Notes under the pieces: model-generated
What the model was told of the DNA's origin: nothing
Databases searched by the model: none
Seen by the model: the letters and a program-made list of their open reading frames with translations, nothing else
Shown: positions 1 through 64,000 of the stretch, piece after piece
Layout of the letters: every line of letters begins with the position of its first letter
Numbering within the stretch: the stretch's first letter is position 1
Assembly (NCBI GenBank): GCA_947454235.1
Contig: CANGIY010000009.1
Span: 1-64,000, forward strand
Origin: Chitinophagaceae bacterium
GTDB lineage: Bacteria > Bacteroidota > Bacteroidia > Chitinophagales > Chitinophagaceae
DNA: 64,000 bases
Reading direction: 5' to 3'
Translations under genes and position numbers: made by a program

Positions 1-1868
1 ATTTTTACCAGCCTAAATACCTGATAACCCTCGCACTTGATGTAGTAAACGCCTGTAGACCAATTACGCAGATCTATGTTTTGTTCATCACCAGTAGGGA
101 TACCTTCGTACACTTGTATGCCGGTGGCATTATAAATGTTGATGCGTGGTGGCACTAACGAACCCCAACTAAGGATAACACTGTGGGTGGCAGGATTTGG
201 GTGGCAGGTAAGTTGCAACTGCCCAATTGCGGGTACAGGGGTAATACCCAGAATGTTTTGAGTACCGCTTGATACTGAATCGTAGCAAGTGCGTGCAATG
301 CTCACCAGCGTGGCGGTGAGGGTATCGTTGCCCGCTGCTTTTATGTACGACAGTGCCGGAGTAGTGGTAGTGGCAAACCAAGTGCCTCTATTACGCCAGT
401 GTATCTCGTACACACCTGCGGCACCACTTATTGTTGCTGTTACATGAACTGTATCGCCTACATGGGCTGTTACAACACCACCGGGCAGCGATATGGTGGG
501 CGGCGTAAGACTACCAACCAGCATGACAAGGCTATTACTTGCTGCCCCTGTAGTTGTATCGCATACCCACCTATGCGAAATACTGCAACGCACAGTGTCA
601 CCATTGGTGGGGGTGTATGTAAATTGATTTGAATTGCCACCAACAGGTACACCATTCACCGTCCATTGGTAATTACCCCAATAACCAGGGTTACCAAGCG
701 TGGCAGTGAAAGTAATGGGCATATCATAACACAGGTTTTCAACTGTGCTTGAAGGTGCAATCGTAATACTCAATGGCCCCGTTTGAGGCACACTTATTTT
801 GCGAATTCTAAAGTTAGGAATGTCACTAATGTACACATTATCACATGAGTCTACTGTTGCAGCCTGAGCATCATATATTTTTGCTGCGGTTGCAGGACCT
901 CCATCACCGCTGAAGCCTGCTACTCCCGTACCCGCCAGCGTATAGACTCGGTTATCGGATTTCCTGATGCAGAGTACACGACTCAGGTTACCAAAATCGC
1001 CCATGACTAAATTTCCGTGTTTATCAAATTGTAAATCGTGGGGGTTCATGGCTGTGGCTGTTGGCACACAACCATCACCTGCATACGCCCTGCCAACGGT
1101 GTCGTTACCTGCCATACATGTAACTATGTGCGTTGTTGGGTCAATGGTGCGTATGTATGTTATATTATCAAAATAAATCATGCCTGTAGAATCCACTTGA
1201 ATTCCGACAGCTTCAACTGCTGCATCCGTAGCCGGACCACCGTCGCCACCAAAAGCTCTAGAACCTCCATTACCTGCATATAGGGTCAAAATCTGAGTAC
1301 CTCTATCCACCCGAAGTAAGTGACCTAAATTTGTGCTAATAAACAAATTATCGTCCTTATCAAACGTAAGACCGCCCGAGTAAAAAGAAGCATTGGTTGC
1401 CAGACCACCAAAACCTGTGTCTATTCGCCTGGTATATCGCCCACCTGCATATGTGCTTATAATACCAGTGTGCATATCTATTTTGCGTATTCTATTACCG
1501 CGTTGTTCAGAAACATACAAATCGCCATGCGAGTCGAACGCCATGCGTGTTGGATAACTGATGGAAGCTGCCGATGCGGGGCCGCCGTCGCCGCCACCTG
1601 CAATAGAACTGCCATTGCCTGCAAAGGGAAGATAACGCCCATCGGGCGTAACAATGCGAATCTCATTCAAATCTTCAAGTGACACATATAAATTGCCATC
1701 CGGGCCCATTTTGCAAAGCGCTGATGTAATTGAAGCGGCTGTTGCCATGCCGCCCAATCCCCTATCAATCGTCCCTCCATTGCCAAGTATCGTAGTTATT
1801 ATTCCTGACTGGGCATAACTTAAAGTAGTACAGAAAGATGCTAGTAAGAGGAAAAGGATGCGTTTCAT
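1..1868 (-). CDS. NHL-repeat secreted protein with C-terminal sorting domain (partial)
   Basis: The frame stays open from ATG at 1868 to the left window edge (622 codons), so the stop lies outside. Residues 1-20 form a signal peptide ending in SYAQ. Residues of about 25-330 hold repeated NHL/beta-propeller units with recurring GDGGPA and AGNG motifs. A region with Ig/PKD-like spacing follows, and the last roughly 75 residues, with a PNPA motif and a GVYYIK-type ending, match a type IX secretion type A sorting domain. Such proteins are exported and then carried across the outer membrane by the type IX system. The real end is probably only a few codons beyond the window. Substrate or binding partner cannot be told. 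Confidence 0.75.
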   Translation of the reverse strand, partial: MKRILFLLLASFCTTLSYAQSGIITTILGNGGTIDRGLGGMATAASITSALCKMGPDGNLYVSLEDLNEIRIVTPDGRYLPFAGNGSSIAGGGDGGPASAASISYPTRMAFDSHGDLYVSEQRGNRIRKIDMHTGIISTYAGGRYTRRIDTGFGGLATNASFYSGGLTFDKDDNLFISTNLGHLLRVDRGTQILTLYAGNGGSRAFGGDGGPATDAAVEAVGIQVDSTGMIYFDNITYIRTIDPTTHIVTCMAGNDTVGRAYAGDGCVPTATAMNPHDLQFDKHGNLVMGDFGNLSRVLCIRKSDNRVYTLAGTGVAGFSGDGGPATAAKIYDAQAATVDSCDNVYISDIPNFRIRKISVPQTGPLSITIAPSSTVENLCYDMPITFTATLGNPGYWGNYQWTVNGVPVGGNSNQFTYTPTNGDTVRCSISHRWVCDTTTGAASNSLVMLVGSLTPPTISLPGGVVTAHVGDTVHVTATISGAAGVYEIHWRNRGTWFATTTTPALSYIKAAGNDTLTATLVSIARTCYDSVSSGTQNILGITPVPAIGQLQLTCHPNPATHSVILSWGSLVPPRINIYNATGIQVYEGIPTGDEQNIDLRNWSTGVYYIKCEGYQVFRLVK

Positions 1869-1939
1869 AGGGGGATTTTTAATTGGGAAAATTTTTACAA
1901 GTTTAGGGTATAAAGTTACAATAAAAAAATTGTGTTGGA

Positions 1940-2361
1940 TTACTTCGGCTGCGCTCAGTAAGTGACTTTGTTTGAACTCTCGACCTGCGGTTGGGACGCA
2001 TATGATTTTTTCTGATTTTTATGACGGACTATGATTGTTGGTTCGGTGACTGAACGAAGTCGAAGTAAATGGGGTTCAAGACAAATCGATGTGGTTCGCA
2101 AGCGGATGCTTGCTCAGTATGAGGACGAAGCGGACGCTTCGACCAGGGGGTATGTAATTGTTGATTTTACTTCGGCTGCGCTCAGCAACCAAGGGGTCGA
2201 GACAAATCGATGTGGTTTGCAAGCGGACGCTTGCTCAGTGTGAGGACGAGGCGAGACGCCTCGACCAGGGGCGAGAACCACCAACGAGTTGGGGGTCAGG
2301 CAGCCTTGACCAGGGGCGGGTTAGTTTTTAACCGGTTACTGAGCGGAGTCGAAGGAACCGG
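1940..2361. repeat. REP-like imperfect tandem repeats in a gene-free stretch
   Basis: The stretch between the NHL gene and the lolD-like gene (1869-2373) holds no convincing gene. It contains two copies of a roughly 72-base unit at 2079-2150 and 2200-2271, about 121 bases apart, and a shorter third trace near 2300-2319. Each copy has two small hairpins (first copy 2098-2113 and 2126-2141; second copy arms at 2247-2253 and 2257-2263). In the second hairpin one base pair changes from A-T to G-C on both arms. The motif CTTCGGCTGCGCTCAG occurs twice, near 1943 and 2170. A related inverted motif, CTGAGCGGAGTCGAAGG, lies near 2338. Confidence 0.65.
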
Positions 2362-2373
2362 GGTGGCCTGTTT

Positions 2374-3060
2374 TTACTGGTTTCTGAGGTCGGTTTCTAC
2401 GACGCCGTCGCGAATGCGAATGACTCTTCTTGTGTAGCGGGCGATGTCTTCTTCGTGGGTAACTAGCACAACAGTGTTGCCCTGTGCGTGTAGTTCGCCG
2501 AAGAGGTCCATGATTTCGTTGGAGGTTTTGGTGTCGAGGTTACCTGTTGGTTCGTCGGCGAGTAGTAGTGACGGGTTGTTGATGAGTGCCCTTGCAATGG
2601 CTACCCTTTGGCTTTGTCCGCCGCTCAATTCGTTGGGTTTGTGGTGTGCGCGTTCTGAAAGCCCTACTTTTTCTAGCATGGCAGCAGCGCGTTCTTCCCT
2701 GATGCTTTTTTTGAGCCCTGAATATATTAATGGCAGTGCCACATTTTCTAACGCCGACAAACGAGGCAGTAGGTTGAATTGCTGGAACACGAAGCCAATT
2801 TCTACATTTCTTACATCGGCTAGTTGGTCATCGGCCATGTGGCTGACGTTTTTACCGTTGAGTATGTATTTTCCGCTGCTGGGTGTATCTAGGCAACCGA
2901 GGATATTCATGAGTGTAGACTTACCCGAACCCGAAGGGCCCATGAGTGCGACATACTCATTTTCTTGTATGAGCAAGTCGATACCCTTGAGTACAGGAAG
3001 CTCCTGTTTTCCCATAAAATAACTCTTCTTGATGCCTTCAAGCCTGATAACCTCTTTCAT
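2374..3060 (-). CDS. ABC transporter ATPase, LolD/MacB type
   Basis: The 228-residue product is the usual length for LolD-type ATPases. The Walker A motif GPSGSGKST is at 41-49, the signature LSGGQ at 145-149 and Walker B LLLADEP at 165-171. These ATPases power lipoprotein release from the inner membrane (LolCDE) or MacB-type export; the membrane partner is not in this window, so the substrate is open. I start at 3060 because the family begins there with [14 protein letters not shown]; the upstream extension in frame overlaps the ispE promoter region and looks noncoding. The gene diverges from ispE across 69 bases. Confidence 0.85.
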
Positions 3061-3129
3061 GAAATCGGGGTAGTTCCACGTTTCGACAGTGGAATGAGTT
3101 CCAAAAATACGTATAATTGCAACCTGAGT

Positions 3130-3942
3130 ATGTTGTGTTTTCCAAATTGCAAAATAAATCTGGGTCTGTTTGTCACAGAAAAGCGACCTGACGGGTACCA
3201 TAACCTTGAAACGGTGTTTTACCCGGTACATATTAACGATGTGCTGGAGATAGCGCCCGGCCCTAAGCCAGAGCTGCACATTACGGGTTTGGAAGTGGCG
3301 GGCAGCACCACCGACAATTTAATTTGGAAGGCGTACATGATGTTGAAGGAAGAATTTACCGACCGTGTACCACCTGCTGAAATATACCTGCACAAGGTGA
3401 TACCTATGGGTGCGGGCATGGGTGGTGGCAGTGCCGACGGTGCTTTTATGCTGCGACTCGTGAACAATACTTTTAAGCTGGGGTTGAGTGATGAATCGCT
3501 TGCCGAGCGTGCGTTGCAACTAGGCAGCGATTGTCCGTTTTTCATTTATAACAGTCCGCAATATGCTCGCGGGCGCGGGGAGCTGATGGAGCCGGTTGAG
3601 GTAGATTTGTCGGGATATACCTTACACATTGTGTGCCCTGATGTGCACGTATCGACCAAGGAAGCCTTTGGAATGATACAACCTAAAAAAGCACCTGTAG
3701 ATCTGAAGCAAATTGGTAGTATGCCTGTGGGTGAATGGAAGGGTGTTATTTACAACGATTTTGAAGCGAATGTATTTAAGGCACACCCTGTACTTGCTGA
3801 TATTAAGCAGCAGTTGTATGATTCGGGGGCGGTGTATGCGTCCATGTCGGGAAGTGGATCGGCAATTTATGGCGTGTACCCGAAGGGCAGCAGGGGCAAG
3901 GTGGTTGCAGCGGTTGGATTTAAGGAGTTTTTTGTTGGGTAA
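3130..3942 (+). CDS. ispE: 4-diphosphocytidyl-2-C-methyl-D-erythritol kinase
   Basis: A GHMP kinase of the non-mevalonate isoprenoid pathway, phosphorylating CDP-methylerythritol at the 2-hydroxyl. From the ATG at 3130 the protein has 270 residues and opens with [10 protein letters not shown], whose lysine (K8) is the conserved substrate-side residue. The ATP-binding glycine loop [12 protein letters not shown] is at about 94-105, and the catalytic-type Asp in SDCPFF is D134. An in-frame ATG at 3094 is possible but adds residues absent from the family. The other MEP-pathway genes are not nearby. It ends four bases before the convergent Uma2 gene. Confidence 0.92.
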
Positions 3943-3946
3943 CAAG

Positions 3947-4540
3947 TTATTCTTCCTCGTCTTCCCCGAAAATATCGGTAAGGGTGATTGATAAACCGGG
4001 AAGCACTGAAGATTGAATTGTTTCTTCGACCGAAAAGAGGCGCGACGGTACATACTTGCCGTTGTGCAAAGTGTAAATCATCATCACCTTTACACTTGGG
4101 AAAACCACCCAGTATTCTTTAACACCGAACTCTTCGTACACATCGTATTTATATCGTAGTTCCTTCTTACTGTTAGATGGAGGCAGAATTTCTACCACGA
4201 TATCTGGTGCTCCGAGGCATCCTCTGATGTCGGTGAGTTTGGTTTTATCGCAAATGACACATAAATCGGGTTGTAAGACGGCGAATATTTCTTCGTCTTT
4301 TTTGCCCTTGATGGGTAACCTCACATCGAATGGCGCGAAGTACACCTGACATGGGCTTTTGTCGAGAAAATTACCGATTTTCAAAAATAATTTACCTGCA
4401 ATGAACTGATGAAACCTGTTGGGCGCAGGGCTCATTGGGAATATTTTTCCTTTGATGAGCTCTACGCGTTCTTCAAACTTCCATGAATAATAGTCAGCGT
4501 AAGAATATACCCCGTTGATATCCAAATCTGCTAAAGTCAT
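3947..4540 (-). CDS. Uma2 family (DUF820) putative nuclease-fold protein
   Basis: About 197 residues from the ATG at 4540, chosen because MTLADLDINGVYSY fits the usual family opening; an earlier in-frame ATG at 4642 would overlap the ubiD promoter. It has the family features: ELIKGKIFPMSPAP near the N-terminus, the PDLCVICD strand, PDIVVEILPPSN and YEEFGVKEYWVV. The fold is of the PD-(D/E)XK nuclease type and family members are widespread in cyanobacteria and Bacteroidota. Their function is largely unknown. It ends in an acidic tail (DEEE). It is convergent with ispE and divergent from the UbiD gene, so it is probably a single-gene unit. Confidence 0.75.
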   Translation of the reverse strand: MTLADLDINGVYSYADYYSWKFEERVELIKGKIFPMSPAPNRFHQFIAGKLFLKIGNFLDKSPCQVYFAPFDVRLPIKGKKDEEIFAVLQPDLCVICDKTKLTDIRGCLGAPDIVVEILPPSNSKKELRYKYDVYEEFGVKEYWVVFPSVKVMMIYTLHNGKYVPSRLFSVEETIQSSVLPGLSITLTDIFGEDEEE

Positions 4541-4664
4541 TGCCGCTGTATTTATTGCAAAATACAAATATACGGGTAATTGGTGTTTTAGGGTTGGTGG
4601 GTTACTGATAACCAGTTCAAATAGTTCATTTACAAACATCAATACAAGGGGGGAGAATAAGAGC

Positions 4665-4672
4665 TAATTTTG
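4665..4672 (+). promoter_or_regulatory. -7 box TAATTTTG abutting the ubiD-family start
   Basis: TAATTTTG matches the Bacteroidota TAnnTTTG -7 element. Only four bases (TGGC) separate it from the ATG at 4677, so transcription may begin at the start codon itself. Confidence 0.5.
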
Positions 4673-4676
4673 TGGC

Positions 4677-6587
4677 ATGGCTTATAATTCGTTGCAGGCT
4701 TTTGTAGAAGCACTCGAGAAAGCGGGTGAGTTGGTGCGTATTAAGGAATTTGTTGACCCTGTTTTGGAAATAGCAGAGGTTACAGATAGGGTTTCGAAAA
4801 CCCCGGACAGGAACAAAGCGTTGTTGTTTGAGAACACGGGTACCGATTTCCCTTTGCTGATTAACAGCATGGGCAATGAAAAGCGCATGTGCATGGCTCT
4901 TGGGGTTGAAAAACTGGATGATGTGATGCATGAAATTGAGGGACTTTTCAAAATGCTATCGGCACCAAAGAACGGATTGCTGGAAAAACTCTCTATGCTG
5001 CCACAGTTGGGAAAATTTGCATCTTGGATGCCGAAAGTGGTGAAAGGAAGAGGTGCTTGCCAGGAGGTAGTGCATACTAACCCCGACCTTGATAAACTGC
5101 CGGTACTGAAATGCTGGCCGCATGATGGCGGTAAGTTCATTACGCTACCGGCAGTGCATACAAAAGACCCTGTTTCGGGCATTAGAAATATAGGTATGTA
5201 CCGTATGCAGGTGTTCAGCAAGGACATGACGGGCATGCATTGGCACAAACACAAAGTGAGTGCACGGCACTACAACGAATACAAGAAAGCGGGTAAGAGA
5301 ATGCCGGTTGCTGTGGCACTGGGTGGTGACCCAGTTTATACGTATGCTGCAACAGCTCCGTTGCCTGACAATGTGGATGAATACATGTTGGCTGGATTTT
5401 TACGGAAGAAAAAGGTGGAGCTGGTGAAATGTGTAACACAGCCTGATATTGAGGTGCCTGCTGATGCTGATTTCATTCTGGAAGGGTATGTTGACCCGAA
5501 CGAAGACTGGATTTGGGAGGGACCTTTTGGCGATCACACAGGCTATTATAGTTTGGCCGACTGGTACCCAAGGTTTCACCTGACTGCCATTACACATAAA
5601 AAGAATGCCATTTACCCGGCTACCATTGTGGGTATACCACCACAGGAAGATGCATGGATTGGAAAGGCTACTGAACGTATTTTCCTGGCGCCTATAAAAA
5701 TGACCATGGTTCCTGAAATTGCCGATATGAATATGCCGGTAGAGGGTGTTTTTCATAATCTGGTTATTTCATCGATACACAAAGAATATGCGGGGCAGGG
5801 GCAAAAGGTGATGAATGCCATGTGGGGCGCGGGACAGATGATGTTCAATAAGATATTGGTGCTGACTGACGGAGAAAACGACCTGAATGATTATAAGACA
5901 CTTGCGCAGCGTGTATTTGCCAATCTGAACCCAGCTACTGATGTTTACTTTAGCCGTGGGCCTATGGATGTACTTGACCATAGTTGCAGCAAAATGGGCT
6001 TTGGCGGTAAAATATGTATCGATGGTACCAAAAAATGGGAAGAGGAAATAACGACACCGTTAACTCCATTCAGCTTTCCAAGTAACTATAATAGGGAACA
6101 GTTGATGAGTAAGTACCCTGAAATAAAGGCTATTAATGACATAGTTGCGCAGAAGCATGGTATTCCTGTTCTTTTTGTGGCTGTTGAAAAGAACAAGCTG
6201 GGGCATATAAAGTTGCTACACGAACAGTTGAGCCTTGAACCGGGTATTGCAGCTTTCAAGATGCTTTTATATGTGGAACATGTGGTGGACATCAATGACG
6301 TGGCTGATATGCTCTGGCGTTTCTGTAATAATATGGACCCATTAAGGGATCATTTGTATGGCGGGGCGAAAAGGGAAATACTGGGACTCGACGGCACAAG
6401 AAAGAGCAAGGAATTTGACGGATTTGACAGACCATGGCCAAATATTATTGCTGCAGACAAGGCTACGATTGATGCTGTAGATGCAAAATGGAACACTTTG
6501 AACCTGGGAAAAATAATTTTTTCTCCATCTTTAAAGTATTCTACCCAACTATATAGGGGGGATGCTACTGTCTATGATAGCAAGTAA
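4677..6587 (+). CDS. UbiD family decarboxylase
   Basis: A 636-residue member of the UbiD family, which uses prenylated FMN to decarboxylate aromatic or unsaturated acids. The characteristic core is clear: ACQEVVHTNPDLDKLPVLKCWPHD near 125-150, GGKFITLPAVHTKDP, VAVALGGDP, and EGPFGDHTGYYS with the glutamate and surrounding residues of the active-site loop, followed by IGIPPQEDAWIGKATERIFL-like sequence. In Bacteroidota such proteins are usually assigned to menaquinone biosynthesis or left as general UbiD decarboxylases; no menaquinone genes or ubiX lie here, so the substrate is unresolved. It has its own promoter and is followed by a separate small secreted protein. Confidence 0.88.
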   Translation: MAYNSLQAFVEALEKAGELVRIKEFVDPVLEIAEVTDRVSKTPDRNKALLFENTGTDFPLLINSMGNEKRMCMALGVEKLDDVMHEIEGLFKMLSAPKNGLLEKLSMLPQLGKFASWMPKVVKGRGACQEVVHTNPDLDKLPVLKCWPHDGGKFITLPAVHTKDPVSGIRNIGMYRMQVFSKDMTGMHWHKHKVSARHYNEYKKAGKRMPVAVALGGDPVYTYAATAPLPDNVDEYMLAGFLRKKKVELVKCVTQPDIEVPADADFILEGYVDPNEDWIWEGPFGDHTGYYSLADWYPRFHLTAITHKKNAIYPATIVGIPPQEDAWIGKATERIFLAPIKMTMVPEIADMNMPVEGVFHNLVISSIHKEYAGQGQKVMNAMWGAGQMMFNKILVLTDGENDLNDYKTLAQRVFANLNPATDVYFSRGPMDVLDHSCSKMGFGGKICIDGTKKWEEEITTPLTPFSFPSNYNREQLMSKYPEIKAINDIVAQKHGIPVLFVAVEKNKLGHIKLLHEQLSLEPGIAAFKMLLYVEHVVDINDVADMLWRFCNNMDPLRDHLYGGAKREILGLDGTRKSKEFDGFDRPWPNIIAADKATIDAVDAKWNTLNLGKIIFSPSLKYSTQLYRGDATVYDSK

Positions 6588-6602
6588 ACCATATTGTGGT
6601 TT

Positions 6603-6630
6603 TTGTTTAAGAAATTTTTATCTATTTTTG
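6603..6630 (+). promoter_or_regulatory. Promoter TTG-N17-TATTTTTG
   Basis: TTG at 6603-6605 and TATTTTTG at 6623-6630 fit the Bacteroidota -33/-7 pattern. It leaves a 23-base AT-rich leader before the ATG at 6654. Confidence 0.6.
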
Positions 6631-6653
6631 TATAACGAAGAAAAATTAAGGTA

Positions 6654-7034
6654 ATGAAACGAGTTATTTTAGCGGTATGTTTTTTGATTGCTTCAACGGT
6701 AAGCTACAATGCTAGCGCACAATCGGCTGTTGCTGCAGTTACAGCTTCTGCATTCAATGCAAAAGTTAGTCAGTTAGATTCTTATCTGGGATCTGGCGAC
6801 ACAGCAAGTGCACGTACTACCTGGAATGAAATCCACAACATGATGTTGCAAGAATTTGGTGCTATTAAATATCAAATAAGCACAGCGACGTCTTCAACTA
6901 CAGTTGCCACTTACATGAACCTGCACGATACGCAGTATACTTACTACAAACAAGCCTGGGGTTTGAAAAATGACCTTGTAAGCAATCGCACAGCGATTCA
7001 CACGGCGTTAATGAATTACTCAGGTACACTGTAG
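6654..7034 (+). CDS. Small secreted helical protein, function unknown
   Basis: 126 residues with a clear signal peptide (MKRVILAVCFLIASTVSYNASAQ, cleavage after about residue 23). The mature part is Ala/Ser/Thr-rich, probably helical, with no cysteine and no metal-binding motif I recognise. It is a single-gene unit with its own promoter and terminator. Likely periplasmic or exported; I cannot assign a family. Confidence 0.7.
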   Translation: MKRVILAVCFLIASTVSYNASAQSAVAAVTASAFNAKVSQLDSYLGSGDTASARTTWNEIHNMMLQEFGAIKYQISTATSSTTVATYMNLHDTQYTYYKQAWGLKNDLVSNRTAIHTALMNYSGTL

Positions 7035-7060
7035 TAAGTAGTCACAAAAAAGTATTTTTC

Positions 7061-7093
7061 AAGTCCCGATTGAACGTCGGGACTTTCATTGTT
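7061..7093 (+). terminator. Intrinsic terminator
   Basis: AAGTCCCGA (7061-7069) pairs with TCGGGACTT (7077-7085), loop of seven bases, followed by a T-rich stretch. It closes the small secreted protein gene. Confidence 0.7.
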
Positions 7094-7108
7094 TTAAAGC
7101 ATAACTAA

Positions 7109-7486
7109 ATGGCAGAACAATTTAGGAGGACAACCGGATTTGGTGGCGTATTTTTTAGGTGCAAAGACCCAAAGGCACTCAGGGAGTGGTATAACCAACA
7201 TTTGGGCGTAGATACCAATGATTTTGGTGCCACTTTTGAGTGGGGCAAAGGTTCCGGAGAAATGGTTTGGGGAACGTTTAAAGAGGACTCAAAATATTTT
7301 TCTCCATCTGAGAAACAATTTATGTTCAATTTTAGAGTTGAGAATTTAGTGTGGTTGATTGATCAACTAAAATCAGAAGGAATAGAAACACTAGGCCCTG
7401 TTGCTGAATATGAGTATGGCAAGTTTGCCCATATCATGGACCTTGAAGGCAACAAGATTGAGCTATGGGAGCCTGCTGAAAAATAG
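7109..7486 (+). CDS. VOC (glyoxalase/bleomycin-resistance fold) protein
   Basis: 125 residues with one complete vicinal-oxygen-chelate domain made of two beta-alpha-beta-beta-beta halves. The first half opens with TGFGGVFFRCKDPKALREWYNQHLG; the second ends in HIMDLEGNKIELWEP, where the glutamate is the usual last metal ligand. The expected first histidine is replaced by a phenylalanine/glycine stretch, so metal binding may be altered. Members are lyases, isomerases or dioxygenases, or simple binding proteins. Substrate unknown. It is followed by a LOG-family gene after 68 bases. Confidence 0.82.
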   Translation: MAEQFRRTTGFGGVFFRCKDPKALREWYNQHLGVDTNDFGATFEWGKGSGEMVWGTFKEDSKYFSPSEKQFMFNFRVENLVWLIDQLKSEGIETLGPVAEYEYGKFAHIMDLEGNKIELWEPAEK

Positions 7487-7554
7487 ACAACTGATTATTC
7501 GGTTACACTATTTAAATTATACATAACTAATTCATTTTTACAACTTAAAGACCT

Positions 7555-8253
7555 ATGAAAGAGCAATTAGAGAATATTAAGCTGAGGGACTGGACTGAAA
7601 CAAGGGCACATTCGGGATGGCAGATTTTTAAGATTATGGCTGAGTTTGTACAGGGTTTTGAAACGCTGGCAAAGGTTGGTCCATGTATTTCGATATTTGG
7701 ATCGGCGAGAACGCAACCTGGCCACAAGTATTATGAACTGGCTTATGAAATAGCTAAGCGCCTTGCAGAAGCGGGTTTTGGTATCATTACAGGCGGCGGC
7801 CCCGGCATTATGGAAGCCGGCAATAAGGGAGCCAATGCTGCAAAGGGTAGAAGTGTGGGGTTGAATATAGATTTGCCTTTTGAACAGACTTCGAACCCAT
7901 ATATTGACCCTAGCCACAGCATGAATTTCGATTACTTCTTTGTTAGGAAGGTGATGTTCACGAAATATGCCCAAGGTTTTATTATGATGCCGGGCGGCTG
8001 GGGAACGATGGATGAATTTTTCGAAGTTGCTACTTTAATACAAACCAGAAAGTTTACTCAAACACCCATGATATGCGTAGGTAAGGCATATTGGGAAGGG
8101 CTTTTTAACTGGATGCGCGATGTAATGAAAGATCAGGAGGGATATATTAGCCCGGGTGATTTAGAGATGATTAAGATTTTTGATAGTGCTGATGAAGTGG
8201 TGAACTACATAAGTGAGTTTTATACCCACAATAAGTTGCAGCCAAACTTCTAA
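7555..8253 (+). CDS. LOG family (TIGR00730) nucleotide phosphoribohydrolase-like protein
   Basis: 232 residues with a Rossmann-like fold. GGGPGIMEAG at about 80-89 and PGGWGTMDE at 146-154 are the two defining motifs of the LOG family (the PGGxGTxxE motif carries the catalytic arginine/glutamate environment). Characterised relatives split nucleoside 5'-monophosphates, including cytokinin nucleotides, or act on nucleotides in general; the bacterial role is mostly unknown. It carries a longer N-terminus (about 40 residues) than minimal LOG proteins, as is common in the PpnN-like and Bacteroidota forms. Confidence 0.85.
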   Translation: MKEQLENIKLRDWTETRAHSGWQIFKIMAEFVQGFETLAKVGPCISIFGSARTQPGHKYYELAYEIAKRLAEAGFGIITGGGPGIMEAGNKGANAAKGRSVGLNIDLPFEQTSNPYIDPSHSMNFDYFFVRKVMFTKYAQGFIMMPGGWGTMDEFFEVATLIQTRKFTQTPMICVGKAYWEGLFNWMRDVMKDQEGYISPGDLEMIKIFDSADEVVNYISEFYTHNKLQPNF

Positions 8254-8302
8254 TAATAAACGAGGGATATTGGGAATCAACTGATGTTCAATTTTCTTTT
8301 GT

Positions 8303-8310
8303 TACTTTTG
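8303..8310 (+). promoter_or_regulatory. -7 box TACTTTTG of clpX
   Basis: TACTTTTG matches TAnnTTTG; 26 bases of AT-rich leader precede the clpX ATG. I see no clear TTG at the -33 position. Confidence 0.5.
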
Positions 8311-8336
8311 CGTACTAAATATATTTAAAACAACGA

Positions 8337-9587
8337 ATGGCCAAGCAAACAGACAAAAGGTGTTCCTTTTGTGATCGCTCAGAAAGAGAGGTAAACATTT
8401 TATTTACAGGACTCAAGGGTAATATATGTGATGCCTGTATTGAGAATGCTCATTCTTTACTGATTCAAGCTGTTAGTGATAAGACTGAAAGTACATCGAG
8501 CCAATACAAACCTGAACTTGCAAAATTCAAGCAACACAAGCCTAAGGAAGTTAAGAACTTTTTAGACCAATATGTGATTGGGCAAGACGATGCAAAGAAG
8601 GTGTTAGCTGTAGCTATATACAATCACTACAAGAGGTTGAGTATACCACCTACAGATGATGTTGAGATTGAAAAATCGAACATTATTATGGTTGGTGAAA
8701 CGGGTACAGGTAAGACATTGCTTGCGAAAAGTATTGCGCGCTTGTTACAAGTGCCTTTTGCAATAGTTGATGCTACGGTATTTACTGAGGCAGGCTATGT
8801 GGGTGAAGATGTTGAAAGTATTTTATCGAGGCTATTGCAAGCGAGCAACTATGACGTAGCTGCAGCGGAACGTGGAATAGTTTACATTGACGAAATTGAC
8901 AAAATAGGTCGTAAGAGCGATAATCCAAGTATTACCCGCGATGTAAGTGGAGAAGGTGTACAACAGGCTATGTTGAAACTGCTTGAGGGTTCAGAGGTAT
9001 TGGTTCCACCACAAGGCGGAAGGAAACACCCTGAACAAAAAATGATCAAGGTGAATACTACTAATATCCTGTTCATTTGCGGAGGTGCATTTGAGGGCAT
9101 TGACAAAATGATTGCGCGCAGGGTACAAACTGCTGCGATTGGGTACAATGCCATTAAATCATCTAAAAATGTAGACAGGACAAACCTGTTACAGTACGTT
9201 AATGCACAGGACTTAAGGACATTTGGATTGATTCCGGAGCTTTTAGGTCGTTTACCTATTGTTACCTACCTGAATCCATTGGATAAAGACACACTGAAGC
9301 GAATACTCACTGAGCCGAAAAACGCGCTGGTAAAGCAATACACGAGATTGTTTGAAATAGATGGTATTAAGCTGGTGATTGAAGAGGGTGTATTAGAATT
9401 CATGGTTGAGAAGGCTATACAGTATAAACTTGGCGGCAGAGGACTGAGGGCTATTTGCGAAATGATACTTACAGATGCGATGTTTGAGTTGCCATCAGAG
9501 AGCCACAATGGTAAGTTTGTATTGACGCTGGAGTATGCAAAACAGATAGTTGATCATGCTAAAATAGACCAGTTAAAAGCGGCGTAA
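8337..9587 (+). CDS. clpX: ATP-dependent Clp protease ATP-binding subunit ClpX
   Basis: 416 residues, the normal length. The N-terminal zinc domain uses C9, C12, C31 and C34. The AAA+ module carries Walker A GETGTGKT at about 119-126, the GYVGEDVE pore-1 loop near 153, Walker B IVYIDEID near 180-187 and the sensor-2 GGRGLR at about 366-371. ClpX unfolds tagged proteins and feeds them to ClpP. clpP is not in this window, which is unusual compared with genomes where clpP and clpX are adjacent but not rare. It is a single-gene unit here with its own promoter and a strong 12 bp terminator stem. Confidence 0.97.
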   Translation: MAKQTDKRCSFCDRSEREVNILFTGLKGNICDACIENAHSLLIQAVSDKTESTSSQYKPELAKFKQHKPKEVKNFLDQYVIGQDDAKKVLAVAIYNHYKRLSIPPTDDVEIEKSNIIMVGETGTGKTLLAKSIARLLQVPFAIVDATVFTEAGYVGEDVESILSRLLQASNYDVAAAERGIVYIDEIDKIGRKSDNPSITRDVSGEGVQQAMLKLLEGSEVLVPPQGGRKHPEQKMIKVNTTNILFICGGAFEGIDKMIARRVQTAAIGYNAIKSSKNVDRTNLLQYVNAQDLRTFGLIPELLGRLPIVTYLNPLDKDTLKRILTEPKNALVKQYTRLFEIDGIKLVIEEGVLEFMVEKAIQYKLGGRGLRAICEMILTDAMFELPSESHNGKFVLTLEYAKQIVDHAKIDQLKAA

Positions 9588-9613
9588 AACAGCATTCAAT
9601 AATAGAAAAGTTA

Positions 9614-9660
9614 AAAACTAAAATCTTGGAATAATAATATTCCCCGATTTTAGTTTTAAT
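9614..9660 (+). terminator. Terminator of clpX
   Basis: AAAACTAAAATC (9614-9625) pairs perfectly with GATTTTAGTTTT (9646-9657), a 12 bp AT-rich stem with a 20-base loop. Confidence 0.6.
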
Positions 9661-9686
9661 GTAACTTCGTAGAGTAAATAGCGAGT

Positions 9687-10310
9687 ATGAAAAAGTTATT
9701 TGTACTGGTATTCCTTGCCTTATTTATTCAAAGTTCAAGCTTTGGGCAGGCAGTATATCCGAGTACTTCAGGGATAAAGGGTTATAAAAAGAAACCTGCA
9801 AAAAAGGGTTATGACCCTTCTAAACTGGTGATTGGCAGCGGGATAAATTTTGGACTTGGTGGTGGATTTGCGAATTTTGGCATTTCTCCGAAGATTGGGT
9901 ATAAATTCAACAAGTACATTGCTGCTGGAGTTGGATTGGGATATCAGTACTATAAGGCTCCTTATAGCGACTATTTTACGAACATTTATAACCGAGAGCA
10001 TATAGTTTACCCTTCACTTTGGGCGAAGGCACCGGTATGGGGACCATGGTATTTAGCAACGGACCTTGAGTATAATGTCATTTTCTTAAACGGTTATTCT
10101 GATGGGATAGACCCTAGTACAAATCTGCCGTGGAAATTGAATACAACATTAACCGGTCCAGCATTATTGGTAGGTGGTGGTTATAAATACGAAATGGGTG
10201 GAAAGTTTTCAAGTACTGCCGAACTATTGTATGATGTTATTCAAAACGAGAATCTACCACAGTACTATCAACAATTAGTTTTTAGAATAGGCTTTTTTGT
10301 GAACTTTTAG
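9687..10310 (+). CDS. Outer-membrane beta-barrel protein, unknown function
   Basis: 207 residues with a signal peptide (cleavage after SSSFGQ at about residue 21). The mature protein has a short lysine-rich linker (GYKKKPAKKGYDPSK) followed by alternating Gly/aromatic beta strands such as GSGINFGLGGGFANFG and AAGVGLGYQYYKAP, and ends in a C-terminal aromatic strand VFRIGFFVNF. This is the pattern of an 8-10-stranded outer-membrane barrel. No ligand or enzyme motif is visible. It stands alone between the clpX terminator and a strong terminator at 10350. Confidence 0.72.
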   Translation: MKKLFVLVFLALFIQSSSFGQAVYPSTSGIKGYKKKPAKKGYDPSKLVIGSGINFGLGGGFANFGISPKIGYKFNKYIAAGVGLGYQYYKAPYSDYFTNIYNREHIVYPSLWAKAPVWGPWYLATDLEYNVIFLNGYSDGIDPSTNLPWKLNTTLTGPALLVGGGYKYEMGGKFSSTAELLYDVIQNENLPQYYQQLVFRIGFFVNF

Positions 10311-10315
10311 TTGAA

Positions 10316-10331
10316 TGTTCCACGTGGAACA
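10316..10331. promoter_or_regulatory. parS-like palindrome 1
   Basis: TGTTCCACGTGGAACA is a perfect 16 bp palindrome. It differs from the classic parS core TGTTTCACGTGAAACA only by a symmetrical T/A to C/G swap, so it is a good candidate ParB-binding site. It lies between the beta-barrel gene and truB. Confidence 0.7.
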
Positions 10332-10349
10332 AGGCATATAAATATTGAA

Positions 10350-10378
10350 GGCTCGTGTATTACACACGAGCCTTATTA
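10350..10378 (+). terminator. Terminator upstream of truB
   Basis: GGCTCGTGT (10350-10358) pairs with ACACGAGCC (10364-10372) and is followed by TTATTATTT. Confidence 0.7.
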
Positions 10379-10380
10379 TT

Positions 10381-10388
10381 TACCTTTG
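10381..10388 (+). promoter_or_regulatory. -7 box TACCTTTG of truB
   Basis: TACCTTTG fits TAnnTTTG and lies seven bases before the truB ATG, leaving little or no leader. Confidence 0.5.
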
Positions 10389-10395
10389 CACCTGA

Positions 10396-11106
10396 ATGAA
10401 AACACCAACAGCACAGGAGTTGATCAGTGGAGGAGTAATGCTCATTGATAAACCTACTAAGTGGACATCGTTTGACGCTGTCAACCAGATTAAGATAGTT
10501 TTAAGAACTAAAATTGGACATTGCGGCACATTAGACCCACTAGCAACTGGTCTTTTGATATGCTGTACAGGAGACATGACTAAGAGCATATCAGACTACC
10601 AAAAGCTACCAAAAGAGTACACTGGAACAATTTGTTTAGGTGCTACTACTGAAACTTACGACTTAGAAAGTCAACCTATCAATGAAAAACCGTACGACCA
10701 CATTACCAATGAAATGATAATGGAGACCTCAAAGCAATTTGTGGGTGACATCATGCAGGTTCCTCCTATTCATTCGGCAATTAAAAAAGAAGGCAAAAGA
10801 AGTTATGACCTTGCAAGAGCTGGGCAGGAAGTAATACTTGAAGCCAGACCTATCACTATTGGAGAGTTTGAAATAACTGAAATTGCTTTACCAGATATAA
10901 AATTTAGGGTCACCTGCTCAACTGGTACCTATATTAGGTCTTTAGCGAATGATTTTGGTGCTGCTTTAGGCACAGGTGGCTATTTAAAAACACTCCGCAG
11001 AACCAAAATAGGTAACTTCAATGTTGATGATGCTATTTCACCGTTGGAATGGAAGAAAAGAATCAATGAAGAAATGCCGGAACTACCTAAGAAGAAAAAA
11101 AGGTAG
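10396..11106 (+). CDS. truB: tRNA pseudouridine(55) synthase TruB
   Basis: 236 residues. Makes pseudouridine 55 in the T-loop of tRNAs. The catalytic aspartate is D47 in GHCGTLDPLATGLL, and GVMLIDKPTKWTSFD (13-27) and the RVTCSTGTYIRSLANDFG stretch are typical. The protein is short, lacking a full C-terminal PUA domain, as in many bacteria outside the proteobacteria, and ends in a lysine-rich tail (KKKKR). It sits between two parS-like sites with its own near-leaderless promoter. Confidence 0.95.
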   Translation: MKTPTAQELISGGVMLIDKPTKWTSFDAVNQIKIVLRTKIGHCGTLDPLATGLLICCTGDMTKSISDYQKLPKEYTGTICLGATTETYDLESQPINEKPYDHITNEMIMETSKQFVGDIMQVPPIHSAIKKEGKRSYDLARAGQEVILEARPITIGEFEITEIALPDIKFRVTCSTGTYIRSLANDFGAALGTGGYLKTLRRTKIGNFNVDDAISPLEWKKRINEEMPELPKKKKR

Positions 11107-11155
11107 TCTACCAATTTCAATAGAAAATAACTATAACCAAATCTTGTACTACCAA

Positions 11156-11171
11156 TGTTCCACGTGGAACA
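11156..11171. promoter_or_regulatory. parS-like palindrome 2
   Basis: The same TGTTCCACGTGGAACA as at 10316. Here the symmetry extends four bases further on each side (11152-11175, flanks CCAA and TTGG). It lies in the truB-mnmG spacer, 40 bases before mnmG. Confidence 0.75.
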
Positions 11172-11198
11172 TTGGTCAGCTATTAGAGGTATAAACTT

Positions 11199-11206
11199 TA
11201 TCTTTG
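11199..11206 (+). promoter_or_regulatory. -7 box TATCTTTG of mnmG
   Basis: TATCTTTG fits TAnnTTTG and is exactly four bases (CACG) from the ATG at 11211, suggesting a leaderless mRNA. Confidence 0.5.
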
Positions 11207-11210
11207 CACG

Positions 11211-13079
11211 ATGTTTCCTGAATATGATGTAATTGTAGTTGGTGCAGGCCACGCTGGATGCGAAGCCGCTGCTGCTGCTGCTAATATGGGTTCTAAAGTA
11301 TTGCTTGTTACTATGAACATGCAAACTATAGCCCAGATGAGTTGTAACCCAGCTATGGGTGGCATTGCCAAGGGGCAAATAGTAAGAGAGATTGATGCTC
11401 TTGGTGGATACAGTGGAATTGTAAGTGATAAGAGTACTATTCAATTCAGGATGCTGAATAGGTCAAAAGGCCCCGGTATGTGGAGTCCAAGATCACAAAA
11501 CGACAGAATGTTGTTTGCAGCTACATGGAGAACCATGCTAGAACAGACTCCTAACGTTGACTTTTGGCAGGATATGGCTAGTGGACTAATTGTTTCACGT
11601 GGAACAATTACCGGAATAGTTACTTCAATGGGACAAAGAATAACCGGAAAGAGTGTTATACTTACCAATGGTACTTTCTTAAATGGAGTAATTCACATTG
11701 GAGAGAAACAATTTGGTGGTGGAAGAATGGGTGAAAACAGAGCAACAGGTATTACTGAACAACTAGTAGAACTTGGATTCGAAAGTGCCAGGTTAAAAAC
11801 AGGAACACCACCTAGAGTAGATGGTAGAAGCCTTGACTACAGCAAAATGGAAATTCAGGAAGGGGATGAAGAAATAGTTGGTTTCTCGTATCTACCGATA
11901 GAAAAAGTACAACCTAAAAAACAAAGGCACTGCTGGATTACCTATACTGGTCAGGAAGTACACGACATATTAAAGACTGGTTTTGAGAAATCTCCAATGT
12001 ACCAAGGTAGGATTAAAGGATCAGGTCCTAGATACTGCCCAAGTATTGAAGATAAAATATCGCGGTTTGCAGATAAAGAACGCCACCAGTTGTTTGTAGA
12101 ACCGGAGGGGTGGGATACAGTAGAGATATACGTAAATGGCTTTAGTACATCGTTACCCGAAGATGTACAGTATAAAGCACTTACAAAGGTACCCGGTTTT
12201 GAAAACTGTAGGTTCTTCAGACCGGGGTATGCCATTGAGTACGATTACTTTCCACCAACACAATTGAAATCGACACTGGAAACCAAGCTAATAAGGAATC
12301 TTTTCTTTGCAGGTCAGATAAACGGTACAACCGGATATGAAGAAGCGGCTTGTCAAGGATTGATAGCCGGAATAAATGCACATAGAAATGTACATGAGGA
12401 AGAACCATTTATTTTAAACAGAAATGATGCCTATATAGGCGTACTCGTTGATGACCTTATTAGCAAGGGAACAGATGAACCTTACAGGATGTTTACAAGC
12501 CGAGCTGAATTCAGAACATTGCTAAGGCAAGATAACGCAGACCTAAGATTAACACCTATTGGATATAAACTAGGGCTAGCAAAAGAAGATAGGTACCAGT
12601 TGGCAAAAGAGAAAGAAGCGCAAGTAGAAGCAATAAAAAATAAACTGGCTGACTTTCATGCTGAACCCGATGTATTTAATGGGTACTTAGAGGGTATAGG
12701 CTCATCGTTATTGAATGAACGTTCAAGAGCACTTAAGTTATTATTAAGACCGGGTGTTACCCTTAAAGATATGATACAGGCTGTTCCTGCTTTAAAAGAA
12801 CAACTTGGTGCAGTTGATGTACTTACTATTGAACAAGTAGAAATACAAGTGAAATACGAAGTGTACATCAAGAAAGAACAGGAGATGGTTGCTAAGATGT
12901 CGGCACTAGAAAACTTAAACCTGCCCGAAAACTTCAACTATGAGCAACTCACTGCTATGTCGATAGAAGCACGCCAAAAGCTTTCGAAAATAAAACCCAG
13001 AACTATTGGACAGGCATCGAGGATAAGTGGCGTAAACCCAAGCGATATTCAGATACTTTTAATTTTCATGGGCAGGTAG
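11211..13079 (+). CDS. mnmG: tRNA uridine-5-carboxymethylaminomethyl modification enzyme MnmG
   Basis: 622 residues, full length. With MnmE it installs the cmnm5 group on wobble uridine 34. The FAD-binding GAGHAG motif is at 11-16, followed by CNPAMGGIAKGQIVREIDALGG and, near the middle, RYCPSIEDKI and GQINGTTGYEEAACQG, all signatures of GidA/MnmG. The start fits the family's MFPEYDVIVVG opening. A parS-like site is embedded in the coding sequence at 11591. recX follows after eight bases and is probably co-transcribed. mnmG is often near the origin in bacteria. Confidence 0.97.
   Translation: MFPEYDVIVVGAGHAGCEAAAAAANMGSKVLLVTMNMQTIAQMSCNPAMGGIAKGQIVREIDALGGYSGIVSDKSTIQFRMLNRSKGPGMWSPRSQNDRMLFAATWRTMLEQTPNVDFWQDMASGLIVSRGTITGIVTSMGQRITGKSVILTNGTFLNGVIHIGEKQFGGGRMGENRATGITEQLVELGFESARLKTGTPPRVDGRSLDYSKMEIQEGDEEIVGFSYLPIEKVQPKKQRHCWITYTGQEVHDILKTGFEKSPMYQGRIKGSGPRYCPSIEDKISRFADKERHQLFVEPEGWDTVEIYVNGFSTSLPEDVQYKALTKVPGFENCRFFRPGYAIEYDYFPPTQLKSTLETKLIRNLFFAGQINGTTGYEEAACQGLIAGINAHRNVHEEEPFILNRNDAYIGVLVDDLISKGTDEPYRMFTSRAEFRTLLRQDNADLRLTPIGYKLGLAKEDRYQLAKEKEAQVEAIKNKLADFHAEPDVFNGYLEGIGSSLLNERSRALKLLLRPGVTLKDMIQAVPALKEQLGAVDVLTIEQVEIQVKYEVYIKKEQEMVAKMSALENLNLPENFNYEQLTAMSIEARQKLSKIKPRTIGQASRISGVNPSDIQILLIFMGR
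11591..11606. promoter_or_regulatory. parS-like site 3, inside mnmG
   Basis: TGTTTCACGTGGAACA, a hybrid of the classic parS left half and the local variant right half, one base off perfect symmetry. It encodes part of LIVSRGTI, so the protein constrains it partly. Confidence 0.6.
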
Positions 13080-13087
13080 TAAGCAAT

Positions 13088-13543
13088 ATGGAAATACCTG
13101 ACGCTATACTTAGGTTTTGTAACTATCAGGAAAGATGCCATCAGGAAGTGCGAACGAAGCTCTCTACGATGTATTTCACTGATGCTGTGATGGAGGAAAT
13201 CATATCTGACCTTATCAGGAATGATTTATTAAATGAAGAGCGATTTGCTAGAGCATTTGCTAGAGGTAAGTTCAAAATGCTTGAATGGGGCAGGGTTAAA
13301 ATAAAGTATGAGCTCAAAAAAAGGCAGATATCGGAATATTGTATTAAAAAAGGGTTGAGTGAGATAGATGAAGATATTTACGAATCTGTACTGAACAACC
13401 TATTTGAGAAGAAATGGGCAGAAACTAAAAGGCTTCGAAGCCCCAATGCCAGGAAGGGAGCGGTATTGAGGTATATGTTACAAAAAGGGTATGAGTCGGA
13501 CTTTATTATGAAACTGTTAAGGAATAAAACAGAAAAGAAATAA
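13088..13543 (+). CDS. recX: Regulatory protein RecX
   Basis: 151 residues, all-helical, made of repeated three-helix units as in RecX. The hallmarks are AILRFCNYQERCHQEVRTKL near the start, DLIRNDLLNEERFARAFARGKF in the middle and KIKYELKKRQIS. RecX binds RecA filaments and limits their growth. recA is not nearby; the gene sits eight bases after mnmG and probably shares its transcript. Confidence 0.85.
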   Translation: MEIPDAILRFCNYQERCHQEVRTKLSTMYFTDAVMEEIISDLIRNDLLNEERFARAFARGKFKMLEWGRVKIKYELKKRQISEYCIKKGLSEIDEDIYESVLNNLFEKKWAETKRLRSPNARKGAVLRYMLQKGYESDFIMKLLRNKTEKK

Positions 13544-13563
13544 CTGAATATTCAATTTTTCAA

Positions 13564-13571
13564 TAACTTTG
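13564..13571 (+). promoter_or_regulatory. -7 box TAACTTTG of apaG
   Basis: TAACTTTG fits TAnnTTTG, with 16 bases to the apaG ATG at 13588. It helps to choose this ATG rather than the TTG at 13573. Confidence 0.5.
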
Positions 13572-13587
13572 TTTGAAAGCGTTGGCT

Positions 13588-13974
13588 ATGGAACAACAGG
13601 TAACCGATGGAATAAGCATAAAGGTTGAGAATTTCTTTCAACCTAACCAGTCTAATCCGCTGAATTCGGAATACCTATTCGCATACCGTATAACCATTGA
13701 AAACCGCGGCATGTATCCTATAAAATTACTGAGCCGCCACTGGCACATCATAGATAGTAACGGAACGCACAGAGAGGTTCAGGGAGATGGCGTAGTAGGA
13801 AGACAACCAGTCATAGAACCGGGTGATTCATATCAATACACATCGGCTGCCGGACTTAGAAGTGATATAGGCAAAATGTACGGAACTTATATTGTTGAAA
13901 ATCTTTTTAATAAAAGAAAATTAACGGTAGTTATACCTACTTTCCATCTTATAGTTCCAGCGAAACTAAATTAA
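13588..13974 (+). CDS. apaG: ApaG family protein
   Basis: 128 residues from the ATG at 13588, forming the single fibronectin-III-like ApaG domain. The motifs [48 protein letters not shown] and YGTYIV are characteristic. ApaG is linked to cobalt/magnesium resistance in enterics and binds pyrophosphate-type ligands; its exact task is unsettled. Its stop overlaps the stop of the convergent nadA by four bases. Confidence 0.9.
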
Positions 13975-14996
13975 GATTTCTTCATTAATTGTTTGCTTAA
14001 ATCCAGCATTCTATCTATCGGTTTTTTAGCTGCTAAACGTAGCTGCTCGTCCATTAAAATCTCCGGTTGTTCATACTTCAGGCAGAGGTAAAGCTTCTCT
14101 AAAGTATTAAGTTTCATGTGAGGACAATCGTTGCAAGCACAGTTGTTATTAGGAGGAGCTGGGATTAATTCCTTTTCCGGGCTATTTAAGCTCATTTGGT
14201 GCAGTATTCCCGCCTCGGTGGCAACAATGTATACCTTGCCGGAATCTTTGGCTACAAAGTCAAGCAATTGCGTTGTAGAGCCAATGTAATCAGCCATCTG
14301 CAAGATGATTTCTTCACATTCGGGGTGTGCAATCAATTTAGCCTCAGGGTGGCGTTCTTTTAGCTTAACCAGTTTCTCGTGCGAGAATATTTCATGCACC
14401 ATACAAGAGCCGTTCCACAACAACATATTTCTACCCGTTTGTTTGTTGATGTATCCACCAAGATTTCTATCAGGTGCAAATATTATCTTTTGATCTTTAG
14501 GTAAACTCTCAACAATTAACTGTGCATTGGAAGAAGTACAGATAATATCGCTTAACGCTTTTATTTCGGCAGAGCAATTGATGTAGGATATAACAAGATG
14601 GTCAGGATTCTTCTCTTTAAAGGCTTTAAACAGACTCGGTGGGCAACTATCACTCAGAGAGCAACCAGCGTTTAAATCGGGCAGCAAAACCTTTTTACCG
14701 GGATTCACAATTTTTGCAGTCTCAGCCATGAAATGTACACCGGCAAATACAATGATATCAGCATTTGTGGAAGCTGCATTTTGAGCTAAGCCTAAAGAAT
14801 CACCAATGTAGTCGGCTATGTCTTGTATTTCAGATTCCTGATAATAGTGTGCCAACAATACGGCGTTTTTCTCTTTCTTTAATCTAAGTATCTCTTCATG
14901 TAAATCTAACGACGGATTAATCTCCATATCGAGGAAACCTTTCTTCTCAATATTTTTCATTTTCTCCTGAAAAGCAACACTATTTTCCACACCCAT
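13971..14996 (-). CDS. nadA: Quinolinate synthase NadA
   Basis: 341 residues. Condenses iminoaspartate with dihydroxyacetone phosphate to quinolinate for NAD synthesis, using a [4Fe-4S] cluster. Candidate cluster ligands are C112 (GCSLSDSC), C198 (NGSCMVHE) and a cysteine of the C286-x-C-xx-C291 group. [25 protein letters not shown] near the N-terminus is the usual opening of the first of three similar domains. nadB and nadC are not adjacent. The start could also be one of the internal methionines up to M24, since the first 25 residues are not conserved in the family. Confidence 0.95.
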
Positions 14997-15000
14997 AATT

Positions 15001-15450
15001 ACATAATTAAAAAGTTTTTTAAAAAAAGGACTATTATTATTAGCACCGTGGAAACAGGGAAAAAATTTTCCTTATCCACTTGCAAAATTACTTTCTAAGT
15101 TCTTATCAACACCATTAATTCTTTTATCAACACCTTTGTACGGATAACATTAACACGCTATTACAACGTTTGAAAAGTGATTAACACTGCATTGTTAGAA
15201 AGTAAGGAGATGTGGAAATCGTGAAAAGCTGTTGATAGCTAATGGCTCAATGTGGGCAAATATTTTCGCTTCAGTTGTCGTGAGAACTATCAATAATATG
15301 TCTCAAAGTTGTTCCTACTTACTCCAACACAATGTTAGGCTTTGTTCACTTCGTTACCCACAACTATCCACATCATTTGATAAAAAATTGATTTTCATTG
15401 GTTATTCGGTTTTTACAATGTTTCAGTGAGTATTAAATTGGTGATAAAAT
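15001..15450. other. Candidate replication origin region (DnaA-box-like cluster)
   Basis: The roughly 660-base spacer between nadA and the ABC-F gene has no convincing gene. It is AT-rich and holds several 8-of-9 matches to the DnaA box TTATCCACA: TTATCCACT (15072), TTATCAACA (15103 and 15124), CTATCAACA on the other strand (15230-15238), TTACCCACA (15354) and CTATCCACA (15364). Three parS-like sites lie 3.5-5 kb to the left and mnmG is close. None of the boxes is a perfect match and dnaA is not in the window, so this is an inference. Confidence 0.4.
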
Positions 15451-15461
15451 GTTGGTAACAA

Positions 15462-15488
15462 AAAGCCACCCGTTAGTTGGATGGCTTT
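15462..15488 (-). terminator. Terminator downstream of the ABC-F gene
   Basis: AAAGCCACCC (15462-15471) pairs with GGATGGCTTT (15479-15488), one mismatch. Read on the minus strand it is followed by TTTTTG, so it would stop transcripts coming through the inverted-repeat element. Confidence 0.5.
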
Positions 15489-15501
15489 CGCTTGTTAGTT
15501 A

Positions 15502-15660
15502 AGGAACGATGAATAAATAAAGTATATCATCTTACTTGTTCTTTCCCATTTTTGCTTTGTTGAAAAAGTCTTTAAATAGCCCACTATTGGCAGATTTTTT
15601 GCCTTGCAAAAAAGACAAATCACTGCGTAATTTGATATACTTTATTGATTCAACGTTCCT
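15502..15660. repeat. 159 bp element with 28 bp inverted arms
   Basis: The left arm (15502-15529) and the reverse complement of the right arm (15633-15660) agree at 26 of 28 positions; the loop is 103 bases. The right arm covers the stop codon of the ABC-F gene (TAG at 15659-15661). The loop, read on the minus strand, keeps an open frame of about 37 codons (KLRSDLSFLQGKK and onward to GKNK) ending in TAA but without a normal start codon. It could be a MITE-like insertion, a large mRNA 3' hairpin, or the remains of a small gene. Confidence 0.6.
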
Positions 15661-17605
15661 AACTTATTTTTTCCTCGAGTTCAATGATCTGTTCGAATAC
15701 TTTGTCGTATTCAGTATTCATTTTATTCAACGATTCAGTATTTTGTCTGTATGCTGTATCGAGTTTTTTGAATTCCTCTTTGTTTCCGTATACCTGAGGG
15801 TCAGCCAGTTTAGCTTCCAGTTGGCTATTGTCACCTTTTAATTTAGTGATATCATCTTCGAGCTTTTGAAACTGTCTTTGCAGTTTTTGAAGGTCTTTTT
15901 TAAGACTACTCAACTGATTGGCGTCAACACTGGGTTTAGGAGGTGCTTTTTCCTCTTTTTTTTCCGGCAAAGCCGGCTTAGTAGCAGTTGCGGTTGCTTT
16001 TTTAGCTTGCTCCTGTTGCCAAACTACCCATTCTTCGTAAGTACCGTCGAAGTCTTTGATTTCGCCATTTTCAATATTCCATATTTTATTGGCTACTTTA
16101 CTGATAAAGTACCTGTCGTGGGAAACGATTATAATGGTGCCTTTGTATTTGTTCAATGCTTCGATCAACATTTCAACCGATTGCATATCAAGGTGGTTGG
16201 TAGGTTCGTCAAGCAAAAGGAAGTTACCTTTTGCAACAATTACCTTAGCTAGTGCAACCCTAGCCTTTTCACCACCTGAAAGAATCTTGATTTTTTTGAA
16301 CACATCGTCTCCGCTAAAGAGGAAGCAACCGAGTAACTGGCGCAATTCAAGTTCGTGTTTACCACTGCCGCACGATTTAAGCTCTTCGAGAATTTCGTTT
16401 TCAACTTGTAAAGCTTCGAGCTGGTGCTGGGCATAAAAGCTCTCTTCTACATTGTGCCCCCACTTTCTATCGCCTTCAAATTGTTCGATACCGGTAATGA
16501 TTCGTAGTAAAGTAGATTTACCTTTACCATTGGCACCGATGAGTGCAATTTTATCGCCTCGGTTGATTTCGGCGGTGGCGTTATCTAATATTGTGAGTGC
16601 GCCGTAGTTCTTGCTTACGTTCTTGAGTTCGCAAATAATTTTACCTGGTTGAACACCTACATCGAAGTTGATGTTCATTACGGCAATTGAATTATCGGGA
16701 GCTTCAATGAGGTCGAGTTTATCAAGGCGTTTAATAGCACTTTGAGCCTGCGCAGCTTTTGTGGCTTGTGCACGGAAGCGTTCAATAAAACGTTCTTGCT
16801 GGCGGATATAGTCTTGCTGGTTTTCGAAAGCGCGTTGTTGCATTTCTATGCGCTCAGCTTTTTCTTTTTGGAAGAATGTATAGTTACCGCTGTATTGATG
16901 CAGGTTTCTTTGCCATACCTCTACAATTTTTGTAACCATACGATCGAGGAAATAACGGTCGTGGGAAACAATAACTACACTGCCCGGGTAGCTGATGAGG
17001 TAACGCTCTAACCACTCGATAGAAGGGAGGTCAAGGTGGTTGGTGGGCTCATCGAGCAGCAGCAACTGTGGTGCTTGCAGCATCATTTTAGCCAACAAAA
17101 CGCGCATTCGCCAACCTCCGCTGAATTGGTCAAATGGTCTTGAGAGGTCGTGGGTAGTAAAACCGAGGCCTTCCAAAACTTCAGCCGTTTTGTGTTCCAT
17201 TTCATAACCACCAGCTACTTCGAAGTCGTGCAGCAAGTGGCTGTAGATATCGAGTAGTTTTTCGTCGTCGGGTTTTGATTCTAATTTTTTGAGAACTTCC
17301 TCCATTTCTTTTTCTACCTCATGTGCTTTATCGAAAGCCTGCATGGCAACCCTTAAAATAGAGTCGTTGGTAGAAAAGCTCAAAAGATCTTGGTTGAAGA
17401 AACCGATGGAAACATCTTTAGGTTTATTAATAGAACCTTCGTCGATGGAATAAGCACCAGTCATGAGCCTGAGCAATGTGGATTTTCCTACACCGTTGGC
17501 ACCTACCAAACCAATACGCTCTCCGAGGCCTATTTGCCAGGAGGCATTTTCTAAAATGGGTCTTGCTCCAAAAAAGAAGGAGACATTCTGCAATGAAATG
17601 AGCAT
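15659..17605 (-). CDS. ABC-F family ATPase (ribosome-associated type)
   Basis: 648 residues with two fused ABC domains and no membrane segments. Walker A motifs are GANGVGKST at 35-43 and GANGKGKST at about 357-365; signatures are FSGGW and LSGGEKARVALA; both Walker B stretches read LLLDEPTNHLD. The linker between the domains is charged and helical (the P-site tRNA interaction motif region), and a roughly 100-residue coiled-coil tail follows an Ala/Pro/Lys-rich spacer. This is the Uup/YheS-like layout. ABC-F proteins act on the ribosome in translation or antibiotic protection; nothing here points to resistance. Confidence 0.92.
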   Translation of the reverse strand: MLISLQNVSFFFGARPILENASWQIGLGERIGLVGANGVGKSTLLRLMTGAYSIDEGSINKPKDVSIGFFNQDLLSFSTNDSILRVAMQAFDKAHEVEKEMEEVLKKLESKPDDEKLLDIYSHLLHDFEVAGGYEMEHKTAEVLEGLGFTTHDLSRPFDQFSGGWRMRVLLAKMMLQAPQLLLLDEPTNHLDLPSIEWLERYLISYPGSVVIVSHDRYFLDRMVTKIVEVWQRNLHQYSGNYTFFQKEKAERIEMQQRAFENQQDYIRQQERFIERFRAQATKAAQAQSAIKRLDKLDLIEAPDNSIAVMNINFDVGVQPGKIICELKNVSKNYGALTILDNATAEINRGDKIALIGANGKGKSTLLRIITGIEQFEGDRKWGHNVEESFYAQHQLEALQVENEILEELKSCGSGKHELELRQLLGCFLFSGDDVFKKIKILSGGEKARVALAKVIVAKGNFLLLDEPTNHLDMQSVEMLIEALNKYKGTIIIVSHDRYFISKVANKIWNIENGEIKDFDGTYEEWVVWQQEQAKKATATATKPALPEKKEEKAPPKPSVDANQLSSLKKDLQKLQRQFQKLEDDITKLKGDNSQLEAKLADPQVYGNKEEFKKLDTAYRQNTESLNKMNTEYDKVFEQIIELEEKIS

Positions 17606-17609
17606 GTGG

Positions 17610-17641
17610 CAAAGTTACCCTGAAAAATGGGTAAATATCAA
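17610..17641 (-). promoter_or_regulatory. Promoter of the ABC-F gene
   Basis: On the minus strand TTG (17641-17639), 21 bases, then TAACTTTG (17617-17610), then CCAC and the ATG at 17605. The four-base gap again suggests a leaderless mRNA. Confidence 0.6.
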
Positions 17642-17731
17642 GTCTGTAAAGACACTTGAAAGCCTAAAAAGTTTAATATTCTGCCAATTTTATTAAATAT
17701 TAGGGACGGCAAAAAAGAGGTGAAAAAAATG

Positions 17732-17762
17732 TTGTTTATCAATGGTATTGTCTATAAATTTG
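17732..17762 (+). promoter_or_regulatory. Promoter TTG-N20-TAAATTTG
   Basis: TTG at 17732 and TAAATTTG at 17755-17762, with 16 bases before the ATG at 17779. The string TATAAATTTGCC recurs at the lipoprotein gene promoter near 21825. Confidence 0.65.
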
Positions 17763-17778
17763 CCCAAAATTTTTAAAA

Positions 17779-18012
17779 ATGAAAAAAATCGTTACTTCAA
17801 TCGTTGCCCTTACAGTTTTGGGTTCAGTAGCTTTCGCTCAAGACGCTAAGAAAGCTGAGAAAAAAGCTCCTGCTAAAAAAGAAGCTAAAGCTGACAAAAA
17901 AGAAGAAAAAAAATCAGACAAGAAAGAAGAAGCTAAAGCTGAGAAAAAAGCTCCTGCTAAAAAAGGTGGCAAAAAAGCTCCTGCTAAAAAAGCTGAAGAA
18001 ACTAAAAAATAA
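17779..18012 (+). CDS. Lysine/alanine-rich small secreted protein
   Basis: 77 residues. The signal peptide is MKKIVTSIVALTVLGSVAFA, with cleavage before QDAKKAEK. The mature 56 residues are almost only Lys, Ala, Glu, Asp and Pro in repeats of the type KKAPAKK. It resembles histone H1-like or PAKKA-type tails in composition but carries a signal peptide, so it should be periplasmic or exported. A good promoter and a strong terminator suggest high expression. Similar short repeat proteins are common in this phylum; function unknown. Confidence 0.75.
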   Translation: MKKIVTSIVALTVLGSVAFAQDAKKAEKKAPAKKEAKADKKEEKKSDKKEEAKAEKKAPAKKGGKKAPAKKAEETKK

Positions 18013-18043
18013 TTTAACGTCAGTTAATTTATTTAGAAACTAC

Positions 18044-18077
18044 AGAGGGGTTGCTGAAAAGCGCCCCTCTTTTTTTA
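18044..18077 (+). terminator. Terminator of the lysine-rich protein gene
   Basis: AGAGGGG (18044-18050) pairs with CCCCTCT (18064-18070), followed by eight T. It touches the stop codon of the convergent TPR gene. Confidence 0.75.
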
Positions 18078-19916
18078 TGGTCTGCCGTTGAGTTCGGCTA
18101 GTCGGTTGCGGGCTATTTGAATGAGTGTACTACCCGGGTAGTCTATGATAAGTTGTTCGTATAGTTTTTTCGCTTCTTCTTTTTTCCCAAAGTTGTTGAG
18201 CGATATTTCAGCTTCCATCAGAATGGCATCATCAGCTAGAACGTCTTGTCCGTATTTTTCGACAATTAATTTCAACCACACCATTGCTTTTTCGAAATTG
18301 TGGTGTTTAACGGCAATTTTGGCGTGCTGCATCAGGATATCGTCGTTGAGTGGGTGCTTCGGAAAAGCCTGTGCAATGCTATCGAGCAGTACTTCAGATA
18401 ACGAGTCTTTATTTTCAGACAGCAACAAACCTGCATAAGCAAACCGACTGAGTGGAATATAGAAACTGTCTTCAACGTTTTCGGTGATTTGAACTGACAG
18501 CAACAATGCGTCGTTGGCTATAAGTTCGGAGGTTGATGCTTTTAAGACATGTAATAAAAACTGGGCATATTCAAAGTCGCCGCGGTAGTAAGCAAGTTTT
18601 GCGTTTTTGAAGCGCGCCATTTCACCCAGAAAATCTTGTTTAAAATCTTTATCGACCTGGCTGTATAATAGGGAGGCATCCCATATTTTACCTTTAATTA
18701 AATAATAATCGCCGAGTTGGAGTTTGAAACTAGCAGCGACTTCCTTCCTAGTTTCCGGGTCATCGATTCCACGTTTCAATATTTGCATACCTCTTTCAAT
18801 GCTGTCTGCAAATTCGGTCATAACCATAGCATAATCTTCTACGAGCGGCTGGCTGTAGAATTTGGGGAAATTGTTGAAAAACTGATTGAACTGCGTTACC
18901 AAATCGGTGATTTGGGCTTTTGAGGGGTTTGGTTCGTTTTTAAGGCGGGTTAAACCTACGTTCATTTTTTCATTTCGAGCGATGGTTGTATTTGGTTTGT
19001 CTTCGCCTTTGGCTATGATATCGTCGAAGGCTTTGATGGCGAATTCATATTGTTTTGCTGCAACGGCGAGATGAGCGAAGTTGAACAGGCGAAAACCATT
19101 TTCCTGATTTCTTTCGTCGATGGCTTCCATTTGGATGAGTGCGCCATCCCAGTCGTCGCGCATGGTGTACACCCATGTGAGCATTTCGGCGAGAAATATG
19201 TTATCTGGTTCTTTTGTGATTTTAGCCACAAGGAACTTTTGACATGTTTGGATTTTAACAGGGTCATTGCCCATCCATTGCAGGAATATTGTTTTCAGGC
19301 TTTCAGGTTGCAGGAACATACGCACATTGGTTGAGAGCATAGCATCGATAGCGCTATCGAGCATACCCATTTTATTGAGCGTGTTTCCTATTTGAATGCA
19401 ATAGATTGGTGAGTTTCCGAAAATGGCTGTAGCTTTTCTATATGTTTTGAGCGCATAGGCAGGTTCGCCTGCATCGTCAAAGGCTTTTGCAATGCGTTGT
19501 GTGACGAAGTCGTCGCCATTGATTTTATTGAGTACTGTTTCAAACTGCTCGGTGGCTTTTTTGTCCTTTCCCTCCAGTTTGAGGATTTTACCGAAGTCAA
19601 TTTCGGGAACAGTTGACTGATTTGGGTTTCCGAATCTGCCTTGTGACAGAGATTCAGCCTCTTTGAATTTTTTTGCTTTTATAAGGGCGTCGAGGTATTC
19701 GTTATAAAACTTGTCGGGTGTTTTTTGGTATAGGTCTTTATAGATGGTGATGGCGCTGTCGAATTTTTGTTCACCGAGGAAACGGTGAGCTTGTTCTTCA
19801 GGGTCAACACGGGTTTCGGTTTCCATTGTTGCAGACCCTTGTGCGTGAACAGAGGTTTGCGACATGGTAAAAAACGCTGCTACTACAGCTATAAAAAGCA
19901 ACTTTGACAGACGCAT
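18075..19916 (-). CDS. Secreted tetratricopeptide-repeat protein
   Basis: 613 residues from the ATG at 19916, where a clean signal peptide begins (MRLSKLLFIAVVAAFFTMSQ to about SVHAQ). The mature protein is built from helical TPR-like pairs, for example EEQAHRFLGEQKFDSAITIYKDLY near the start and KHHNFEKAMVWLKLIVEKYG and KKEEAKKLYEQLIIDYPGST near the end. It is probably a periplasmic or outer-membrane-associated scaffold. rmuC lies upstream on the same strand but is separated by a terminator. No enzyme motif. Confidence 0.8.
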   Translation of the reverse strand: MRLSKLLFIAVVAAFFTMSQTSVHAQGSATMETETRVDPEEQAHRFLGEQKFDSAITIYKDLYQKTPDKFYNEYLDALIKAKKFKEAESLSQGRFGNPNQSTVPEIDFGKILKLEGKDKKATEQFETVLNKINGDDFVTQRIAKAFDDAGEPAYALKTYRKATAIFGNSPIYCIQIGNTLNKMGMLDSAIDAMLSTNVRMFLQPESLKTIFLQWMGNDPVKIQTCQKFLVAKITKEPDNIFLAEMLTWVYTMRDDWDGALIQMEAIDERNQENGFRLFNFAHLAVAAKQYEFAIKAFDDIIAKGEDKPNTTIARNEKMNVGLTRLKNEPNPSKAQITDLVTQFNQFFNNFPKFYSQPLVEDYAMVMTEFADSIERGMQILKRGIDDPETRKEVAASFKLQLGDYYLIKGKIWDASLLYSQVDKDFKQDFLGEMARFKNAKLAYYRGDFEYAQFLLHVLKASTSELIANDALLLSVQITENVEDSFYIPLSRFAYAGLLLSENKDSLSEVLLDSIAQAFPKHPLNDDILMQHAKIAVKHHNFEKAMVWLKLIVEKYGQDVLADDAILMEAEISLNNFGKKEEAKKLYEQLIIDYPGSTLIQIARNRLAELNGRP

Positions 19917-19977
19917 TTTTGGTTTAAGGCAGTTTTTTATCAAATGTAGGGGTAAAAGTAGCAACGTATGGTTATAA

Positions 19978-20009
19978 AAAAACTAAATTCAATTACGAAT
20001 TTAGTTTTT
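19978..20009 (-). terminator. Terminator of rmuC
   Basis: A 13 bp stem: AAAAACTAAATTC (19978-19990) with GAATTTAGTTTTT (19997-20009), six-base loop and T-run on the minus strand. Confidence 0.65.
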
Positions 20010-20034
20010 CAAAAAAAATGGAAGTAGTCTTTTA

Positions 20035-21654
20035 CTAATCGGCTTCGTCGTACAGATCGTTTGTATCTACTTCGCTCGTCATTTTAAGTTGACCGGGTGC
20101 TCCGTAGGTATCAACATTTCGCAATTGACGCTGTATAGCGCGTGTACGTTTACCAATGACGTCATCAAGTTGATTGAGACCGGTACGGATATTGATTTGT
20201 GCTTTTTCCATGAGTCCGCCGAACTGTTCAAATTCTTGTTTTACTGACGCCAAAATTTTCCATACTTCGTTTGAGCGTTGTTGGATAGCCAAAGTCTTGA
20301 AGCCCATTTGCAGGCTGTTCAGGATTGCGGCAAGCGTTGTTGGACCGGTAATAATGATTTTATAATTTCTTTGAAGCTCTTCCAGTAAGCTAGCTCTACG
20401 CACTACTTCTCCGTAAATGCCTTCAAAAGGAAGGAACATGATTCCGAAGTCGGTAGTATATGGCGTGTCGATGTATTTTTCGTGGATATCTGCTGCGGTT
20501 TTCTTGATAGCCATTTCCAGCATTTTTTGAGCAAGTTCAATTTTGAACTGGTCGCCTGTTTCGTAAGCTGTTTGAAGTTCTTCGTAAACTTCTTTAGGGA
20601 ATTTGGCACCGATAGGTAACCAAACAGTACTTTGGTTTTCATCGCGACCCGGAAGGCGGATTGCGTATTCAACTGCTTCGTGTCCACCGTTTTTGGTAAC
20701 TACGTTGGCAGCGTATTGTTCAGGTGCAAGTATTTGTTCGAGCAACATTGAAAGTTGCATTTCGCCGATACCGCCTCTCATTTTTACGTTTGACAATACT
20801 TTTTTGAGCCCGCCCAAGTCTTTTGCGATGCCTTGCATTTCACCCAAACCTTTTTGTACTTGTTCGAGTTGGCGACCCACCATATCAAAACTTTGTCCGA
20901 GGCGTTCGTTCAATGTTTTTTGGAGTTTTTCGTCGACAGTAACTCTGATTTGGTCGAGTTTTTTCTCTGTGCTATCAACAAGGCGGTTTTGTTTTTCTTC
21001 GAGCAGTACAAATTTGTCTCTTTGCAGGTTATTGAAAGAGTCTACGTTTTTCTCGAAGCTGTGTTGGAAGTTGTTGATTGATGAATGTAGTGTTTCACGA
21101 ACAAGTTCGTTTTCAGTACGTGCCTGAACAGAGATGTTGTTCAGTTTTTCTTCTACTTTATTAGTTATGCGTTCAAGTTGATCAGCTGTTTTAGCAGTCA
21201 TTTCTTTTTGTTCAGCCTTGAGCTCGTCGAATTTAGATTTGAGTTCAACGGTGAAGTCTTTGAAACCTACGTATAATGATTCACGGTTGGCGCCTTGATT
21301 TTCGTCGAGGCGTTTAGCGAACGAGTCGATTTTTTCGTAGAGCGTTGCGTTTACTTTGTCAAGTGCATTTTGGTTTTGGGTTGCAATTGAGTTGAGTGTT
21401 TGCGCAAATTCAGTTTTGAAAGTACTCAACGTTTTAGCGAGCTCATCGCGGTTTTGTTTTACCGTGGTATTTACCTCATCGCGATTGGTTTTGAATTCGT
21501 TTTTGAGGTTTGCTTCCAGTTTAGCAATAGTACTTGCGAGTTGTTCAAGTTCTTTACTGTTACTTGAACTTTGTGCACCGCGTGGGCGGAATACGAAGTG
21601 AAGTACAACGCTTGCCACCATAAGTGCCAGCATGAGGATGTAATCAAATCCCAT
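20035..21654 (-). CDS. rmuC: DNA recombination protein RmuC
   Basis: 539 residues. An N-terminal membrane segment (about 3-22) is followed by a long coiled coil (about 30-230, many Lys/Glu/Leu heptads) and then the conserved RmuC nuclease-like domain, with MRGGIGEMQLSMLLEQIL, AIRLPGRDENQSTVWLPIGAKFP and TDFGIMFLPFEGIYGEVVRR. RmuC suppresses inversions between short repeats in E. coli and is thought to act on DNA as a membrane-anchored nuclease of the PD-(D/E)XK kind. It is a single-gene unit. Confidence 0.92.
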   Translation of the reverse strand: MGFDYILMLALMVASVVLHFVFRPRGAQSSSNSKELEQLASTIAKLEANLKNEFKTNRDEVNTTVKQNRDELAKTLSTFKTEFAQTLNSIATQNQNALDKVNATLYEKIDSFAKRLDENQGANRESLYVGFKDFTVELKSKFDELKAEQKEMTAKTADQLERITNKVEEKLNNISVQARTENELVRETLHSSINNFQHSFEKNVDSFNNLQRDKFVLLEEKQNRLVDSTEKKLDQIRVTVDEKLQKTLNERLGQSFDMVGRQLEQVQKGLGEMQGIAKDLGGLKKVLSNVKMRGGIGEMQLSMLLEQILAPEQYAANVVTKNGGHEAVEYAIRLPGRDENQSTVWLPIGAKFPKEVYEELQTAYETGDQFKIELAQKMLEMAIKKTAADIHEKYIDTPYTTDFGIMFLPFEGIYGEVVRRASLLEELQRNYKIIITGPTTLAAILNSLQMGFKTLAIQQRSNEVWKILASVKQEFEQFGGLMEKAQINIRTGLNQLDDVIGKRTRAIQRQLRNVDTYGAPGQLKMTSEVDTNDLYDEAD

Positions 21655-21826
21655 ATCTATGGTTTATTTTTTGAATTTCAATACAAAGTACGACGAATGT
21701 GAAAGGGCATTAAAAAAAAGTTAGTCAGGCGATGTGGATAACCTCGTTAATAACAGCTGCTTTTGTGTGGACAATTGCGAAATTGTTTGTAAAAAATATT
21801 CGACATGAAATGACTAAAAATAGTTA

Positions 21827-21834
21827 TAAATTTG
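21827..21834 (+). promoter_or_regulatory. -7 box TAAATTTG
   Basis: TAAATTTG in the context TATAAATTTGCCGCAAAA, 17 bases before the lipoprotein ATG at 21852. No clear -33 TTG. Confidence 0.5.
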
Positions 21835-21851
21835 CCGCAAAACAGAATAAA

Positions 21852-22268
21852 ATGAAAAAACAATTTCTTTTTGTAGCTGGCGCAGCGATACTTTTCGCGA
21901 GCAGTTGCGGTAGTAAGAACGAAGGACAAGAGCAAAATCAGCAAAAGTCTATCGATTCTGCAGTAAATGCACAGGTTGCAGCGAAGGCTGATTCGATGAA
22001 GAAAGTTAACGACTCTATGGTGAACGCTGAAGCTGCTGCTAAAGCTAAAGAAATGGAGAAAGAGAACGAGAAAGCCGGAGAAAAGAAACATTCAAATGAG
22101 CATGGTGGCAAGAAAGTAGTAAAAGAATCTACACCAACACCACCTCCTCCCCCACCACCGCCACCACCAGCACCGGGCGGATTGCGTGGTCACTCAGATC
22201 AAAACCAATCTACACCTAAACCGGGTGGCGGATTGCGTTCACATGCTGACCAAAACATCAAAAAGTAA
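21852..22268 (+). CDS. Proline-rich lipoprotein, function unknown
   Basis: 138 residues from the ATG at 21852. The signal peptide ends in a lipobox-like LFASSC, giving lipidation at about C19. The mature part has an Ala/Lys/Glu helical stretch with repeated DSM and AAKA words, then an uninterrupted run of ten prolines after TPTP, then two copies of a Gly-rich motif (GGLRGHSDQNQ and GGLRSHADQN). An earlier in-frame ATG at 21732 would hide the lipobox and is less likely. It may be a cell-envelope spacer protein. Confidence 0.7.
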   Translation: MKKQFLFVAGAAILFASSCGSKNEGQEQNQQKSIDSAVNAQVAAKADSMKKVNDSMVNAEAAAKAKEMEKENEKAGEKKHSNEHGGKKVVKESTPTPPPPPPPPPPAPGGLRGHSDQNQSTPKPGGGLRSHADQNIKK

Positions 22269-22285
22269 TTTTCGATTTTTGATAG

Positions 22286-22322
22286 AAAAGGAGACTGTTT
22301 CGAGAGGGACAGTCTCCTTTTC
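22286..22322 (+). terminator. Terminator of the lipoprotein gene
   Basis: AAAAGGAGACTGT (22286-22298) pairs with ACAGTCTCCTTTT (22309-22321), a 13 bp stem. Confidence 0.75.
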
Positions 22323-22347
22323 GTTTCATGTACTTTTGAATAGGAAA

Positions 22348-22375
22348 TTGCAGTTACAATATTTTTTTAATTTTG
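22348..22375 (+). promoter_or_regulatory. Promoter TTG-N17-TAATTTTG
   Basis: TTG at 22348-22350 and TAATTTTG at 22368-22375, 18 bases before the GTG start at 22394. Confidence 0.6.
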
Positions 22376-22393
22376 ACGTTGTAACTATTAATT

Positions 22394-23254
22394 GTGAGAA
22401 GAATCAAGCAGATATTACTTGTAGCGTTTGGGTTGTTGCCATTTTGTAGCAATGGGCAAACATATTTTACCACTACTGAATACGGGCTTTCGGTAGGTGC
22501 CTCTCAGTATTTTGGTGATTTGAATGAGCATTATGGATTTAATACGCTCTCACCTGCCTATGGTGCTTTCATTAGGAAGCATTTGAATGCCTATATTTCG
22601 GTAAAAATATGTGGAGCGGCATCGAGCCTGAGCTATGATGATAAATACAATACAAATCCATTTGAGAAGCAGCGCAATTTGAATTTTGGGACTGATTTGT
22701 ATGAGGGCACGTTGCAGGCTGAATTTAATTTTTTCAAGTTTGTTACAGGAAACGATGATTACAGGTTTACCCCCTACCTTACAGGTGGTATAGGTGCTTT
22801 TTATTATAACCCGTACACTACTTACAGGGGAGTGAAGTACTACCTTAAAGACATAGGCACAGAGGGCCAGAATAATGGTTATGAAAACAGAAAGTACAGT
22901 AATTTTGCTATGTGTTTTCCGGTAGGTGCCGGTATTAAATACTGGATGAGGGCGGGGTTGAACTTATCGCTTGAAATAGCAGACAGATTTACTACAACAG
23001 ATTATATTGATGACGTGAGCACGACCTATGTTGATATGACTAGTGCTGACAGTAAAAATATTTCACCGATTACAAAGGCACTGGCTGACAGAAGCCAGGA
23101 ACAAGGTGGTGTTGCACTGGGAAGGCCAGGAAAACAGAGGGGCAATAACAGCAGTTTCGACCAATATTTGACGGCGACTTTCAGTGTGTCGTGGCATTTT
23201 ACGACATATAGGTGTCCACAAGCGCTGAAATATGATATGATAAGAACGTACTAG
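22394..23254 (+). CDS. DUF6089 family outer-membrane beta-barrel protein
   Basis: 286 residues, GTG start, signal peptide ending in FCSNGQ. The family pattern is visible: EYGLSVGASQYFGDLNEHYGF near the start, an aromatic-rich strand series in which RFTPYLTGGIGAFYYNP stands out, FPVGAGIKYWMRAGLNLSLEIADRFTTTDYIDDVSTTYVD, and a final YLTATFSVSWHF strand. These barrels are restricted to Bacteroidota and have no known function. I chose GTG because no nearer ATG keeps the signal peptide. Confidence 0.8.
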   Translation: MRRIKQILLVAFGLLPFCSNGQTYFTTTEYGLSVGASQYFGDLNEHYGFNTLSPAYGAFIRKHLNAYISVKICGAASSLSYDDKYNTNPFEKQRNLNFGTDLYEGTLQAEFNFFKFVTGNDDYRFTPYLTGGIGAFYYNPYTTYRGVKYYLKDIGTEGQNNGYENRKYSNFAMCFPVGAGIKYWMRAGLNLSLEIADRFTTTDYIDDVSTTYVDMTSADSKNISPITKALADRSQEQGGVALGRPGKQRGNNSSFDQYLTATFSVSWHFTTYRCPQALKYDMIRTY

Positions 23255-23280
23255 ATTGATTTGAATGCATATAAAAACGA

Positions 23281-23307
23281 AAAAGGTTGCCAAACGGCAA
23301 CCTTTTT
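23281..23307. terminator. Bidirectional terminator
   Basis: AAAAGGTTGCC (23281-23291) pairs with GGCAACCTTTT (23296-23306), loop AAAC, with A-run on one side and T-run on the other. It serves the convergent DUF6089 and DUF349 genes. Confidence 0.75.
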
Positions 23308-23326
23308 GATTTATTGGAAGTATGAT

Positions 23327-24916
23327 TTATTCAGTTGGTTTGTTTTCGCCTTCTTTTCTTTGACGTTCTTGCTCTTCAACGAATTTGAGTTCGTCTTGTC
23401 CGGCAGAGAGTTTTTCGTGGAGGCGTTTCAATTTTGTTTTACAGTCGTTGATAAGCACTGTAAGGTGATCGCGCAATTCATTGGCTTTTTTACCATCGGT
23501 AACGTTAGCGAGAGAATTTTCGAAGTCAGCAAGTTTTTCTTCTTCGATCGCGATTTCCTGTTGCATTTTGTACACCAGCGAATGCGCTTGTTCAGTGCGT
23601 TGAGAGCGTTGTGTTTCAGCGTGCACTTTACGTTGTTCGCGATTTGAGTCTTTGCGCGCGAAGAAGTGTTTACGTGCAGCGATGAAAGTTTCCCAAATTG
23701 GTTGATGGTGTTCTTTTGCAACCGGACCAATTTTTTTCCATTCGTCGAACAGACGGTTCATTTCAACTGTAACCTCTCCCCAGCGGCTTGAATTTTTGAT
23801 TTCCTCAGCTTTTTTAACGAGCGCTGATTTCAGTTGGTAGTTTGCTTCGTGAACGGCTTTTACTTTGTCGAGGTGTTGTCTTCTATTTTCGAAGAAAAAC
23901 TCCTGTGCGGTTGTGAAGCGTTTCCAAAGTTCTTCACCTTTTTCTGCCATTAACCTGCCAGCTTTTTTCCATTCATCCATGAGTGCGGCGTAAGCTTGTG
24001 CCGTAGCATTCCATTCTGTACTGTCTTTAAGCGCCTCAGCGCGTTCAACAATACTGATTTTTACGGTATAGCTTGCTTCTTGTTCAGCCTGAACAAGGTT
24101 GTAGTGTGCCTTTTTACGATCGTAGAAAGTATTTTTTGCGGTCATGATACGCTGCCACAACTCTTCATTTTTGCGTGGTAGTGTTCTGCCGATTGTTTTC
24201 CATTTTTCAATGATTTTCTGGAATTCTTCGGTAGCGCTTTTCCAGTTTTCAGAGTTTGCCAAAGATTCAGCCAACTCAGCCAATTCTATTTTAAGGTCAA
24301 GATTCTGGAGGAAGTCTTTTTCTTCATCATCCTGGTGTGCGCGTTTTTTGTCGAAGAACTTTTGTTTAGCTGCTTCGATTCGATTCCAGAGTTCGTCGTT
24401 TTTAATTTTATTGACGTACCCCGTTTGTTTCCATTTATCGGTGATGTCTTTATAAGCTTGTGTTGTTTCTTTCCATTGGTCGCTATCAGCAAGACTTTCA
24501 GCCTGTTCAACAATTTCGAGTTTAGCTTTAATGTTTGCTTCTTCAAGAATGCTGATTGCTTTATCCCATTCGTTGACCATTACTGCGAGGTTTTCGAAAT
24601 CGCCTAGAGCAGTACCTGTTGCCAGGAAGTCTTTGTAATGATTGATACGATCGGCGAACTTCATTTTATCTTCAGTGTTCTGCCATTCGGTTTCAATTTC
24701 TTTCAGTTTTGCGACGTTAGTGTTGAATTTTTCAATGAGGTTTTTAAAAATGGTTTCTGCATTTTCATCATTCACTGCTGCAATCACACGTTCTTTAATA
24801 AGGGGTCTCTCACACAAGGTAATAACACCATTTTCATCCAATTTAAACAATTCTTTCCCTGGAAAACTAAGTTCTTCCCACCATGAAATAATGTTGTTTG
24901 CCTGTTCCGCTGCCAT
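23327..24916 (-). CDS. DUF349 repeat protein
   Basis: 529 residues, almost wholly helical and highly charged. At least four DUF349 units of about 70 residues can be followed by the spaced pattern W-K-x-x-x-x-x-Y/F...W-K-x-x-G...LW-x-R/F (for example WKETTQAYKDITDKWKQTG, WKSATEEFQKIIEKWKTIG, WNATAQAYAALMDEWKKAG and WGEVTVEMNRLFDEWKKIG). The C-terminal 100 residues form a coiled coil. The family is common in Bacteroidota and Actinobacteria; its role is unknown. A TACTTTTG box on the minus strand at 25036-25043 may be its promoter. Confidence 0.88.
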   Translation of the reverse strand: MAAEQANNIISWWEELSFPGKELFKLDENGVITLCERPLIKERVIAAVNDENAETIFKNLIEKFNTNVAKLKEIETEWQNTEDKMKFADRINHYKDFLATGTALGDFENLAVMVNEWDKAISILEEANIKAKLEIVEQAESLADSDQWKETTQAYKDITDKWKQTGYVNKIKNDELWNRIEAAKQKFFDKKRAHQDDEEKDFLQNLDLKIELAELAESLANSENWKSATEEFQKIIEKWKTIGRTLPRKNEELWQRIMTAKNTFYDRKKAHYNLVQAEQEASYTVKISIVERAEALKDSTEWNATAQAYAALMDEWKKAGRLMAEKGEELWKRFTTAQEFFFENRRQHLDKVKAVHEANYQLKSALVKKAEEIKNSSRWGEVTVEMNRLFDEWKKIGPVAKEHHQPIWETFIAARKHFFARKDSNREQRKVHAETQRSQRTEQAHSLVYKMQQEIAIEEEKLADFENSLANVTDGKKANELRDHLTVLINDCKTKLKRLHEKLSAGQDELKFVEEQERQRKEGENKPTE

Positions 24917-25130
24917 AGATAACGATTTAGTCTAAGTAGTTAGTAATGCAATGATAAAGCTAATATTTTATTTGTTATAACAGTTACGCCACGAGATTGA
25001 TAAATTTTCGATTAAAATTAAACAATAACCGATTTCAAAAGTAACAAAGTCTGTTAAGAATTAGAATTGAATTATGTGGGAAAAATAGATAAAGCAAGTG
25101 AAAGAGGTCAAAAAATAGATTTTGGGTACA

Positions 25131-25157
25131 AAAAAAGGGTCGGCAACGAGCCGACCC
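25131..25157 (-). terminator. Terminator of gcvT
   Basis: GGGTCGG (25137-25143) pairs with CCGACCC (25151-25157); on the minus strand a run of seven T follows. Confidence 0.75.
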
Positions 25158-25180
25158 CCAGAAAAAGTTGATGTGTGGAA

Positions 25181-26269
25181 TTAAGCTACGAAAGGAAGTT
25201 TTGTTACCTGTGCTTTAATTGCTTTATCGCGGATGGAAATGAAAATATCAGCACCATCTTTGGCATTTTCAGTAGTTACATACGCAAGTCCGATAGCTTT
25301 ACCCAATGTTGGTGATTGAGTACCTGAAGTAACGACACCTATTTCGTTTCCGGCTGCATCTTGAACTTTATAGCCATGGCGAGGGATACCTCTGTCGACC
25401 ATATTAAAGCCAACAAGTTTGCGAGCAGTACCATTTGTTTTGTGGCCTTCGATGTGTGCACGATTGGTAAAATCTTTTGTGAATTTTGTGATCCAACCAA
25501 GACCAGCTTCTATTGGGCTAGTTGTATCGTCGATATCGTTACCATAGAGGCAGAAACCTTTTTCGAGGCGGAGTGTATCGCGAGCTGCGAGACCGATAGG
25601 CATGATGCCACCTTCTTTACCAGCTTCGAATACAGCATTCCAAATTTTATCGGCATTGTCAGCACTGTCTTCGAAGTATATTTCAACACCACCAGCACCA
25701 GTATAACCGGTAGCACTTACAATAACGTTAGGAATGCCTGCGAAAGTACCTTTTGCGAAGGTGTAGTATTTAAGGTTTACCAAATCCATGTCGGTAAGTT
25801 TTTGCATGTATTCAGTTGCTTTAGGACCTTGAACGGCTAGCAAACCTGTTTTAGGGCTGATGTTGTGCATTTCCACATTTTTAGTGTTGTGGCTGCTAAT
25901 CCAATTCCAGTCTTTATCAATATTTGAAGCGTTAACAACGAGCATGTAAGTTTTATTTTGTTCGATGCAGTAAACGAGCAAATCGTCAACAATACCGCCG
26001 TCGTTGTTAGGTAAGCATGAATACTGAGCTTTTCCGTCCGTAAGCTTAGATGCATCATTAGTGGTTACCCTTTGGATAAGGTCGAGTGCATTTTCGCCTT
26101 TAAGAATGAATTCACCCATGTGACTTACATCAAAAACACCTGCATTGTTTCTAACGGCATGATGTTCTTCGTTGATGCCTATGTAAGAAATTGGCATGTT
26201 GAAACCGGCAAATTCAGCCATTTTCGCACCGAGTGCAATGTGTTTTTCTGTAAATGGAGTGTTATTCAT
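25181..26269 (-). CDS. gcvT: Aminomethyltransferase GcvT (glycine cleavage T protein)
   Basis: 362 residues from the ATG at 26269. Transfers the methylamine carbon of glycine from the H-protein to tetrahydrofolate. Typical features are [29 protein letters not shown] with the conserved aspartate, [12 protein letters not shown], and [16 protein letters not shown]. The C-terminal barrel domain ends in the usual way. gcvH and gcvP are elsewhere. The start with [17 protein letters not shown] fits the family; nine further upstream residues in frame do not. Confidence 0.93.
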
Positions 26270-26293
26270 TGTTATGGAATTGAAAGTTTGTCG

Positions 26294-26301
26294 CAAAAGT
26301 A
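26294..26301 (-). promoter_or_regulatory. -7 box TACTTTTG of gcvT
   Basis: TACTTTTG on the minus strand, 24 bases before the ATG at 26269. Confidence 0.5.
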
Positions 26302-26372
26302 AAAGGATTATTTTGAAATTTTCGGTATTCGAAATGAAGGTTCAGAAAAGCTTGTGCTTTAATATTGCAGTT

Positions 26373-28385
26373 ATGAAACTTTTTGCTCTGTTAACATCGC
26401 TGATTCTGACTAGTTATTTTGTTGGTGCTCAAACGAATAGTGCTGATTCGAGTAAGCAGTTGAGGGAGTTTGTTGTTAGCGGATTTTCAAATAATTCGGT
26501 TAAAAGTACCTCAATGCATATTGAGCGATTTTCAGCTGAACAGATGGCAGAAAAGGCAGCGTTCAATTTGTCGGATGTATTATCGAAGCAACCCGGTATT
26601 GCCCAGATGACGACGAGCAATTCCATTTCGAAACCCGTTATCAGGGGTTTATATGGCAACCGGATTTTGGTTTTGTTTTCGGGTCTGCGTTTCGACAACC
26701 AACAATGGCAGGATGAGCATGGTTTGGGTCTTTCGCAGATTGGGCTTGACCGTGTAGAAGTAATAAAGGGGCCGGCATCGTTGCTGTATGGATCGGACGC
26801 GATGGGTGGTGTGATTAATATTATTGAAGAGAAGCCAATGGCTCAAGGGAAAAGCTTTGATTTTGGTACACAGCTTTTTTCAAACACTCTTGGGATTTTG
26901 ACACATGCCGGATTTTCGAAGCGAGATTCAAACAAGTGGAGCAGGTTGCGGGTAGGAGTTGAAAATCATGCTGATTATGCGGATGGTGCTGGCACCAGGG
27001 TTTTGAATTCACGGAATGGGGGTTATTATGTAAAAGGTGGATTTGGATTTGAGCGAAAAGGTTGGATACAAGAAAACAGTTATAATTTCTCGTACAACCA
27101 GTTTGGGTTCATTATGCCAGATCTTGCAACGGTGTTTACAGAAGATGGCAGATATACCAGAAGTATGGCTGGACCGCATCACAATGTGATGTTGAATATG
27201 TTTCATTCACAAAACACATTTTTGCTTGAGCACTCAACTTTGAAATTAAATGTTGGCGTACAATCGAACTCAAGGAAAGAAGACGAAGGCGGAGGGCAGA
27301 TAAGCCTGAACATGCATTTGATTTCGGTGTTACAGAATCTCAAGTGGGAGAGGCAAATCACTAAGAACACACAGTTTGTTGCAAATCAACAATTTACTTT
27401 TGAGAATAACACGAACTATGGTGGTAGAATTATTATACCGGACGCTACTTTTTTTGAGGGCAATTTGTCGGGATACCTGAGGCACAAGGCAAATGGGCTG
27501 ATATTGGAAGCAGGTCTGGGTGCAAACTTCAAGAATATCAAGACACTAGCAACGAGGCACCTGAATACCCCTAACGACTCGATGCAGCCATTTGTGAAAA
27601 ATCATTTCACTGTGAATGGGATGGCGGGAGCTGCTTACAATTTGTTCGAAAGTGTTCTATTGAAGGCAAATGTAGCTACAGGGTTTAGGTCGCCCAATTT
27701 GGCAGAACTTTCTTCAAACGGAATTCACGAAGGCGTATACAGATATGAATTGGGAGACCCCAACCTGAAGCCAGAGCAAAATTTAAACATGGATGTTTCT
27801 TTGGAAGTTGACCGGCCTCAATTTTATTTCAATGCTTCGTTGTTTGACAATGTTTTCAAAGACTATGTTTATCTAGCTCCGACGCAAATGAAGTATTATG
27901 GGTTTCAGGTGTTTAAGTTTATGCAGCAGGACGCCAACTTACATGGTGCTGAAGTTCAGTTTATTGTTAAACCCCAAAGTATAAAAGGCTGGGAGTTACA
28001 CGGAAGTTTTGCGTCTATTACAGGTACATTGGGAAGTGGAGGGAATTTACCATTTATACCTGCTGCAAAAGTGAGTTCATCTATCAGAAAAGAATGGCGC
28101 CTTAGGGGAAAAGTTACAAGTTTATTTATAGAACCTGAACACGTTTATGTGTTTGAGCAGAGCTTACCGGCGCAGTTTGAGACATTTACGGGTAGTTATT
28201 ATCTAGTGAATTTGAATACAGGAATGACGGTAAAAGGAGGAAATGGAGACTGGCATTTAGGCTTGGCGGGTACGAACTTGACCAACAATTTGTACGCTGA
28301 TCACCTTTCCCGATTAAAATATTACGGAATTTATAATCAAGGTATTAATTTTGTTTTTTCCGTTAGGAAAAGCTTTAAATGGTAG
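26373..28385 (+). CDS. TonB-dependent outer-membrane receptor
   Basis: 670 residues from the ATG at 26373, which begins a signal peptide (MKLFALLTSLILTSYFVGAQ). The plug domain follows directly, with IERFSAEQMAEKAAFNLSDVLSKQPGI, KPVIRGLYGNRILVL and VEVIKGPASLLYGSDAMGGVINII, the classic plug ending. The rest is a 22-strand-type barrel with the late ATGFRSPNLAELSSNG motif. There is no N-terminal carboxypeptidase-like domain and no SusD partner, so it is more like a metal, haem or siderophore receptor than a glycan one. The next gene overlaps its stop. Confidence 0.9.
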   Translation: MKLFALLTSLILTSYFVGAQTNSADSSKQLREFVVSGFSNNSVKSTSMHIERFSAEQMAEKAAFNLSDVLSKQPGIAQMTTSNSISKPVIRGLYGNRILVLFSGLRFDNQQWQDEHGLGLSQIGLDRVEVIKGPASLLYGSDAMGGVINIIEEKPMAQGKSFDFGTQLFSNTLGILTHAGFSKRDSNKWSRLRVGVENHADYADGAGTRVLNSRNGGYYVKGGFGFERKGWIQENSYNFSYNQFGFIMPDLATVFTEDGRYTRSMAGPHHNVMLNMFHSQNTFLLEHSTLKLNVGVQSNSRKEDEGGGQISLNMHLISVLQNLKWERQITKNTQFVANQQFTFENNTNYGGRIIIPDATFFEGNLSGYLRHKANGLILEAGLGANFKNIKTLATRHLNTPNDSMQPFVKNHFTVNGMAGAAYNLFESVLLKANVATGFRSPNLAELSSNGIHEGVYRYELGDPNLKPEQNLNMDVSLEVDRPQFYFNASLFDNVFKDYVYLAPTQMKYYGFQVFKFMQQDANLHGAEVQFIVKPQSIKGWELHGSFASITGTLGSGGNLPFIPAAKVSSSIRKEWRLRGKVTSLFIEPEHVYVFEQSLPAQFETFTGSYYLVNLNTGMTVKGGNGDWHLGLAGTNLTNNLYADHLSRLKYYGIYNQGINFVFSVRKSFKW

Positions 28386-28891
28386 CTAGTAAAAAAAGAC
28401 ATATTGTACGTGTGTTTTTCAGCATGATTACATTGCAAATCATGTTGCCAGCGTTATTTTTGGTAGGATCGATGGTAGTTAAGTTTCATCATTTATCGAA
28501 TCTAATTGAACCCGATCAAAAGACTGTTCAGCTTGTAATAGATGACAGAGACCCTAACGTTGTTTTTCACGGTGATGATGAGATGACCTATAAAGGTCAC
28601 TGGTTTGACATCAAGAAAATGGAACGATCGGGGCACAATTGTACTATAGCAGTTGTATGTGACGAAGAAGAAACGGGGCTGACACATTTATCGCAAATGA
28701 ATTCTGATTCGTCATCAGATACTCACTCCCCGACTAAAAAAGTACTTCCTTTTTTATTTTTATTTTTTGAGCAACCCCCAACATGGGTTGCTTGGGTTCA
28801 ACAGGTTTTTACCAGTTACAGTTGTAACTTATCCGCTCCACTTGGCGAGTTGCCAAGGGATGTAGCTATTCCACCCCCACTCAATTTTTAG
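28379..28891 (+). CDS. Small membrane-anchored protein coupled to the TonB receptor
   Basis: 170 residues; its ATG overlaps the last seven bases of the receptor gene, so translation is probably coupled. An N-terminal hydrophobic segment (about 10-33) is followed by a polar region with HNCTIAVVCDEEE and a His/Ser/Asp-rich patch, a second hydrophobic stretch (PFLFLFFEQPP), and a proline-rich end (IPPPLNF). I do not recognise the family. The coupling, the His/Cys content and the proline-rich end resemble small accessory proteins that accompany metal-type TonB receptors in this phylum, but this is inference. Confidence 0.6.
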   Translation: MVASKKRHIVRVFFSMITLQIMLPALFLVGSMVVKFHHLSNLIEPDQKTVQLVIDDRDPNVVFHGDDEMTYKGHWFDIKKMERSGHNCTIAVVCDEEETGLTHLSQMNSDSSSDTHSPTKKVLPFLFLFFEQPPTWVAWVQQVFTSYSCNLSAPLGELPRDVAIPPPLNF

Positions 28892-29032
28892 AGGATTTAC
28901 AGTGTTTTCGGCACTTTCATAAAGTGCGAAAGACATTACATTTTGTTTTTCCGGGAACGGAAAAAAGGTTGTGTGCAAACTGGCACAGCCTATTTCAATT
29001 ATTAATTTTTTAATCACAAAATCATAAAACAA

Positions 29033-29437
29033 ATGAAAAAGGTTTTTTCAATGCTGGCTATTGCCGGCTCATTAATGTATTTCAGTTCTTGCGAAAAGGA
29101 CGAAGGTAAATTGCCTAACATATCCTTTAAAACAACGACCGGATATGTTTCAGCAGATGCAACTGTTAAGAAAGACACTGTTATTGTTGTTGGTATCAAT
29201 GCTTCAAAAGCTGAAGACAAGGATGTGTTGACCACATTTACCGGAGCAGTTAGTTACAACAGCGGAGCTGACAGCACCATTACTAGTGAGACACTTTCAG
29301 GTTCGAACGGAGATAATTATTCGAAAGATATTTCTATTCATACCCGTAATGTAGCGGGAAGTGAGAAATATACATTTACAGTGGTTAACAAGGATGGTTT
29401 GAAGAACACAGTTTCTTTGACGCTGACTGTAAACTAG
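29033..29437 (+). CDS. Small lipoprotein, function unknown
   Basis: 134 residues. The signal peptide ends in MYFSSC, with lipidated C20 followed by EKDEGK, a negatively charged start of the kind seen in surface-exposed Bacteroidota lipoproteins. The remaining part is a single beta-sandwich-like domain rich in Thr, Ser and Val (FKTTTGYVSADATVKKDTVIVVGI and so on to SLTLTVN), similar in texture to Ig/BACON-type folds. A small hairpin with a GGAA loop lies upstream at 28946-28965. It has no visible link to the phage cassette that follows. Confidence 0.72.
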   Translation: MKKVFSMLAIAGSLMYFSSCEKDEGKLPNISFKTTTGYVSADATVKKDTVIVVGINASKAEDKDVLTTFTGAVSYNSGADSTITSETLSGSNGDNYSKDISIHTRNVAGSEKYTFTVVNKDGLKNTVSLTLTVN

Positions 29438-29462
29438 TAGTAACCAAACAATTAAAATACGG

Positions 29463-29492
29463 GGGAGCTTCGAAAGAGGCTCCCTTTGTTTT
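29463..29492 (+). terminator. Terminator before the phage cassette
   Basis: GGGAGC (29463-29468) pairs with GCTCCC (29479-29484) and is followed by TTTGTTTTT. It separates the lipoprotein gene from the cassette. Confidence 0.65.
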
Positions 29493-29621
29493 TGGGAAGG
29501 ATACGTGATAGTTTGAATTTGGGTTCTGATAGTAAGGAAAGCAGACTTTGGTTGATTTCTGATTTGTTTTTCGGTAGAAAAGGGGTACACTTTTGTGCTG
29601 CAAAACAACAAATCCCCTATC

Positions 29622-30611
29622 ATGTCAGAGAAATTTAAGAAGTCCGGTCGGCAATTTGTGTTATCGGACAGTTCACTCAATGTATACGGATTCAGGCTGC
29701 TTACATCAGGGTACCAGCTTGAGTCGTTTCAAAAGAATCCCATTGGTTATTATATGCATCGGAGAGAAGATGGCATTGCGCTTAAGTGGGATGATTTACG
29801 AATAGAAGGTGATACGATTGTAGGTACACCGGTTATCAATTTATCGAACCAACGCGGAGACCAGACATTTGATGAAATTGAACACGGTTTTTTGAATGCC
29901 GCCAGTGTTGGTCACATCGTAGTGCTGGAATATAGCAATGACCCGTCAATGATGTTGCCGGGACAAACCGGACCAACGATTACAAAATGGTACAACAAAG
30001 AATGCAGTTTGGTGGACATACCGGGTAATTGCAATGCATTGACCAACTTATACGATGCCCAGGAGAATGCGTTGATGTTACCAGACTTAATGGCAACGGG
30101 CAGTTTACCATTTACCGGTTTGAGCGACACTATAAAGAAGGGCTTATTGCTCGATGCAACAGCTACAACAGCGGAAGCAGAACAGGCGCTTATGGTTCTT
30201 TTGGACAAGCATCAAAAAAATGAGGCAGAGCTTCAGCAGTTACGTGACAACAAGGAACAACTGGAGCGCGAAGTAGCGGCACAAAAAGCTGAGCAATCAA
30301 AGAATAAGGTCAATTCAATTTTAGCCAAGGCGCTTGAAGACAGGAAAATAACTGTAGCCGTTCAGCAAAGATTAGCAGCTGACTATGCGCAAAATCCCGA
30401 AGGGTTGTTACAGCTTGTGAGCGCTTTACCTGAATACAAAAGTATTACGGAGAACATCAGACTATCTGCTCAAAACAATTTTGCCAACTGGAGTTGGGAT
30501 GATTTTGAAAAAAACGACCCTACCGGCAAACACCTCAATGAATTGAGAGCGAGCGACCCAGCCAAATACCAGTTCATTTTTGAAGCAAAGTTTGGCGCAA
30601 CGAAAAAATAG
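29622..30611 (+). CDS. Phage prohead protease/scaffold-like protein
   Basis: 329 residues from the ATG at 29622; a GTG nine codons earlier is in frame but less likely. The first roughly 140 residues look like a phage maturation protease: GYYMHRREDGIALKWDD, RGDQTFDEIEHGFLNAASVGH with the G-x-L-x-A-x-S-V-G element, and the WYNKECSLVDIPGNCNA strand. A Lys/Glu/Gln-rich coiled coil at about 195-240 fits a fused scaffold domain, as in Mu I. It would process and shape the shell formed by the next gene. The catalytic residues cannot be fixed by eye, so the protease call is by order and pattern. Confidence 0.6.
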   Translation: MSEKFKKSGRQFVLSDSSLNVYGFRLLTSGYQLESFQKNPIGYYMHRREDGIALKWDDLRIEGDTIVGTPVINLSNQRGDQTFDEIEHGFLNAASVGHIVVLEYSNDPSMMLPGQTGPTITKWYNKECSLVDIPGNCNALTNLYDAQENALMLPDLMATGSLPFTGLSDTIKKGLLLDATATTAEAEQALMVLLDKHQKNEAELQQLRDNKEQLEREVAAQKAEQSKNKVNSILAKALEDRKITVAVQQRLAADYAQNPEGLLQLVSALPEYKSITENIRLSAQNNFANWSWDDFEKNDPTGKHLNELRASDPAKYQFIFEAKFGATKK

Positions 30612-30644
30612 ATTCAAAAATTTCTTTTATAAACCAACACCATT

Positions 30645-31556
30645 ATGGCAATTCAAAGAGAAATATGGCAAGACCATATTGAGGGAAACCTATTTAAGAA
30701 CAATGAGTTTCTGTTAGCATCAACCGATGCAGGGCAGTATGTACTACAAGGCAAGGTGGTACACATACCGCAAGCAGGAGCAGCACCCAACATTGTTAAG
30801 AACAGAACAAGCTTACCGGGTACGATTGTTCAGCGTACAGACACTGACATCACGTACACGCTTGACGAGTACACCACTGATCCGATTTTGATTCCATATG
30901 CAGAGACTATTGAGCTCAGTTATAACAAAAGGGAAAGCGTTCTGGGTGAGTATGAATCTTCATTAAAACAGACCATTGCAGACAATTTGATTTTCAATTG
31001 GGCAGTATCAGGAGCAGGCACATTTGCACGTACGACAGGTGACGCAGTGTCAAGCCATCTTACCGGTACAACAGGCAACAGAAAACTCTTTAAAGCAAAA
31101 GACCTGAAAGCTGCACAATTGTTGCTAAACAAGCAAAATGTACCGATGGAGAACAGGTATGCGCTGATGAGTGCTGACATGTTCCAACAGCTTACGGATG
31201 ATCTTTCTGTTTCGGAATACAGGGATTTCAGTACGGCTTATGATGCGAAAGACGGTGTTCTCGGAAGGCTTTTCGGTTTTAAAATTATGATGCGTACGGG
31301 TGTGGTGACTTATACCAACGACACTATACCTGCATTGAACTCTTATGGAGCAACACCGGGTACAGCTGACAATGATGCAGTATTATGCTGGCACATTGAT
31401 GCGGTAGAAAGAGCCCTAGGAGACGTGAAATTCTTTGAACGAGTGGATGACCCGACTTACTACGGTAGCATTTACAGTGCGAGCGTTAGAATTGGAGGTC
31501 GTAAACGCAGAGCAGACAACAAGGGTGTTGTAGCGCTCATTCAAGCTGCGGCGTAG
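30645..31556 (+). CDS. Major capsid protein (HK97-fold type)
   Basis: 303 residues. The gene lies directly after the protease. Typical traits are an N-terminal arm, GKVVHIPQAGAAPNIVKNR, an E-loop-like stretch around IVQRTDTDITYTLDEY, a long central helix (ESSLKQTIADNLIFNWA), NRYALMSADMFQQLTDD, and a C-terminal P-domain pattern ending in YYGSIYSASVRIGGRKRRADNKG. This matches Mu-like capsid proteins of Bacteroidota in length and layout. A 13 bp hairpin follows the stop, which may raise the capsid transcript relative to the tail genes. Confidence 0.68.
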   Translation: MAIQREIWQDHIEGNLFKNNEFLLASTDAGQYVLQGKVVHIPQAGAAPNIVKNRTSLPGTIVQRTDTDITYTLDEYTTDPILIPYAETIELSYNKRESVLGEYESSLKQTIADNLIFNWAVSGAGTFARTTGDAVSSHLTGTTGNRKLFKAKDLKAAQLLLNKQNVPMENRYALMSADMFQQLTDDLSVSEYRDFSTAYDAKDGVLGRLFGFKIMMRTGVVTYTNDTIPALNSYGATPGTADNDAVLCWHIDAVERALGDVKFFERVDDPTYYGSIYSASVRIGGRKRRADNKGVVALIQAAA

Positions 31557-31569
31557 AAAATCCAAATTT

Positions 31570-31605
31570 GATTTCAGGTGCAATATTTAAGATGCACCTG
31601 AAATC
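31570..31605 (+). terminator. Strong hairpin after the capsid gene
   Basis: GATTTCAGGTGCA (31570-31582) pairs perfectly with TGCACCTGAAATC (31593-31605), ten-base loop. No U-run follows, so it may act as a partial terminator or as a 3' end stabiliser. Confidence 0.55.
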
Positions 31606-31638
31606 TATCACCTTAAAATTACCTATAAACCCCTAATT

Positions 31639-32076
31639 ATGTTTTGCAGCAAATTTAAAGCAGCTATTAAGAAGCTGTTGAATCAATACGATTCTTATCT
31701 GGAAGCGCATGTTGAATCTGCACTTTCAATTACTACTGCCATCAAAAAAATCATTGGCAGTCCGGTGGTTGATATTCTAACTGCAATTATTCCAGGCAAT
31801 ATCGATGATGTAATCAAGGAGCAGTTACGTGCGGCACTTGATAAAACCATTCTGGCATTAAGTATGGTTGAGCGGTGTAAAGCAAGTGTTGATGCTGAGA
31901 CACGACTGAAGTGTTTTGTTGAACAACTTTCGATTGCAGAACCGCAACTAAGAGATGCTATTCTACAAAAGTTAGCAAGTATGCTTGTTGGAGAACTTGA
32001 TGGACAGAGATTCAAACAGAGTATTTATGATTTGTTCACCCAAGCCGGGTATACTGCAGTAAACCATTGTTTGTAA
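31639..32076 (+). CDS. Unknown helical protein in the phage cassette
   Basis: 145 residues, mainly helical, with a central hydrophobic stretch (VVDILTAIIPGNIDDVIKEQLRAAL) and four cysteines (at the start, in VERCKAS, in LKCFVE and at the end). It occupies the place where head-completion or connector proteins usually sit, between capsid and sheath, but I see no match to such families. It is bounded by hairpins on both sides (31570 and about 32144). It could be an accessory gene of the domesticated element. Confidence 0.55.
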   Translation: MFCSKFKAAIKKLLNQYDSYLEAHVESALSITTAIKKIIGSPVVDILTAIIPGNIDDVIKEQLRAALDKTILALSMVERCKASVDAETRLKCFVEQLSIAEPQLRDAILQKLASMLVGELDGQRFKQSIYDLFTQAGYTAVNHCL

Positions 32077-32190
32077 AGTTAGCGATGTGCTGAGAGCAGA
32101 GTTAGAAATCAATCGTCAAGCACCTAATTAGAATATTTTAAAAACAGTCGGGGTACGTCTTCTAAAGTCCCGATATAAAAAGACAAAAAA

Positions 32191-33366
32191 GTGGGAAGTG
32201 TAAATATTACGTTGGCTAACAACCAACTTGGGGCAACCCTTCAAACAAACGACGGAATTGCGGGCCTTGTATTGACAGGTCAGGATGATTCAGGTGGTTA
32301 TCATTTAGGTACACCAATTTTAGTTACAAGTCTGGCAAATTTGGCTGTTCAGGGAATAACTGAAGCATCAAATGCTTTTGCGCACAGGCAGGTAAAGGAA
32401 TTTTACGATGAAGCGGGGCAAGGTGCACAATTATACCTCATGCTTGTCCCAGCCACGCAGAAAGTGAGTGATATTGCTGATCATACAAATGCCGATGGTG
32501 CTCTCAAACTATTGACGTTTGCACAGGGAAAGGTCAAATTGTTGGGCATAATGAGTGACGATACAGCAGTGGCCAGTGCTACCTCGGTGCCAACAGTGGT
32601 TTTGAACAGTTTAAATGAGGAAGTTTATACTGCGATTACGAAAATGAATGTATTGGCTGCGAGTTTCTTTGGAGATCAAAAGCCGTTCAGAGCCTTGATT
32701 GGTGCCACGTCTTACAATGACAGTTCAGCGGGATTAAGTAATTTGACAGCAGGTACCACCAATTCGAGAACTGCAGTTGTTTTAGGAGACACACAAACGG
32801 GATTATCGAGTGCGCTTGGGTTGGTATTGGGCCGGCTTTCAGCGATTCCAGTAATGAGAAAAGTGAGCAGGGTGCGCACTGGAGCCATGTCTAATAGTGC
32901 AGCTTACATTGGAAGCAATAGGGTAGAGACAATTGCCAGTGAATTGTCGGTGATTTCGGAGAAAGGATTTATTACCTGGTGGATTTACCCCAATGTATCA
33001 GGATATTTTTTATCGGGCGATGATACCTGCAGTTCGTTTTCTGACGACTACCATTCACTGGCACACGGCAGGGTTATTGACAAAGCGCATTTGCTTGCCT
33101 ATTCAACATTTGTACAAGAAGTTGATGATGAGGTACCAGTAAAGGCGGATGGCACCTTGGATTCTGGCTTTTGTAAGTGGTTAAGTCAGCAAATTTTAAA
33201 CCAAGTCAACAATACCATGACTGCGAACAATGAGATCAGTTCGGCGAGTTGTTTTATTGATCCGGTACAAAACATATTAAGTACCAACAGGCTGAATGTT
33301 GTATTGAGGATTGTACCCGTGGGATATGCCACTGATATAGAAATTAATCTAGGATTCGGGAGTTAG
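32191..33366 (+). CDS. Contractile tail sheath protein, DUF2586-like
   Basis: 391 residues, GTG start. The layout agrees with the short sheath proteins of Bacteroidota Mu-like phages: NITLANNQLGATLQTNDGIAGLVLTG at the start, a variable outer domain, SALGLVLGRLSAIPVMRKVSRVRTG in the middle, and KGFITWWIYPNVSGYFLSGDDTC followed by a C-terminal domain with LRIVPVGYATDIEINLGF. The last strand is the one that links subunits in contractile sheaths. Its presence shows the particle, if made, has a contractile tail. Confidence 0.72.
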   Translation: MGSVNITLANNQLGATLQTNDGIAGLVLTGQDDSGGYHLGTPILVTSLANLAVQGITEASNAFAHRQVKEFYDEAGQGAQLYLMLVPATQKVSDIADHTNADGALKLLTFAQGKVKLLGIMSDDTAVASATSVPTVVLNSLNEEVYTAITKMNVLAASFFGDQKPFRALIGATSYNDSSAGLSNLTAGTTNSRTAVVLGDTQTGLSSALGLVLGRLSAIPVMRKVSRVRTGAMSNSAAYIGSNRVETIASELSVISEKGFITWWIYPNVSGYFLSGDDTCSSFSDDYHSLAHGRVIDKAHLLAYSTFVQEVDDEVPVKADGTLDSGFCKWLSQQILNQVNNTMTANNEISSASCFIDPVQNILSTNRLNVVLRIVPVGYATDIEINLGFGS

Positions 33367-33406
33367 GCGGGTAATTGATTTTTAAAAACCAAAAAATTCA
33401 AAGGAA

Positions 33407-33841
33407 ATGGCTGGATTAGCATTTTTTGATAGTAAAGAATGTGAGTGGGCGGATATGTCAGTGATATTTGCCGGTTCGCTGCTCACTAAAATCAGGGGAG
33501 TAAAGTATAAAGCTTCCAAGGACAAGCAACTACTTCATGCGGCGGGTGACGAGCCAATAAGTATACAGAGCGGCAACCGGACTTATGAAGGTCAGATAAA
33601 AGTGTTGAAGGGTGCGCTTGATGACATGAATAAAGCAGCACAAGAGGCAGGCGGTAATGATATACTGGACATGCAGTTTGATATAGTAATTACGTACAAG
33701 GCTTCCGGTGCGAGGCCATTGCAAACGGATACATTGCACGGTGTTGAAGTGAAAGATTTTGAAAAAGGCTGGGACCAAGGTGCGAAAAACATGGAGATTT
33801 CCTTGCCCATTGTGTTTTTGCAATTGGAAACAGAACAATAG
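33407..33841 (+). CDS. Tail tube protein
   Basis: 144 residues, beta-rich, directly after the sheath as in contractile tails. It begins MAGLAFFDSKECEWADMSV and contains ADEPISIQ-type and YEGQIKVLKGALDDM elements, VITYKASG, and a closing MEISLPIVFLQLE strand. Size and position fit the inner tube (P2 FII/XkdM-like role). Confidence 0.58.
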   Translation: MAGLAFFDSKECEWADMSVIFAGSLLTKIRGVKYKASKDKQLLHAAGDEPISIQSGNRTYEGQIKVLKGALDDMNKAAQEAGGNDILDMQFDIVITYKASGARPLQTDTLHGVEVKDFEKGWDQGAKNMEISLPIVFLQLETEQ

Positions 33842-33875
33842 AAACGCCTCACTCAAACGAAAATAAAAGTAAAAA

Positions 33876-34205
33876 ATGAGTATCGAGAATTCGACACAGA
33901 CCTTAGTTGGTCAGGAGAGTCAGGAGACAATTGACCAATGGAAAACTAAGTACCGGCAAGGAATATATGCACTTGAAGTTGATGGGCATATTGTGTACTT
34001 CAAGAACCCAAGCAGGCATGAAATAAATTGTGCGATGAGCAAGGCCGACAGAGAAAGAGCATTGGATGTATTTGAAGAACTGGCAAAGTTGACATTTTTA
34101 GGTGGCAGCGAAGAGGTTTTAAGCGATGACCAAATGTTTGTTGGCGTTTGCCAGGAGATGAAAGTAAAACTTGAAGGCAAGCGGGCTAAACTGGTAAACT
34201 TATAG
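33876..34205 (+). CDS. Tail assembly chaperone, zero-frame part
   Basis: 109 residues, helical, with YALEVDGHIVYFKNPSRHEINCAMSKAD and ERALDVFEELAKLTFLGG. In tailed phages a small chaperone gene lies between tube and tape measure and is extended by a programmed frameshift (lambda G/GT, P2 E/E'). Here the next frame (-1) is open right across the stop at 34203-34205 and runs to 34381. The chaperone would coat the tape measure during tube assembly. Confidence 0.55.
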   Translation: MSIENSTQTLVGQESQETIDQWKTKYRQGIYALEVDGHIVYFKNPSRHEINCAMSKADRERALDVFEELAKLTFLGGSEEVLSDDQMFVGVCQEMKVKLEGKRAKLVNL

Positions 34206-34381
34206 GGGAATCACGTGGTGGTCCGGAGCATGATTCCCTAGGGTATTTTGAGACCCTGATTGAGTTTTATTTACCCGGATTGCGGCATGGGCAGCTGACA
34301 GATGAGGAGTTTGCGCAAAAACTGGCTCACTTGAATTATATAAGAAGTGAGTTGCAGAATACATCAGAAAACACCGATTAA
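34190..34381 (+). CDS. Tail chaperone extension, reached by -1 frameshift
   Basis: Open in the -1 frame from the codon after TAA at 34187-34189 to TAA at 34379-34381. The peptide (GESRGGPEHDSLGYFETLIE and on, ending SENTD) is charged and plausible, but the frame has no ATG, GTG or TTG before a TTG about 25 codons in. The shift must occur between 34190 and 34205, in CTGGTAAACTTATAG. AAC could re-pair as AAA, but no canonical slippery heptamer is present. The fusion would be about 165 residues. Confidence 0.5.
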   Translation, partial: TGKLIGESRGGPEHDSLGYFETLIEFYLPGLRHGQLTDEEFAQKLAHLNYIRSELQNTSENTD

Positions 34382-34397
34382 AACCTAGATCGACATT

Positions 34398-35261
34398 ATG
34401 AAAAGCAATGAAACCACATCCTTTTTTCAAACAATTGCCGCGAGTTGGTTTTTTACGCTTTTGGATAATGATCTTTTTTTCGGGGTTCAAAAAGTTGTTG
34501 CGTTACCCTCACCCTTTAGAAGTACTAAGCGTAGCGTTGAACGAGGTAAGCATCAAATTTTTTTGAATACAGGAATAGCTAGCGTAGTGCCAGGTACAAT
34601 TTTGCCAGCAACTAATAGTTTAAGCGAAACTTACTTTGTTTTGGTTCAACAAAATTTTTTGAAACCAGCATATATTTATTCTAAGTTCAACAACCAAGTT
34701 AATCGAGGCAGTTTTTTAATTTTTTCGAATGCTGGAAAAGCGAAAGATGTATATGAAACCGTTGCGGGAATTGTGCTAAATAGCAAGCAACAAAGTTTAT
34801 CTTATAACGAAAGACCAACGGGAAATAAAAGTTATTTGACCTCGCAATCTAGTATTTCAAAACTATATAGTTCGCTTCAGCTTTTTTTTCCAAATTCTAG
34901 TGAAGTGTACAGAGTTCATCTAATTTCTAATTCGTTTTCAGGAAAAAGTCAAGCTGCCTTTACGACTAGATACCCTCAAGTACAGTTTCAAAATGGAAAA
35001 TCAGGTGAACAAAACAACAGATATTATGATTTCCAAAGCTGGGAACAAACGGGACATGTAGCCCAACATTCCAGATCGCACTTACAAAAGACAAGTACAA
35101 GAAATTCCACCAATTCGACTCGACAAGTTGTTTTACAATTGAACCGGTCGATCATTGAACATTTGGAGATTCATGTTGCTGATACTCGTGAAGTAGGCAG
35201 GAGATTGCGAACACAGATTGAAGAAGAGCTAATTGACATTCTTAAAAACCTTATACCATAA
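34398..35261 (+). CDS. Short protein in the tape-measure position
   Basis: 287 residues, just after the chaperone where the tape measure is expected. It is far shorter than usual (often 600-1500). It is rich in Ser, Asn, Gln, Phe and Lys, has a hydrophobic start (FFQTIAASWFFTLLDND) and a helical C-terminus (QLNRSIIEHLEIHVADTREVGRRLR and onward). No transmembrane hairpin or lytic domain is seen. At the usual 1.5 Å per residue it would set a tail of about 40 nm. The assignment rests on position only. Confidence 0.4.
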   Translation: MKSNETTSFFQTIAASWFFTLLDNDLFFGVQKVVALPSPFRSTKRSVERGKHQIFLNTGIASVVPGTILPATNSLSETYFVLVQQNFLKPAYIYSKFNNQVNRGSFLIFSNAGKAKDVYETVAGIVLNSKQQSLSYNERPTGNKSYLTSQSSISKLYSSLQLFFPNSSEVYRVHLISNSFSGKSQAAFTTRYPQVQFQNGKSGEQNNRYYDFQSWEQTGHVAQHSRSHLQKTSTRNSTNSTRQVVLQLNRSIIEHLEIHVADTREVGRRLRTQIEEELIDILKNLIP

Positions 35262-35272
35262 AATAATTACAG

Positions 35273-35896
35273 ATGCCCGATTTAGTATTTGATTTACCAG
35301 CACTGTTCGAACAAACTTTTGGCTATCGGACACGTGCATTCCAACCTGAATTTAGTGAAGTAAAAGGGAGCAAGGGCGATAGAACAGAGCAGGGAAGCCA
35401 AGGTGCACCGTACTACGGAGTTGACGCAGCGGGGAAAGAGTATTTTTTGCCTGTTACGATCAGCTTTGGAATTGACAGTGATGGGTCAAATAGTACTGGT
35501 TCCATAAGTAGATACATGTTACCCTATCCCGTGGTGAGCATAAGCGCGGAAAAGCACATCATTGAAACACAATTGACTGAGCGGCGTGGTACAGTAAAGG
35601 AACTGGTGAACACTACTGACTATACCATTAAGGTCAAGGGTTTTGTTATAGGTGCAGACAATGAGTTTCCTGAAGCAGAAGTTGAAATGTTGAGAAACTT
35701 GTACGAGCAAAATCAACCACTTTCTCTGGAATGTCCTTTGACAGATATTTTTCTACTTCGGCCAGATAGAAGTGGAAGTGATATGGTGGTGATCACTGAC
35801 TTGAAATTATTATCGGTAACCGGGGTAAAAAACGTACGTCCCTACGAATTAACGTTCAGAAGTGATGAACCCTTCAATTTAATTTCAGTAAAATGA
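35273..35896 (+). CDS. DUF6046-like phage tail protein
   Basis: 207 residues. It resembles the DUF6046 family found in Bacteroidota prophages between tape measure and hub. Visible features are DLVFDLPALFEQTFGYR, YYGVDAAGKEYFLPVTISFG, MLPYPVVSISAEKHIIETQLTERRGTVKEL and YTIKVKGFVIG, then ENNLYEQNQPL-type and VVITDLKLLSV elements. It is probably a baseplate or tail-initiation part (comparable in position to Mu or P2 proteins joining tube to hub). Its stop overlaps the hub start by four bases (ATGA). Confidence 0.62.
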   Translation: MPDLVFDLPALFEQTFGYRTRAFQPEFSEVKGSKGDRTEQGSQGAPYYGVDAAGKEYFLPVTISFGIDSDGSNSTGSISRYMLPYPVVSISAEKHIIETQLTERRGTVKELVNTTDYTIKVKGFVIGADNEFPEAEVEMLRNLYEQNQPLSLECPLTDIFLLRPDRSGSDMVVITDLKLLSVTGVKNVRPYELTFRSDEPFNLISVK

Positions 35897-36912
35897 TGTT
35901 TACACTCGACTCTGAAATTGAGATAGGTTCCTTTAAGTTTAAAGGAGTTTATGACTTAGTTATCAAAAAATCGATTTTTTCGACTGTGGAAACGGCCGTG
36001 ATTAAGTTGCCAGCAAATGCGAAAGTTAAAAGAGACGGAAAGACTACACCAGTACTAGTAAAAACAAATACCCAATTTAATGTTGGAGACGAAGTGACAA
36101 TCAAACTAGGCTACAACAATTCGCTTAAACAGGAGTTTAAAGGTTTTGTGAAGAGTATGGATATGAATAATCCGCTTGAAGTGCAATGTGAGGGGTATTC
36201 ATATTTATTGGGAAAAACGAACATCAAACTTTCTGAAACTAATATATCTGTAAAAGACCTGTTGGGGCTGGCTGTAAAGAATATTAGTCCGGCAATTGAA
36301 GTGCAATGCGACTTGGATGTAACATTAGTCAATGTTCAAGTTGATGGTACTGCGAACGATGTAATAGCCGCAATAAGCAGATTTAGTGACGGATGTATAA
36401 AGTGCTTTTTTGTAGCATACAACAAGTTGTGGTGTGGATTTATCAATTCAAGGTATTCAGAAGGTGAGCAAGTGTTTCCAAAAACTACAGTGAACTTCAG
36501 ACCCGGGTTTAACCTAGTTGTCAACAATACTTTGAACTTCAGGGGCATTAAGGACGTTCCAACGAAGGTAGTATATGGAAAGCGCATGGATCGAGGTGTG
36601 TACATTTTTGGTGAATCAGACAAAAAGTATGGCATATCTGGGAGGCATAAGCGAACATTAAATCAAGTTACAACTAAATCGGCTTTGCTGGCATTGGCGA
36701 ATGAGAAGGCTGCAGATGTGAATTATGACGGATTTTCGGGGGCAATTAGAACTTTTCTTGAACCGTATACTCAACCGACATTTGCGGCAGCACTTTATGA
36801 ATCTGGAAATGGTAATTATTTGGGTTCCTACCTGGTGGAAAAAGTAACCACGCACTTTGGTGTTGGTGGCGCCTGGAGAGAAGTAGAGCTTGGAATTAAA
36901 ATTCAATCATAA
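35893..36912 (+). CDS. Baseplate hub protein (gp27/P2 D-like)
   Basis: 339 residues. The pattern of gp27/late-control-D proteins is visible: an N-terminal VIKKSIFSTVETAVIKLP domain, GDEVTIKLGYNNSLKQEFKGFVKSMDMNNPLEVQCEGYSYLL, a middle part with VQVDGTANDVIAAISRFSDGCIKCFF and NLVVNNTLNFRGI, and a C-terminal NGNYLGSYLVEKVTTHFGVGG. It would form the trimeric hub on which the spike sits. The start is set by the four-base overlap with the preceding gene. Confidence 0.62.
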   Translation: MMFTLDSEIEIGSFKFKGVYDLVIKKSIFSTVETAVIKLPANAKVKRDGKTTPVLVKTNTQFNVGDEVTIKLGYNNSLKQEFKGFVKSMDMNNPLEVQCEGYSYLLGKTNIKLSETNISVKDLLGLAVKNISPAIEVQCDLDVTLVNVQVDGTANDVIAAISRFSDGCIKCFFVAYNKLWCGFINSRYSEGEQVFPKTTVNFRPGFNLVVNNTLNFRGIKDVPTKVVYGKRMDRGVYIFGESDKKYGISGRHKRTLNQVTTKSALLALANEKAADVNYDGFSGAIRTFLEPYTQPTFAAALYESGNGNYLGSYLVEKVTTHFGVGGAWREVELGIKIQS

Positions 36913-36916
36913 CACA

Positions 36917-37471
36917 ATGAATAGCAAAATTACAAGCTTGAAAAATCAATTTGAATCTCTGATTCAGAGGCAGGTTGAATTGAGATCTGGAACGGTTGTC
37001 TCGGGAAGTTACAACGGCGATGAAAATACAATTTCAGTGTCATTAGACGCGTCAGATACAATTGTTACAGATGTAAAATTGAACGCAGTTTCGCAAAATA
37101 CTCAGGGGTTTTATCTTATTCCTGAAAATGACAGCTATGTTGTGATAGCAACGATTGACGGAGCAGGTGAATGGTTTTTAGTAAGGACGTCAAACCTTCA
37201 GAAAGTGGTGGTGCTTATTGGGTCAGTTTCCTGTGAAATAGACGGAAATACCATTCGTTTCAATAACGACAGCGATTCGGTCATAGAAATTGAAGACCGA
37301 CACATAAAGATTAATACAAGTACTGAAAGTCTTTACACCTGGTTGAAGGACCTTTTGATAAAAATTAGTGCTATTACTGTACCTACCGGAACCGGTGTTA
37401 GTGGACTACCTAACAATTCCGCTGAATTTAACGCACTGATTTCGAGATTGGGGAATTTATTGTCTTCTTAA
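36917..37471 (+). CDS. Baseplate spike protein (gpV/gp5-like)
   Basis: 184 residues from the ATG at 36917, four bases after the hub stop. The N-terminal helix is followed by an OB-fold-like stretch (SGSYNGDENTISVSLDASDTIV), QNTQGFYLIPENDSYVVIATIDG, and repeated short beta words (SCEIDGNTIRFNNDSDSVIEI and so on) that fit a trimeric beta-helix needle. The C-terminus (TVPTGTGVSGLPNN) is typical of phage spikes from this phylum. No enzymatic lysozyme domain is present. Confidence 0.55.
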   Translation: MNSKITSLKNQFESLIQRQVELRSGTVVSGSYNGDENTISVSLDASDTIVTDVKLNAVSQNTQGFYLIPENDSYVVIATIDGAGEWFLVRTSNLQKVVVLIGSVSCEIDGNTIRFNNDSDSVIEIEDRHIKINTSTESLYTWLKDLLIKISAITVPTGTGVSGLPNNSAEFNALISRLGNLLSS

Positions 37472-37482
37472 AATTAAAATAA

Positions 37483-37704
37483 ATGCCACTTAATACACCT
37501 GCGCTTAAAAGTGCACTTAAATCTGCATTCTTAGCTAATCTGCCCGCTGCAACTCCCACCCAAATTACGCAAATCGAAGCTTTGAGTGCCTCCATAGCAT
37601 CTGCCATACAAGTTTATGTGCAAGGAGCAACTATAACATATACCGCTGGTTTAACGAATTCAGGAGGGCCGGTGGTAGGTGCTTTTGGAAATATAATTAC
37701 CTAA
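37483..37704 (+). CDS. Small unknown tail-module protein
   Basis: 73 residues: a helical N-terminal half (PALKSALKSAFLANL, IEALSASIASAIQVYV) and a Gly/Thr-rich end (GATITYTAGL, GGPVVGAF). Small proteins of this shape often follow the spike gene in Bacteroidota and proteobacterial Mu-like phages; no function is known. It is not a PAAR protein: the His/Cys metal ligands are missing. Confidence 0.55.
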   Translation: MPLNTPALKSALKSAFLANLPAATPTQITQIEALSASIASAIQVYVQGATITYTAGLTNSGGPVVGAFGNIIT

Positions 37705-37717
37705 TAAACTGTAGTCT

Positions 37718-38017
37718 ATGGCACGATTGATGAACGATATACGCATTGATGAAAATGAGGATTTAGTATTCTCCAATGGCGATTTTTTGGTGGAGGAAAG
37801 CACAAGCATTCACCAGCAACAAATCATACTCAACAATAAAGGCGACTTCAAACAGAATCCTACTGTTGGTGTCGGTGTTTTTGAGTACTTCAACGATGAA
37901 GAGGAAAAGGGATTGATAAGAGCCATTTCGGTTGAATTTGCAAAAGACGGAATGGACGTGAACAGTATAACAATAGATAAGTCTGGGAAATTGATGACTC
38001 AGGCAACTTACAAATAA
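37718..38017 (+). CDS. Baseplate wedge protein (GpW/gp25-like)
   Basis: 99 residues. DIRIDENEDLVFSNGDFLVEES at the start and IHQQQIILNNKGDFKQNPTVGVGVFEYFNDEE in the middle follow the W/gp25 pattern (iaqnI-x-xiL-x-t-x-x-Ge-x-x-x-p-x-x-G). The acidic, short protein would join the baseplate wedge. MARL could also start at the second methionine (37730). Confidence 0.6.
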   Translation: MARLMNDIRIDENEDLVFSNGDFLVEESTSIHQQQIILNNKGDFKQNPTVGVGVFEYFNDEEEKGLIRAISVEFAKDGMDVNSITIDKSGKLMTQATYK

Positions 38018-38025
38018 CCTTTTTT

Positions 38026-38259
38026 ATGGGAAATGTTGTAGTACAACCTAATCAGACCTTTGCTGATATTTCATTGATGTACTGTGGTACTCTTGAATGC
38101 GCTATGGAGATCATGAAACAAAATGATTTTAGTATTTCAGATATACCCATTTCAGGTACTGAAGTACAGATCGCTAGAATTGATTTGCCAATAGATGAAG
38201 AGGCCTTGAAATATTTTCAGCAAAACAAAGTAAAGCCGGGGACTGCGACCGGCATTTAA
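38026..38259 (+). CDS. LysM-like tail protein X
   Basis: 77 residues carrying one LysM-like unit (VVQPNQTFADISLMYCGTLE and IMKQNDFSISDIPISGTEVQIA). Such proteins (P2 X) bind the hub or help it attach. Eight bases separate it from the gp25-like gene and 18 from the next. Confidence 0.62.
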   Translation: MGNVVVQPNQTFADISLMYCGTLECAMEIMKQNDFSISDIPISGTEVQIARIDLPIDEEALKYFQQNKVKPGTATGI

Positions 38260-38277
38260 AACACACAAATTTTTTTT

Positions 38278-39105
38278 ATGGCGAGAACTATTTCGCAGAT
38301 TCAGCAGTCGATAATCGACACTAAAAATGCACAGCCAGTATTAAACGACCTTTCCAGTACGAGCAACGTTTCGGTATGGATGTTGTGGACTTATGTAGTT
38401 GCTGTTTGTCAGTGGGTATTAGAAAAGCTATTTGATGCTCATAGGGAGGAAGTGAGTCAATTACTGGCAAAGCAGAAACCACACACCCTACAGTGGTATG
38501 TTTCAAAAGTCAAGGAGTTTCAATATGGTGTGGCATTGCCGGCAGGATCAGATACTTACTTGTCAATCTCCAGCGACCCTGCAATTGCGATTATCAGTTA
38601 TGCTGCCGCAGTAGAATTGACAAATATGATTCGAATAAAAGTTGCGTCGGGTACTGTTGGGTCATTGGCGCCTATCACAACGGCTCAGCTTACAGCAACA
38701 ACAGCTTACATGCAGCAAATCAAAGATGCAGGTGTAAGGATTCAATTGACGAGTGGAAATGCAGATAACCTGAAACTGACTTTAAAAATTTACTACGATC
38801 CTTTGGTTCTCGATGCAACGGGTGCCCGCTTAGACGGAACTTCCGTAAGCCCTGTAAAGGATGCTATTAATTTGTTTTTAGCAAGTCTGCCTTTCAATGG
38901 TGTGTTCATAGTCAATAAATTGATTGGAGCCCTACAACAGATAGATGGTGTCGTGATTGGGCACGTAATAAGTGCATTAGCAAATTATGCATCATTGCCT
39001 TATACTTCAATTGGTATTGAGTATACGCCTGATGCCGGTTATATGAAACTCGATGAGTCTTTCTTTGACGCCAATGTGATTTACATTTCTTACACTAGTT
39101 TATAA
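38278..39105 (+). CDS. Baseplate J-like protein
   Basis: 275 residues. Features are RTISQIQQSIIDTKNAQPVLNDL at the start, VSVWMLWTYVVAVCQWVLEKLFDAH, KVKEFQYGVALPAGSDTY, and VSPVKDAINLFLASLPFNGVFIVNKLIGALQQIDGV, which fits the conserved J/Mu gp47 C-terminal pattern. It is shorter than typical gpJ. It would clamp neighbouring wedges in the baseplate. Confidence 0.58.
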   Translation: MARTISQIQQSIIDTKNAQPVLNDLSSTSNVSVWMLWTYVVAVCQWVLEKLFDAHREEVSQLLAKQKPHTLQWYVSKVKEFQYGVALPAGSDTYLSISSDPAIAIISYAAAVELTNMIRIKVASGTVGSLAPITTAQLTATTAYMQQIKDAGVRIQLTSGNADNLKLTLKIYYDPLVLDATGARLDGTSVSPVKDAINLFLASLPFNGVFIVNKLIGALQQIDGVVIGHVISALANYASLPYTSIGIEYTPDAGYMKLDESFFDANVIYISYTSL

Positions 39106-39115
39106 TTACTTTACG

Positions 39116-39622
39116 ATGGCTCGTTTTTTTGAAGTTGATTTTCAACGACTTATCCAAATTTTATTGCCGGTAAGATGGCGCAAAGAAAAACAAAGTGCCT
39201 GGCTGGGGGCACTTTGTAATCCTATTTTGGAGTTATACAATGCATTTATGCAAAATAGGAATTCGAACTTATACAGCTCAAGCCACAATAGTCAGGTTGT
39301 GTTTTTGAACGAGATGTTAAATGACACCTATGACCCAATAGACAGACGAATTTACATTTCTGACAGCTCAAACTTTGACCCATTGTATGTATATAGGGAT
39401 GCTGAGAACAGACCATTGTGGCTGGGACTTGAGTCAGAAGTTGGTCTTACTGCATTTCCCGATCCTCAATGGTTATATACCAATTCAGAGTCCAGTATGA
39501 GTGTGTATGCATTCATAGTTTGGGTTCCCTTTACGATAAGTTTCGACACGCTGCGTATGCGGGCAATCATTGACCAATATCGACTTCCTTCTAAAAACTA
39601 CTACACAATACTAAACTTCTAA
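39116..39622 (+). CDS. Baseplate/tail protein I-like
   Basis: 168 residues. It follows gpJ as P2 I or Mu gp48 does. MARFFEVDFQRLIQILLPVRWRKEKQ and AWLGALCNPILELYNAFMQ are helical; a beta part follows (DDTYDPIDRR-like, ISDSSNFDPLYVYRD, FIVWVPFTISFD). The assignment is by position and length. Confidence 0.48.
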   Translation: MARFFEVDFQRLIQILLPVRWRKEKQSAWLGALCNPILELYNAFMQNRNSNLYSSSHNSQVVFLNEMLNDTYDPIDRRIYISDSSNFDPLYVYRDAENRPLWLGLESEVGLTAFPDPQWLYTNSESSMSVYAFIVWVPFTISFDTLRMRAIIDQYRLPSKNYYTILNF

Positions 39623-39633
39623 AAGAAATAATA

Positions 39634-40464
39634 ATGAAGAAAATTGATTTCTCGCATCCGGGTGGGCTACCACTTACGCAGGATAGACTTGACTTTTTAC
39701 AACAATCTTACCTTGAGACAATTGATGTGTTATCTCAGGTGGGTGTAAATGGAATTGAGCCGATAGGAGTGAATGGTATGGAGGTTACTATACCGACAGC
39801 AGGTACTACAAATGTTACCCCTGGCTGGTTTTACTATAATGGTGAGATGATTTATTTTTTGGGGGGTACAGTTACGTACAGTGGTGGAGATGTGCCACTT
39901 GTTGCAATTTCAGATAGCTCAACGGATCTGACTTACAACGATGGAAGCGTGTTTACAGCCTTGCATGAGAAAGTTGGTAGTTTGACCACCGGGCCTTCAA
40001 CGACAGACCCGACTCATTTTCCATTGAGTTCATTACAAAGTTTCTATACCGGATTTGGGATAAATGGTCGAGAAACAAGTTGGAACACTCTCGGAGTATC
40101 GACACCTGCATCTCAGGGCAATGTTACAGGTATCATTTACTACAAGAAAAATTTGATTACAAATACGCTCCAGATAAGTGGTAATCTCACAGTTAATATG
40201 GCGCAAAACTTAGCCTCGTCGCCAGGTGCGATATTTTATCTAATGGGTACGTTACCTTCAGGGTACTTGCCCGCTAATCAAGTGTACTTTACCAGTTACT
40301 ACTACTCTGCAAATCTTTTCAAAGATGATCTAGGTGTTGCATGGATAAAGCAGTTTACGAGTGTTTTAAATCCAAGCGGGCAAATAGTTGTTAATTTCAT
40401 CAAGCCAGATATATCTATATCAGCGTATTCAGTTTGTTTCAATACGATATTGCCGCTTGATTAA
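39634..40464 (+). CDS. Tail fibre-like protein
   Basis: 276 residues, last of the cassette. The N-terminus (KKIDFSHPGGLPLTQDRLDFLQQSYLE) is a familiar attachment region of Bacteroidota tail fibres and structural proteins. The rest is Thr/Ser/Gly-rich and beta-structured, with PGWFYYNGEMIYFLGGTV and IDGR-type turns. It would decide what the tail binds. No chaperone for fibre assembly is present. The stop codon shares the tetranucleotide TTAA with the stop of mreD on the opposite strand. Confidence 0.52.
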   Translation: MKKIDFSHPGGLPLTQDRLDFLQQSYLETIDVLSQVGVNGIEPIGVNGMEVTIPTAGTTNVTPGWFYYNGEMIYFLGGTVTYSGGDVPLVAISDSSTDLTYNDGSVFTALHEKVGSLTTGPSTTDPTHFPLSSLQSFYTGFGINGRETSWNTLGVSTPASQGNVTGIIYYKKNLITNTLQISGNLTVNMAQNLASSPGAIFYLMGTLPSGYLPANQVYFTSYYYSANLFKDDLGVAWIKQFTSVLNPSGQIVVNFIKPDISISAYSVCFNTILPLD

Positions 40465-41006
40465 TGTGATTTTGCAACATGCTGACGGGTAAATAGGAGT
40501 ACATAAATGAGTATAAAAACCATTGATGTAATAAATGAAGTTGCAATTTTAAGCATTAACGCCCCGATGCTGTTGAACCCCCATGACTCCAACGAAAAAA
40601 AAACGATGTGGTGTAGCAAAAGCAAGAATCCACAGAAAACCAAAAAGGGGCTCCAACCCATGTTTTTGACTGAAGGTTCCATATTGACGTATTCGGTGGG
40701 GTTTCTTGGTAACAAGGCATTTAGAACATTTGTACGCAAATAAGCTAATAAAATAAGAGCGGCTGCATGCATGCCGGCAGTGTTCATAAAGCTATCAACT
40801 GCTAAGCCCATTAAAAATCCAAGTATAAGCAGCACCCAAACGGGCGTTTCAAACGGCAGCAATAATATAAAGAGCGGATAAATTAAAGGATTGAACAAGG
40901 CACCAGATGGGCTTGTAAACCAATGCAGCGTAATTTTATTGAGCACAATTACTTGTAACATCAACAGAATACAGAAACGAAATATGTTTTTTAGATAAAC
41001 GTTCAT
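40461..41006 (-). CDS. mreD: Rod shape-determining protein MreD
   Basis: 181 residues, about five membrane segments (for example FCILLMLQVIVL, PLFILLLPFETPVWVLLILGFLMGLAVDSF and SMVFILIYVLLF). Works with MreB and MreC in the elongation complex. It follows mreC by one base. In many Bacteroidota the next genes would be the PBP2 and RodA genes; here the phage cassette begins directly after its stop instead. Confidence 0.85.
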   Translation of the reverse strand: MNVYLKNIFRFCILLMLQVIVLNKITLHWFTSPSGALFNPLIYPLFILLLPFETPVWVLLILGFLMGLAVDSFMNTAGMHAAALILLAYLRTNVLNALLPRNPTEYVNMEPSVKNMGWSPFLVFCGFLLLLHHIVFFSLESWGFNSIGALMLKIATSFITSMVFILIYVLLFTRQHVAKSH

Positions 41007-41007
41007 A

Positions 41008-41871
41008 TTACGGTTTCTTGTTTGATGGTTCAGTTAATTGTTTTCTTTCAACTTCCATTTGATTGTCTAATACATAGACGTATTGAAGATTTCTAAAGTT
41101 AGTGGCAGGTTTCAACATTATTTGTTGTCTGCCACTTTTTTTATTGATTTCTACTGAAGTTACTGTTCCAATGAGTACATCAGGCGGGAAAGTATTTCCG
41201 TAAGATGTCGTAAAAACAGAATCACCTTTTTTCACCTTAGCTTCGGCAGGCATTTCTTTCATTACCAATACGTCGGGGCGCTCGTTGTCCCAGTTGGTTG
41301 ACTTAAACGTTCCGTCTTTGAGGCGGGCGCTCACTTGATATTTATTGGTATTAAGAATGGAAAGGACGCTGGCAAAATGCTGGGAGACATATTCTACTCT
41401 TCCTACCAGTCCATTTCCTGAAATTACGCTCATTCCTTTAGCAATTCCATCTTTCAAGCCTCGATTGATAGTAATGTAGTTATTGACATTATCAACCTGG
41501 TTATCTATAACCCTTGCAGTTCGGTAAACATAGGAAGCATATTGAACTACATGAACTGACGTATCTTTTGTTGGTAGGGCTCTTTGAACTGTGAAGTCCT
41601 TCAACGTATCTACACTGTGTAGTGCATCAACAATTTTCCTAAGCCTCATGTTTTCACTCAATAAACTATCGTTCATTGAGCCAAGGTTCATATAATAAAA
41701 TAAGTCAGTTTTCTTTTTGTATACAATACCGGCAACTGCATTCGAAGATGATATTATATCATCACCTTGAATCGTTCGGGAACGGGCAATAAGTACAATA
41801 CTTACTATTTCAAGTAAAGCGAACAATATCAGATTGAAAAATCGTCTGATAATTAAAATGAAATTGCGCAT
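41008..41871 (-). CDS. mreC: Rod shape-determining protein MreC
   Basis: 287 residues. One N-terminal membrane segment (about 10-28), a short coiled coil (LLSENMRLRKIVD) and the two-barrel MreC core with ARVIDNQVDNVNNYITINRGLKDGI, GMSVISGNGLVGRVEYV, FAFSVLSI-like and VMKEMPAEAKVKKGDSVFTTSYGNTFPPDVLIGTV. It links MreB to the wall synthases in the periplasm. Middle gene of mreBCD. Confidence 0.92.
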   Translation of the reverse strand: MRNFILIIRRFFNLILFALLEIVSIVLIARSRTIQGDDIISSSNAVAGIVYKKKTDLFYYMNLGSMNDSLLSENMRLRKIVDALHSVDTLKDFTVQRALPTKDTSVHVVQYASYVYRTARVIDNQVDNVNNYITINRGLKDGIAKGMSVISGNGLVGRVEYVSQHFASVLSILNTNKYQVSARLKDGTFKSTNWDNERPDVLVMKEMPAEAKVKKGDSVFTTSYGNTFPPDVLIGTVTSVEINKKSGRQQIMLKPATNFRNLQYVYVLDNQMEVERKQLTEPSNKKP

Positions 41872-41908
41872 ACCCGTTTAAAGTACTGAAAGAAAAAGTT
41901 GGCTTAAA

Positions 41909-42940
41909 TTATTTCATTAAAAACGGCATTTTTGTAATATTCTTGAGTGCCATGCCAGTACCTCTTACTACCGCTCTTAGTGGATCATCGGCCACATGAA
42001 CAGGAAGTTTAATTTTATTAGAAATTCTTTTATCCAATCCTCTTAACAGAGCACCGCCTCCTGTAAGGTAAAGTCCACGCCTGTAGATGTCAGCCGCCAA
42101 CTCTGGTGGCGTGCTTTCCAAAGCTTTGAGAATAGCTTCTTCAACCTTGAAAATTGATTTATCTAACGCTTCAGCAACTTCCTGATAGCTCACCATAATT
42201 TGTTTTGGAATACCTGTAACAAGGTCACGACCATTTACAGCGATATCATCAGGAGGATTATCTAAATCTTTTAAAGCAGAGCCTACGTGAATCTTAATTT
42301 GTTCAGCAGTGCGCTCACCAATCATCAAACTGTGATAGCGACGCATAGCTTCTGTAATGTCAGCCGTAAATTCATCACCCGCAATCCGAATACTTTGGTC
42401 GCAAACAATACCAGCTAAAGCAATTACAGAGATACCTGTTGTACCACCGCCTATATCAATAATCATATTGCCGGTTGGTTCTTCAACATCAATACCTATT
42501 CCTAAGGCCGCTGCCATAGGTTCGTGAATCATATAAACTTCCTTAGCACCTGCTTGTTCAGCTGAATCTCTTACGGCTCTTTTTTCGACTTCAGTGATGC
42601 TACTCGGAATACAAATTACCATTCTCCAGCTAGGCGGAAACATTGGTTTCTTTGGGTAAACGAGTTTAATCATTTCCCTGAGCATTCCTTCAGCCGCATT
42701 AAAATCCGCAATCACTCCATCTTTGAGGGGTCTGATTGTTTTGAGATTTTCATGGGTTTTCTCGTGCATCATCATGGCTTTTTTACCAACTGCCACAATT
42801 TTATTTGTCGAGCGGTCAATTGCCACAATCGAGGGTTCGTCAACAACCACCTGATCATTGTGAATTATAAGTGTGTTGGCAGTGCCAAGATCTATTGCAA
42901 TTTCCTGTGTAAGAAATTTAAAAAAGCCCAGAAAGCTCAT
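41909..42940 (-). CDS. mreB: Rod shape-determining protein MreB
   Basis: 343 residues, actin fold. IAIDLGTANTLI forms phosphate loop 1, IDIGGGTTGISVIALAGI phosphate loop 2 and LTGGGALLRGLDKRI the adenosine motif. Polymerises under the membrane to guide lateral wall synthesis. First gene of mreBCD; a CAACTTTG at 42966-42973 on the minus strand may be a weak -7 box. Its presence implies a rod-shaped stage in this organism. Confidence 0.97.
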   Translation of the reverse strand: MSFLGFFKFLTQEIAIDLGTANTLIIHNDQVVVDEPSIVAIDRSTNKIVAVGKKAMMMHEKTHENLKTIRPLKDGVIADFNAAEGMLREMIKLVYPKKPMFPPSWRMVICIPSSITEVEKRAVRDSAEQAGAKEVYMIHEPMAAALGIGIDVEEPTGNMIIDIGGGTTGISVIALAGIVCDQSIRIAGDEFTADITEAMRRYHSLMIGERTAEQIKIHVGSALKDLDNPPDDIAVNGRDLVTGIPKQIMVSYQEVAEALDKSIFKVEEAILKALESTPPELAADIYRRGLYLTGGGALLRGLDKRISNKIKLPVHVADDPLRAVVRGTGMALKNITKMPFLMK

Positions 42941-43178
42941 TATTACGTTTATTTTGAAGCCATCGCAAAGTTGCGAATAAAACTTAGTTTTTTAACAATT
43001 TTTCCCTGAAACTTGCAAAGTTAGGTAAATATTAGCACCCATAAACCGACAATCAAATAACAATTAAAAATGACTGATTTTCAGGGTTAAAAATGTTGAA
43101 AACATCAACAATAAGTAAGAAATGGGTAATAAATCAACATTGGCCAGACTAAACCGTGAGATTTTCTTTAAAAACACT

Positions 43179-43186
43179 TAATTTTG
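43179..43186 (+). promoter_or_regulatory. -7 box TAATTTTG of carB
   Basis: TAATTTTG fits TAnnTTTG and lies 42 bases before the carB ATG. Confidence 0.45.
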
Positions 43187-43228
43187 CCACCAATATTTTG
43201 TCATTTTTACTAATATTACTATCAGTCA

Positions 43229-46072
43229 ATGCCTCGAGATCTCTCTATTAAAAGCGTTTTGATTATCGGTTCTGGTCCAATTATTATCGGTCAAGCATGT
43301 GAATTCGACTATTCAGGTTCTCAGGCTGCTCGTAGTTTACGTGAGGAAGGAATCAAAGTTATTTTGATTAATTCCAATCCTGCGACTATTATGACAGACC
43401 CGATTATGGCAGACAGGGTGTACCTGTTGCCGTTGACTGCGGAAAGTATAGAGCAGATTCTTTCAGAGAATGAAATAGATGCGGTTTTGCCTACCATGGG
43501 AGGACAAACAGCACTCAACCTTTGTAAGGAAGCTGAAGAATTGGGTTTGTGGGAACGATTCAATGTTAAATTGATAGGTGTTGATATAAAAGCTATTGAT
43601 AAAGCTGAAGACCGTGAATTGTTCCGCAAATGGATGATTGAGCTCGGCGTTCCGGTAGCACAGGCAATGTCTGCGAATTCTTTGTTGGAAGGTAAAGAGT
43701 TTGCACAGCAAATAGGTTTGCCAATTGTAATTCGTCCTTCTTTCACACTTGGTGGAACAGGTGGAGGTATAGTGATGGTTAAAGAGGAGCTTGACCTTGC
43801 ACTTGAAAAAGGTCTTACAGCATCGCCAATTCATGAAGTGCTTGTAGAAAAAGCTGTTTTGGGATGGAAAGAATTTGAATTAGAGTTACTTCGTGATAAA
43901 AATGACAATGTAGTAATTATTTGTACTGTAGAGAATTTTGACCCAATGGGTATACATACAGGAGATAGCATTACTGTTGCTCCTGCGATGACATTAAGTG
44001 ATACTGCATTTCAACTGATGAGGAACACAGCAATCAATATGATGCGTGACCTTGGAAACTTTGCCGGTGGGTGTAATGTACAATTCGCGCTGAATCCGGA
44101 AACAGAAGAGATTATAGCAATTGAAATAAATCCAAGGGTGAGCAGGTCTTCCGCTTTGGCATCAAAGGCAACTGGTTATCCTATTGCAAAAATTGCTGCG
44201 AAACTGGCAATTGGATATACACTGGATGAGTTAAAAAATCAGATTACTCAAACTACGTCAGCTTATTTTGAGCCTGCGTTAGACTATGTAATTGTAAAAA
44301 TGCCACGCTGGAACTTTGATAAATTCAAAGGTGCCGATGACACGCTTGGTTTACAAATGAAGTCAGTTGGTGAAGTAATGGCGATTGGCAGAACCTTCAC
44401 TGAGGCTTTGCAAAAAGCTTGTCAGAGTTTAGAAAACAATGCCATCGGACTCTCGCATATCAATCAACAAAGACTGAGACCTGAAGCATTGATTGATGCG
44501 CTTAAGCGACCAACCTGGGACAGGATATTCAGAATCAAGGAAGCTTTAGCAGCTGGTGTATCTATTAAGACCATTCGAGAGTTGACACAAATTGACCGCT
44601 GGTTCTTGTATCAAATTCAGGAAATCGTTAAAATTGAAAATAACCTAAGTACCTTTAAGCATCTCCACAACATAGATGCAACGACTTTGTTGCACGCCAA
44701 AAAGATGGGCTTCAGCGATGAGCAAATTGCTGAGCAACTTAGAGACTGTACAGCAGAAGAGGTATATGAATACAGAAAGACTTTGGACATAACCAGAGTC
44801 TATAAAATGGTAGATACTTGTAGTGCTGAATTTGAGGCAAGTACTCCATACTATTACAGCACATTCGAAAATAAAGCTGAAGTTGGTAACGTGCTTACCA
44901 ATGAAAGCATAAGAGACAACAGAAAAAAAATTATCGTGCTGGGTTCAGGACCCAACAGAATTGGTCAAGGAATAGAATTTGACTATTGCTGCACACACGG
45001 ATTGCTTGCAATCAAGGATTGTGGATTTGAGGCTATCATGGTGAACTGCAATCCTGAGACAGTTTCGACTGATTTTGACATCGCTGATAAACTTTATTTT
45101 GAACCTGTTTATTGGGAGCATTTGTGGGAGATCATTGAACATGAACAACCCGAGGGAGTTATTGTTCAATTGGGAGGGCAAACAGCTTTAAAACTCGCTA
45201 AGAGATTACACGAAAAAGGTATAAAAATTATTGGTACTTCTTTCGATAACATGGACATTGCTGAAGACCGTGGTCGTTTCAGCGATATGCTCAAGGATTT
45301 GGGTATTGCATACCCGGAATATGGAACTGCATATACCACTGATGAAGCCATTGAAGTGGCCGGAAGTGTTGGTTATCCTGTTTTGGTTCGTCCATCCTAT
45401 GTTTTGGGTGGTCAAAGAATGAGAATAGTCATCAATGACGAGGAGCTTGAGAAAAGCGTAGTTAGTCTTTTGAAACATTTACCGGGTAATAAAATTTTAA
45501 TTGACCACTTCCTCGATCGTTGTCAGGAAGCAGAAATTGATGCTATTTGTGATGGTGAACAAGTGCACATTATGGGAATAATGGAGCATATTGAACCAGC
45601 AGGAATTCATAGTGGTGACAGCCATGCTCTGTTGCCGGTGTTTAATCTGGGACCATTGGTAGTAGAGGAGATGAAAGATATTGCCAAAAAAATTGCCCTC
45701 AAGTTGAATATTCGTGGTCTGATCAATATTCAGTTTGCAATTAAGAATGGCAAAGTATTTGTGATAGAAGCAAACCCCAGAGCGAGTAGAACAACACCAT
45801 TCATTGCAAAGGCATACGGAATTCCTTATTTGAATGTTGCTACCAAGGTTATGCTGGGAGAAGCAAAGTTGAGTGAATTTACATTTGAACGTAAATTAGA
45901 GGGTTTTGCTGTAAAAGAACCGGTGTTTAGTTTCAATAAGTTTCCAAATGTAAATAAGGAATTAGGACCTGAAATGAAAAGTACAGGTGAAGCAATCAGG
46001 TTTATTAAAAATCTAAGAGACCCTTGGTTCAGGCAATTGTACAAGGAAAGAAGCATGCATTTAAGCAAGTAG
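43229..46072 (+). CDS. carB: Carbamoyl-phosphate synthase large subunit
   Basis: 947 residues. Makes carbamoyl phosphate from bicarbonate, ammonia from the small subunit and ATP, for arginine and pyrimidines. Two homologous halves are clear: [21 protein letters not shown] and [21 protein letters not shown], each followed by an ATP-grasp domain ([23 protein letters not shown]), with [22 protein letters not shown] and [21 protein letters not shown]. It ends soon after the second ATP-grasp domain, so the C-terminal MGS-like allosteric domain of the roughly 1070-residue enteric enzyme is missing. That is common in this phylum. carA is not adjacent. Confidence 0.95.
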
Positions 46073-46099
46073 ATTGATTGCCGATTAACCAATTTCAAT

Positions 46100-47287
46100 A
46101 TGAAAGCCAAAAATATGTACTTCAAGGAAGTCTTAAAAAAGATGAAGCTTGTTTTGGCTTTCATGTTTTGGCTTTCTTTAGGAGAAGTTTCAGCCCAGAT
46201 TGTAATTACCGGAAGTGAACACATTCTGGTACTTCCAATGACTGATACATTGAAATTGACTTCTTCGGCTAGTACTTTTCCTGATTTATCAAGGAGAAAC
46301 GACGGTGTTTGGGATTTGTCATTGTTGATTGACACTGTGATAGACTGGAATTTGTTTAAGATTCCAATTTCAGGTTCGGGCAGATTTGTAGACTCAAATG
46401 GTTCCAACGATAAAATTTTGACATTTGTTTATCCTGTCAAAAAGGGGTTTGTTTTTACGAACGATTCGTTAGTGGAACGTTCAAACTTCGTAAATAGCGA
46501 AGTATTTTCCCTGGCAGGTTTTTCTGGTATCTCTTCCGACTCACTCTTCATCCTCAGCCAAAGTGATACATTTACTAGGGCTAGAAAGATTCTGCCTTTT
46601 CCTTTAACTGTTGGGCAATCTTGGAATTCAGATTATGCTTTCAAGACACATTTTGAATTGAATTTCTCGTTTGATACGTTTGTTCACAAGCCGGGGTACA
46701 AAAAAAGTAATGTCAAAGTTTTTGATTCTGTTTGCGGTTGGGGGGCAATGAGGATGAATACCGATGCCGGAATGCCGTCAGATTACTGGCAGGTTTTACA
46801 AGTTCAGGAAACTGAGATCGTGACCGATAGTTTTTTTATCGGGGATACGACAATGTCAAATCACCTACTCACTTTATTGGGGATAAGACAAGGCCTGACC
46901 GATACAAGTTACAAAGTTCATTTCTACAGGCATTTCGATTTAACACCATTTGCGACAGTTTGGTATAGAGATGCAGGTTTCACACAGCCGTATAAAGTTA
47001 TTAGGCACATGCAGGATTTGAGAAACCTCAAAGCCGAAGACATCAATTCAAACACAGTGAGTGTATTTCCCAATCCGTTACCGCAAAAAAGAAATACACT
47101 GTACTTGAAAGGAACACCAGGTAACAACACGTACCAGATTTTCAGTAGAAGTGGAACTATGGTGCAGTTGGGAGTAGTTTCAAATGAGAGCATTGAATTA
47201 AATACCAATATCTTACCGGGAGGCTACTTGCTCGTGGTGACTGACGGTGAAAATAGGTCGTTTAAAAGCACATTCATAAAACTCTGA
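46100..47287 (+). CDS. Secreted protein with type IX sorting domain
   Basis: 395 residues. The signal peptide is best read from the methionine at 46142 (MKLVLAFMFWLSLGEVSAQ); the ATG at 46100 gives 14 more residues and cannot be excluded. A beta-rich central part of about 290 residues has no motif I know. The last 75 residues are a type A sorting domain (SVFPNPLPQKRNTLYLKG, YQIFSRSGTMVQ, LPGGYLLVVTDGENRSFKSTFIKL). It should be exported by the type IX system and attached or released at the surface. Confidence 0.75.
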   Translation: MKAKNMYFKEVLKKMKLVLAFMFWLSLGEVSAQIVITGSEHILVLPMTDTLKLTSSASTFPDLSRRNDGVWDLSLLIDTVIDWNLFKIPISGSGRFVDSNGSNDKILTFVYPVKKGFVFTNDSLVERSNFVNSEVFSLAGFSGISSDSLFILSQSDTFTRARKILPFPLTVGQSWNSDYAFKTHFELNFSFDTFVHKPGYKKSNVKVFDSVCGWGAMRMNTDAGMPSDYWQVLQVQETEIVTDSFFIGDTTMSNHLLTLLGIRQGLTDTSYKVHFYRHFDLTPFATVWYRDAGFTQPYKVIRHMQDLRNLKAEDINSNTVSVFPNPLPQKRNTLYLKGTPGNNTYQIFSRSGTMVQLGVVSNESIELNTNILPGGYLLVVTDGENRSFKSTFIKL

Positions 47288-47297
47288 AATATATAAT

Positions 47298-47813
47298 ATG
47301 CACGCAAAAAAGCCGAGTGACACATTTGTTTTGATGTCAGAACTGGTATTACCTAATGATACAAATACACTTGGAAATTTGATGGGTGGCCGATTGATGC
47401 ACTGGATGGACATTGCTGCAGCGATAGCCTCACAAAAACATTGCAACTGTCCTTGTGTAACTGTTTCGGTAGATAACGTCTCTTTTTCAAACCCCATAAA
47501 ATTGGGCAACGTACTTACAATTGAAGCGAAGCTTACACGTGCTTTTAATTCTTCAATGGAAGTGTACCTGAGGTGTTATGGTGAAGATTTATCAGCACAA
47601 TACAAGTACCTCACGAATGAAGCTTACATGACATTCGTTGCACTCGACCCTAATGGTCGTCCGAGGCAGGTGCCAGATTTGATTCCAGAAAATGACGTAG
47701 AGCGTAAAATGTATGATGGCGCGTTGAGAAGAAGGCAGTTACGTCTGATTTTGGCGGGAAAGATGAAACCGGAAGAAGCTGGTGAACTAAAGGCGCTTTT
47801 TACAAATGAGTAA
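47298..47813 (+). CDS. Acyl-CoA thioesterase, hotdog fold
   Basis: 171 residues. LVLPNDTNTLGNLMGGRLMHWMDIAAAIASQKH carries the hotdog catalytic region (N27, D38), followed by VTVSVDNVSFSNPIKLGNVLTIEAKL and the TNEAYMTFVALDPNGRPRQVP strand typical of YciA/BFIT-type enzymes. Hydrolyses acyl-CoAs; chain length unknown. It starts ten bases after the preceding stop and nth follows 40 bases later, so the three may share a transcript. Confidence 0.85.
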   Translation: MHAKKPSDTFVLMSELVLPNDTNTLGNLMGGRLMHWMDIAAAIASQKHCNCPCVTVSVDNVSFSNPIKLGNVLTIEAKLTRAFNSSMEVYLRCYGEDLSAQYKYLTNEAYMTFVALDPNGRPRQVPDLIPENDVERKMYDGALRRRQLRLILAGKMKPEEAGELKALFTNE

Positions 47814-47853
47814 TCTGTGTTTTTCGAAATAGACACAGCTCTAAAGTCAACGA

Positions 47854-48492
47854 ATGGAACTGCGGGAAAAATATAATGTGATACTGGATTGGTTTGAGCG
47901 CAACATGCCCGATGCGGCTACTGAGCTCAACTACTCCAATCCTTATGAATTACTGGTGGCAGTGATTTTATCGGCACAATGCACCGATAAACGTGTAAAC
48001 CTCGTAACTCCGGCATTGTTTAAGATGTATCCTGATGTTGTTGCATTATCTAAAGCAACTTTTGAAGAAATTGAACCATTTATCAGAAGTGTCACTTTCG
48101 CAAATAACAAAACACGCCACCTGATAGGTATGGCAAAGATGTTGCTTGAAAAGTTTGAAGGCGAAGTCCCTGATACAATTGAAGATCTGGTAGAGCTACC
48201 AGGCGTTGGGCGCAAAACAGCTAATGTAATTGTTTCGGTGGTGTTTAAAAAACCTGGTATGGCCGTAGATACGCATGTGTTTCGCGTATCGAACCGCCTT
48301 GGATTAACGAAGGACTCAAAAACTCCTTTGCAAACGGAAATACAGCTCGTGAGCTACATTCCACAAGAGAAGTTAGCAATAGCCCATCATTGGCTTATTT
48401 TACACGGTAGGTATACATGCGTAGCAAGAAACCCCAAATGTGCTGAGTGCCAATTGACACAATGGTGCGACTATTTTCAGTCAATAGCTTAG
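47854..48492 (+). CDS. nth: Endonuclease III
   Basis: 212 residues. Bifunctional DNA glycosylase/AP lyase for oxidised pyrimidines. The HhH motif LPGVGRKTANVIV holds the catalytic lysine K121; the second catalytic residue is D139 in VDTHVFRVSNRLG. The C-terminal iron-sulfur loop is a perfect C189-x6-C196-x2-C199-x5-C205. The stop abuts the stop of the convergent copper ATPase gene by one base. Confidence 0.97.
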   Translation: MELREKYNVILDWFERNMPDAATELNYSNPYELLVAVILSAQCTDKRVNLVTPALFKMYPDVVALSKATFEEIEPFIRSVTFANNKTRHLIGMAKMLLEKFEGEVPDTIEDLVELPGVGRKTANVIVSVVFKKPGMAVDTHVFRVSNRLGLTKDSKTPLQTEIQLVSYIPQEKLAIAHHWLILHGRYTCVARNPKCAECQLTQWCDYFQSIA

Positions 48493-48493
48493 T

Positions 48494-50944
48494 TTATTTT
48501 TTAGGTTTTAGGCTTAGCCCCAGCTTTAATGCAATGGCGCTGCTCAGACCCGTAGTAATGAGTACAATACTTAAGGTGCTGCAAGGCATTAATATTGCGG
48601 CAATCATTGGTTGCAACATACCGCGCATTGCAAAATAAAGTCCTCCTAAGTTGTAAAGAATTGATACTACAAAGCTTGCTCCAATCACGGTTTTACCCAA
48701 CTTTGCCAGTGCCATCAGTTCAGGTAGTTTCTGGAATTTTGATGCATCCAGAATAGCGTCGCATGAGGGTGTAAAATTGTTGATGTCGTCGGCGAGCGTG
48801 ATACCTACGTTGCTTTGTTGCAATGCACCTGCGTCATTTAAGCCATCGCCAATCATAACTACCTTTTCATTGATGCTTTGTAGGCGTTCGATGTATTGTA
48901 GTTTGTCCATTGGTTTTTGTTCAAACATCAATTCGCTGGTGCTGCCAAAAAGCTCTCCCAATACTTCTTGTTGCCTGTTGTTGTCGCCGCTGAGTAAAGA
49001 AACTTTAAAGCGTTCTTTTAGTCTCCTGATGATTTGAGGGATCGAATCTCTGAAAATTGGTCGGAATGTAAAGCATGTGTAATTGCCATTGATACTCACA
49101 TACACATTGGCTTTCTCTTTATTTTTTGTGTCGATGCCTACAAATTCAGCAGAACCCACTTTTATTGTATGGTTTTGAATTGTTGACTGAACTCCCGCAC
49201 CTGTAACTTCTTCCCAGCTATCGGTGAGCATTAGTTTTCTATTGCCTAACCAATGCGTGAGTGCTTTGCTGTAAGGGTGTTTACTTGAACGCACAACAGT
49301 GAAAAGCAAATCTTTTTCATCTTCAGAAAGCTGGTGTCCGGTATATGTTACGTTGTTTTCCCCGCCTCTTGTAATGGTGCCTGTTTTGTCAAAAACAATT
49401 CTATTGGCTACGCCTAACTGTTCAATTACTGTTGTATCTCTGAGGAATAGACCATTTACGCTCAATATTCTCAATAAATTACCATTTGTAAAAGTAGCTG
49501 AGAGCAACAAGGCACAAGGACATGCTACAATAAGCATTGCAGAAACACTGTTGACTATTTTTGTTGGATCTTTGAAGCCCCAATAAACTCCCGTAAAAAT
49601 AGCTAGACCAAACAGAATGTATGTGAAGTATTTACTGAGCAAATGGATATAACTTCCACGGTCGTTTTCTTCCACTTTGTTTTTGTTGAATGAATAGTGG
49701 TTCCAAAGGGAAGTGAGGTAGCTGCCGGCTACAGGTTTCAGTATTTGTAATGTGATTTGTGAGCCAACCTGCCTGCCTCCGGCATAAACCATTTCTTTCA
49801 GTTTTACGTTCACCGGTTCACTTTCCCCCGTTACGAAACTGTAGTCTATACATGCATTGCCATTGAGCACAAGACCATCAGCCGGAATAATTTCATCGTT
49901 ATGGAGCAGCACCACATCATTTTCTTTCAGGTCGCTCAGCATTTTACTTTCTACACCGTCTTTTGTCATTACAGTAACGGCAATAGGAAAATAAGATTTA
50001 TAGTCGCGGTTGAAGGAAATTGATTTGTAAGTACGTTCCTGAACAACACGACCAACAAGCATAAAAAACACAATTCCGCTCATGCTGTCGAGGTATCCCC
50101 CACCCGTTCCTGAAAATATTTCGTAGAGGCTTCTGGCAAACGTGATGAAGATAGCCAAAGCAATGGGTGCATCAATATTCAACGTTTTTTGTTGCAGACC
50201 CTTCCAGGCAGTACTGAAGAATTCTGATGAGCTATAAAAAAATACAGGTAGCGCCAATAAGACGTTCAGGTAACGGAATAAGTTTGCGTATTGGGCCTCA
50301 ATACCTCCTTTCAACGAAAGGTATTCAGGGAAACTCATGAGCATGATATTGCCAAAACAGAATCCGGCAATACCCAGCTTATATATTTTACTCTTGTCGT
50401 ATTTTTTTACTGATTTATTTTCTGCTTCGTCGAGGCTTATGTAGGGTTCGTAACCAATTGTTGCCAAAAGTTCAACAATCTTTCTGAAGCTAATTTTTGA
50501 TTGCTGGAAGTGAATCGTAACTTCTTTGGAAGTGAAATTTAAACGGCTTTCAGATATGCCGGGATGAACTTTATATAAGTGTTCAATGAGCCACATACAA
50601 GAACTACAGTGAACTCCCGGCAAATAAAGTGTAACTATTGTGTGGTCGCCGTTTGTGAATTTGTACAGTTTTTTTGCAATTTCTTCATTATCGAGGAATG
50701 CATATTTATCAGAACGTAGGGGCTTGATTTGATTTAAACCAGGGTGCGACTGCAACTTATAATAATCACACAAACCATTGTCATTCAATATTTCATACAC
50801 CAGTTTGCAGCCTTCGCAGCAAAAAATATGGTCTTCAATAGCAATTGAATCGGTTATACATTCGGTTCCACAGTGGTAGCACTGAGTTGCTGATGGTTCA
50901 GCTTTTTCGATTTTAGGAGCTATGTCCTCTTTAACTGCGAACAT
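48494..50944 (-). CDS. ccoI: CcoI/FixI-type copper-transporting P-type ATPase
   Basis: 816 residues. An N-terminal cysteine-rich domain (C22-x2-C25-x3-C29 and CCEGC at 42-46) precedes a heavy-metal domain whose CxxC reads CSSC (113-116). Eight membrane segments follow. The ion-binding CPC is at 475-477, the phosphorylation motif DKTGT at 519-523 and GDGLNDAGAL near the end. The cysteine-rich N-terminus is diagnostic of CcoI/FixI, which delivers copper for cbb3 oxidase assembly. The ccoNOPG genes are not in the window. Its start overlaps the preceding gene by 14 bases. Confidence 0.88.
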   Translation of the reverse strand: MFAVKEDIAPKIEKAEPSATQCYHCGTECITDSIAIEDHIFCCEGCKLVYEILNDNGLCDYYKLQSHPGLNQIKPLRSDKYAFLDNEEIAKKLYKFTNGDHTIVTLYLPGVHCSSCMWLIEHLYKVHPGISESRLNFTSKEVTIHFQQSKISFRKIVELLATIGYEPYISLDEAENKSVKKYDKSKIYKLGIAGFCFGNIMLMSFPEYLSLKGGIEAQYANLFRYLNVLLALPVFFYSSSEFFSTAWKGLQQKTLNIDAPIALAIFITFARSLYEIFSGTGGGYLDSMSGIVFFMLVGRVVQERTYKSISFNRDYKSYFPIAVTVMTKDGVESKMLSDLKENDVVLLHNDEIIPADGLVLNGNACIDYSFVTGESEPVNVKLKEMVYAGGRQVGSQITLQILKPVAGSYLTSLWNHYSFNKNKVEENDRGSYIHLLSKYFTYILFGLAIFTGVYWGFKDPTKIVNSVSAMLIVACPCALLLSATFTNGNLLRILSVNGLFLRDTTVIEQLGVANRIVFDKTGTITRGGENNVTYTGHQLSEDEKDLLFTVVRSSKHPYSKALTHWLGNRKLMLTDSWEEVTGAGVQSTIQNHTIKVGSAEFVGIDTKNKEKANVYVSINGNYTCFTFRPIFRDSIPQIIRRLKERFKVSLLSGDNNRQQEVLGELFGSTSELMFEQKPMDKLQYIERLQSINEKVVMIGDGLNDAGALQQSNVGITLADDINNFTPSCDAILDASKFQKLPELMALAKLGKTVIGASFVVSILYNLGGLYFAMRGMLQPMIAAILMPCSTLSIVLITTGLSSAIALKLGLSLKPKK

Positions 50945-51515
50945 GAATATTTTTTTGCGCTACAATGATTTTGGGAATCAGCACGGCCTCTTCCAGAAAA
51001 AACAAATCGTTGATCGTGTTCTCTAAAATGGCAATCTGATTTCTTAATGTTTTATAAGCTTCAGGGTGTGTAGTGTCTAAATGTAAGGGTAACGATAGCA
51101 TCTGCAAGCGATACAGCACGTCTTTTATATTGTTGTGGGCATTGCTGAATTCAGCGAGTTTTGTCTCGTGATTAAAGTGGCACCTGCCACTGCAATTCAG
51201 GCAATCGTGGTTGGTTTTTACTTTTTCATCCAGTTCGTTGAAATATGGAATGAAGTATTCGTACAGGGTTTTAACGTACTGGCAAACTTTTGACATCAGT
51301 TTTTTACAGGAAAGTAAATACTGCGAGTTGGATTGGTGAACCTCAAGCTCTTCAATACTTGCAGTGTTTTCAGATGTTTCCTTACAAATCTTAGTAATGA
51401 CGCCATAGAAATCACGGTCAAGTTTGTGAACAAGACCTGCCAGACTCAACCCGGTAAATTCCGCTAATTGCACCTGATTCACGGCTAATAATTTTGAACA
51501 AAGATAAAATCGCAC
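50931..51515 (-). CDS. Helical protein, possibly hemerythrin-like, upstream of ccoI
   Basis: 194 residues, all-helical. It has a cysteine motif (CLNCSGRCHFNH) at about 110-121 and, after it, a pattern reminiscent of RIC/YtfE hemerythrin-like domains: EFSNAHNNIKDVLYRLQMLSLPL and TINDLFFLEEAVLIPKI. The overlap with ccoI suggests translational coupling and a role in copper, iron or NO handling. I am not sure of the family. A start at an internal methionine is possible, since the first 30 residues are not clearly part of the domain. Confidence 0.6.
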   Translation of the reverse strand: MRFYLCSKLLAVNQVQLAEFTGLSLAGLVHKLDRDFYGVITKICKETSENTASIEELEVHQSNSQYLLSCKKLMSKVCQYVKTLYEYFIPYFNELDEKVKTNHDCLNCSGRCHFNHETKLAEFSNAHNNIKDVLYRLQMLSLPLHLDTTHPEAYKTLRNQIAILENTINDLFFLEEAVLIPKIIVAQKNIHVRS

Positions 51516-51776
51516 AAAACCTTCTATACTGACGGTAAGCGGTTTGAAATATGATTGTTGTCAGCAGCATATTTTTCTTTATTTGCAGGTGAATTAGGTG
51601 TGATTTAATCGCTTTATTTTTTACTGTTGGCGCTAGGGATGGCAATTTTTGACGGTTATCAGTCATGTTGGTTTTTTGAGCACTTTACTTTTGAATTTTG
51701 TAAATCCAATAAAAATGATACTTTTACCAAAAAACCGTTAAAGTGCGGGGGTACTATTTATTGTTGTAATAAATAT

Positions 51777-51784
51777 TATCTTTG
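51777..51784 (+). promoter_or_regulatory. -7 box TATCTTTG of secDF
   Basis: TATCTTTG fits TAnnTTTG, with a 50-base leader to the ATG at 51835. The rest of the 319-base spacer between the helical-protein gene and secDF (51516-51834) shows no gene or repeat. Confidence 0.5.
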
Positions 51785-51834
51785 CCCCCCTGTTTTAAAC
51801 ATATTACGTAATAAATATTTAATTAGCGACACCT

Positions 51835-54800
51835 ATGCAACTGAAAGGATTGGTGAAATTCTTTACGATAGCGCTTATAGTTTTTGCACTATATCAGCTT
51901 TCAATCACCTTCGTAGTTCGGAATCAGGAAAAGAAAATGCAGGCAATGGCGGAAAGGGAAGTAAAAGCCGCCAATCCCGGTGCACCTGATGACTCTGTCA
52001 AAAAACTCGTGGAAGCGCGTTATCAAGCTATCGCTGATAGCATGATGGACGAAACCATCTTCAACGCAGGTATCAAGAAGTACACTCTTGCTGCTGCTAA
52101 AGAAGAAGAGTTGAAACTCGGTCTCGATCTTCAAGGCGGTATGAACGTTACACTCGAGGTGAGCCTCGATGACCTCGTACGTTCAATGTCTAATAATCCA
52201 AAAGACATAGCTTTGAACAAGGCTATTGCTGCTGCCAATGAGAAAAAGGCTAACAGCGAAGCTAACTTCATTACGCTTTTTGGTGAAGCCTACATGGCAC
52301 AGAATCCTGGCGCTAGTTTGGCAATGCTTTTCATGAACCCTAGTGAAAAACAAATCACTAGTAAGTCAACTAATGAAGAAGTATTAAAAATTATAGGTGA
52401 CGAAGCTCAAAAAGCTGTAAAACGTACTTATAACGTTCTTCAAACTCGTATTGACAAATTCGGTGTTACTAGCCCGAATGTAAATCTTGATGAGAAAAAA
52501 GGTATCATCACTGTAGAACTTGCCGGTGTTCACAACCCTGAGCGTGTACGTAACTATTTACAAGCTACTGCGCAATTGCATATCTATGAAACAATCACTA
52601 ACGAAGAATTGTTCGAGACTTTAAAAGGTGCTAACGACGCATTGTCAAGGTTCCTTTCTGGTTCTGGCGATACTACATTGTTTAAAGATTCTACTGCTAA
52701 AGCGAACGACTCTACTAAACTTGCTGCTAACGATACTGCTGCTAAAACAGGTAGTCTTAAATCAGCTTTAGCTGGTGGCGATGCAAAAACTGCTGGTGCC
52801 GATTCAAATAAAGTTAAAGAAAAAGAATTCAGGGATAAAAATCCTTTGTTCTCTGTGTTGCAACCTTTCACCGATCCTCAAAACCAAGGTCAATTGAATG
52901 TTGGTCCGGTTGTAGGCTTGGTGATGAAAAAAGATACTGGCAAGTTGAACAAAATCCTCAACTACGATGTTGTTAAAAACAAACTCAACAATATTAAATT
53001 AGTTGTAGGTGCTGAAGACAAGAAAAGCCCCGTATTGAGAGTGTATGCAGTTAAATTACCAACTGCCGGTGCTCCAAAACTTGAAGGTGATGCGATTGTT
53101 GAAGCTCACAAAGATTTCGACCCGCTTACAGGTAAGCCTTGTGTTTCAATGGAAATGAACATTTCAGGTGCTCATACCTGGAAAGACATGACTGCGAAAA
53201 ACATCGGTAAATTCATTGCTGTTGTTCTTGATGATAAAGTGTATAGCTGCGCTCGCGTTTCTACTGAAATCGCTGATGGCCGTACAATTATCACCGGTAA
53301 CTTCACGCCTGAAGAATCTGAAGACCTTGCAAACATTCTTAAGTCTGGTAAACTTCCTGCTCCTGCTCACATCGTTGCTGAGCAAGTGGTAGGTCCAACA
53401 CTTGGTGCTGAAAACATCGACAAAGGAATGAACTCATTGATCATCTCTTTCGTGTTGATTTTTGCATTGATGCTTATCTATTATAACACAGGTGGTGTGG
53501 TAGCTGATATTTCTCTTATCCTCAACTTGTTGTTCACAATTGGTATTCTTTCAATTTCTACACTTCATGCTACTTTGACAATGGCTGGTATCGCTGGTCT
53601 TGTACTTACAGTAGGTATGGCGGTAGATACTAACGTAATCATTTTTGAACGTATCAAAGAAGAATTGACTGCAGGTAAGAGCTATGAACAAGCCGTTACT
53701 GATGGTTACAAACGTTCTTACGCTCCGGTACTCGATGGTCACATCTCTACTTTGATTACTGCGGTTATCCTATTCGTGTTTGGTCTTGGTCCTGTAAAAG
53801 GTTTCGCAACTACCCAAATCTTAGGTTTGTTGTTGTCTTTGTTCTGCGGTATCATGGTTTCTCGTTTGGTAACTGATATGTATACTAAGAAAGGTCGTCA
53901 CTTCAACTACTTCACTGGTATTTCAAAATCAATTTTCAAGAAAGCACACTTCAAATTTGTTGAAGCTCGTAAATACACTTACTTCATCTCTGTTGCAGTA
54001 CTCATTATGGGTATCAGCACTTACTTTGTAGGTTTCAATAAAGGTGTTGAATTCAGTGGTGGTCGCCAGTACAAAATACAGTTTGATAAGGCTACAACAA
54101 CTGCTGACGTAAAAAATAAACTTGAAAAATACTTTGGTGCTTTCCCTGAAGTGAAAACAATTGGTACTAACAACCAATTGGCTATCACTACAACTTACAT
54201 GATTACAACACCGGGTACTGATGTTGATAAGAAAGTTGAAGAGAAATTGTTTGAAGGTTTGACTAAAGAAAACTTGATTCCTTCTACTGCAACAATGGAA
54301 ACTTTCAAACGTAACTATTTGAAGGAGTCTATTACAGTTCTTCCTACAATCTCTGACGATTTGAAACGTGGTGCTGTACAAGCAACTATCATTTCAATGT
54401 TGGCAATCTTCGTGTACATCCTTGTTCGTTTCCGTAAATGGCAATATTCATTGGGTACGCTTCTTTCATTGCTCCACGACATTTTCGTTACTTTGGCTGT
54501 ATTCTCATTCTTCAAAGGAATCGTACCGTTCTCATTAGAAATCGACCAGCACTTTATCGCTGCGGTTCTTACGGTAGTTGGTTTCTCAATGAACGATACC
54601 GTTATCGTATTCGATAGGATTCGTGAATACTTCAGGAAGTCACCAAACGAAGACAAAGTAAGCGTTATTAACCGTGCGATCAACGATACATTGAGCCGTA
54701 CTATTATGACGTCTTTGACAGTATTCATTACGCTCATTATTTTGTTTGTGTTCGGTGGTGAGGCAACAAGAGGTTTCGCTTTCGCAATGTTGATTGGTGT

Positions 54801-54927
54801 GTTCACTGGTACATACTCTTCAATTTTCGTAGCTGCCCCTGTACTTGTTGACATGGATAAAAAAGATTCATTGAAAAATGAAATCGACAACGAATCTCGT
54901 ATCGAAGAGTTGAAGAAACTCGCTTAA
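51835..54927 (+). CDS. secDF: Fused protein translocase subunit SecDF
   Basis: 1030 residues, SecD and SecF in one chain as usual in this phylum. ELKLGLDLQGGMNVTLEV at about 93-110 begins the SecD part, VVGPTLGAENIDKGMNSL leads into six membrane segments with GMAVDTNVIIFERIKEEL, and the SecF half shows FNKGVEFSGGRQYKIQF and FSMNDTVIVFDRIREYFRK with its six segments. It uses the proton gradient to pull proteins through SecYEG. A low-complexity Ala/Thr/Asp/Lys stretch at about 277-330 inside the first periplasmic domain is unusual. Many GCT/GGT codons suggest high expression. Confidence 0.96.
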   Translation: MQLKGLVKFFTIALIVFALYQLSITFVVRNQEKKMQAMAEREVKAANPGAPDDSVKKLVEARYQAIADSMMDETIFNAGIKKYTLAAAKEEELKLGLDLQGGMNVTLEVSLDDLVRSMSNNPKDIALNKAIAAANEKKANSEANFITLFGEAYMAQNPGASLAMLFMNPSEKQITSKSTNEEVLKIIGDEAQKAVKRTYNVLQTRIDKFGVTSPNVNLDEKKGIITVELAGVHNPERVRNYLQATAQLHIYETITNEELFETLKGANDALSRFLSGSGDTTLFKDSTAKANDSTKLAANDTAAKTGSLKSALAGGDAKTAGADSNKVKEKEFRDKNPLFSVLQPFTDPQNQGQLNVGPVVGLVMKKDTGKLNKILNYDVVKNKLNNIKLVVGAEDKKSPVLRVYAVKLPTAGAPKLEGDAIVEAHKDFDPLTGKPCVSMEMNISGAHTWKDMTAKNIGKFIAVVLDDKVYSCARVSTEIADGRTIITGNFTPEESEDLANILKSGKLPAPAHIVAEQVVGPTLGAENIDKGMNSLIISFVLIFALMLIYYNTGGVVADISLILNLLFTIGILSISTLHATLTMAGIAGLVLTVGMAVDTNVIIFERIKEELTAGKSYEQAVTDGYKRSYAPVLDGHISTLITAVILFVFGLGPVKGFATTQILGLLLSLFCGIMVSRLVTDMYTKKGRHFNYFTGISKSIFKKAHFKFVEARKYTYFISVAVLIMGISTYFVGFNKGVEFSGGRQYKIQFDKATTTADVKNKLEKYFGAFPEVKTIGTNNQLAITTTYMITTPGTDVDKKVEEKLFEGLTKENLIPSTATMETFKRNYLKESITVLPTISDDLKRGAVQATIISMLAIFVYILVRFRKWQYSLGTLLSLLHDIFVTLAVFSFFKGIVPFSLEIDQHFIAAVLTVVGFSMNDTVIVFDRIREYFRKSPNEDKVSVINRAINDTLSRTIMTSLTVFITLIILFVFGGEATRGFAFAMLIGVFTGTYSSIFVAAPVLVDMDKKDSLKNEIDNESRIEELKKLA

Positions 54928-54944
54928 TACTAAATTCATTCTAT

Positions 54945-54980
54945 GAACAGCCCCGGAAATTTTCGGGGCTGTTCTTTTTT
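54945..54980 (+). terminator. Terminator of secDF
   Basis: GAACAGCCCCG (54945-54955) pairs with CGGGGCTGTTC (54964-54974), followed by TTTTTT. Confidence 0.8.
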
Positions 54981-54985
54981 CGGGG

Positions 54986-55025
54986 TATTCCAACCGTTCG
55001 TGAATTATTCCGACCGTTGGTGAAG
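54986..55025 (+). promoter_or_regulatory. Tandem 20-base repeats, LytTR-like operator
   Basis: Two head-to-tail units (54986-55005 and 55006-55025) agree at 17 of 20 positions. Each contains a nonamer, ACCGTTCGT and ACCGTTGGT, matching the LytTR-domain consensus [TA][AC][CA]GTTN[AG][TG]; the known spacing of such direct repeats is about 21-22 bases and here it is 20. They lie 57 bases before a small membrane-peptide gene. Confidence 0.45.
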
Positions 55026-55081
55026 TATTTTGGGAAACGCACCTTCTCTTAACCGAACTTAGCGTCATAAATCAAATTTTT

Positions 55082-55177
55082 ATGACAAGTCACTTTTTTT
55101 ATCGAAATGTGTTGCCGGCGGGCTTGTTGAGCGTACTAGCTATTCTACTCTATTATTTCCTCGAAAAAGTAGGTTAG
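55082..55177 (+). CDS. 31-residue hydrophobic peptide
   Basis: ATG to TAG, 31 codons: a short polar head (MTSHFFYRN), a hydrophobic stretch of about 18 residues (VLPAGLLSVLAILLYYFL) and a charged tail (EKVG). It would sit across the membrane. It lies between the secDF terminator and the aldehyde dehydrogenase promoter, downstream of LytTR-like repeats, in a 338-base spacer without other content. It may be a regulated small membrane protein; chance cannot be ruled out at this length. Confidence 0.35.
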   Translation: MTSHFFYRNVLPAGLLSVLAILLYYFLEKVG

Positions 55178-55233
55178 CATCTTTCCTTCACGGTTTTTAT
55201 CACTCAATTGTTTAATTAGTCAACTAACCACTA

Positions 55234-55261
55234 TTGCTAAAGGTTGTTTTGCGTAATTTCG
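55234..55261 (+). promoter_or_regulatory. Promoter of the aldehyde dehydrogenase gene
   Basis: TTG (55234-55236), 17 bases, TAATTTCG (55254-55261; one base off TAnnTTTG), then four bases to the ATG at 55266. Confidence 0.45.
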
Positions 55262-55265
55262 CAGA

Positions 55266-56723
55266 ATGAATCTGACGGCTCCTGAATTTATTAGCAATTA
55301 CATTGGTGGTGAATGGGTAAAACCAGCTAACAACAAGTACTTAGACAACACAAATCCTGCAACGGGCGATGTGTATAGCCATACGCCTGATAGCGATGCA
55401 ACTGATGTTCAAAAGGCTGTTGATGCGGCAAAAGCTGCCCTGCCGAAGTGGAGCAAGACTTCACTTGAAGACAGATTCATGATTCTGAATAAAATTGCCA
55501 TGCTCATTGACGAGCATCTCGATGAACTGGCACTGGCAGAAACTAATGATAATGGTAAACCATTGTGGTTGAGCAAAAGGGTAGACATTCCACGCGCCAG
55601 CTCTAACTTCAGGTTCTTCGCTACAGGCATCATGCATTTTTCAACCGAAAGCCATAACATGGAAGACCGTGCAATTAACTACACGTTGCGTCAACCAGTA
55701 GGGGTTGTGGGTTGTATATCGCCATGGAACTTGCCATTGTACCTGTTTACATGGAAAATTGCCCCGGCACTGGCTGCAGGTAACTGTGTAGTTGCGAAAC
55801 CGAGCGAGGTAACGCCAATGACCTCTTACTTATTGACTCATATTTGTAAGGAAGCGGGTTTGCCTGATGGCGTACTGAATATAATACACGGTACAGGCCC
55901 GGGTTGTGGCTCAGCGATAGTAGCACACCCCGAAATTAAAGCCATTTCGTTTACAGGTAGTACACGTGCCGGTAAAGACATTGCAGCGGTAGCTGCGCCT
56001 ATGTTCAAGAAGATTTCATTGGAACTGGGCGGCAAAAACCCCAACATCATTTTCGAAGATTGCGATTGGAAAAAAATGATGAACACAACCATACAGTCCA
56101 GCTTCAGCAATCAAGGTCAGATTTGTTTGTGTGGTAGCAGAGTGTTGGTTCAAAAGTCGATCTACGAAAAATTCAAGGCTGAATTTTTGCAGCGCGTTGC
56201 TGCACTCACGGTGGGCGACCCATTGCAGGATACCAGCAAGCAAGGTGCTGTTGTAAGCAAAATGCACTACGATAAAGTAATGGGCTGCATTGAGCTGGCA
56301 AAACAAGAGGGTGGTACAGTGTTGGCAGGCGGTCATGCTGTACGCGGTACCGGACGTTGCGAAAACGGTTTGTTCATTGCGCCAACTGTAATAGAAGGGC
56401 TCGGGCCTGCTTGTCGCACCAATATGGAAGAGATTTTTGGCCCGGTGGTTACGCTACAGTCATTCGAGACAGAGGAAGAAGCACTGGCACTTGCCAATAC
56501 CAGCGACTACGGTTTAAGTGCTACCATCTGGACACAGGATGTTACGCGTGCCAATAGAGTAGCTGCAAAGGTGCAAAGCGGCATTATTTGGGTGAACTGC
56601 TGGTTGTTGCGCGATTTGCGTACACCGTTCGGTGGTTTCAAGAACTCAGGTATCGGTCGCGAAGGTGGTTGGGATGCATTGCGCTTCTTCACCGAACCTA
56701 AGAACGTGTGTATCGAGCTTTAG
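55266..56723 (+). CDS. Aldehyde dehydrogenase, 2-aminomuconic semialdehyde type
   Basis: 485 residues, NAD(P)-dependent ALDH fold. The catalytic cysteine is C287 in NQGQICLCGSR and the general-base glutamate E253 in LELGGKNPN. GVVGCISPWNLPLYLFTWKIAPALAAGN is the cofactor-binding start. The C-terminal motif GIIWVNCWLLRDLRTPFGGFKNSGIGREGG, with WLLRDLRTPFGG, is typical of the aminomuconate/hydroxymuconate semialdehyde dehydrogenase branch (ALDH8-like), used in tryptophan/kynurenine or aromatic breakdown. No other kynurenine genes lie nearby, so the exact substrate is unsure. Confidence 0.85.
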   Translation: MNLTAPEFISNYIGGEWVKPANNKYLDNTNPATGDVYSHTPDSDATDVQKAVDAAKAALPKWSKTSLEDRFMILNKIAMLIDEHLDELALAETNDNGKPLWLSKRVDIPRASSNFRFFATGIMHFSTESHNMEDRAINYTLRQPVGVVGCISPWNLPLYLFTWKIAPALAAGNCVVAKPSEVTPMTSYLLTHICKEAGLPDGVLNIIHGTGPGCGSAIVAHPEIKAISFTGSTRAGKDIAAVAAPMFKKISLELGGKNPNIIFEDCDWKKMMNTTIQSSFSNQGQICLCGSRVLVQKSIYEKFKAEFLQRVAALTVGDPLQDTSKQGAVVSKMHYDKVMGCIELAKQEGGTVLAGGHAVRGTGRCENGLFIAPTVIEGLGPACRTNMEEIFGPVVTLQSFETEEEALALANTSDYGLSATIWTQDVTRANRVAAKVQSGIIWVNCWLLRDLRTPFGGFKNSGIGREGGWDALRFFTEPKNVCIEL

Positions 56724-56726
56724 AGC

Positions 56727-57308
56727 CTAAAGCCCTAATAACTGTTTAATACCGGAATGGAATACCTTGCACTCGCCGGGTAGGTAGCCGTCAATGGATA
56801 TTTTGCCCATTGAGTGGCGCACAAGACGCAGAGTAGGAAAACCAACTGCCGCGGTCATTCTGCGCACCTGTCTGTTTTTGCCTTCGGTTAATGTAATACT
56901 CAGCCACGAAGTGGGGATATTAGCCCTGTACCGTATTGGTGGGTTGCGGTCGGGCAAGTCGGGGGTTTCTATCTCTTTAACCTTAGCTCGGGCAGTCTTA
57001 TGTTGTTTACCATCAATTTGAATAACAACACCCGCTTTCAATTGGTCAATTGCCTGTTGGGTAACCTGACCTTCTACTTGCACATAGTAAGTGCGTTCAT
57101 GCGCCTTTTTAGGGTTCAGTAATAGGTTATTCAGTGATTTATCGTTGGTGAGTAGCAACAAGCCTTCCGAATCATAGTCCAGTCGCCCTACGGGGTAAAT
57201 ATCGGAAGCAATACCGGGCAGCACATCTTTGAGCGTCAGTTTATCGCCTTCAGGAGAAAACTGCGACATTACCTTGAATGGCTTGTATAGAACGATGTAG
57301 GTAAACAT
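56727..57308 (-). CDS. rluE: 23S rRNA pseudouridine synthase, RluE type
   Basis: 193 residues, RsuA/RluB/E/F family without the N-terminal S4 domain, as in RluE. The catalytic aspartate is D44 in GRLDYDSEGLLLLTND. KPFKVMSQFSPEGDKLTL at the start and LTEGKNRQVRRMTAAVGFPTLRLVRHSMG near the end are typical. RluE modifies uridine 2457 of 23S rRNA in E. coli. Convergent with the aldehyde dehydrogenase gene, with stops three bases apart. Confidence 0.88.
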   Translation of the reverse strand: MFTYIVLYKPFKVMSQFSPEGDKLTLKDVLPGIASDIYPVGRLDYDSEGLLLLTNDKSLNNLLLNPKKAHERTYYVQVEGQVTQQAIDQLKAGVVIQIDGKQHKTARAKVKEIETPDLPDRNPPIRYRANIPTSWLSITLTEGKNRQVRRMTAAVGFPTLRLVRHSMGKISIDGYLPGECKVFHSGIKQLLGL

Positions 57309-57333
57309 GACTTAAAAACCTGAAAATAAAAAA

Positions 57334-57361
57334 AGTCCGGCGAGGTTGTGGCTGCCGGACT
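57334..57361 (-). terminator. Minus-strand terminator upstream of rluE
   Basis: AGTCCGGC (57334-57341) pairs with GCCGGACT (57354-57361); seven T follow on the minus strand. It would stop transcription coming from the VOC gene before rluE. Confidence 0.65.
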
Positions 57362-57734
57362 ATATAAAGATGGGTTAGTAAGTACAATCCCTACTGCAAT
57401 ATTACGTACACCCACACCCCAAAAGAAATATTAAGGATATTTTTTTCAAGCATGTCTATTTTTTGTTGAAAAACTGTTAGCAACTGCCTCTTTCTTTGTA
57501 TTGCTCTATTTTTTCAGTTGATAACCTATACCACCTATTTAGTAACCTGTGAATACGGTTTTCCCATCGGTTGCTCTACTCTAAACAAACACCTCACATC
57601 CGGGCGGAGGATTTCCTTCGTCCTACTATTCTTGAAGCATCTGCTTCCGAAACACAATATTTTGAAAATTCTGTTTCGAACTTAATACGGTCAAATGCGG
57701 GTCGGGAGTTCCGACAATGGCGGCAAGCAAAAAA
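57362..57734. other. Gene-poor spacer
   Basis: About 370 bases with no gene, promoter or tRNA that I can support. Two small hairpins (AGGA/TCCT near 57607-57625 and GAAGCA/TGCTTC near 57632-57647) are the only structure seen. A short plus-strand open frame from 57571 runs antisense into the VOC gene and looks like a by-product. Confidence 0.5.
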
Positions 57735-58121
57735 TCAATTTTCAGAAATTCTCCATGGCGGGTTTTTCCTGTTTTCACCTGCATGATAAATAATAAGCAA
57801 GTGTCCATCAGGGTCAGCAATTCGTGCTTCGCGCCAAAGCCACGATTTGTCTTCAGGCATTTCAAGAATTGAAATTCCTTGATTTGATAGTCCCCTGATT
57901 GTAGCGTCAACATCTTCAACTTCAAAATACAGCCATGTAGCATTTATTCCTGACAAAGGTGCATTGCTTTGATGAAGCGAAAATGTAGATATACCGTCAG
58001 GGCATTCAAACCTGGCATAGTGTGGTAATGCGAGTACAATCAATTTCAAACCGAACAGTCTATAAAACTCCACCGATCTTTCCACATTGCGAACCGGAAT
58101 GGTTATTTGATTCAAATTCAT
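57735..58121 (-). CDS. VOC family protein
   Basis: 128 residues, one vicinal-oxygen-chelate domain. MNLNQITIPVRNVERSVEFYRLFGLKLIV is the classic first half; the second half ends in ARIADPDGHLLIIYHAGENR with the metal-ligand position before the final strand occupied by isoleucine-tyrosine rather than glutamate, so metal use is uncertain. Unrelated in detail to the VOC protein at 7109. Substrate unknown. Confidence 0.82.
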   Translation of the reverse strand: MNLNQITIPVRNVERSVEFYRLFGLKLIVLALPHYARFECPDGISTFSLHQSNAPLSGINATWLYFEVEDVDATIRGLSNQGISILEMPEDKSWLWREARIADPDGHLLIIYHAGENRKNPPWRISEN

Positions 58122-58199
58122 AGCCTCTAAGTTCAGCTAATTTTAATACCCACCTTCAATAGTTGTATTCACCAAAAATTTGCCACTTTGCGGGCTGGA

Positions 58200-58440
58200 C
58201 GCATGTTAATACCAGCTGCTACTTTATATGGTCGAGTCCGGGACAGAGTCCCGCCCATTTTCATAGACACGGGAGCGCTGCGCTAACTCCTGCGCCAGTG
58301 GTAGAGTTTATTTAATTGCACGAAAGAAGCCGAGCTGGCCAAAAAACGGCGGCCGTGTGCTGGCTTTGCGCGTGGAGCGTTTTTTTTGGCTAGGGTTTTT
58401 TGCTCCACTTTTTTGGCCAATGCAAAAAAGTGGAAATTGC
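58200..58440. repeat. GC-rich palindromic spacer repeats
   Basis: The 519-base spacer 58122-58640 holds no gene. It has a palindromic GC-rich block (GTCCGGGACAGAGTCCCG-like, near 58236), a second near 58270-58300, a markedly GC-rich patch at about 58330-58380, and a perfect 11 bp inverted repeat, CCACTTTTTTG (58405-58415) with CAAAAAAGTGG (58423-58433). The base composition differs from the surrounding genes, and this texture is typical of dispersed intergenic repeats in the phylum. Confidence 0.5.
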
Positions 58441-58592
58441 ACGATAACGCCTTGTGGGAATATTTCAGTATATCAGGGTCAAGACAAAAAGTATCAAACA
58501 TCATCAGGAAAAGATGTTCAGAATGAAATTTCTTAAAACTAAATCATAGTCGCCGCTGGCGGAGAAGGGCCTTAGAAGAGGTGGACGAAAAA

Positions 58593-58618
58593 AACGCCCC
58601 CATTTTCAGGGAGCGTTT
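58593..58618 (-). terminator. Terminator of the sulfur/thiol operon
   Basis: AACGCCCCC (58593-58601) pairs with GGGAGCGTT (58609-58617), one mismatch, with a T-run on the minus strand. Confidence 0.7.
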
Positions 58619-58640
58619 CATCAATCGGAAATTAAAACGA

Positions 58641-59366
58641 TTACTGGAGTTTTGCTTCTTTTAAAATCTCTTCTTCTGTCATCAATCCCATGTGCGACCA
58701 AACCAATTTGCCATCCATGTACAATTCAACGTAAGGAATGCTTTCAATTTTTTTAGCTTCAGCAAGGTCTTTGTTGTCGTCAACATTAATTTTTATCAAC
58801 GCCATTTTATCCTTTCTTGCATCCACTATTTTTTCCATAATTGGCATCAACTGACGGCAGGGTGCGCACCATGGTGCATTGAAGTCAACAAATACATAGT
58901 GCTTTTGAGCTACTTGCTTGTTGAACTCATCCATCGTCATACCGGCAGCTTTAGCTGGAGCGCCTGCACCCGTTTCAACAGGTTTTCCTGAGCCCTTCCA
59001 TTTCATGATACCGCCTTCCATGTTGTACACTTCGCTGAAACCTTTGTCGTGCATATCGCTTGCCGCCGAACCGCTGCGACCCCCTGAAAGGCAGTACACC
59101 AATACTGGTTTTGATTTATCCAGTTTTGCAATTGCAGCCTCATAGTCGGCACCATTGATATTAATGTTAATCGCATTTTTAAGGTGTCCGCCGGCAAATT
59201 CTTCCGGAGTACGAACATCGATAAGCTGAATGCCTGCTGTGCTAAGTTTTTGCTCAAATTCAGCAACCGGAATATTCTTTTTGATGCCGTTGCCCGCACC
59301 TGCACTCTGGCACGAACCAAAATGTACCGCCAGGGTGAGTAGGATGATTGAAATAATGTGTTTCAT
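58641..59366 (-). CDS. Rhodanese-thioredoxin fusion lipoprotein
   Basis: 241 residues from the ATG at 59366. The signal peptide ends in HFGSC, so it is probably a lipoprotein anchored at C19. A rhodanese domain (about 30-130) has its active cysteine at C92 in YCLSGGRSGS. A thioredoxin domain (about 143-241) has W-C167-A-P-C170. One protein can thus take up a sulfane sulfur and pass or reduce it through a dithiol, on the periplasmic side. Last gene of the thiol cluster; a TACTTTTG box just upstream gives it an extra promoter. Confidence 0.85.
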   Translation of the reverse strand: MKHIISIILLTLAVHFGSCQSAGAGNGIKKNIPVAEFEQKLSTAGIQLIDVRTPEEFAGGHLKNAINININGADYEAAIAKLDKSKPVLVYCLSGGRSGSAASDMHDKGFSEVYNMEGGIMKWKGSGKPVETGAGAPAKAAGMTMDEFNKQVAQKHYVFVDFNAPWCAPCRQLMPIMEKIVDARKDKMALIKINVDDNKDLAEAKKIESIPYVELYMDGKLVWSHMGLMTEEEILKEAKLQ

Positions 59367-59405
59367 TGCAGAGATAATTTTTTGTGATTTTTTGATTTGG
59401 ATTGA

Positions 59406-59413
59406 CAAAAGTA
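59406..59413 (-). promoter_or_regulatory. Internal -7 box TACTTTTG
   Basis: TACTTTTG on the minus strand, 39 bases before the ATG at 59366, between two genes of the thiol cluster. Confidence 0.45.
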
Positions 59414-59425
59414 GTTGACAGTCGT

Positions 59426-61099
59426 TTATTGTGGAATGACTTCTGTTATATTTTCATTGACACAGGCATTGTACAACCTGTACCCTCCTGAAAGATTCAG
59501 GACATGCTCATAGCCATTTTGCCTTAAAATACGTTGCCCCAGGTAGCCGCGTAAGCCAGCTTCACAGTAAATATAGATGTTGCTGTTTTTATTCAGTTCG
59601 TTCATCCTTTCGCGCAAGTCGTCAATTGGTATATTAATAGCATTGGGAATGCGCCCTCCTGCAAATTCTTTCACTGTTCTCACATCGAGCAAAACAGCAT
59701 CGGCAGGCAAGGCAGCAACCTCATCCCAATAGAAAATGTTGAGTCTTTTAAGTATGATGTTCTCAGCCACAAAGCCTGCCATGTTCAAAGGGTCTTTTGC
59801 CGAACTGAAAGGTGGCGCATAGGCGTGTTCAAACTCCATAAGGTCGTAAATAGTACCCTGGCGTTGAATAATACCCGCCAATACATCGATGCGTTTATCA
59901 ACCCCTTCGTGTCCTATCACCTGTCCGCCCAGCAACCTTCCGTCTTTTGGAGAGAAAGCAATTTGAATACTCAACTGGTGCGCACCGGGGTAGTACCCTG
60001 CGTGTGAGCCTCCGTGGTTGGTAGATACGATGTGCTCAATGCCGTTCATCTTCAGGTGTTTTGAAGCCATACCTGTTGCACCAGCAGTCATATCAAATAT
60101 CTTGAGGATCGCAGTATTAATAGCACCCTTGTACGATTTTACATTACCGCCTACAATGTTATCGGCACAAATTCTGCCTTGTTTATTGGCTGGTCCTGCA
60201 AGGTAGGTAGGCATTGATTTACCTGTAATTGGGTTCACGAATTCTATTGCATCGCCTACAGCATATATATCGGGGTTAGAAGTTTGTAAATACTCATTCA
60301 CCCAAATACCTTTTGAAGGTCCTAACTCAATGCCTGCCGCTGTTGCAAGTCTTGTATCGGGTCTTACGCCTATCGAAAGCACCACCACATCGGCATCAAT
60401 ACTTGTGCCGTCATTCAAAAGCACCTTCAATCCTTCGCCGTGTTGTTCAAAGCCCGTAACAGCCTTCTTCATGTACAATTCCACTCCTTTTTCCCTGATG
60501 TGTTGTTGTATCATCGCTGCCAGCGGAAAATCGAGCGGCGCCAGAATCTGATGACCCATTTCAACCACGCTTACATGCATGCCCAGGTGGTGCAGGTTTT
60601 CAGCCATTTCCAGCCCAATAAATCCCGCTCCTATAATCACTGCATTTTTGCCCTTACGTGCGTCAACATAACTTTTAATGTAGTCGGTATCAGTGACATT
60701 GCGCAACGTAAAAATACCCTCTAGTCCTATGCCCGGCAGGGGTGGTTTAATTGGGTCGGCACCGGGAGAAAGCACCAGTTTATCGTATGTTTCCTTGTAT
60801 TCCTTACCGGTAATATGGTTAAAGGCAGTGAGTGTTTTCTGTTCAGCATTGATGGCAGTCACTTCTGTTTGTATGCGCACATCAATATTAAAACGCTGGT
60901 TGAAGGCAGCAGCAGTTTGTACAAAGAGTTTGTTCCTGTCTTTAATAACGTTGCCAATGTAGTACGGCAGACCGCAGTTGGCATAAGAGATATAAGCTCC
61001 TTTTTCGAATATCACTATTTCGGCATGCTCATCGAGCCTGCGCTGGCGCGCAGCAGTGCTTGCGCCGCCTGCAACTGCGCCAATAATTACGTATTTCAT
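59426..61099 (-). CDS. CoA-disulfide reductase-like flavoenzyme with rhodanese domain
   Basis: 557 residues. FAD binding by GAVAGGAS (7-14); the single active cysteine C42 in SYANCGLPYYIG is that of CoA-disulfide reductase and NADH oxidases; a second dinucleotide motif is GAGFIGLEMAENL. The C-terminal 100 residues are a rhodanese domain (LLDVRTVKEFAGGRIPNAINI) with cysteine in YCEAGLRG. This CoADR-Rhd layout is known from enzymes that reduce CoA persulfides or polysulfides with NAD(P)H. It is the central enzyme of the cluster. Confidence 0.9.
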   Translation of the reverse strand: MKYVIIGAVAGGASTAARQRRLDEHAEIVIFEKGAYISYANCGLPYYIGNVIKDRNKLFVQTAAAFNQRFNIDVRIQTEVTAINAEQKTLTAFNHITGKEYKETYDKLVLSPGADPIKPPLPGIGLEGIFTLRNVTDTDYIKSYVDARKGKNAVIIGAGFIGLEMAENLHHLGMHVSVVEMGHQILAPLDFPLAAMIQQHIREKGVELYMKKAVTGFEQHGEGLKVLLNDGTSIDADVVVLSIGVRPDTRLATAAGIELGPSKGIWVNEYLQTSNPDIYAVGDAIEFVNPITGKSMPTYLAGPANKQGRICADNIVGGNVKSYKGAINTAILKIFDMTAGATGMASKHLKMNGIEHIVSTNHGGSHAGYYPGAHQLSIQIAFSPKDGRLLGGQVIGHEGVDKRIDVLAGIIQRQGTIYDLMEFEHAYAPPFSSAKDPLNMAGFVAENIILKRLNIFYWDEVAALPADAVLLDVRTVKEFAGGRIPNAINIPIDDLRERMNELNKNSNIYIYCEAGLRGYLGQRILRQNGYEHVLNLSGGYRLYNACVNENITEVIPQ

Positions 61100-61155
61100 A
61101 ATTGTTGAAACTTGAATAAAAATACTTCCCTCATTGAGCGGGAAAGGTAGAAGAA

Positions 61156-61458
61156 CTAGCTGTTCTTTTCAATGATTGATTGCAGGTGGTTAGCTGCTAC
61201 TACGCCCGACTGGCGCCAAAGAACCTGACCGTTGCGGAAAAGAATGAGTGTCGGCACACCCGAAATGTTGTATGCTGAAGCCATTTGTGGGTTGCGGTCA
61301 ACATCAATTTTAATGATGGTGGCTTTTTCGCCCACACTGTCTTTAAGTTGTTTCAGAATGGGTGCCATCATTTTACATGGCCCGCACCACTCTGCCGAAA
61401 AATCGACCAATACAGGTTTTTCACTGCTGATAATCTCGGAAAATGATTTCGTTTGCAT
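61156..61458 (-). CDS. Thioredoxin
   Basis: 100 residues, single cytoplasmic thioredoxin domain, active site WC25GPC28. [27 protein letters not shown] carries the cis-proline. It lies seven bases after the DUF2892 gene and 56 bases before the CoADR gene, so it probably supplies electrons within this cluster. Confidence 0.93.
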
Positions 61459-61465
61459 ATAGTTG

Positions 61466-61714
61466 TTATTTTATTTCTTCAAACTCTACCGTTTTTTCTT
61501 CCTGCAACGGCGCAGTAGTACGCCTTTGCGTATAAGTATTACAACCCGCGTTGCTGCAACAACCTGTGTCGGTTACCGCCTGGTACAGGAAGAAAAGGCT
61601 GAATGAGCCCATCATCCAATCACGGCTTTGAATACCCATAATCAAAAGCATCAATCCTATGGCAAGGCGCATGATGCGCATAGCGTGCCAGTTAGCTGCT
61701 AATCTTTCAAGCAT
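61466..61714 (-). CDS. DUF2892/YgaP-type small membrane protein
   Basis: 82 residues: [41 protein letters not shown] forms a membrane hairpin, followed by a cysteine trio (TGCCSNAGC) and a charged tail. The same unit is fused to rhodanese in E. coli YgaP; here it lies next to separate rhodaneses. The ATG overlaps the preceding stop (TAATG). Confidence 0.78.
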
Positions 61715-62028
61715 TACTTTTCGTATCTTTTAAGGTTAAACCAACTGCCGCCATTGTGTACTTCAGCGAAGCCTGCCGACTGCAACATTGACTTTGCAGA
61801 GCTGCTTCTCATACCCGAAGCGCAACATGTAATAACCGGTTTGTCTTTTTTCAATTTTGAAAGCTGGCTTTGCAGGCTTTGCAACGGAATATTGATGGAG
61901 CCCTTGATATGACCACCTGCATATTCGCCCGGAGTTCTTACATCAAGTATAATTGCACCACGACCCATAACTTCGCCCAAGTCAACTTTAGGGCCCATGC
62001 CAAATAATTTTTTAAGTGTACCTAACAT
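61714..62028 (-). CDS. Single-domain rhodanese
   Basis: 104 residues with a complete rhodanese domain. ILDVRTPGEYAGGHIKGSINIPL is typical, and the active loop is CCASGMRSSSA with the second cysteine as likely nucleophile. No signal peptide; cytoplasmic. Five bases after the previous rhodanese gene. Ends in GGSWFNLKRY, as does the neighbour in GGSWLDVNYY, which points to an old duplication. Confidence 0.9.
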   Translation of the reverse strand: MLGTLKKLFGMGPKVDLGEVMGRGAIILDVRTPGEYAGGHIKGSINIPLQSLQSQLSKLKKDKPVITCCASGMRSSSAKSMLQSAGFAEVHNGGSWFNLKRYEK

Positions 62029-62033
62029 ATCTT

Positions 62034-62312
62034 CTAATTGTTTTTATAATAGTTAACATCAAGCCAAGAACCACCATCGGCACAATTAATACCCTGTTGC
62101 GCCAGAAAACCGCGCGCTTGTGCACTGCGACCCCCGGAAGCACAACACAACACAATATTACCCATTTTCTTAAACTCCTCAACACGACCCGGAATTTCAT
62201 TCAGGGGGATATTGATAGAACCAACTACATGACCACCCATGAACTCACCCGGAGTTCTTACATCCACGATAACTGTATCGGGCGACTTTAATAATGAAAC
62301 AATGTTACTCAT
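62034..62312 (-). CDS. Single-domain rhodanese
   Basis: 92 residues. VIVDVRTPGEFMGGHVVGSINIPL and the active loop CCASGGRSAQA. Very similar in layout to the next gene. It overlaps the DUF6132 gene by eight bases, so the two are probably translated together. Confidence 0.9.
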   Translation of the reverse strand: MSNIVSLLKSPDTVIVDVRTPGEFMGGHVVGSINIPLNEIPGRVEEFKKMGNIVLCCASGGRSAQARGFLAQQGINCADGGSWLDVNYYKNN

Positions 62313-62532
62313 AATGTTTATTTGAACTGTTTTTTGAAACGCTGATTCCTTTTAACATGCTAAAAGCCAAAGAACCCATGACACCAAAGTAGATACTGCT
62401 ATTGATGGGGCTTGAGGTGATAGCGCAGTTACCGGAAGCACACCCTACAAAGTACCAGTAACCCAATCCGGCAACTGCACCAGTTATCATCCCTGCAATT
62501 TCCCAACCATATTTTCTAGCCAAATCTCTCAT
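62305..62532 (-). CDS. DUF6132 family small membrane protein
   Basis: 75 residues. GWEIAGMITGAVAGLGYWYFVGCASGNCAITSSPINSSIYFGVMGSLAFSML has two membrane segments around a conserved C-A-S-G-N-C pair, the DUF6132 pattern. These proteins accompany rhodanese genes in Bacteroidota; the cysteine pair could pass sulfur or electrons across the membrane (inference). First gene of the operon; a TAGACCTTTG on the minus strand near 62566-62575 is a possible weak promoter. Confidence 0.72.
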   Translation of the reverse strand: MRDLARKYGWEIAGMITGAVAGLGYWYFVGCASGNCAITSSPINSSIYFGVMGSLAFSMLKGISVSKNSSNKHYE

Positions 62533-62696
62533 TGTTGTTTCAGCAGCTTTTGCTCTGTTTTGCTACACAAAGGTCTATCGCCCCACAAGCGATTTTGGGA
62601 ACATTTGTTGTATAACTTGTGGTTGATGTGTGAAAGTTGTGTTAAAGGGGGTGGGGTTTTAAAAACACACTCCATCTTGAAACTTTTTTAAGTGCA

Positions 62697-63593
62697 TCAT
62701 TCCACCCACCCTATTTCAAAGTACTGCAACAGGGCTTTGTAGTTGTCTTGCGCCGAAAGGCAGGTATCTAACAGGTATTCTCTTACGCGGTTCCACTCCT
62801 GCAAACCCCTGTAGTAAAAGTGTTTTAAGTGGTCTTCGATAATAAAGGGCACAATATTATTCGCCAGGCATTCCTTGAACATGATGAGCCTGCCCACCCT
62901 GCCATTACCATCCTGAAAAGGGTGAATCATTTCAAATTGATAATGGAATGCCACAATGTCTTCCAGCGTCTTTTGCTGAAGCAGATTATAGTTATTCAAT
63001 AGCTTTTTCATTTGCTTACCTAATTCCTTGGGGTGGGTGGTTTCAACACCCGCAACTTCATTGGGCAGTTTTTTGTAGGCGCCCACATTAAACCAGTCTT
63101 TTCTGCTGTCAGATGTGCCATTTTTTAAAATAGCATGGAGTTCTTTGATGAATTGCTCCGAAAGCGGTTCTGTGGCATTGATAATCATGAATTCAATGCA
63201 CCTGAAGTGATTGGTAGTTTCAACAATATCATCGACATTCACTACTTCGTTTGTCAGCCCAATTGTATTGGTTTCAAAAATAAAACGTGTTTGGTCGGCA
63301 GTAAGCTTGCTACCTTCTATTTTATTTGAATTGTAGGTAAAGTCAATTTGTGTGCGGTGGTATATGCCGCCTTTCAGGCGCATTGTGCGCTCTTCTTTAA
63401 GCCGCTGTAATAAAGCAGAATCGGGCTGCGAATTGGGTAACGAAATGACCGTGGTTAAAGCATTCAAAGGTATATTCCACGTTTTCCCAACCAGGAAGGC
63501 TCCATCAATTTTTCCGGTACGGCAATGGTGCCTCACCGTGCGTTCCGGTAAGCCTGATTTTTGAGCATATTCACTCACTGATAAAAACCGCAT
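62697..63593 (-). CDS. HTH-Fic protein (AMP-transferase type)
   Basis: 298 residues. An N-terminal MerR/excisionase-like HTH (LSVSEYAQKSGLPERTVRHHCRTGKIDGAFLVGKTWNIPL, about 4-43) precedes a Fic domain. The inhibitory-helix motif SNKIEG is at 89-94, before the core as in class II Fic proteins, and the catalytic motif HPFQDGNGRVGR at 224-235 is complete. Fic proteins usually transfer AMP to target proteins. The HTH and the operator-like palindrome over its own promoter suggest self-control. No antitoxin gene is adjacent; inhibition is built in. Confidence 0.88.
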   Translation of the reverse strand: MRFLSVSEYAQKSGLPERTVRHHCRTGKIDGAFLVGKTWNIPLNALTTVISLPNSQPDSALLQRLKEERTMRLKGGIYHRTQIDFTYNSNKIEGSKLTADQTRFIFETNTIGLTNEVVNVDDIVETTNHFRCIEFMIINATEPLSEQFIKELHAILKNGTSDSRKDWFNVGAYKKLPNEVAGVETTHPKELGKQMKKLLNNYNLLQQKTLEDIVAFHYQFEMIHPFQDGNGRVGRLIMFKECLANNIVPFIIEDHLKHFYYRGLQEWNRVREYLLDTCLSAQDNYKALLQYFEIGWVE

Positions 63594-63602
63594 AGTTAAA
63601 AG

Positions 63603-63654
63603 TTTGCCGATATCGGCAAAAATAGGGTAAAATCATCCATTTCCTTTGCCGATA
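63603..63654 (-). promoter_or_regulatory. Operator-like palindrome over the Fic gene promoter
   Basis: TTTGCCGATATCGGCAAA (63603-63620) is a perfect 18 bp palindrome. It overlaps the -7 box TATTTTTG (minus strand, 63624-63617), which is 23 bases before the ATG. A second half-site, TTTGCCGATA, lies at 63645-63654, 42 bases away, close to four helical turns. Confidence 0.65.
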
Positions 63655-63674
63655 ATCACTAATGGGCACAAAAA

Positions 63675-63698
63675 AAGTCCGCCGGTGAGGGCGGACTT
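63675..63698 (-). terminator. Terminator of the right-edge gene
   Basis: AAGTCCGCC (63675-63683) pairs with GGCGGACTT (63690-63698), with seven T on the minus strand. Confidence 0.75.
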
Positions 63699-63717
63699 GA
63701 AATATGTTGTTGAACTA

Positions 63718-64000
63718 CTAGTTTATTTTTTCGTTCCAGTTGTAGGTATCATAATCAGTAGCCCAGTTAAACTCTCTCCATTTGTAAGAGAAGGGCATAA
63801 TAACCAACGAAACCATCAAATGATTATGAGAAGTTACTTTGAAAGGACCATCAGTAAATGGTGCCAAACCGTAATTGTAAGTAGTGTTAGAAGAATTAAT
63901 CAGCTCGCAATTACCCCATGTGTACATGGCCCTTACTTTGAAGCAAACTTTCGCAAAAAAAGAAAGGTCAGCATTGAAGTATGGATAAAGACCAAAGTTA
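63718..64000 (-). CDS. C-terminal part of an unknown protein, beta-barrel-like (partial)
   Basis: The frame is open from the right window edge to TAA at 63718 (93 codons), so the start is outside. The peptide (NFGLYPYFNADLSFFAKVCFKV, TTYNYGLAPFTDGPFKVTSHNH, YKWREFNWATDYDTYN) alternates aromatic and polar residues like outer-membrane or secreted beta proteins. It does not end in a typical C-terminal barrel strand. Family not recognised. Confidence 0.55.
   Translation of the reverse strand, partial: NFGLYPYFNADLSFFAKVCFKVRAMYTWGNCELINSSNTTYNYGLAPFTDGPFKVTSHNHLMVSLVIMPFSYKWREFNWATDYDTYNWNEKIN

Follow-up and report, generated by a model that had tools for sequence, protein, structure and literature searches.

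The 64,000-nucleotide stretch of Chitinophagaceae DNA analysed here (the window) probably contains an operon for the head and tail of a domesticated contractile phage of Mu type, inherited vertically as part of a multi-locus element resembling a gene-transfer agent (GTA). The best reading is that this element was domesticated independently. Its head-and-tail genes and its packaging genes both have open frames, are under purifying selection between relatives, and occupy separate loci embedded among host genes; the head-and-tail cassette shares a site at mreD with relatives, and the element has co-diversified with its host.

The head-and-tail cassette

A run of open frames on the plus strand (29,622–40,464) encodes a capsid and a contractile tail, as judged from phrogs and Pfam profile searches (phrogs only for genes from 37,718 onward). 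The open frames and profile matches bear out the original prediction of an intact capsid-plus-contractile-tail cassette with no packaging genes at this site. The first gene encodes a prohead protease/scaffold (29,622–30,611; phrog_11321, E 8e-56; PF10123 (Mu-like_Pro) slightly below the cut-off; median dN/dS between relatives 0.084), and the second encodes a major capsid protein of the HK97/P22 coat type (30,645–31,556; phrog_267, E 7e-30; PF19821, PF11651; dN/dS 0.034 between relatives). They are followed by a gene for a clade-conserved 145-residue protein (31,639–32,076; 23–59% identity to 27 relatives; dN/dS 0.061), whose low-confidence predicted structure is all-helical, with no fold match at E ≤ 0.001. 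The contractile tail sheath (32,191–33,366; PF10758 (DUF2586), E 1.9e-52; phrog_907) and the tail tube (33,407–33,841; phrog_9206, phrog_4579; dN/dS 0.021) come next.

The tail assembly chaperone is gpE-like by position (33,876–34,205; phrog_19076, for which no function is named). It is followed by a −1 frame ORF (34,190–34,381), probably a chaperone extension translated through a programmed frameshift. The probable site is CTGGTAAACTTATAG at the chaperone end (34,191–34,205). Its last three codons, V-N-L, are each represented by one codon in 27 of 27 genomes, and an open −1 frame of 57–74 residues follows the chaperone in the 21 cassette genomes listed. The adjacent gene (34,398–35,261) has no library match and is homologous to the genes at the tape-measure position of relatives; its product is short, 287 residues versus up to 508 in relatives.

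The baseplate genes begin with a hub-type protein of DUF6046 (35,273–35,896; PF19512, E 1.8e-26; phrog_5233) and a hub (35,893–36,912; phrog_4930, E 1e-41). Downstream are the spike (36,917–37,471; no library match), a small conserved protein of 73 residues (37,483–37,704) that some relatives encode at the corresponding position, a gp25-like wedge (37,718–38,017; phrog_120), a LysM-like tail protein (38,026–38,259), a wedge that is gpJ-like by position (38,278–39,105; phrog_38413, no named function, E 5e-63), a gpI-like baseplate protein (39,116–39,622), and the tail fibre (39,634–40,464). The spike, LysM-like, gpI-like, and fibre genes are kept in relatives, have no phrogs match, and are named by position and homology to relatives. 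The gpJ-like gene is present in 34 of 37 genomes searched, a count that includes prophage copies.

The cassette is flanked by genes for a TonB receptor and a lipoprotein on the left and by mreDCB-carB on the right, as named from their translations. The host mreD, mreC, and mreB genes (40,461–42,940, minus strand), which are not part of the particle, are its conserved chromosomal neighbour. Terminase and portal genes are absent from the interval between these host genes, as are genes for MuF, transposase, integrase, and endolysin.

Packaging genes at a second locus

The list of missing genes in the original prediction holds for the window and fails for the genome. The cassette of this genome (G000) is on contig C9, and a second, unlinked locus on contig C31 carries genes for terS, terL, adaptor, Mu-type portal, and tail completion, all of them intact; host genes lie on either side of both loci. 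The terminase (phrog_38) and the portal (PF06074), which were to be sought elsewhere in the genome, are thus both found. No MuF, neck, or transposase gene is present at this packaging locus. The terminase profile detects a related terL in 38 of the 40 genome handles searched, and the terminase motif SRELAKSTRT is exact in 28 of 32 and changed by one residue in 4. Because terS, terL, and portal are intact at the second locus and related terL genes are this widespread, the particle most likely packages DNA, and the earlier claim that packaging is absent is not supported.

The packaging operon is composed of terS, terL, c1, adaptor, portal, and tail-completion genes. The c1 gene, encoding a secreted protein, is located between terL and adaptor, and among the loci compared it is restricted to the packaging loci of this clade. 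A search of 50,697 phage records yielded nothing similar to it; its predicted structure contains a confident small domain, and the model has no PDB match at E ≤ 0.001. Cassettes of relatives include a holin-like gene, c3, and, in many of them, a CHAP endolysin gene, c4; the window's cassette has neither, and the rest of G000 shows no match to c4.

Among relatives, the packaging genes are divergent beside the cassette, a few host genes away, or far off. The capsid and terL genes are ca. 86 kb apart on one 360-kb contig in G208 and ca. 22 kb apart on one 302-kb contig in G171. In a cultured relative, Flavipsychrobacter stenotrophus RB1R16, a single contig carries the cassette, terS, and terL and stops shortly beyond terL; adaptor and portal genes were not found there. 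An assembly split, named beforehand as a possible refutation, does not apply, since both G000 loci lie within host genes and the modules are apart on single long contigs in relatives.

The regions upstream of protease and terS in the same genome often have long inverted repeats in common, in a comparison that includes G033, whose two upstream stretches overlap. Counting the pattern across 12 whole genomes showed the repeat to be dispersed in several (65 sites versus 6 for the reversed control in G203, 42 versus 8 in G196, and 3 versus 3 in G000). Co-regulation via a common operator was dropped, as the repeat is dispersed and the adjoining genes are of no evident common kind. A CACCTTTGTG-like promoter motif at both operons may be an ordinary Bacteroidota promoter and was set aside.

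Conserved site, inheritance, and selection

The same two modules are present in relatives, most of which are MAGs. As the original prediction proposed to check, the same cassette recurs at the same locus: it adjoins mreDCB on one contig in 22 of 36 two-module genomes, where gpJ and mreB are ca. 4 kb apart. The other 14 comprise 2 that also fit the mreDCB site, 3 with the cassette elsewhere, and 9 without assignment. The rpoB and cassette trees have 14 of 24 splits in common (27 genomes; mean of shuffles 0.17, maximum 3), the rpoB and packaging trees 10 of 22 (25 genomes; shuffle maximum 4), and the cassette and packaging trees 11 of 22. Agreement of the three trees is far above that of shuffles, with one clear exception. 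G089 is inside its genus by rpoB while its element is outside, away from mreB, and without c1 and c2. Apart from G089, the element is mostly vertically inherited and has co-diversified with the host.

The dN/dS of each gene, another proposed check, reveals purifying selection, with medians of 0.02–0.14 and 0.39 for the tape measure; these figures are between relatives, as most synonymous distances from the window to G214, the closest relative, have reached saturation. A dead prophage is rejected on the grounds that the frames are open, dN/dS between relatives is low, and the mreD site is common to them, all of which agrees with the proposal that the host maintains the cassette. Broken copies do occur: terL is split in G079, hub2 is split in G062 and G089, the tape measure is in two frames in G201, and G069 has split portal, sheath, and protease genes and no tail at the mreB site. 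GTA genes carry a signature in amino-acid carbon content; in this element's genes the result was mixed, and the signature was not consistently seen.

Contrast with Mu-like prophages

In the stretches compared, muF, neck, tnpA, muB, and gam are found in none of 34 cassette-type genomes, while among ten prophage-type controls muF is present in 7 and neck in 8. A genome-wide search for PF04233 (MuF) gives matches in 7 of 33 cassette genomes; none is at the cassette or packaging locus, and 6 of the 7 genomes have one within a known prophage locus. Since MuF and neck are missing, assembly could be impaired. G000 itself has a complete Mu-like prophage at C5 with transposase/MuB and head-neck genes; at neither of its two element loci are such genes linked to the late operon, as they are in an active Mu-like prophage. 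A headless tailocin or contractile injection system does not fit either, with capsid, portal, and terminase present, conserved, and of low dN/dS between relatives. In nine genome pairs having both kinds of element, identity is higher between cassette copies for capsid in 9 of 9 and for terL in 8 of 9, the exception being G166 versus G195, whose prophage terL copies are 0.72 alike versus 0.61 for the cassette type.

The Mu-like Bacteroidota phages Porphyromonas phage phage012a (BK068093) and Flavobacterium phage lotta8-1 (Winoviridae) have a homologous capsid, at best 49% identical, with the protease upstream as here. Lotta8-1 shares the PF10758 sheath, and phage012a has divergently transcribed packaging genes. 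Unlike the cassette, both are phages of 34–35 kb in which the portal is accompanied by MuF or neck genes, and both have genes for replication or transposition. The prophage at G209:C67 (L058, L216), near the clade base, encodes a capsid that shares 67% identity with that of the window and is perhaps a living relative of the cassette's ancestor; unlike the cassette, it is a true Mu-like prophage whose compact locus includes MuF, neck, transposase, and MuB genes.

Alternative explanations

The main rival, to which we give a small but real chance, is a killer like PBSX of Bacillus subtilis: the domesticated phage would package host DNA without delivering any and would be retained since its contractile tail kills competitors. 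PBSX is described as behaving like a tailocin with a killing function. It has a contractile tail and a single locus. The element here resembles it as a domesticated phage particle with head and contractile tail, and differs in being divided between loci. The short, fast-changing tape measure would also suit a killer, but killing by itself would not require the conserved terminase and portal, and the fibre is not unusually variable (dN/dS 0.03 and 0.12 in the two pairs computed).

Far less probable is a prophage, whether active or in decay, or a helper-needing phage satellite, split by chance in this assembly. The broken copies in G069, G079, G062, and G201 would be in line with it, and the prophage at C5 could act as helper. 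Against it stand the host genes that flank each of the two loci, the mreD site common to 22 genomes, the modules apart on single long contigs, and purifying selection. Moreover, a helper-dependent satellite is unlikely because the terminase profile has a single match in 25 of 40 handles, 4 of them prophage-type controls and 21 cassette genomes without a second related terminase, a count that concerns related terminases and does not reach helpers from other phage families. A particle of shell and tail without packaged DNA, protein-filled or empty, accords with the lack of packaging genes beside the cassette and has the slimmest chance. It is rejected in view of the intact packaging operon on the other G000 contig, which relatives conserve and whose tree agrees with that of the cassette.

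Comparison with known GTAs and proposed working

RcGTA-type GTAs go back to a phage ancestor different from one with the Mu-type portal and DUF2586 sheath seen here. Such alphaproteobacterial GTAs are described as caudoviricete-derived, endogenized, often multi-locus, and co-diversified with hosts (PMC9662315). Set against these listed features, the element is alike, as known from its genes: its particle proteins are caudoviricete-derived (PF06074 portal, phrog_38 terminase, PF10758 sheath, phrog_267 capsid), it is endogenized over loci among host genes on C9 and C31 and similarly in relatives, and its trees and mreD synteny reflect vertical inheritance and co-diversification, G089 excepted. 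The same paper counts among GTA features the encapsidation of mostly random host DNA, the delivery of DNA to other cells, and an own genome too dispersed or large for one particle to package fully; bearing on the last, capsid and terL are ca. 86 kb apart in G208 and on separate contigs in G000. FpGTA of Faecalibacterium is described as podovirus-like, widespread in the host genus, without replication genes, and encoded by two operons, the first carrying capsid and terminase and the second the tail/lysis genes; in one strain the reported distance between them is ca. 125 kb, and its particles and packaged DNA have been demonstrated (PMC12946183). By that description, the element resembles FpGTA in separate operons, wide spread in hosts, and no replication genes, and differs in keeping head and contractile tail together with packaging apart, and in being known from genes alone. 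The placement of the cassette between tailocin and gene-transfer agent is supported.

We lean towards a functional contractile-tailed GTA of Chitinophagaceae, in which a Mu-type phage would have been domesticated at the mreD locus of the clade ancestor, host-type genes (c1, c2) would have entered its packaging operon, and several lineages would have relocated that operon to a site apart from the head-tail genes. Both operons would be expressed in some cells. The protease/scaffold and coat protein would assemble a prohead on the portal, TerS/TerL would pack cellular DNA into it, and the adaptor and completion protein would dock the tail. Particles would exit through lysis (many relatives' cassettes, unlike this one, include the CHAP endolysin), and the contractile tail would deliver DNA to kin cells.

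Implications

GTAs with known genes are few: the three families treated in PMC9662315 belong to alphaproteobacteria and spirochaetes, and a further one, from Faecalibacterium, is described in PMC12946183. Our text searches of the literature found no description of a GTA-like element of Bacteroidota. At least 7 of 42 IMG/VR loci are 11–12-kb contigs with just this cassette, a warning that virus-mining sets can count such chromosomal cassettes as viruses. If the reading is true, this would be the first such GTA lineage in Bacteroidota, and a multi-locus contractile-tailed element in several Chitinophagaceae genera would extend the GTA kind to that phylum. Because intermediates in the position of the packaging genes survive, the family would display the steps of phage domestication.

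Head-and-tail cassette and packaging locus

The original prediction of a head-and-contractile-tail gene run at 29622-40464 (+) was borne out. All frames are open, and the gene order is: protease/scaffold, capsid, a 145-aa protein, sheath, tube, chaperone, a short tape measure, two hub proteins, spike, a small protein, gp25, a LysM-like protein, gpJ, gpI, and fibre. Host genes named from translations flank this cassette, a TonB receptor and a lipoprotein on the left and mreD-mreC-mreB and carB on the right. Between them, terminase, portal, MuF, transposase, integrase, and endolysin are all absent, and no lysis gene is linked to this copy. The tape measure, with 287 aa, is the shortest complete one tabulated, smaller values being cut or split frames. 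The LysM-like tail gene (38026-38259) encodes 74-89 aa in the genus Flavipsychrobacter and in G062, G089, and G212, and 314-341 aa in the other tabulated genomes.

A terminase profile (A1) built from relatives' sequences was run on the genome of the window (G000) and revealed two terL copies, on contigs C5 and C31. The C5 copy is part of a Mu-like prophage (ca. 6148-37477; L146, L147) that carries transposase, MuB, MuF, and neck genes besides a capsid, 48% identical to that of the window, and a contractile tail. The C31 copy belongs to a packaging operon, listed as terS, terL (507 aa), c1 (a 185-aa secreted protein), head-tail adaptor (phrog_195; Gp36-like just below the Pfam cut-off), c2 (a 119-aa membrane protein on the opposite strand), Mu-type portal (372 aa; PF06074, E 5.8e-62, whole profile covered), and tail-completion protein. 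Its flanks, read from translations, are ordinary host genes: one flank has biotin synthesis, PriA, and a GH3-like protein, the other an agmatinase-like gene. As C31 is 27 kb long and the window's contig 134 kb, the cassette and the packaging locus are not adjacent in the assembly.

Distribution and chromosomal site

A capsid match is present in 24 of 195 sampled family genomes, 12 of them, own genome counted, at no less than 63% identity. In a further capsid comparison, 34 of 41 loci are 61-79% identical, a few of the 34 (L058, L060) being prophages. Ten of the 11 genomes of the genus, one of which we judged from contig and position to be F. stenotrophus RB1R16, have the sheath and eight have terL, prophage copies counted. 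A sample of 298 genomes of the order gave no gpJ above 44% identity from outside the family. terL is present in 38 of the 40 genome handles searched, three of which repeat a genome and four of which are prophage-type controls; none was found in G144 and G216. The relatives are mostly MAGs. Seven 'viral' contigs of 11-12 kb in IMG/VR (L070, L072, L074, L075, L078, L080, L084) carry just this cassette, from protease to gpI, and are probably chromosomal pieces entered as viruses.

The starts of gpJ and mreB lie 3.6-4.3 kb apart on the same contig in 22 of 36 genomes (37 were searched; G097, without a cassette of this kind, was left out). G222 is consistent with the mreB site across a contig break, and G069 has a decayed cassette ca. 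10 kb from mreB, where the tail is missing. The cassette is not at this site in G089, G062, and G212. Nine genomes are undecided: mreB was not found in G092, contig ends cut off G224, G005, G079, G225, and G216, and no gpJ match came from G033, G144, or G176.

The prophage layout, with packaging genes divergent and upstream of the protease, is still seen in G166, G215, G195, G198, G199, G200, G214, G218, G033, and G092, where additional genes separate the modules. The packaging genes are on a different contig from the cassette in G000, G196, G197, G202, G205, G207, and G209, and on the far side of mreDCB-carB in G206 and G210. On single contigs, capsid and terL are ca. 22 kb (G171), 19 kb (G203), and 86 kb (G208) apart. 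By names from translations, one subclade (G171, G202, G203, G207, G208) shares a UbiD-like and a TPR-like gene as packaging flanks, and another (G196, G198, G205, G206, G209, G210) a GalE-like gene and c5. Three terL copies, one with terS, have no adaptor or portal nearby (L212 on G205:C126; L213 and L214 on G201:C52 and C125), and G205 has a complete packaging locus besides; in this subclade, the module seems to have undergone duplication and additional splitting.

A perfect DnaA box (consensus TTATCCACA) occurs no more than 300 bp upstream of, or in the initial 60 bp of, 10/29 terS, 3/32 protease, 0/30 sheath, and 0/27 portal genes of GTA-type loci (e.g. L148, L210, L209), against a background of 54/5702 windows. 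Near terS it adjoins, in some genomes, a dispersed palindrome. This palindromic repeat, TATGATAS-N13-STATCATA, reaches 65 copies per genome (G203, G196, G197, G199, G206, and others), and several genomes have it ahead of both operons; it is not enriched in G000.

Differences from Mu-like prophages

MuF, neck, transposase, MuB, and Gam were found in none of 34 cassette-type genomes, G089 included, in the stretches fetched, which cover some loci only partly. The ten prophage-type controls have MuF in seven, neck in eight, transposase and MuB in two, and Gam in two; G097 and G105 lack both MuF and neck. Genome-wide, MuF was detected in 7 of 33 cassette genomes, in prophage loci except for a single match on G069:C1 and a pair on G176 contigs (C244, C372), whose surroundings lie outside the fetched stretches. 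The portal measures 353-421 aa in uncut, unbroken cassette-type sets versus 430-480 aa in prophages, the exceptions among the latter being G097 (408 aa) and G105 (406 aa). The G209:C67 prophage (L058, L216) is truly Mu-like. Its capsid shares 67% identity with that of the window and takes a near-basal place in the GTA-like clade; the prophage is a candidate for a still-living relative of the ancestor.

The gene c1 lies between terL and adaptor in 25 genomes, with G207 and G218 added by profile. By profile search it was detected in none of the other loci of the set L001-L241, and it has no match in 50,697 phage records. No c1 was found in G092, G201, G208, or G089, and the G195 contig stops short of its position. 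In 22 genomes, c2 occupies the position between adaptor and portal. Thirteen genomes each have a holin-like gene (c3, ca. 90 aa) and a CHAP endolysin gene (c4; PF05257, E 4e-10) within their cassette, counted separately for the two genes. Of 37 genomes searched, 22 have a c4 match, prophage copies counted, and none lies anywhere in G000.

Co-diversification and selection

The rpoB tree shares 14 of 24 splits with the cassette tree (ten concatenated proteins, 27 genomes; 2000 label shuffles gave a mean of 0.17 and a maximum of 3) and 10 of 22 with the packaging tree (five proteins, 25 genomes; shuffle maximum 4). The cassette and packaging trees share 11 of 22 (shuffle maximum 3). Rows that are under half filled number four in the cassette set and two in the packaging set. 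Mantel r is 0.66 for rpoB-cassette, 0.57 for rpoB-packaging, and 0.85 for cassette-packaging, with 0/20000 permutations as high, the rpoB-packaging value being only just above the highest permutation (0.571 against 0.572, as given). G089 is an exception, placed within the genus by rpoB and outside it by the other two trees. In nine genome pairs with a cassette copy as well as a prophage, the cassette copies are the closer ones in capsid identity in 9/9 and in terL identity in 8/9.

We tried ten pairs of relatives for dN/dS, the window in none of them; many were saturated, and medians were taken over pairs with dS < 3. These are 0.034 for capsid, 0.051 for sheath, 0.021 for tube, 0.056 for terL, 0.044 for portal, 0.06-0.14 for other genes, and 0.39 for the tape measure. 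Between the window and G214, most genes are saturated. Terminase motifs are retained in the unsplit copies. Broken copies are terL in G079, portal, sheath, and protease in G069, hub2 in G062 and G089, and the tape measure in G201.

Programmed -1 frameshifting is known in tail chaperones of other phages. The three residues that end the chaperone are encoded by one codon each in 27/27 genomes, whereas its other 24 invariant residues, except the tryptophan, are each encoded by at least two. The -1 frame stays open for a further 57-74 aa in the 21 cassette genomes displayed. The codon conservation and open frame fit a putative programmed -1 frameshift. As the site is also found in most prophage controls, it was inherited from phage and retained.

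Comparison with gene transfer agents

Literature text searches returned, among the matches listed, no report of a GTA in Bacteroidota or of Flavipsychrobacter prophages. The nearest known system in layout is FpGTA (PMC12946183). The main rival reading is a PBSX-like killer particle, modelled on PBSX as the same paper describes it. The amino-acid carbon-content test, a GTA gene signature, had a mixed outcome and was counted against the GTA reading, as were the broken copies, the predominance of MAGs, and the window copy's short tape measure and missing linked lysis gene. Membership was judged by the features listed in the Introduction of PMC9662315. The element has three of these features: particle proteins derived from caudoviricetes, endogenization over more than one locus, and mainly vertical inheritance. 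Random host DNA as cargo, delivery to other cells, and an own genome too large for one particle are not among the three, so we call the cassette and packaging locus together GTA-like only, and they probably represent a domesticated Mu-type contractile phage.
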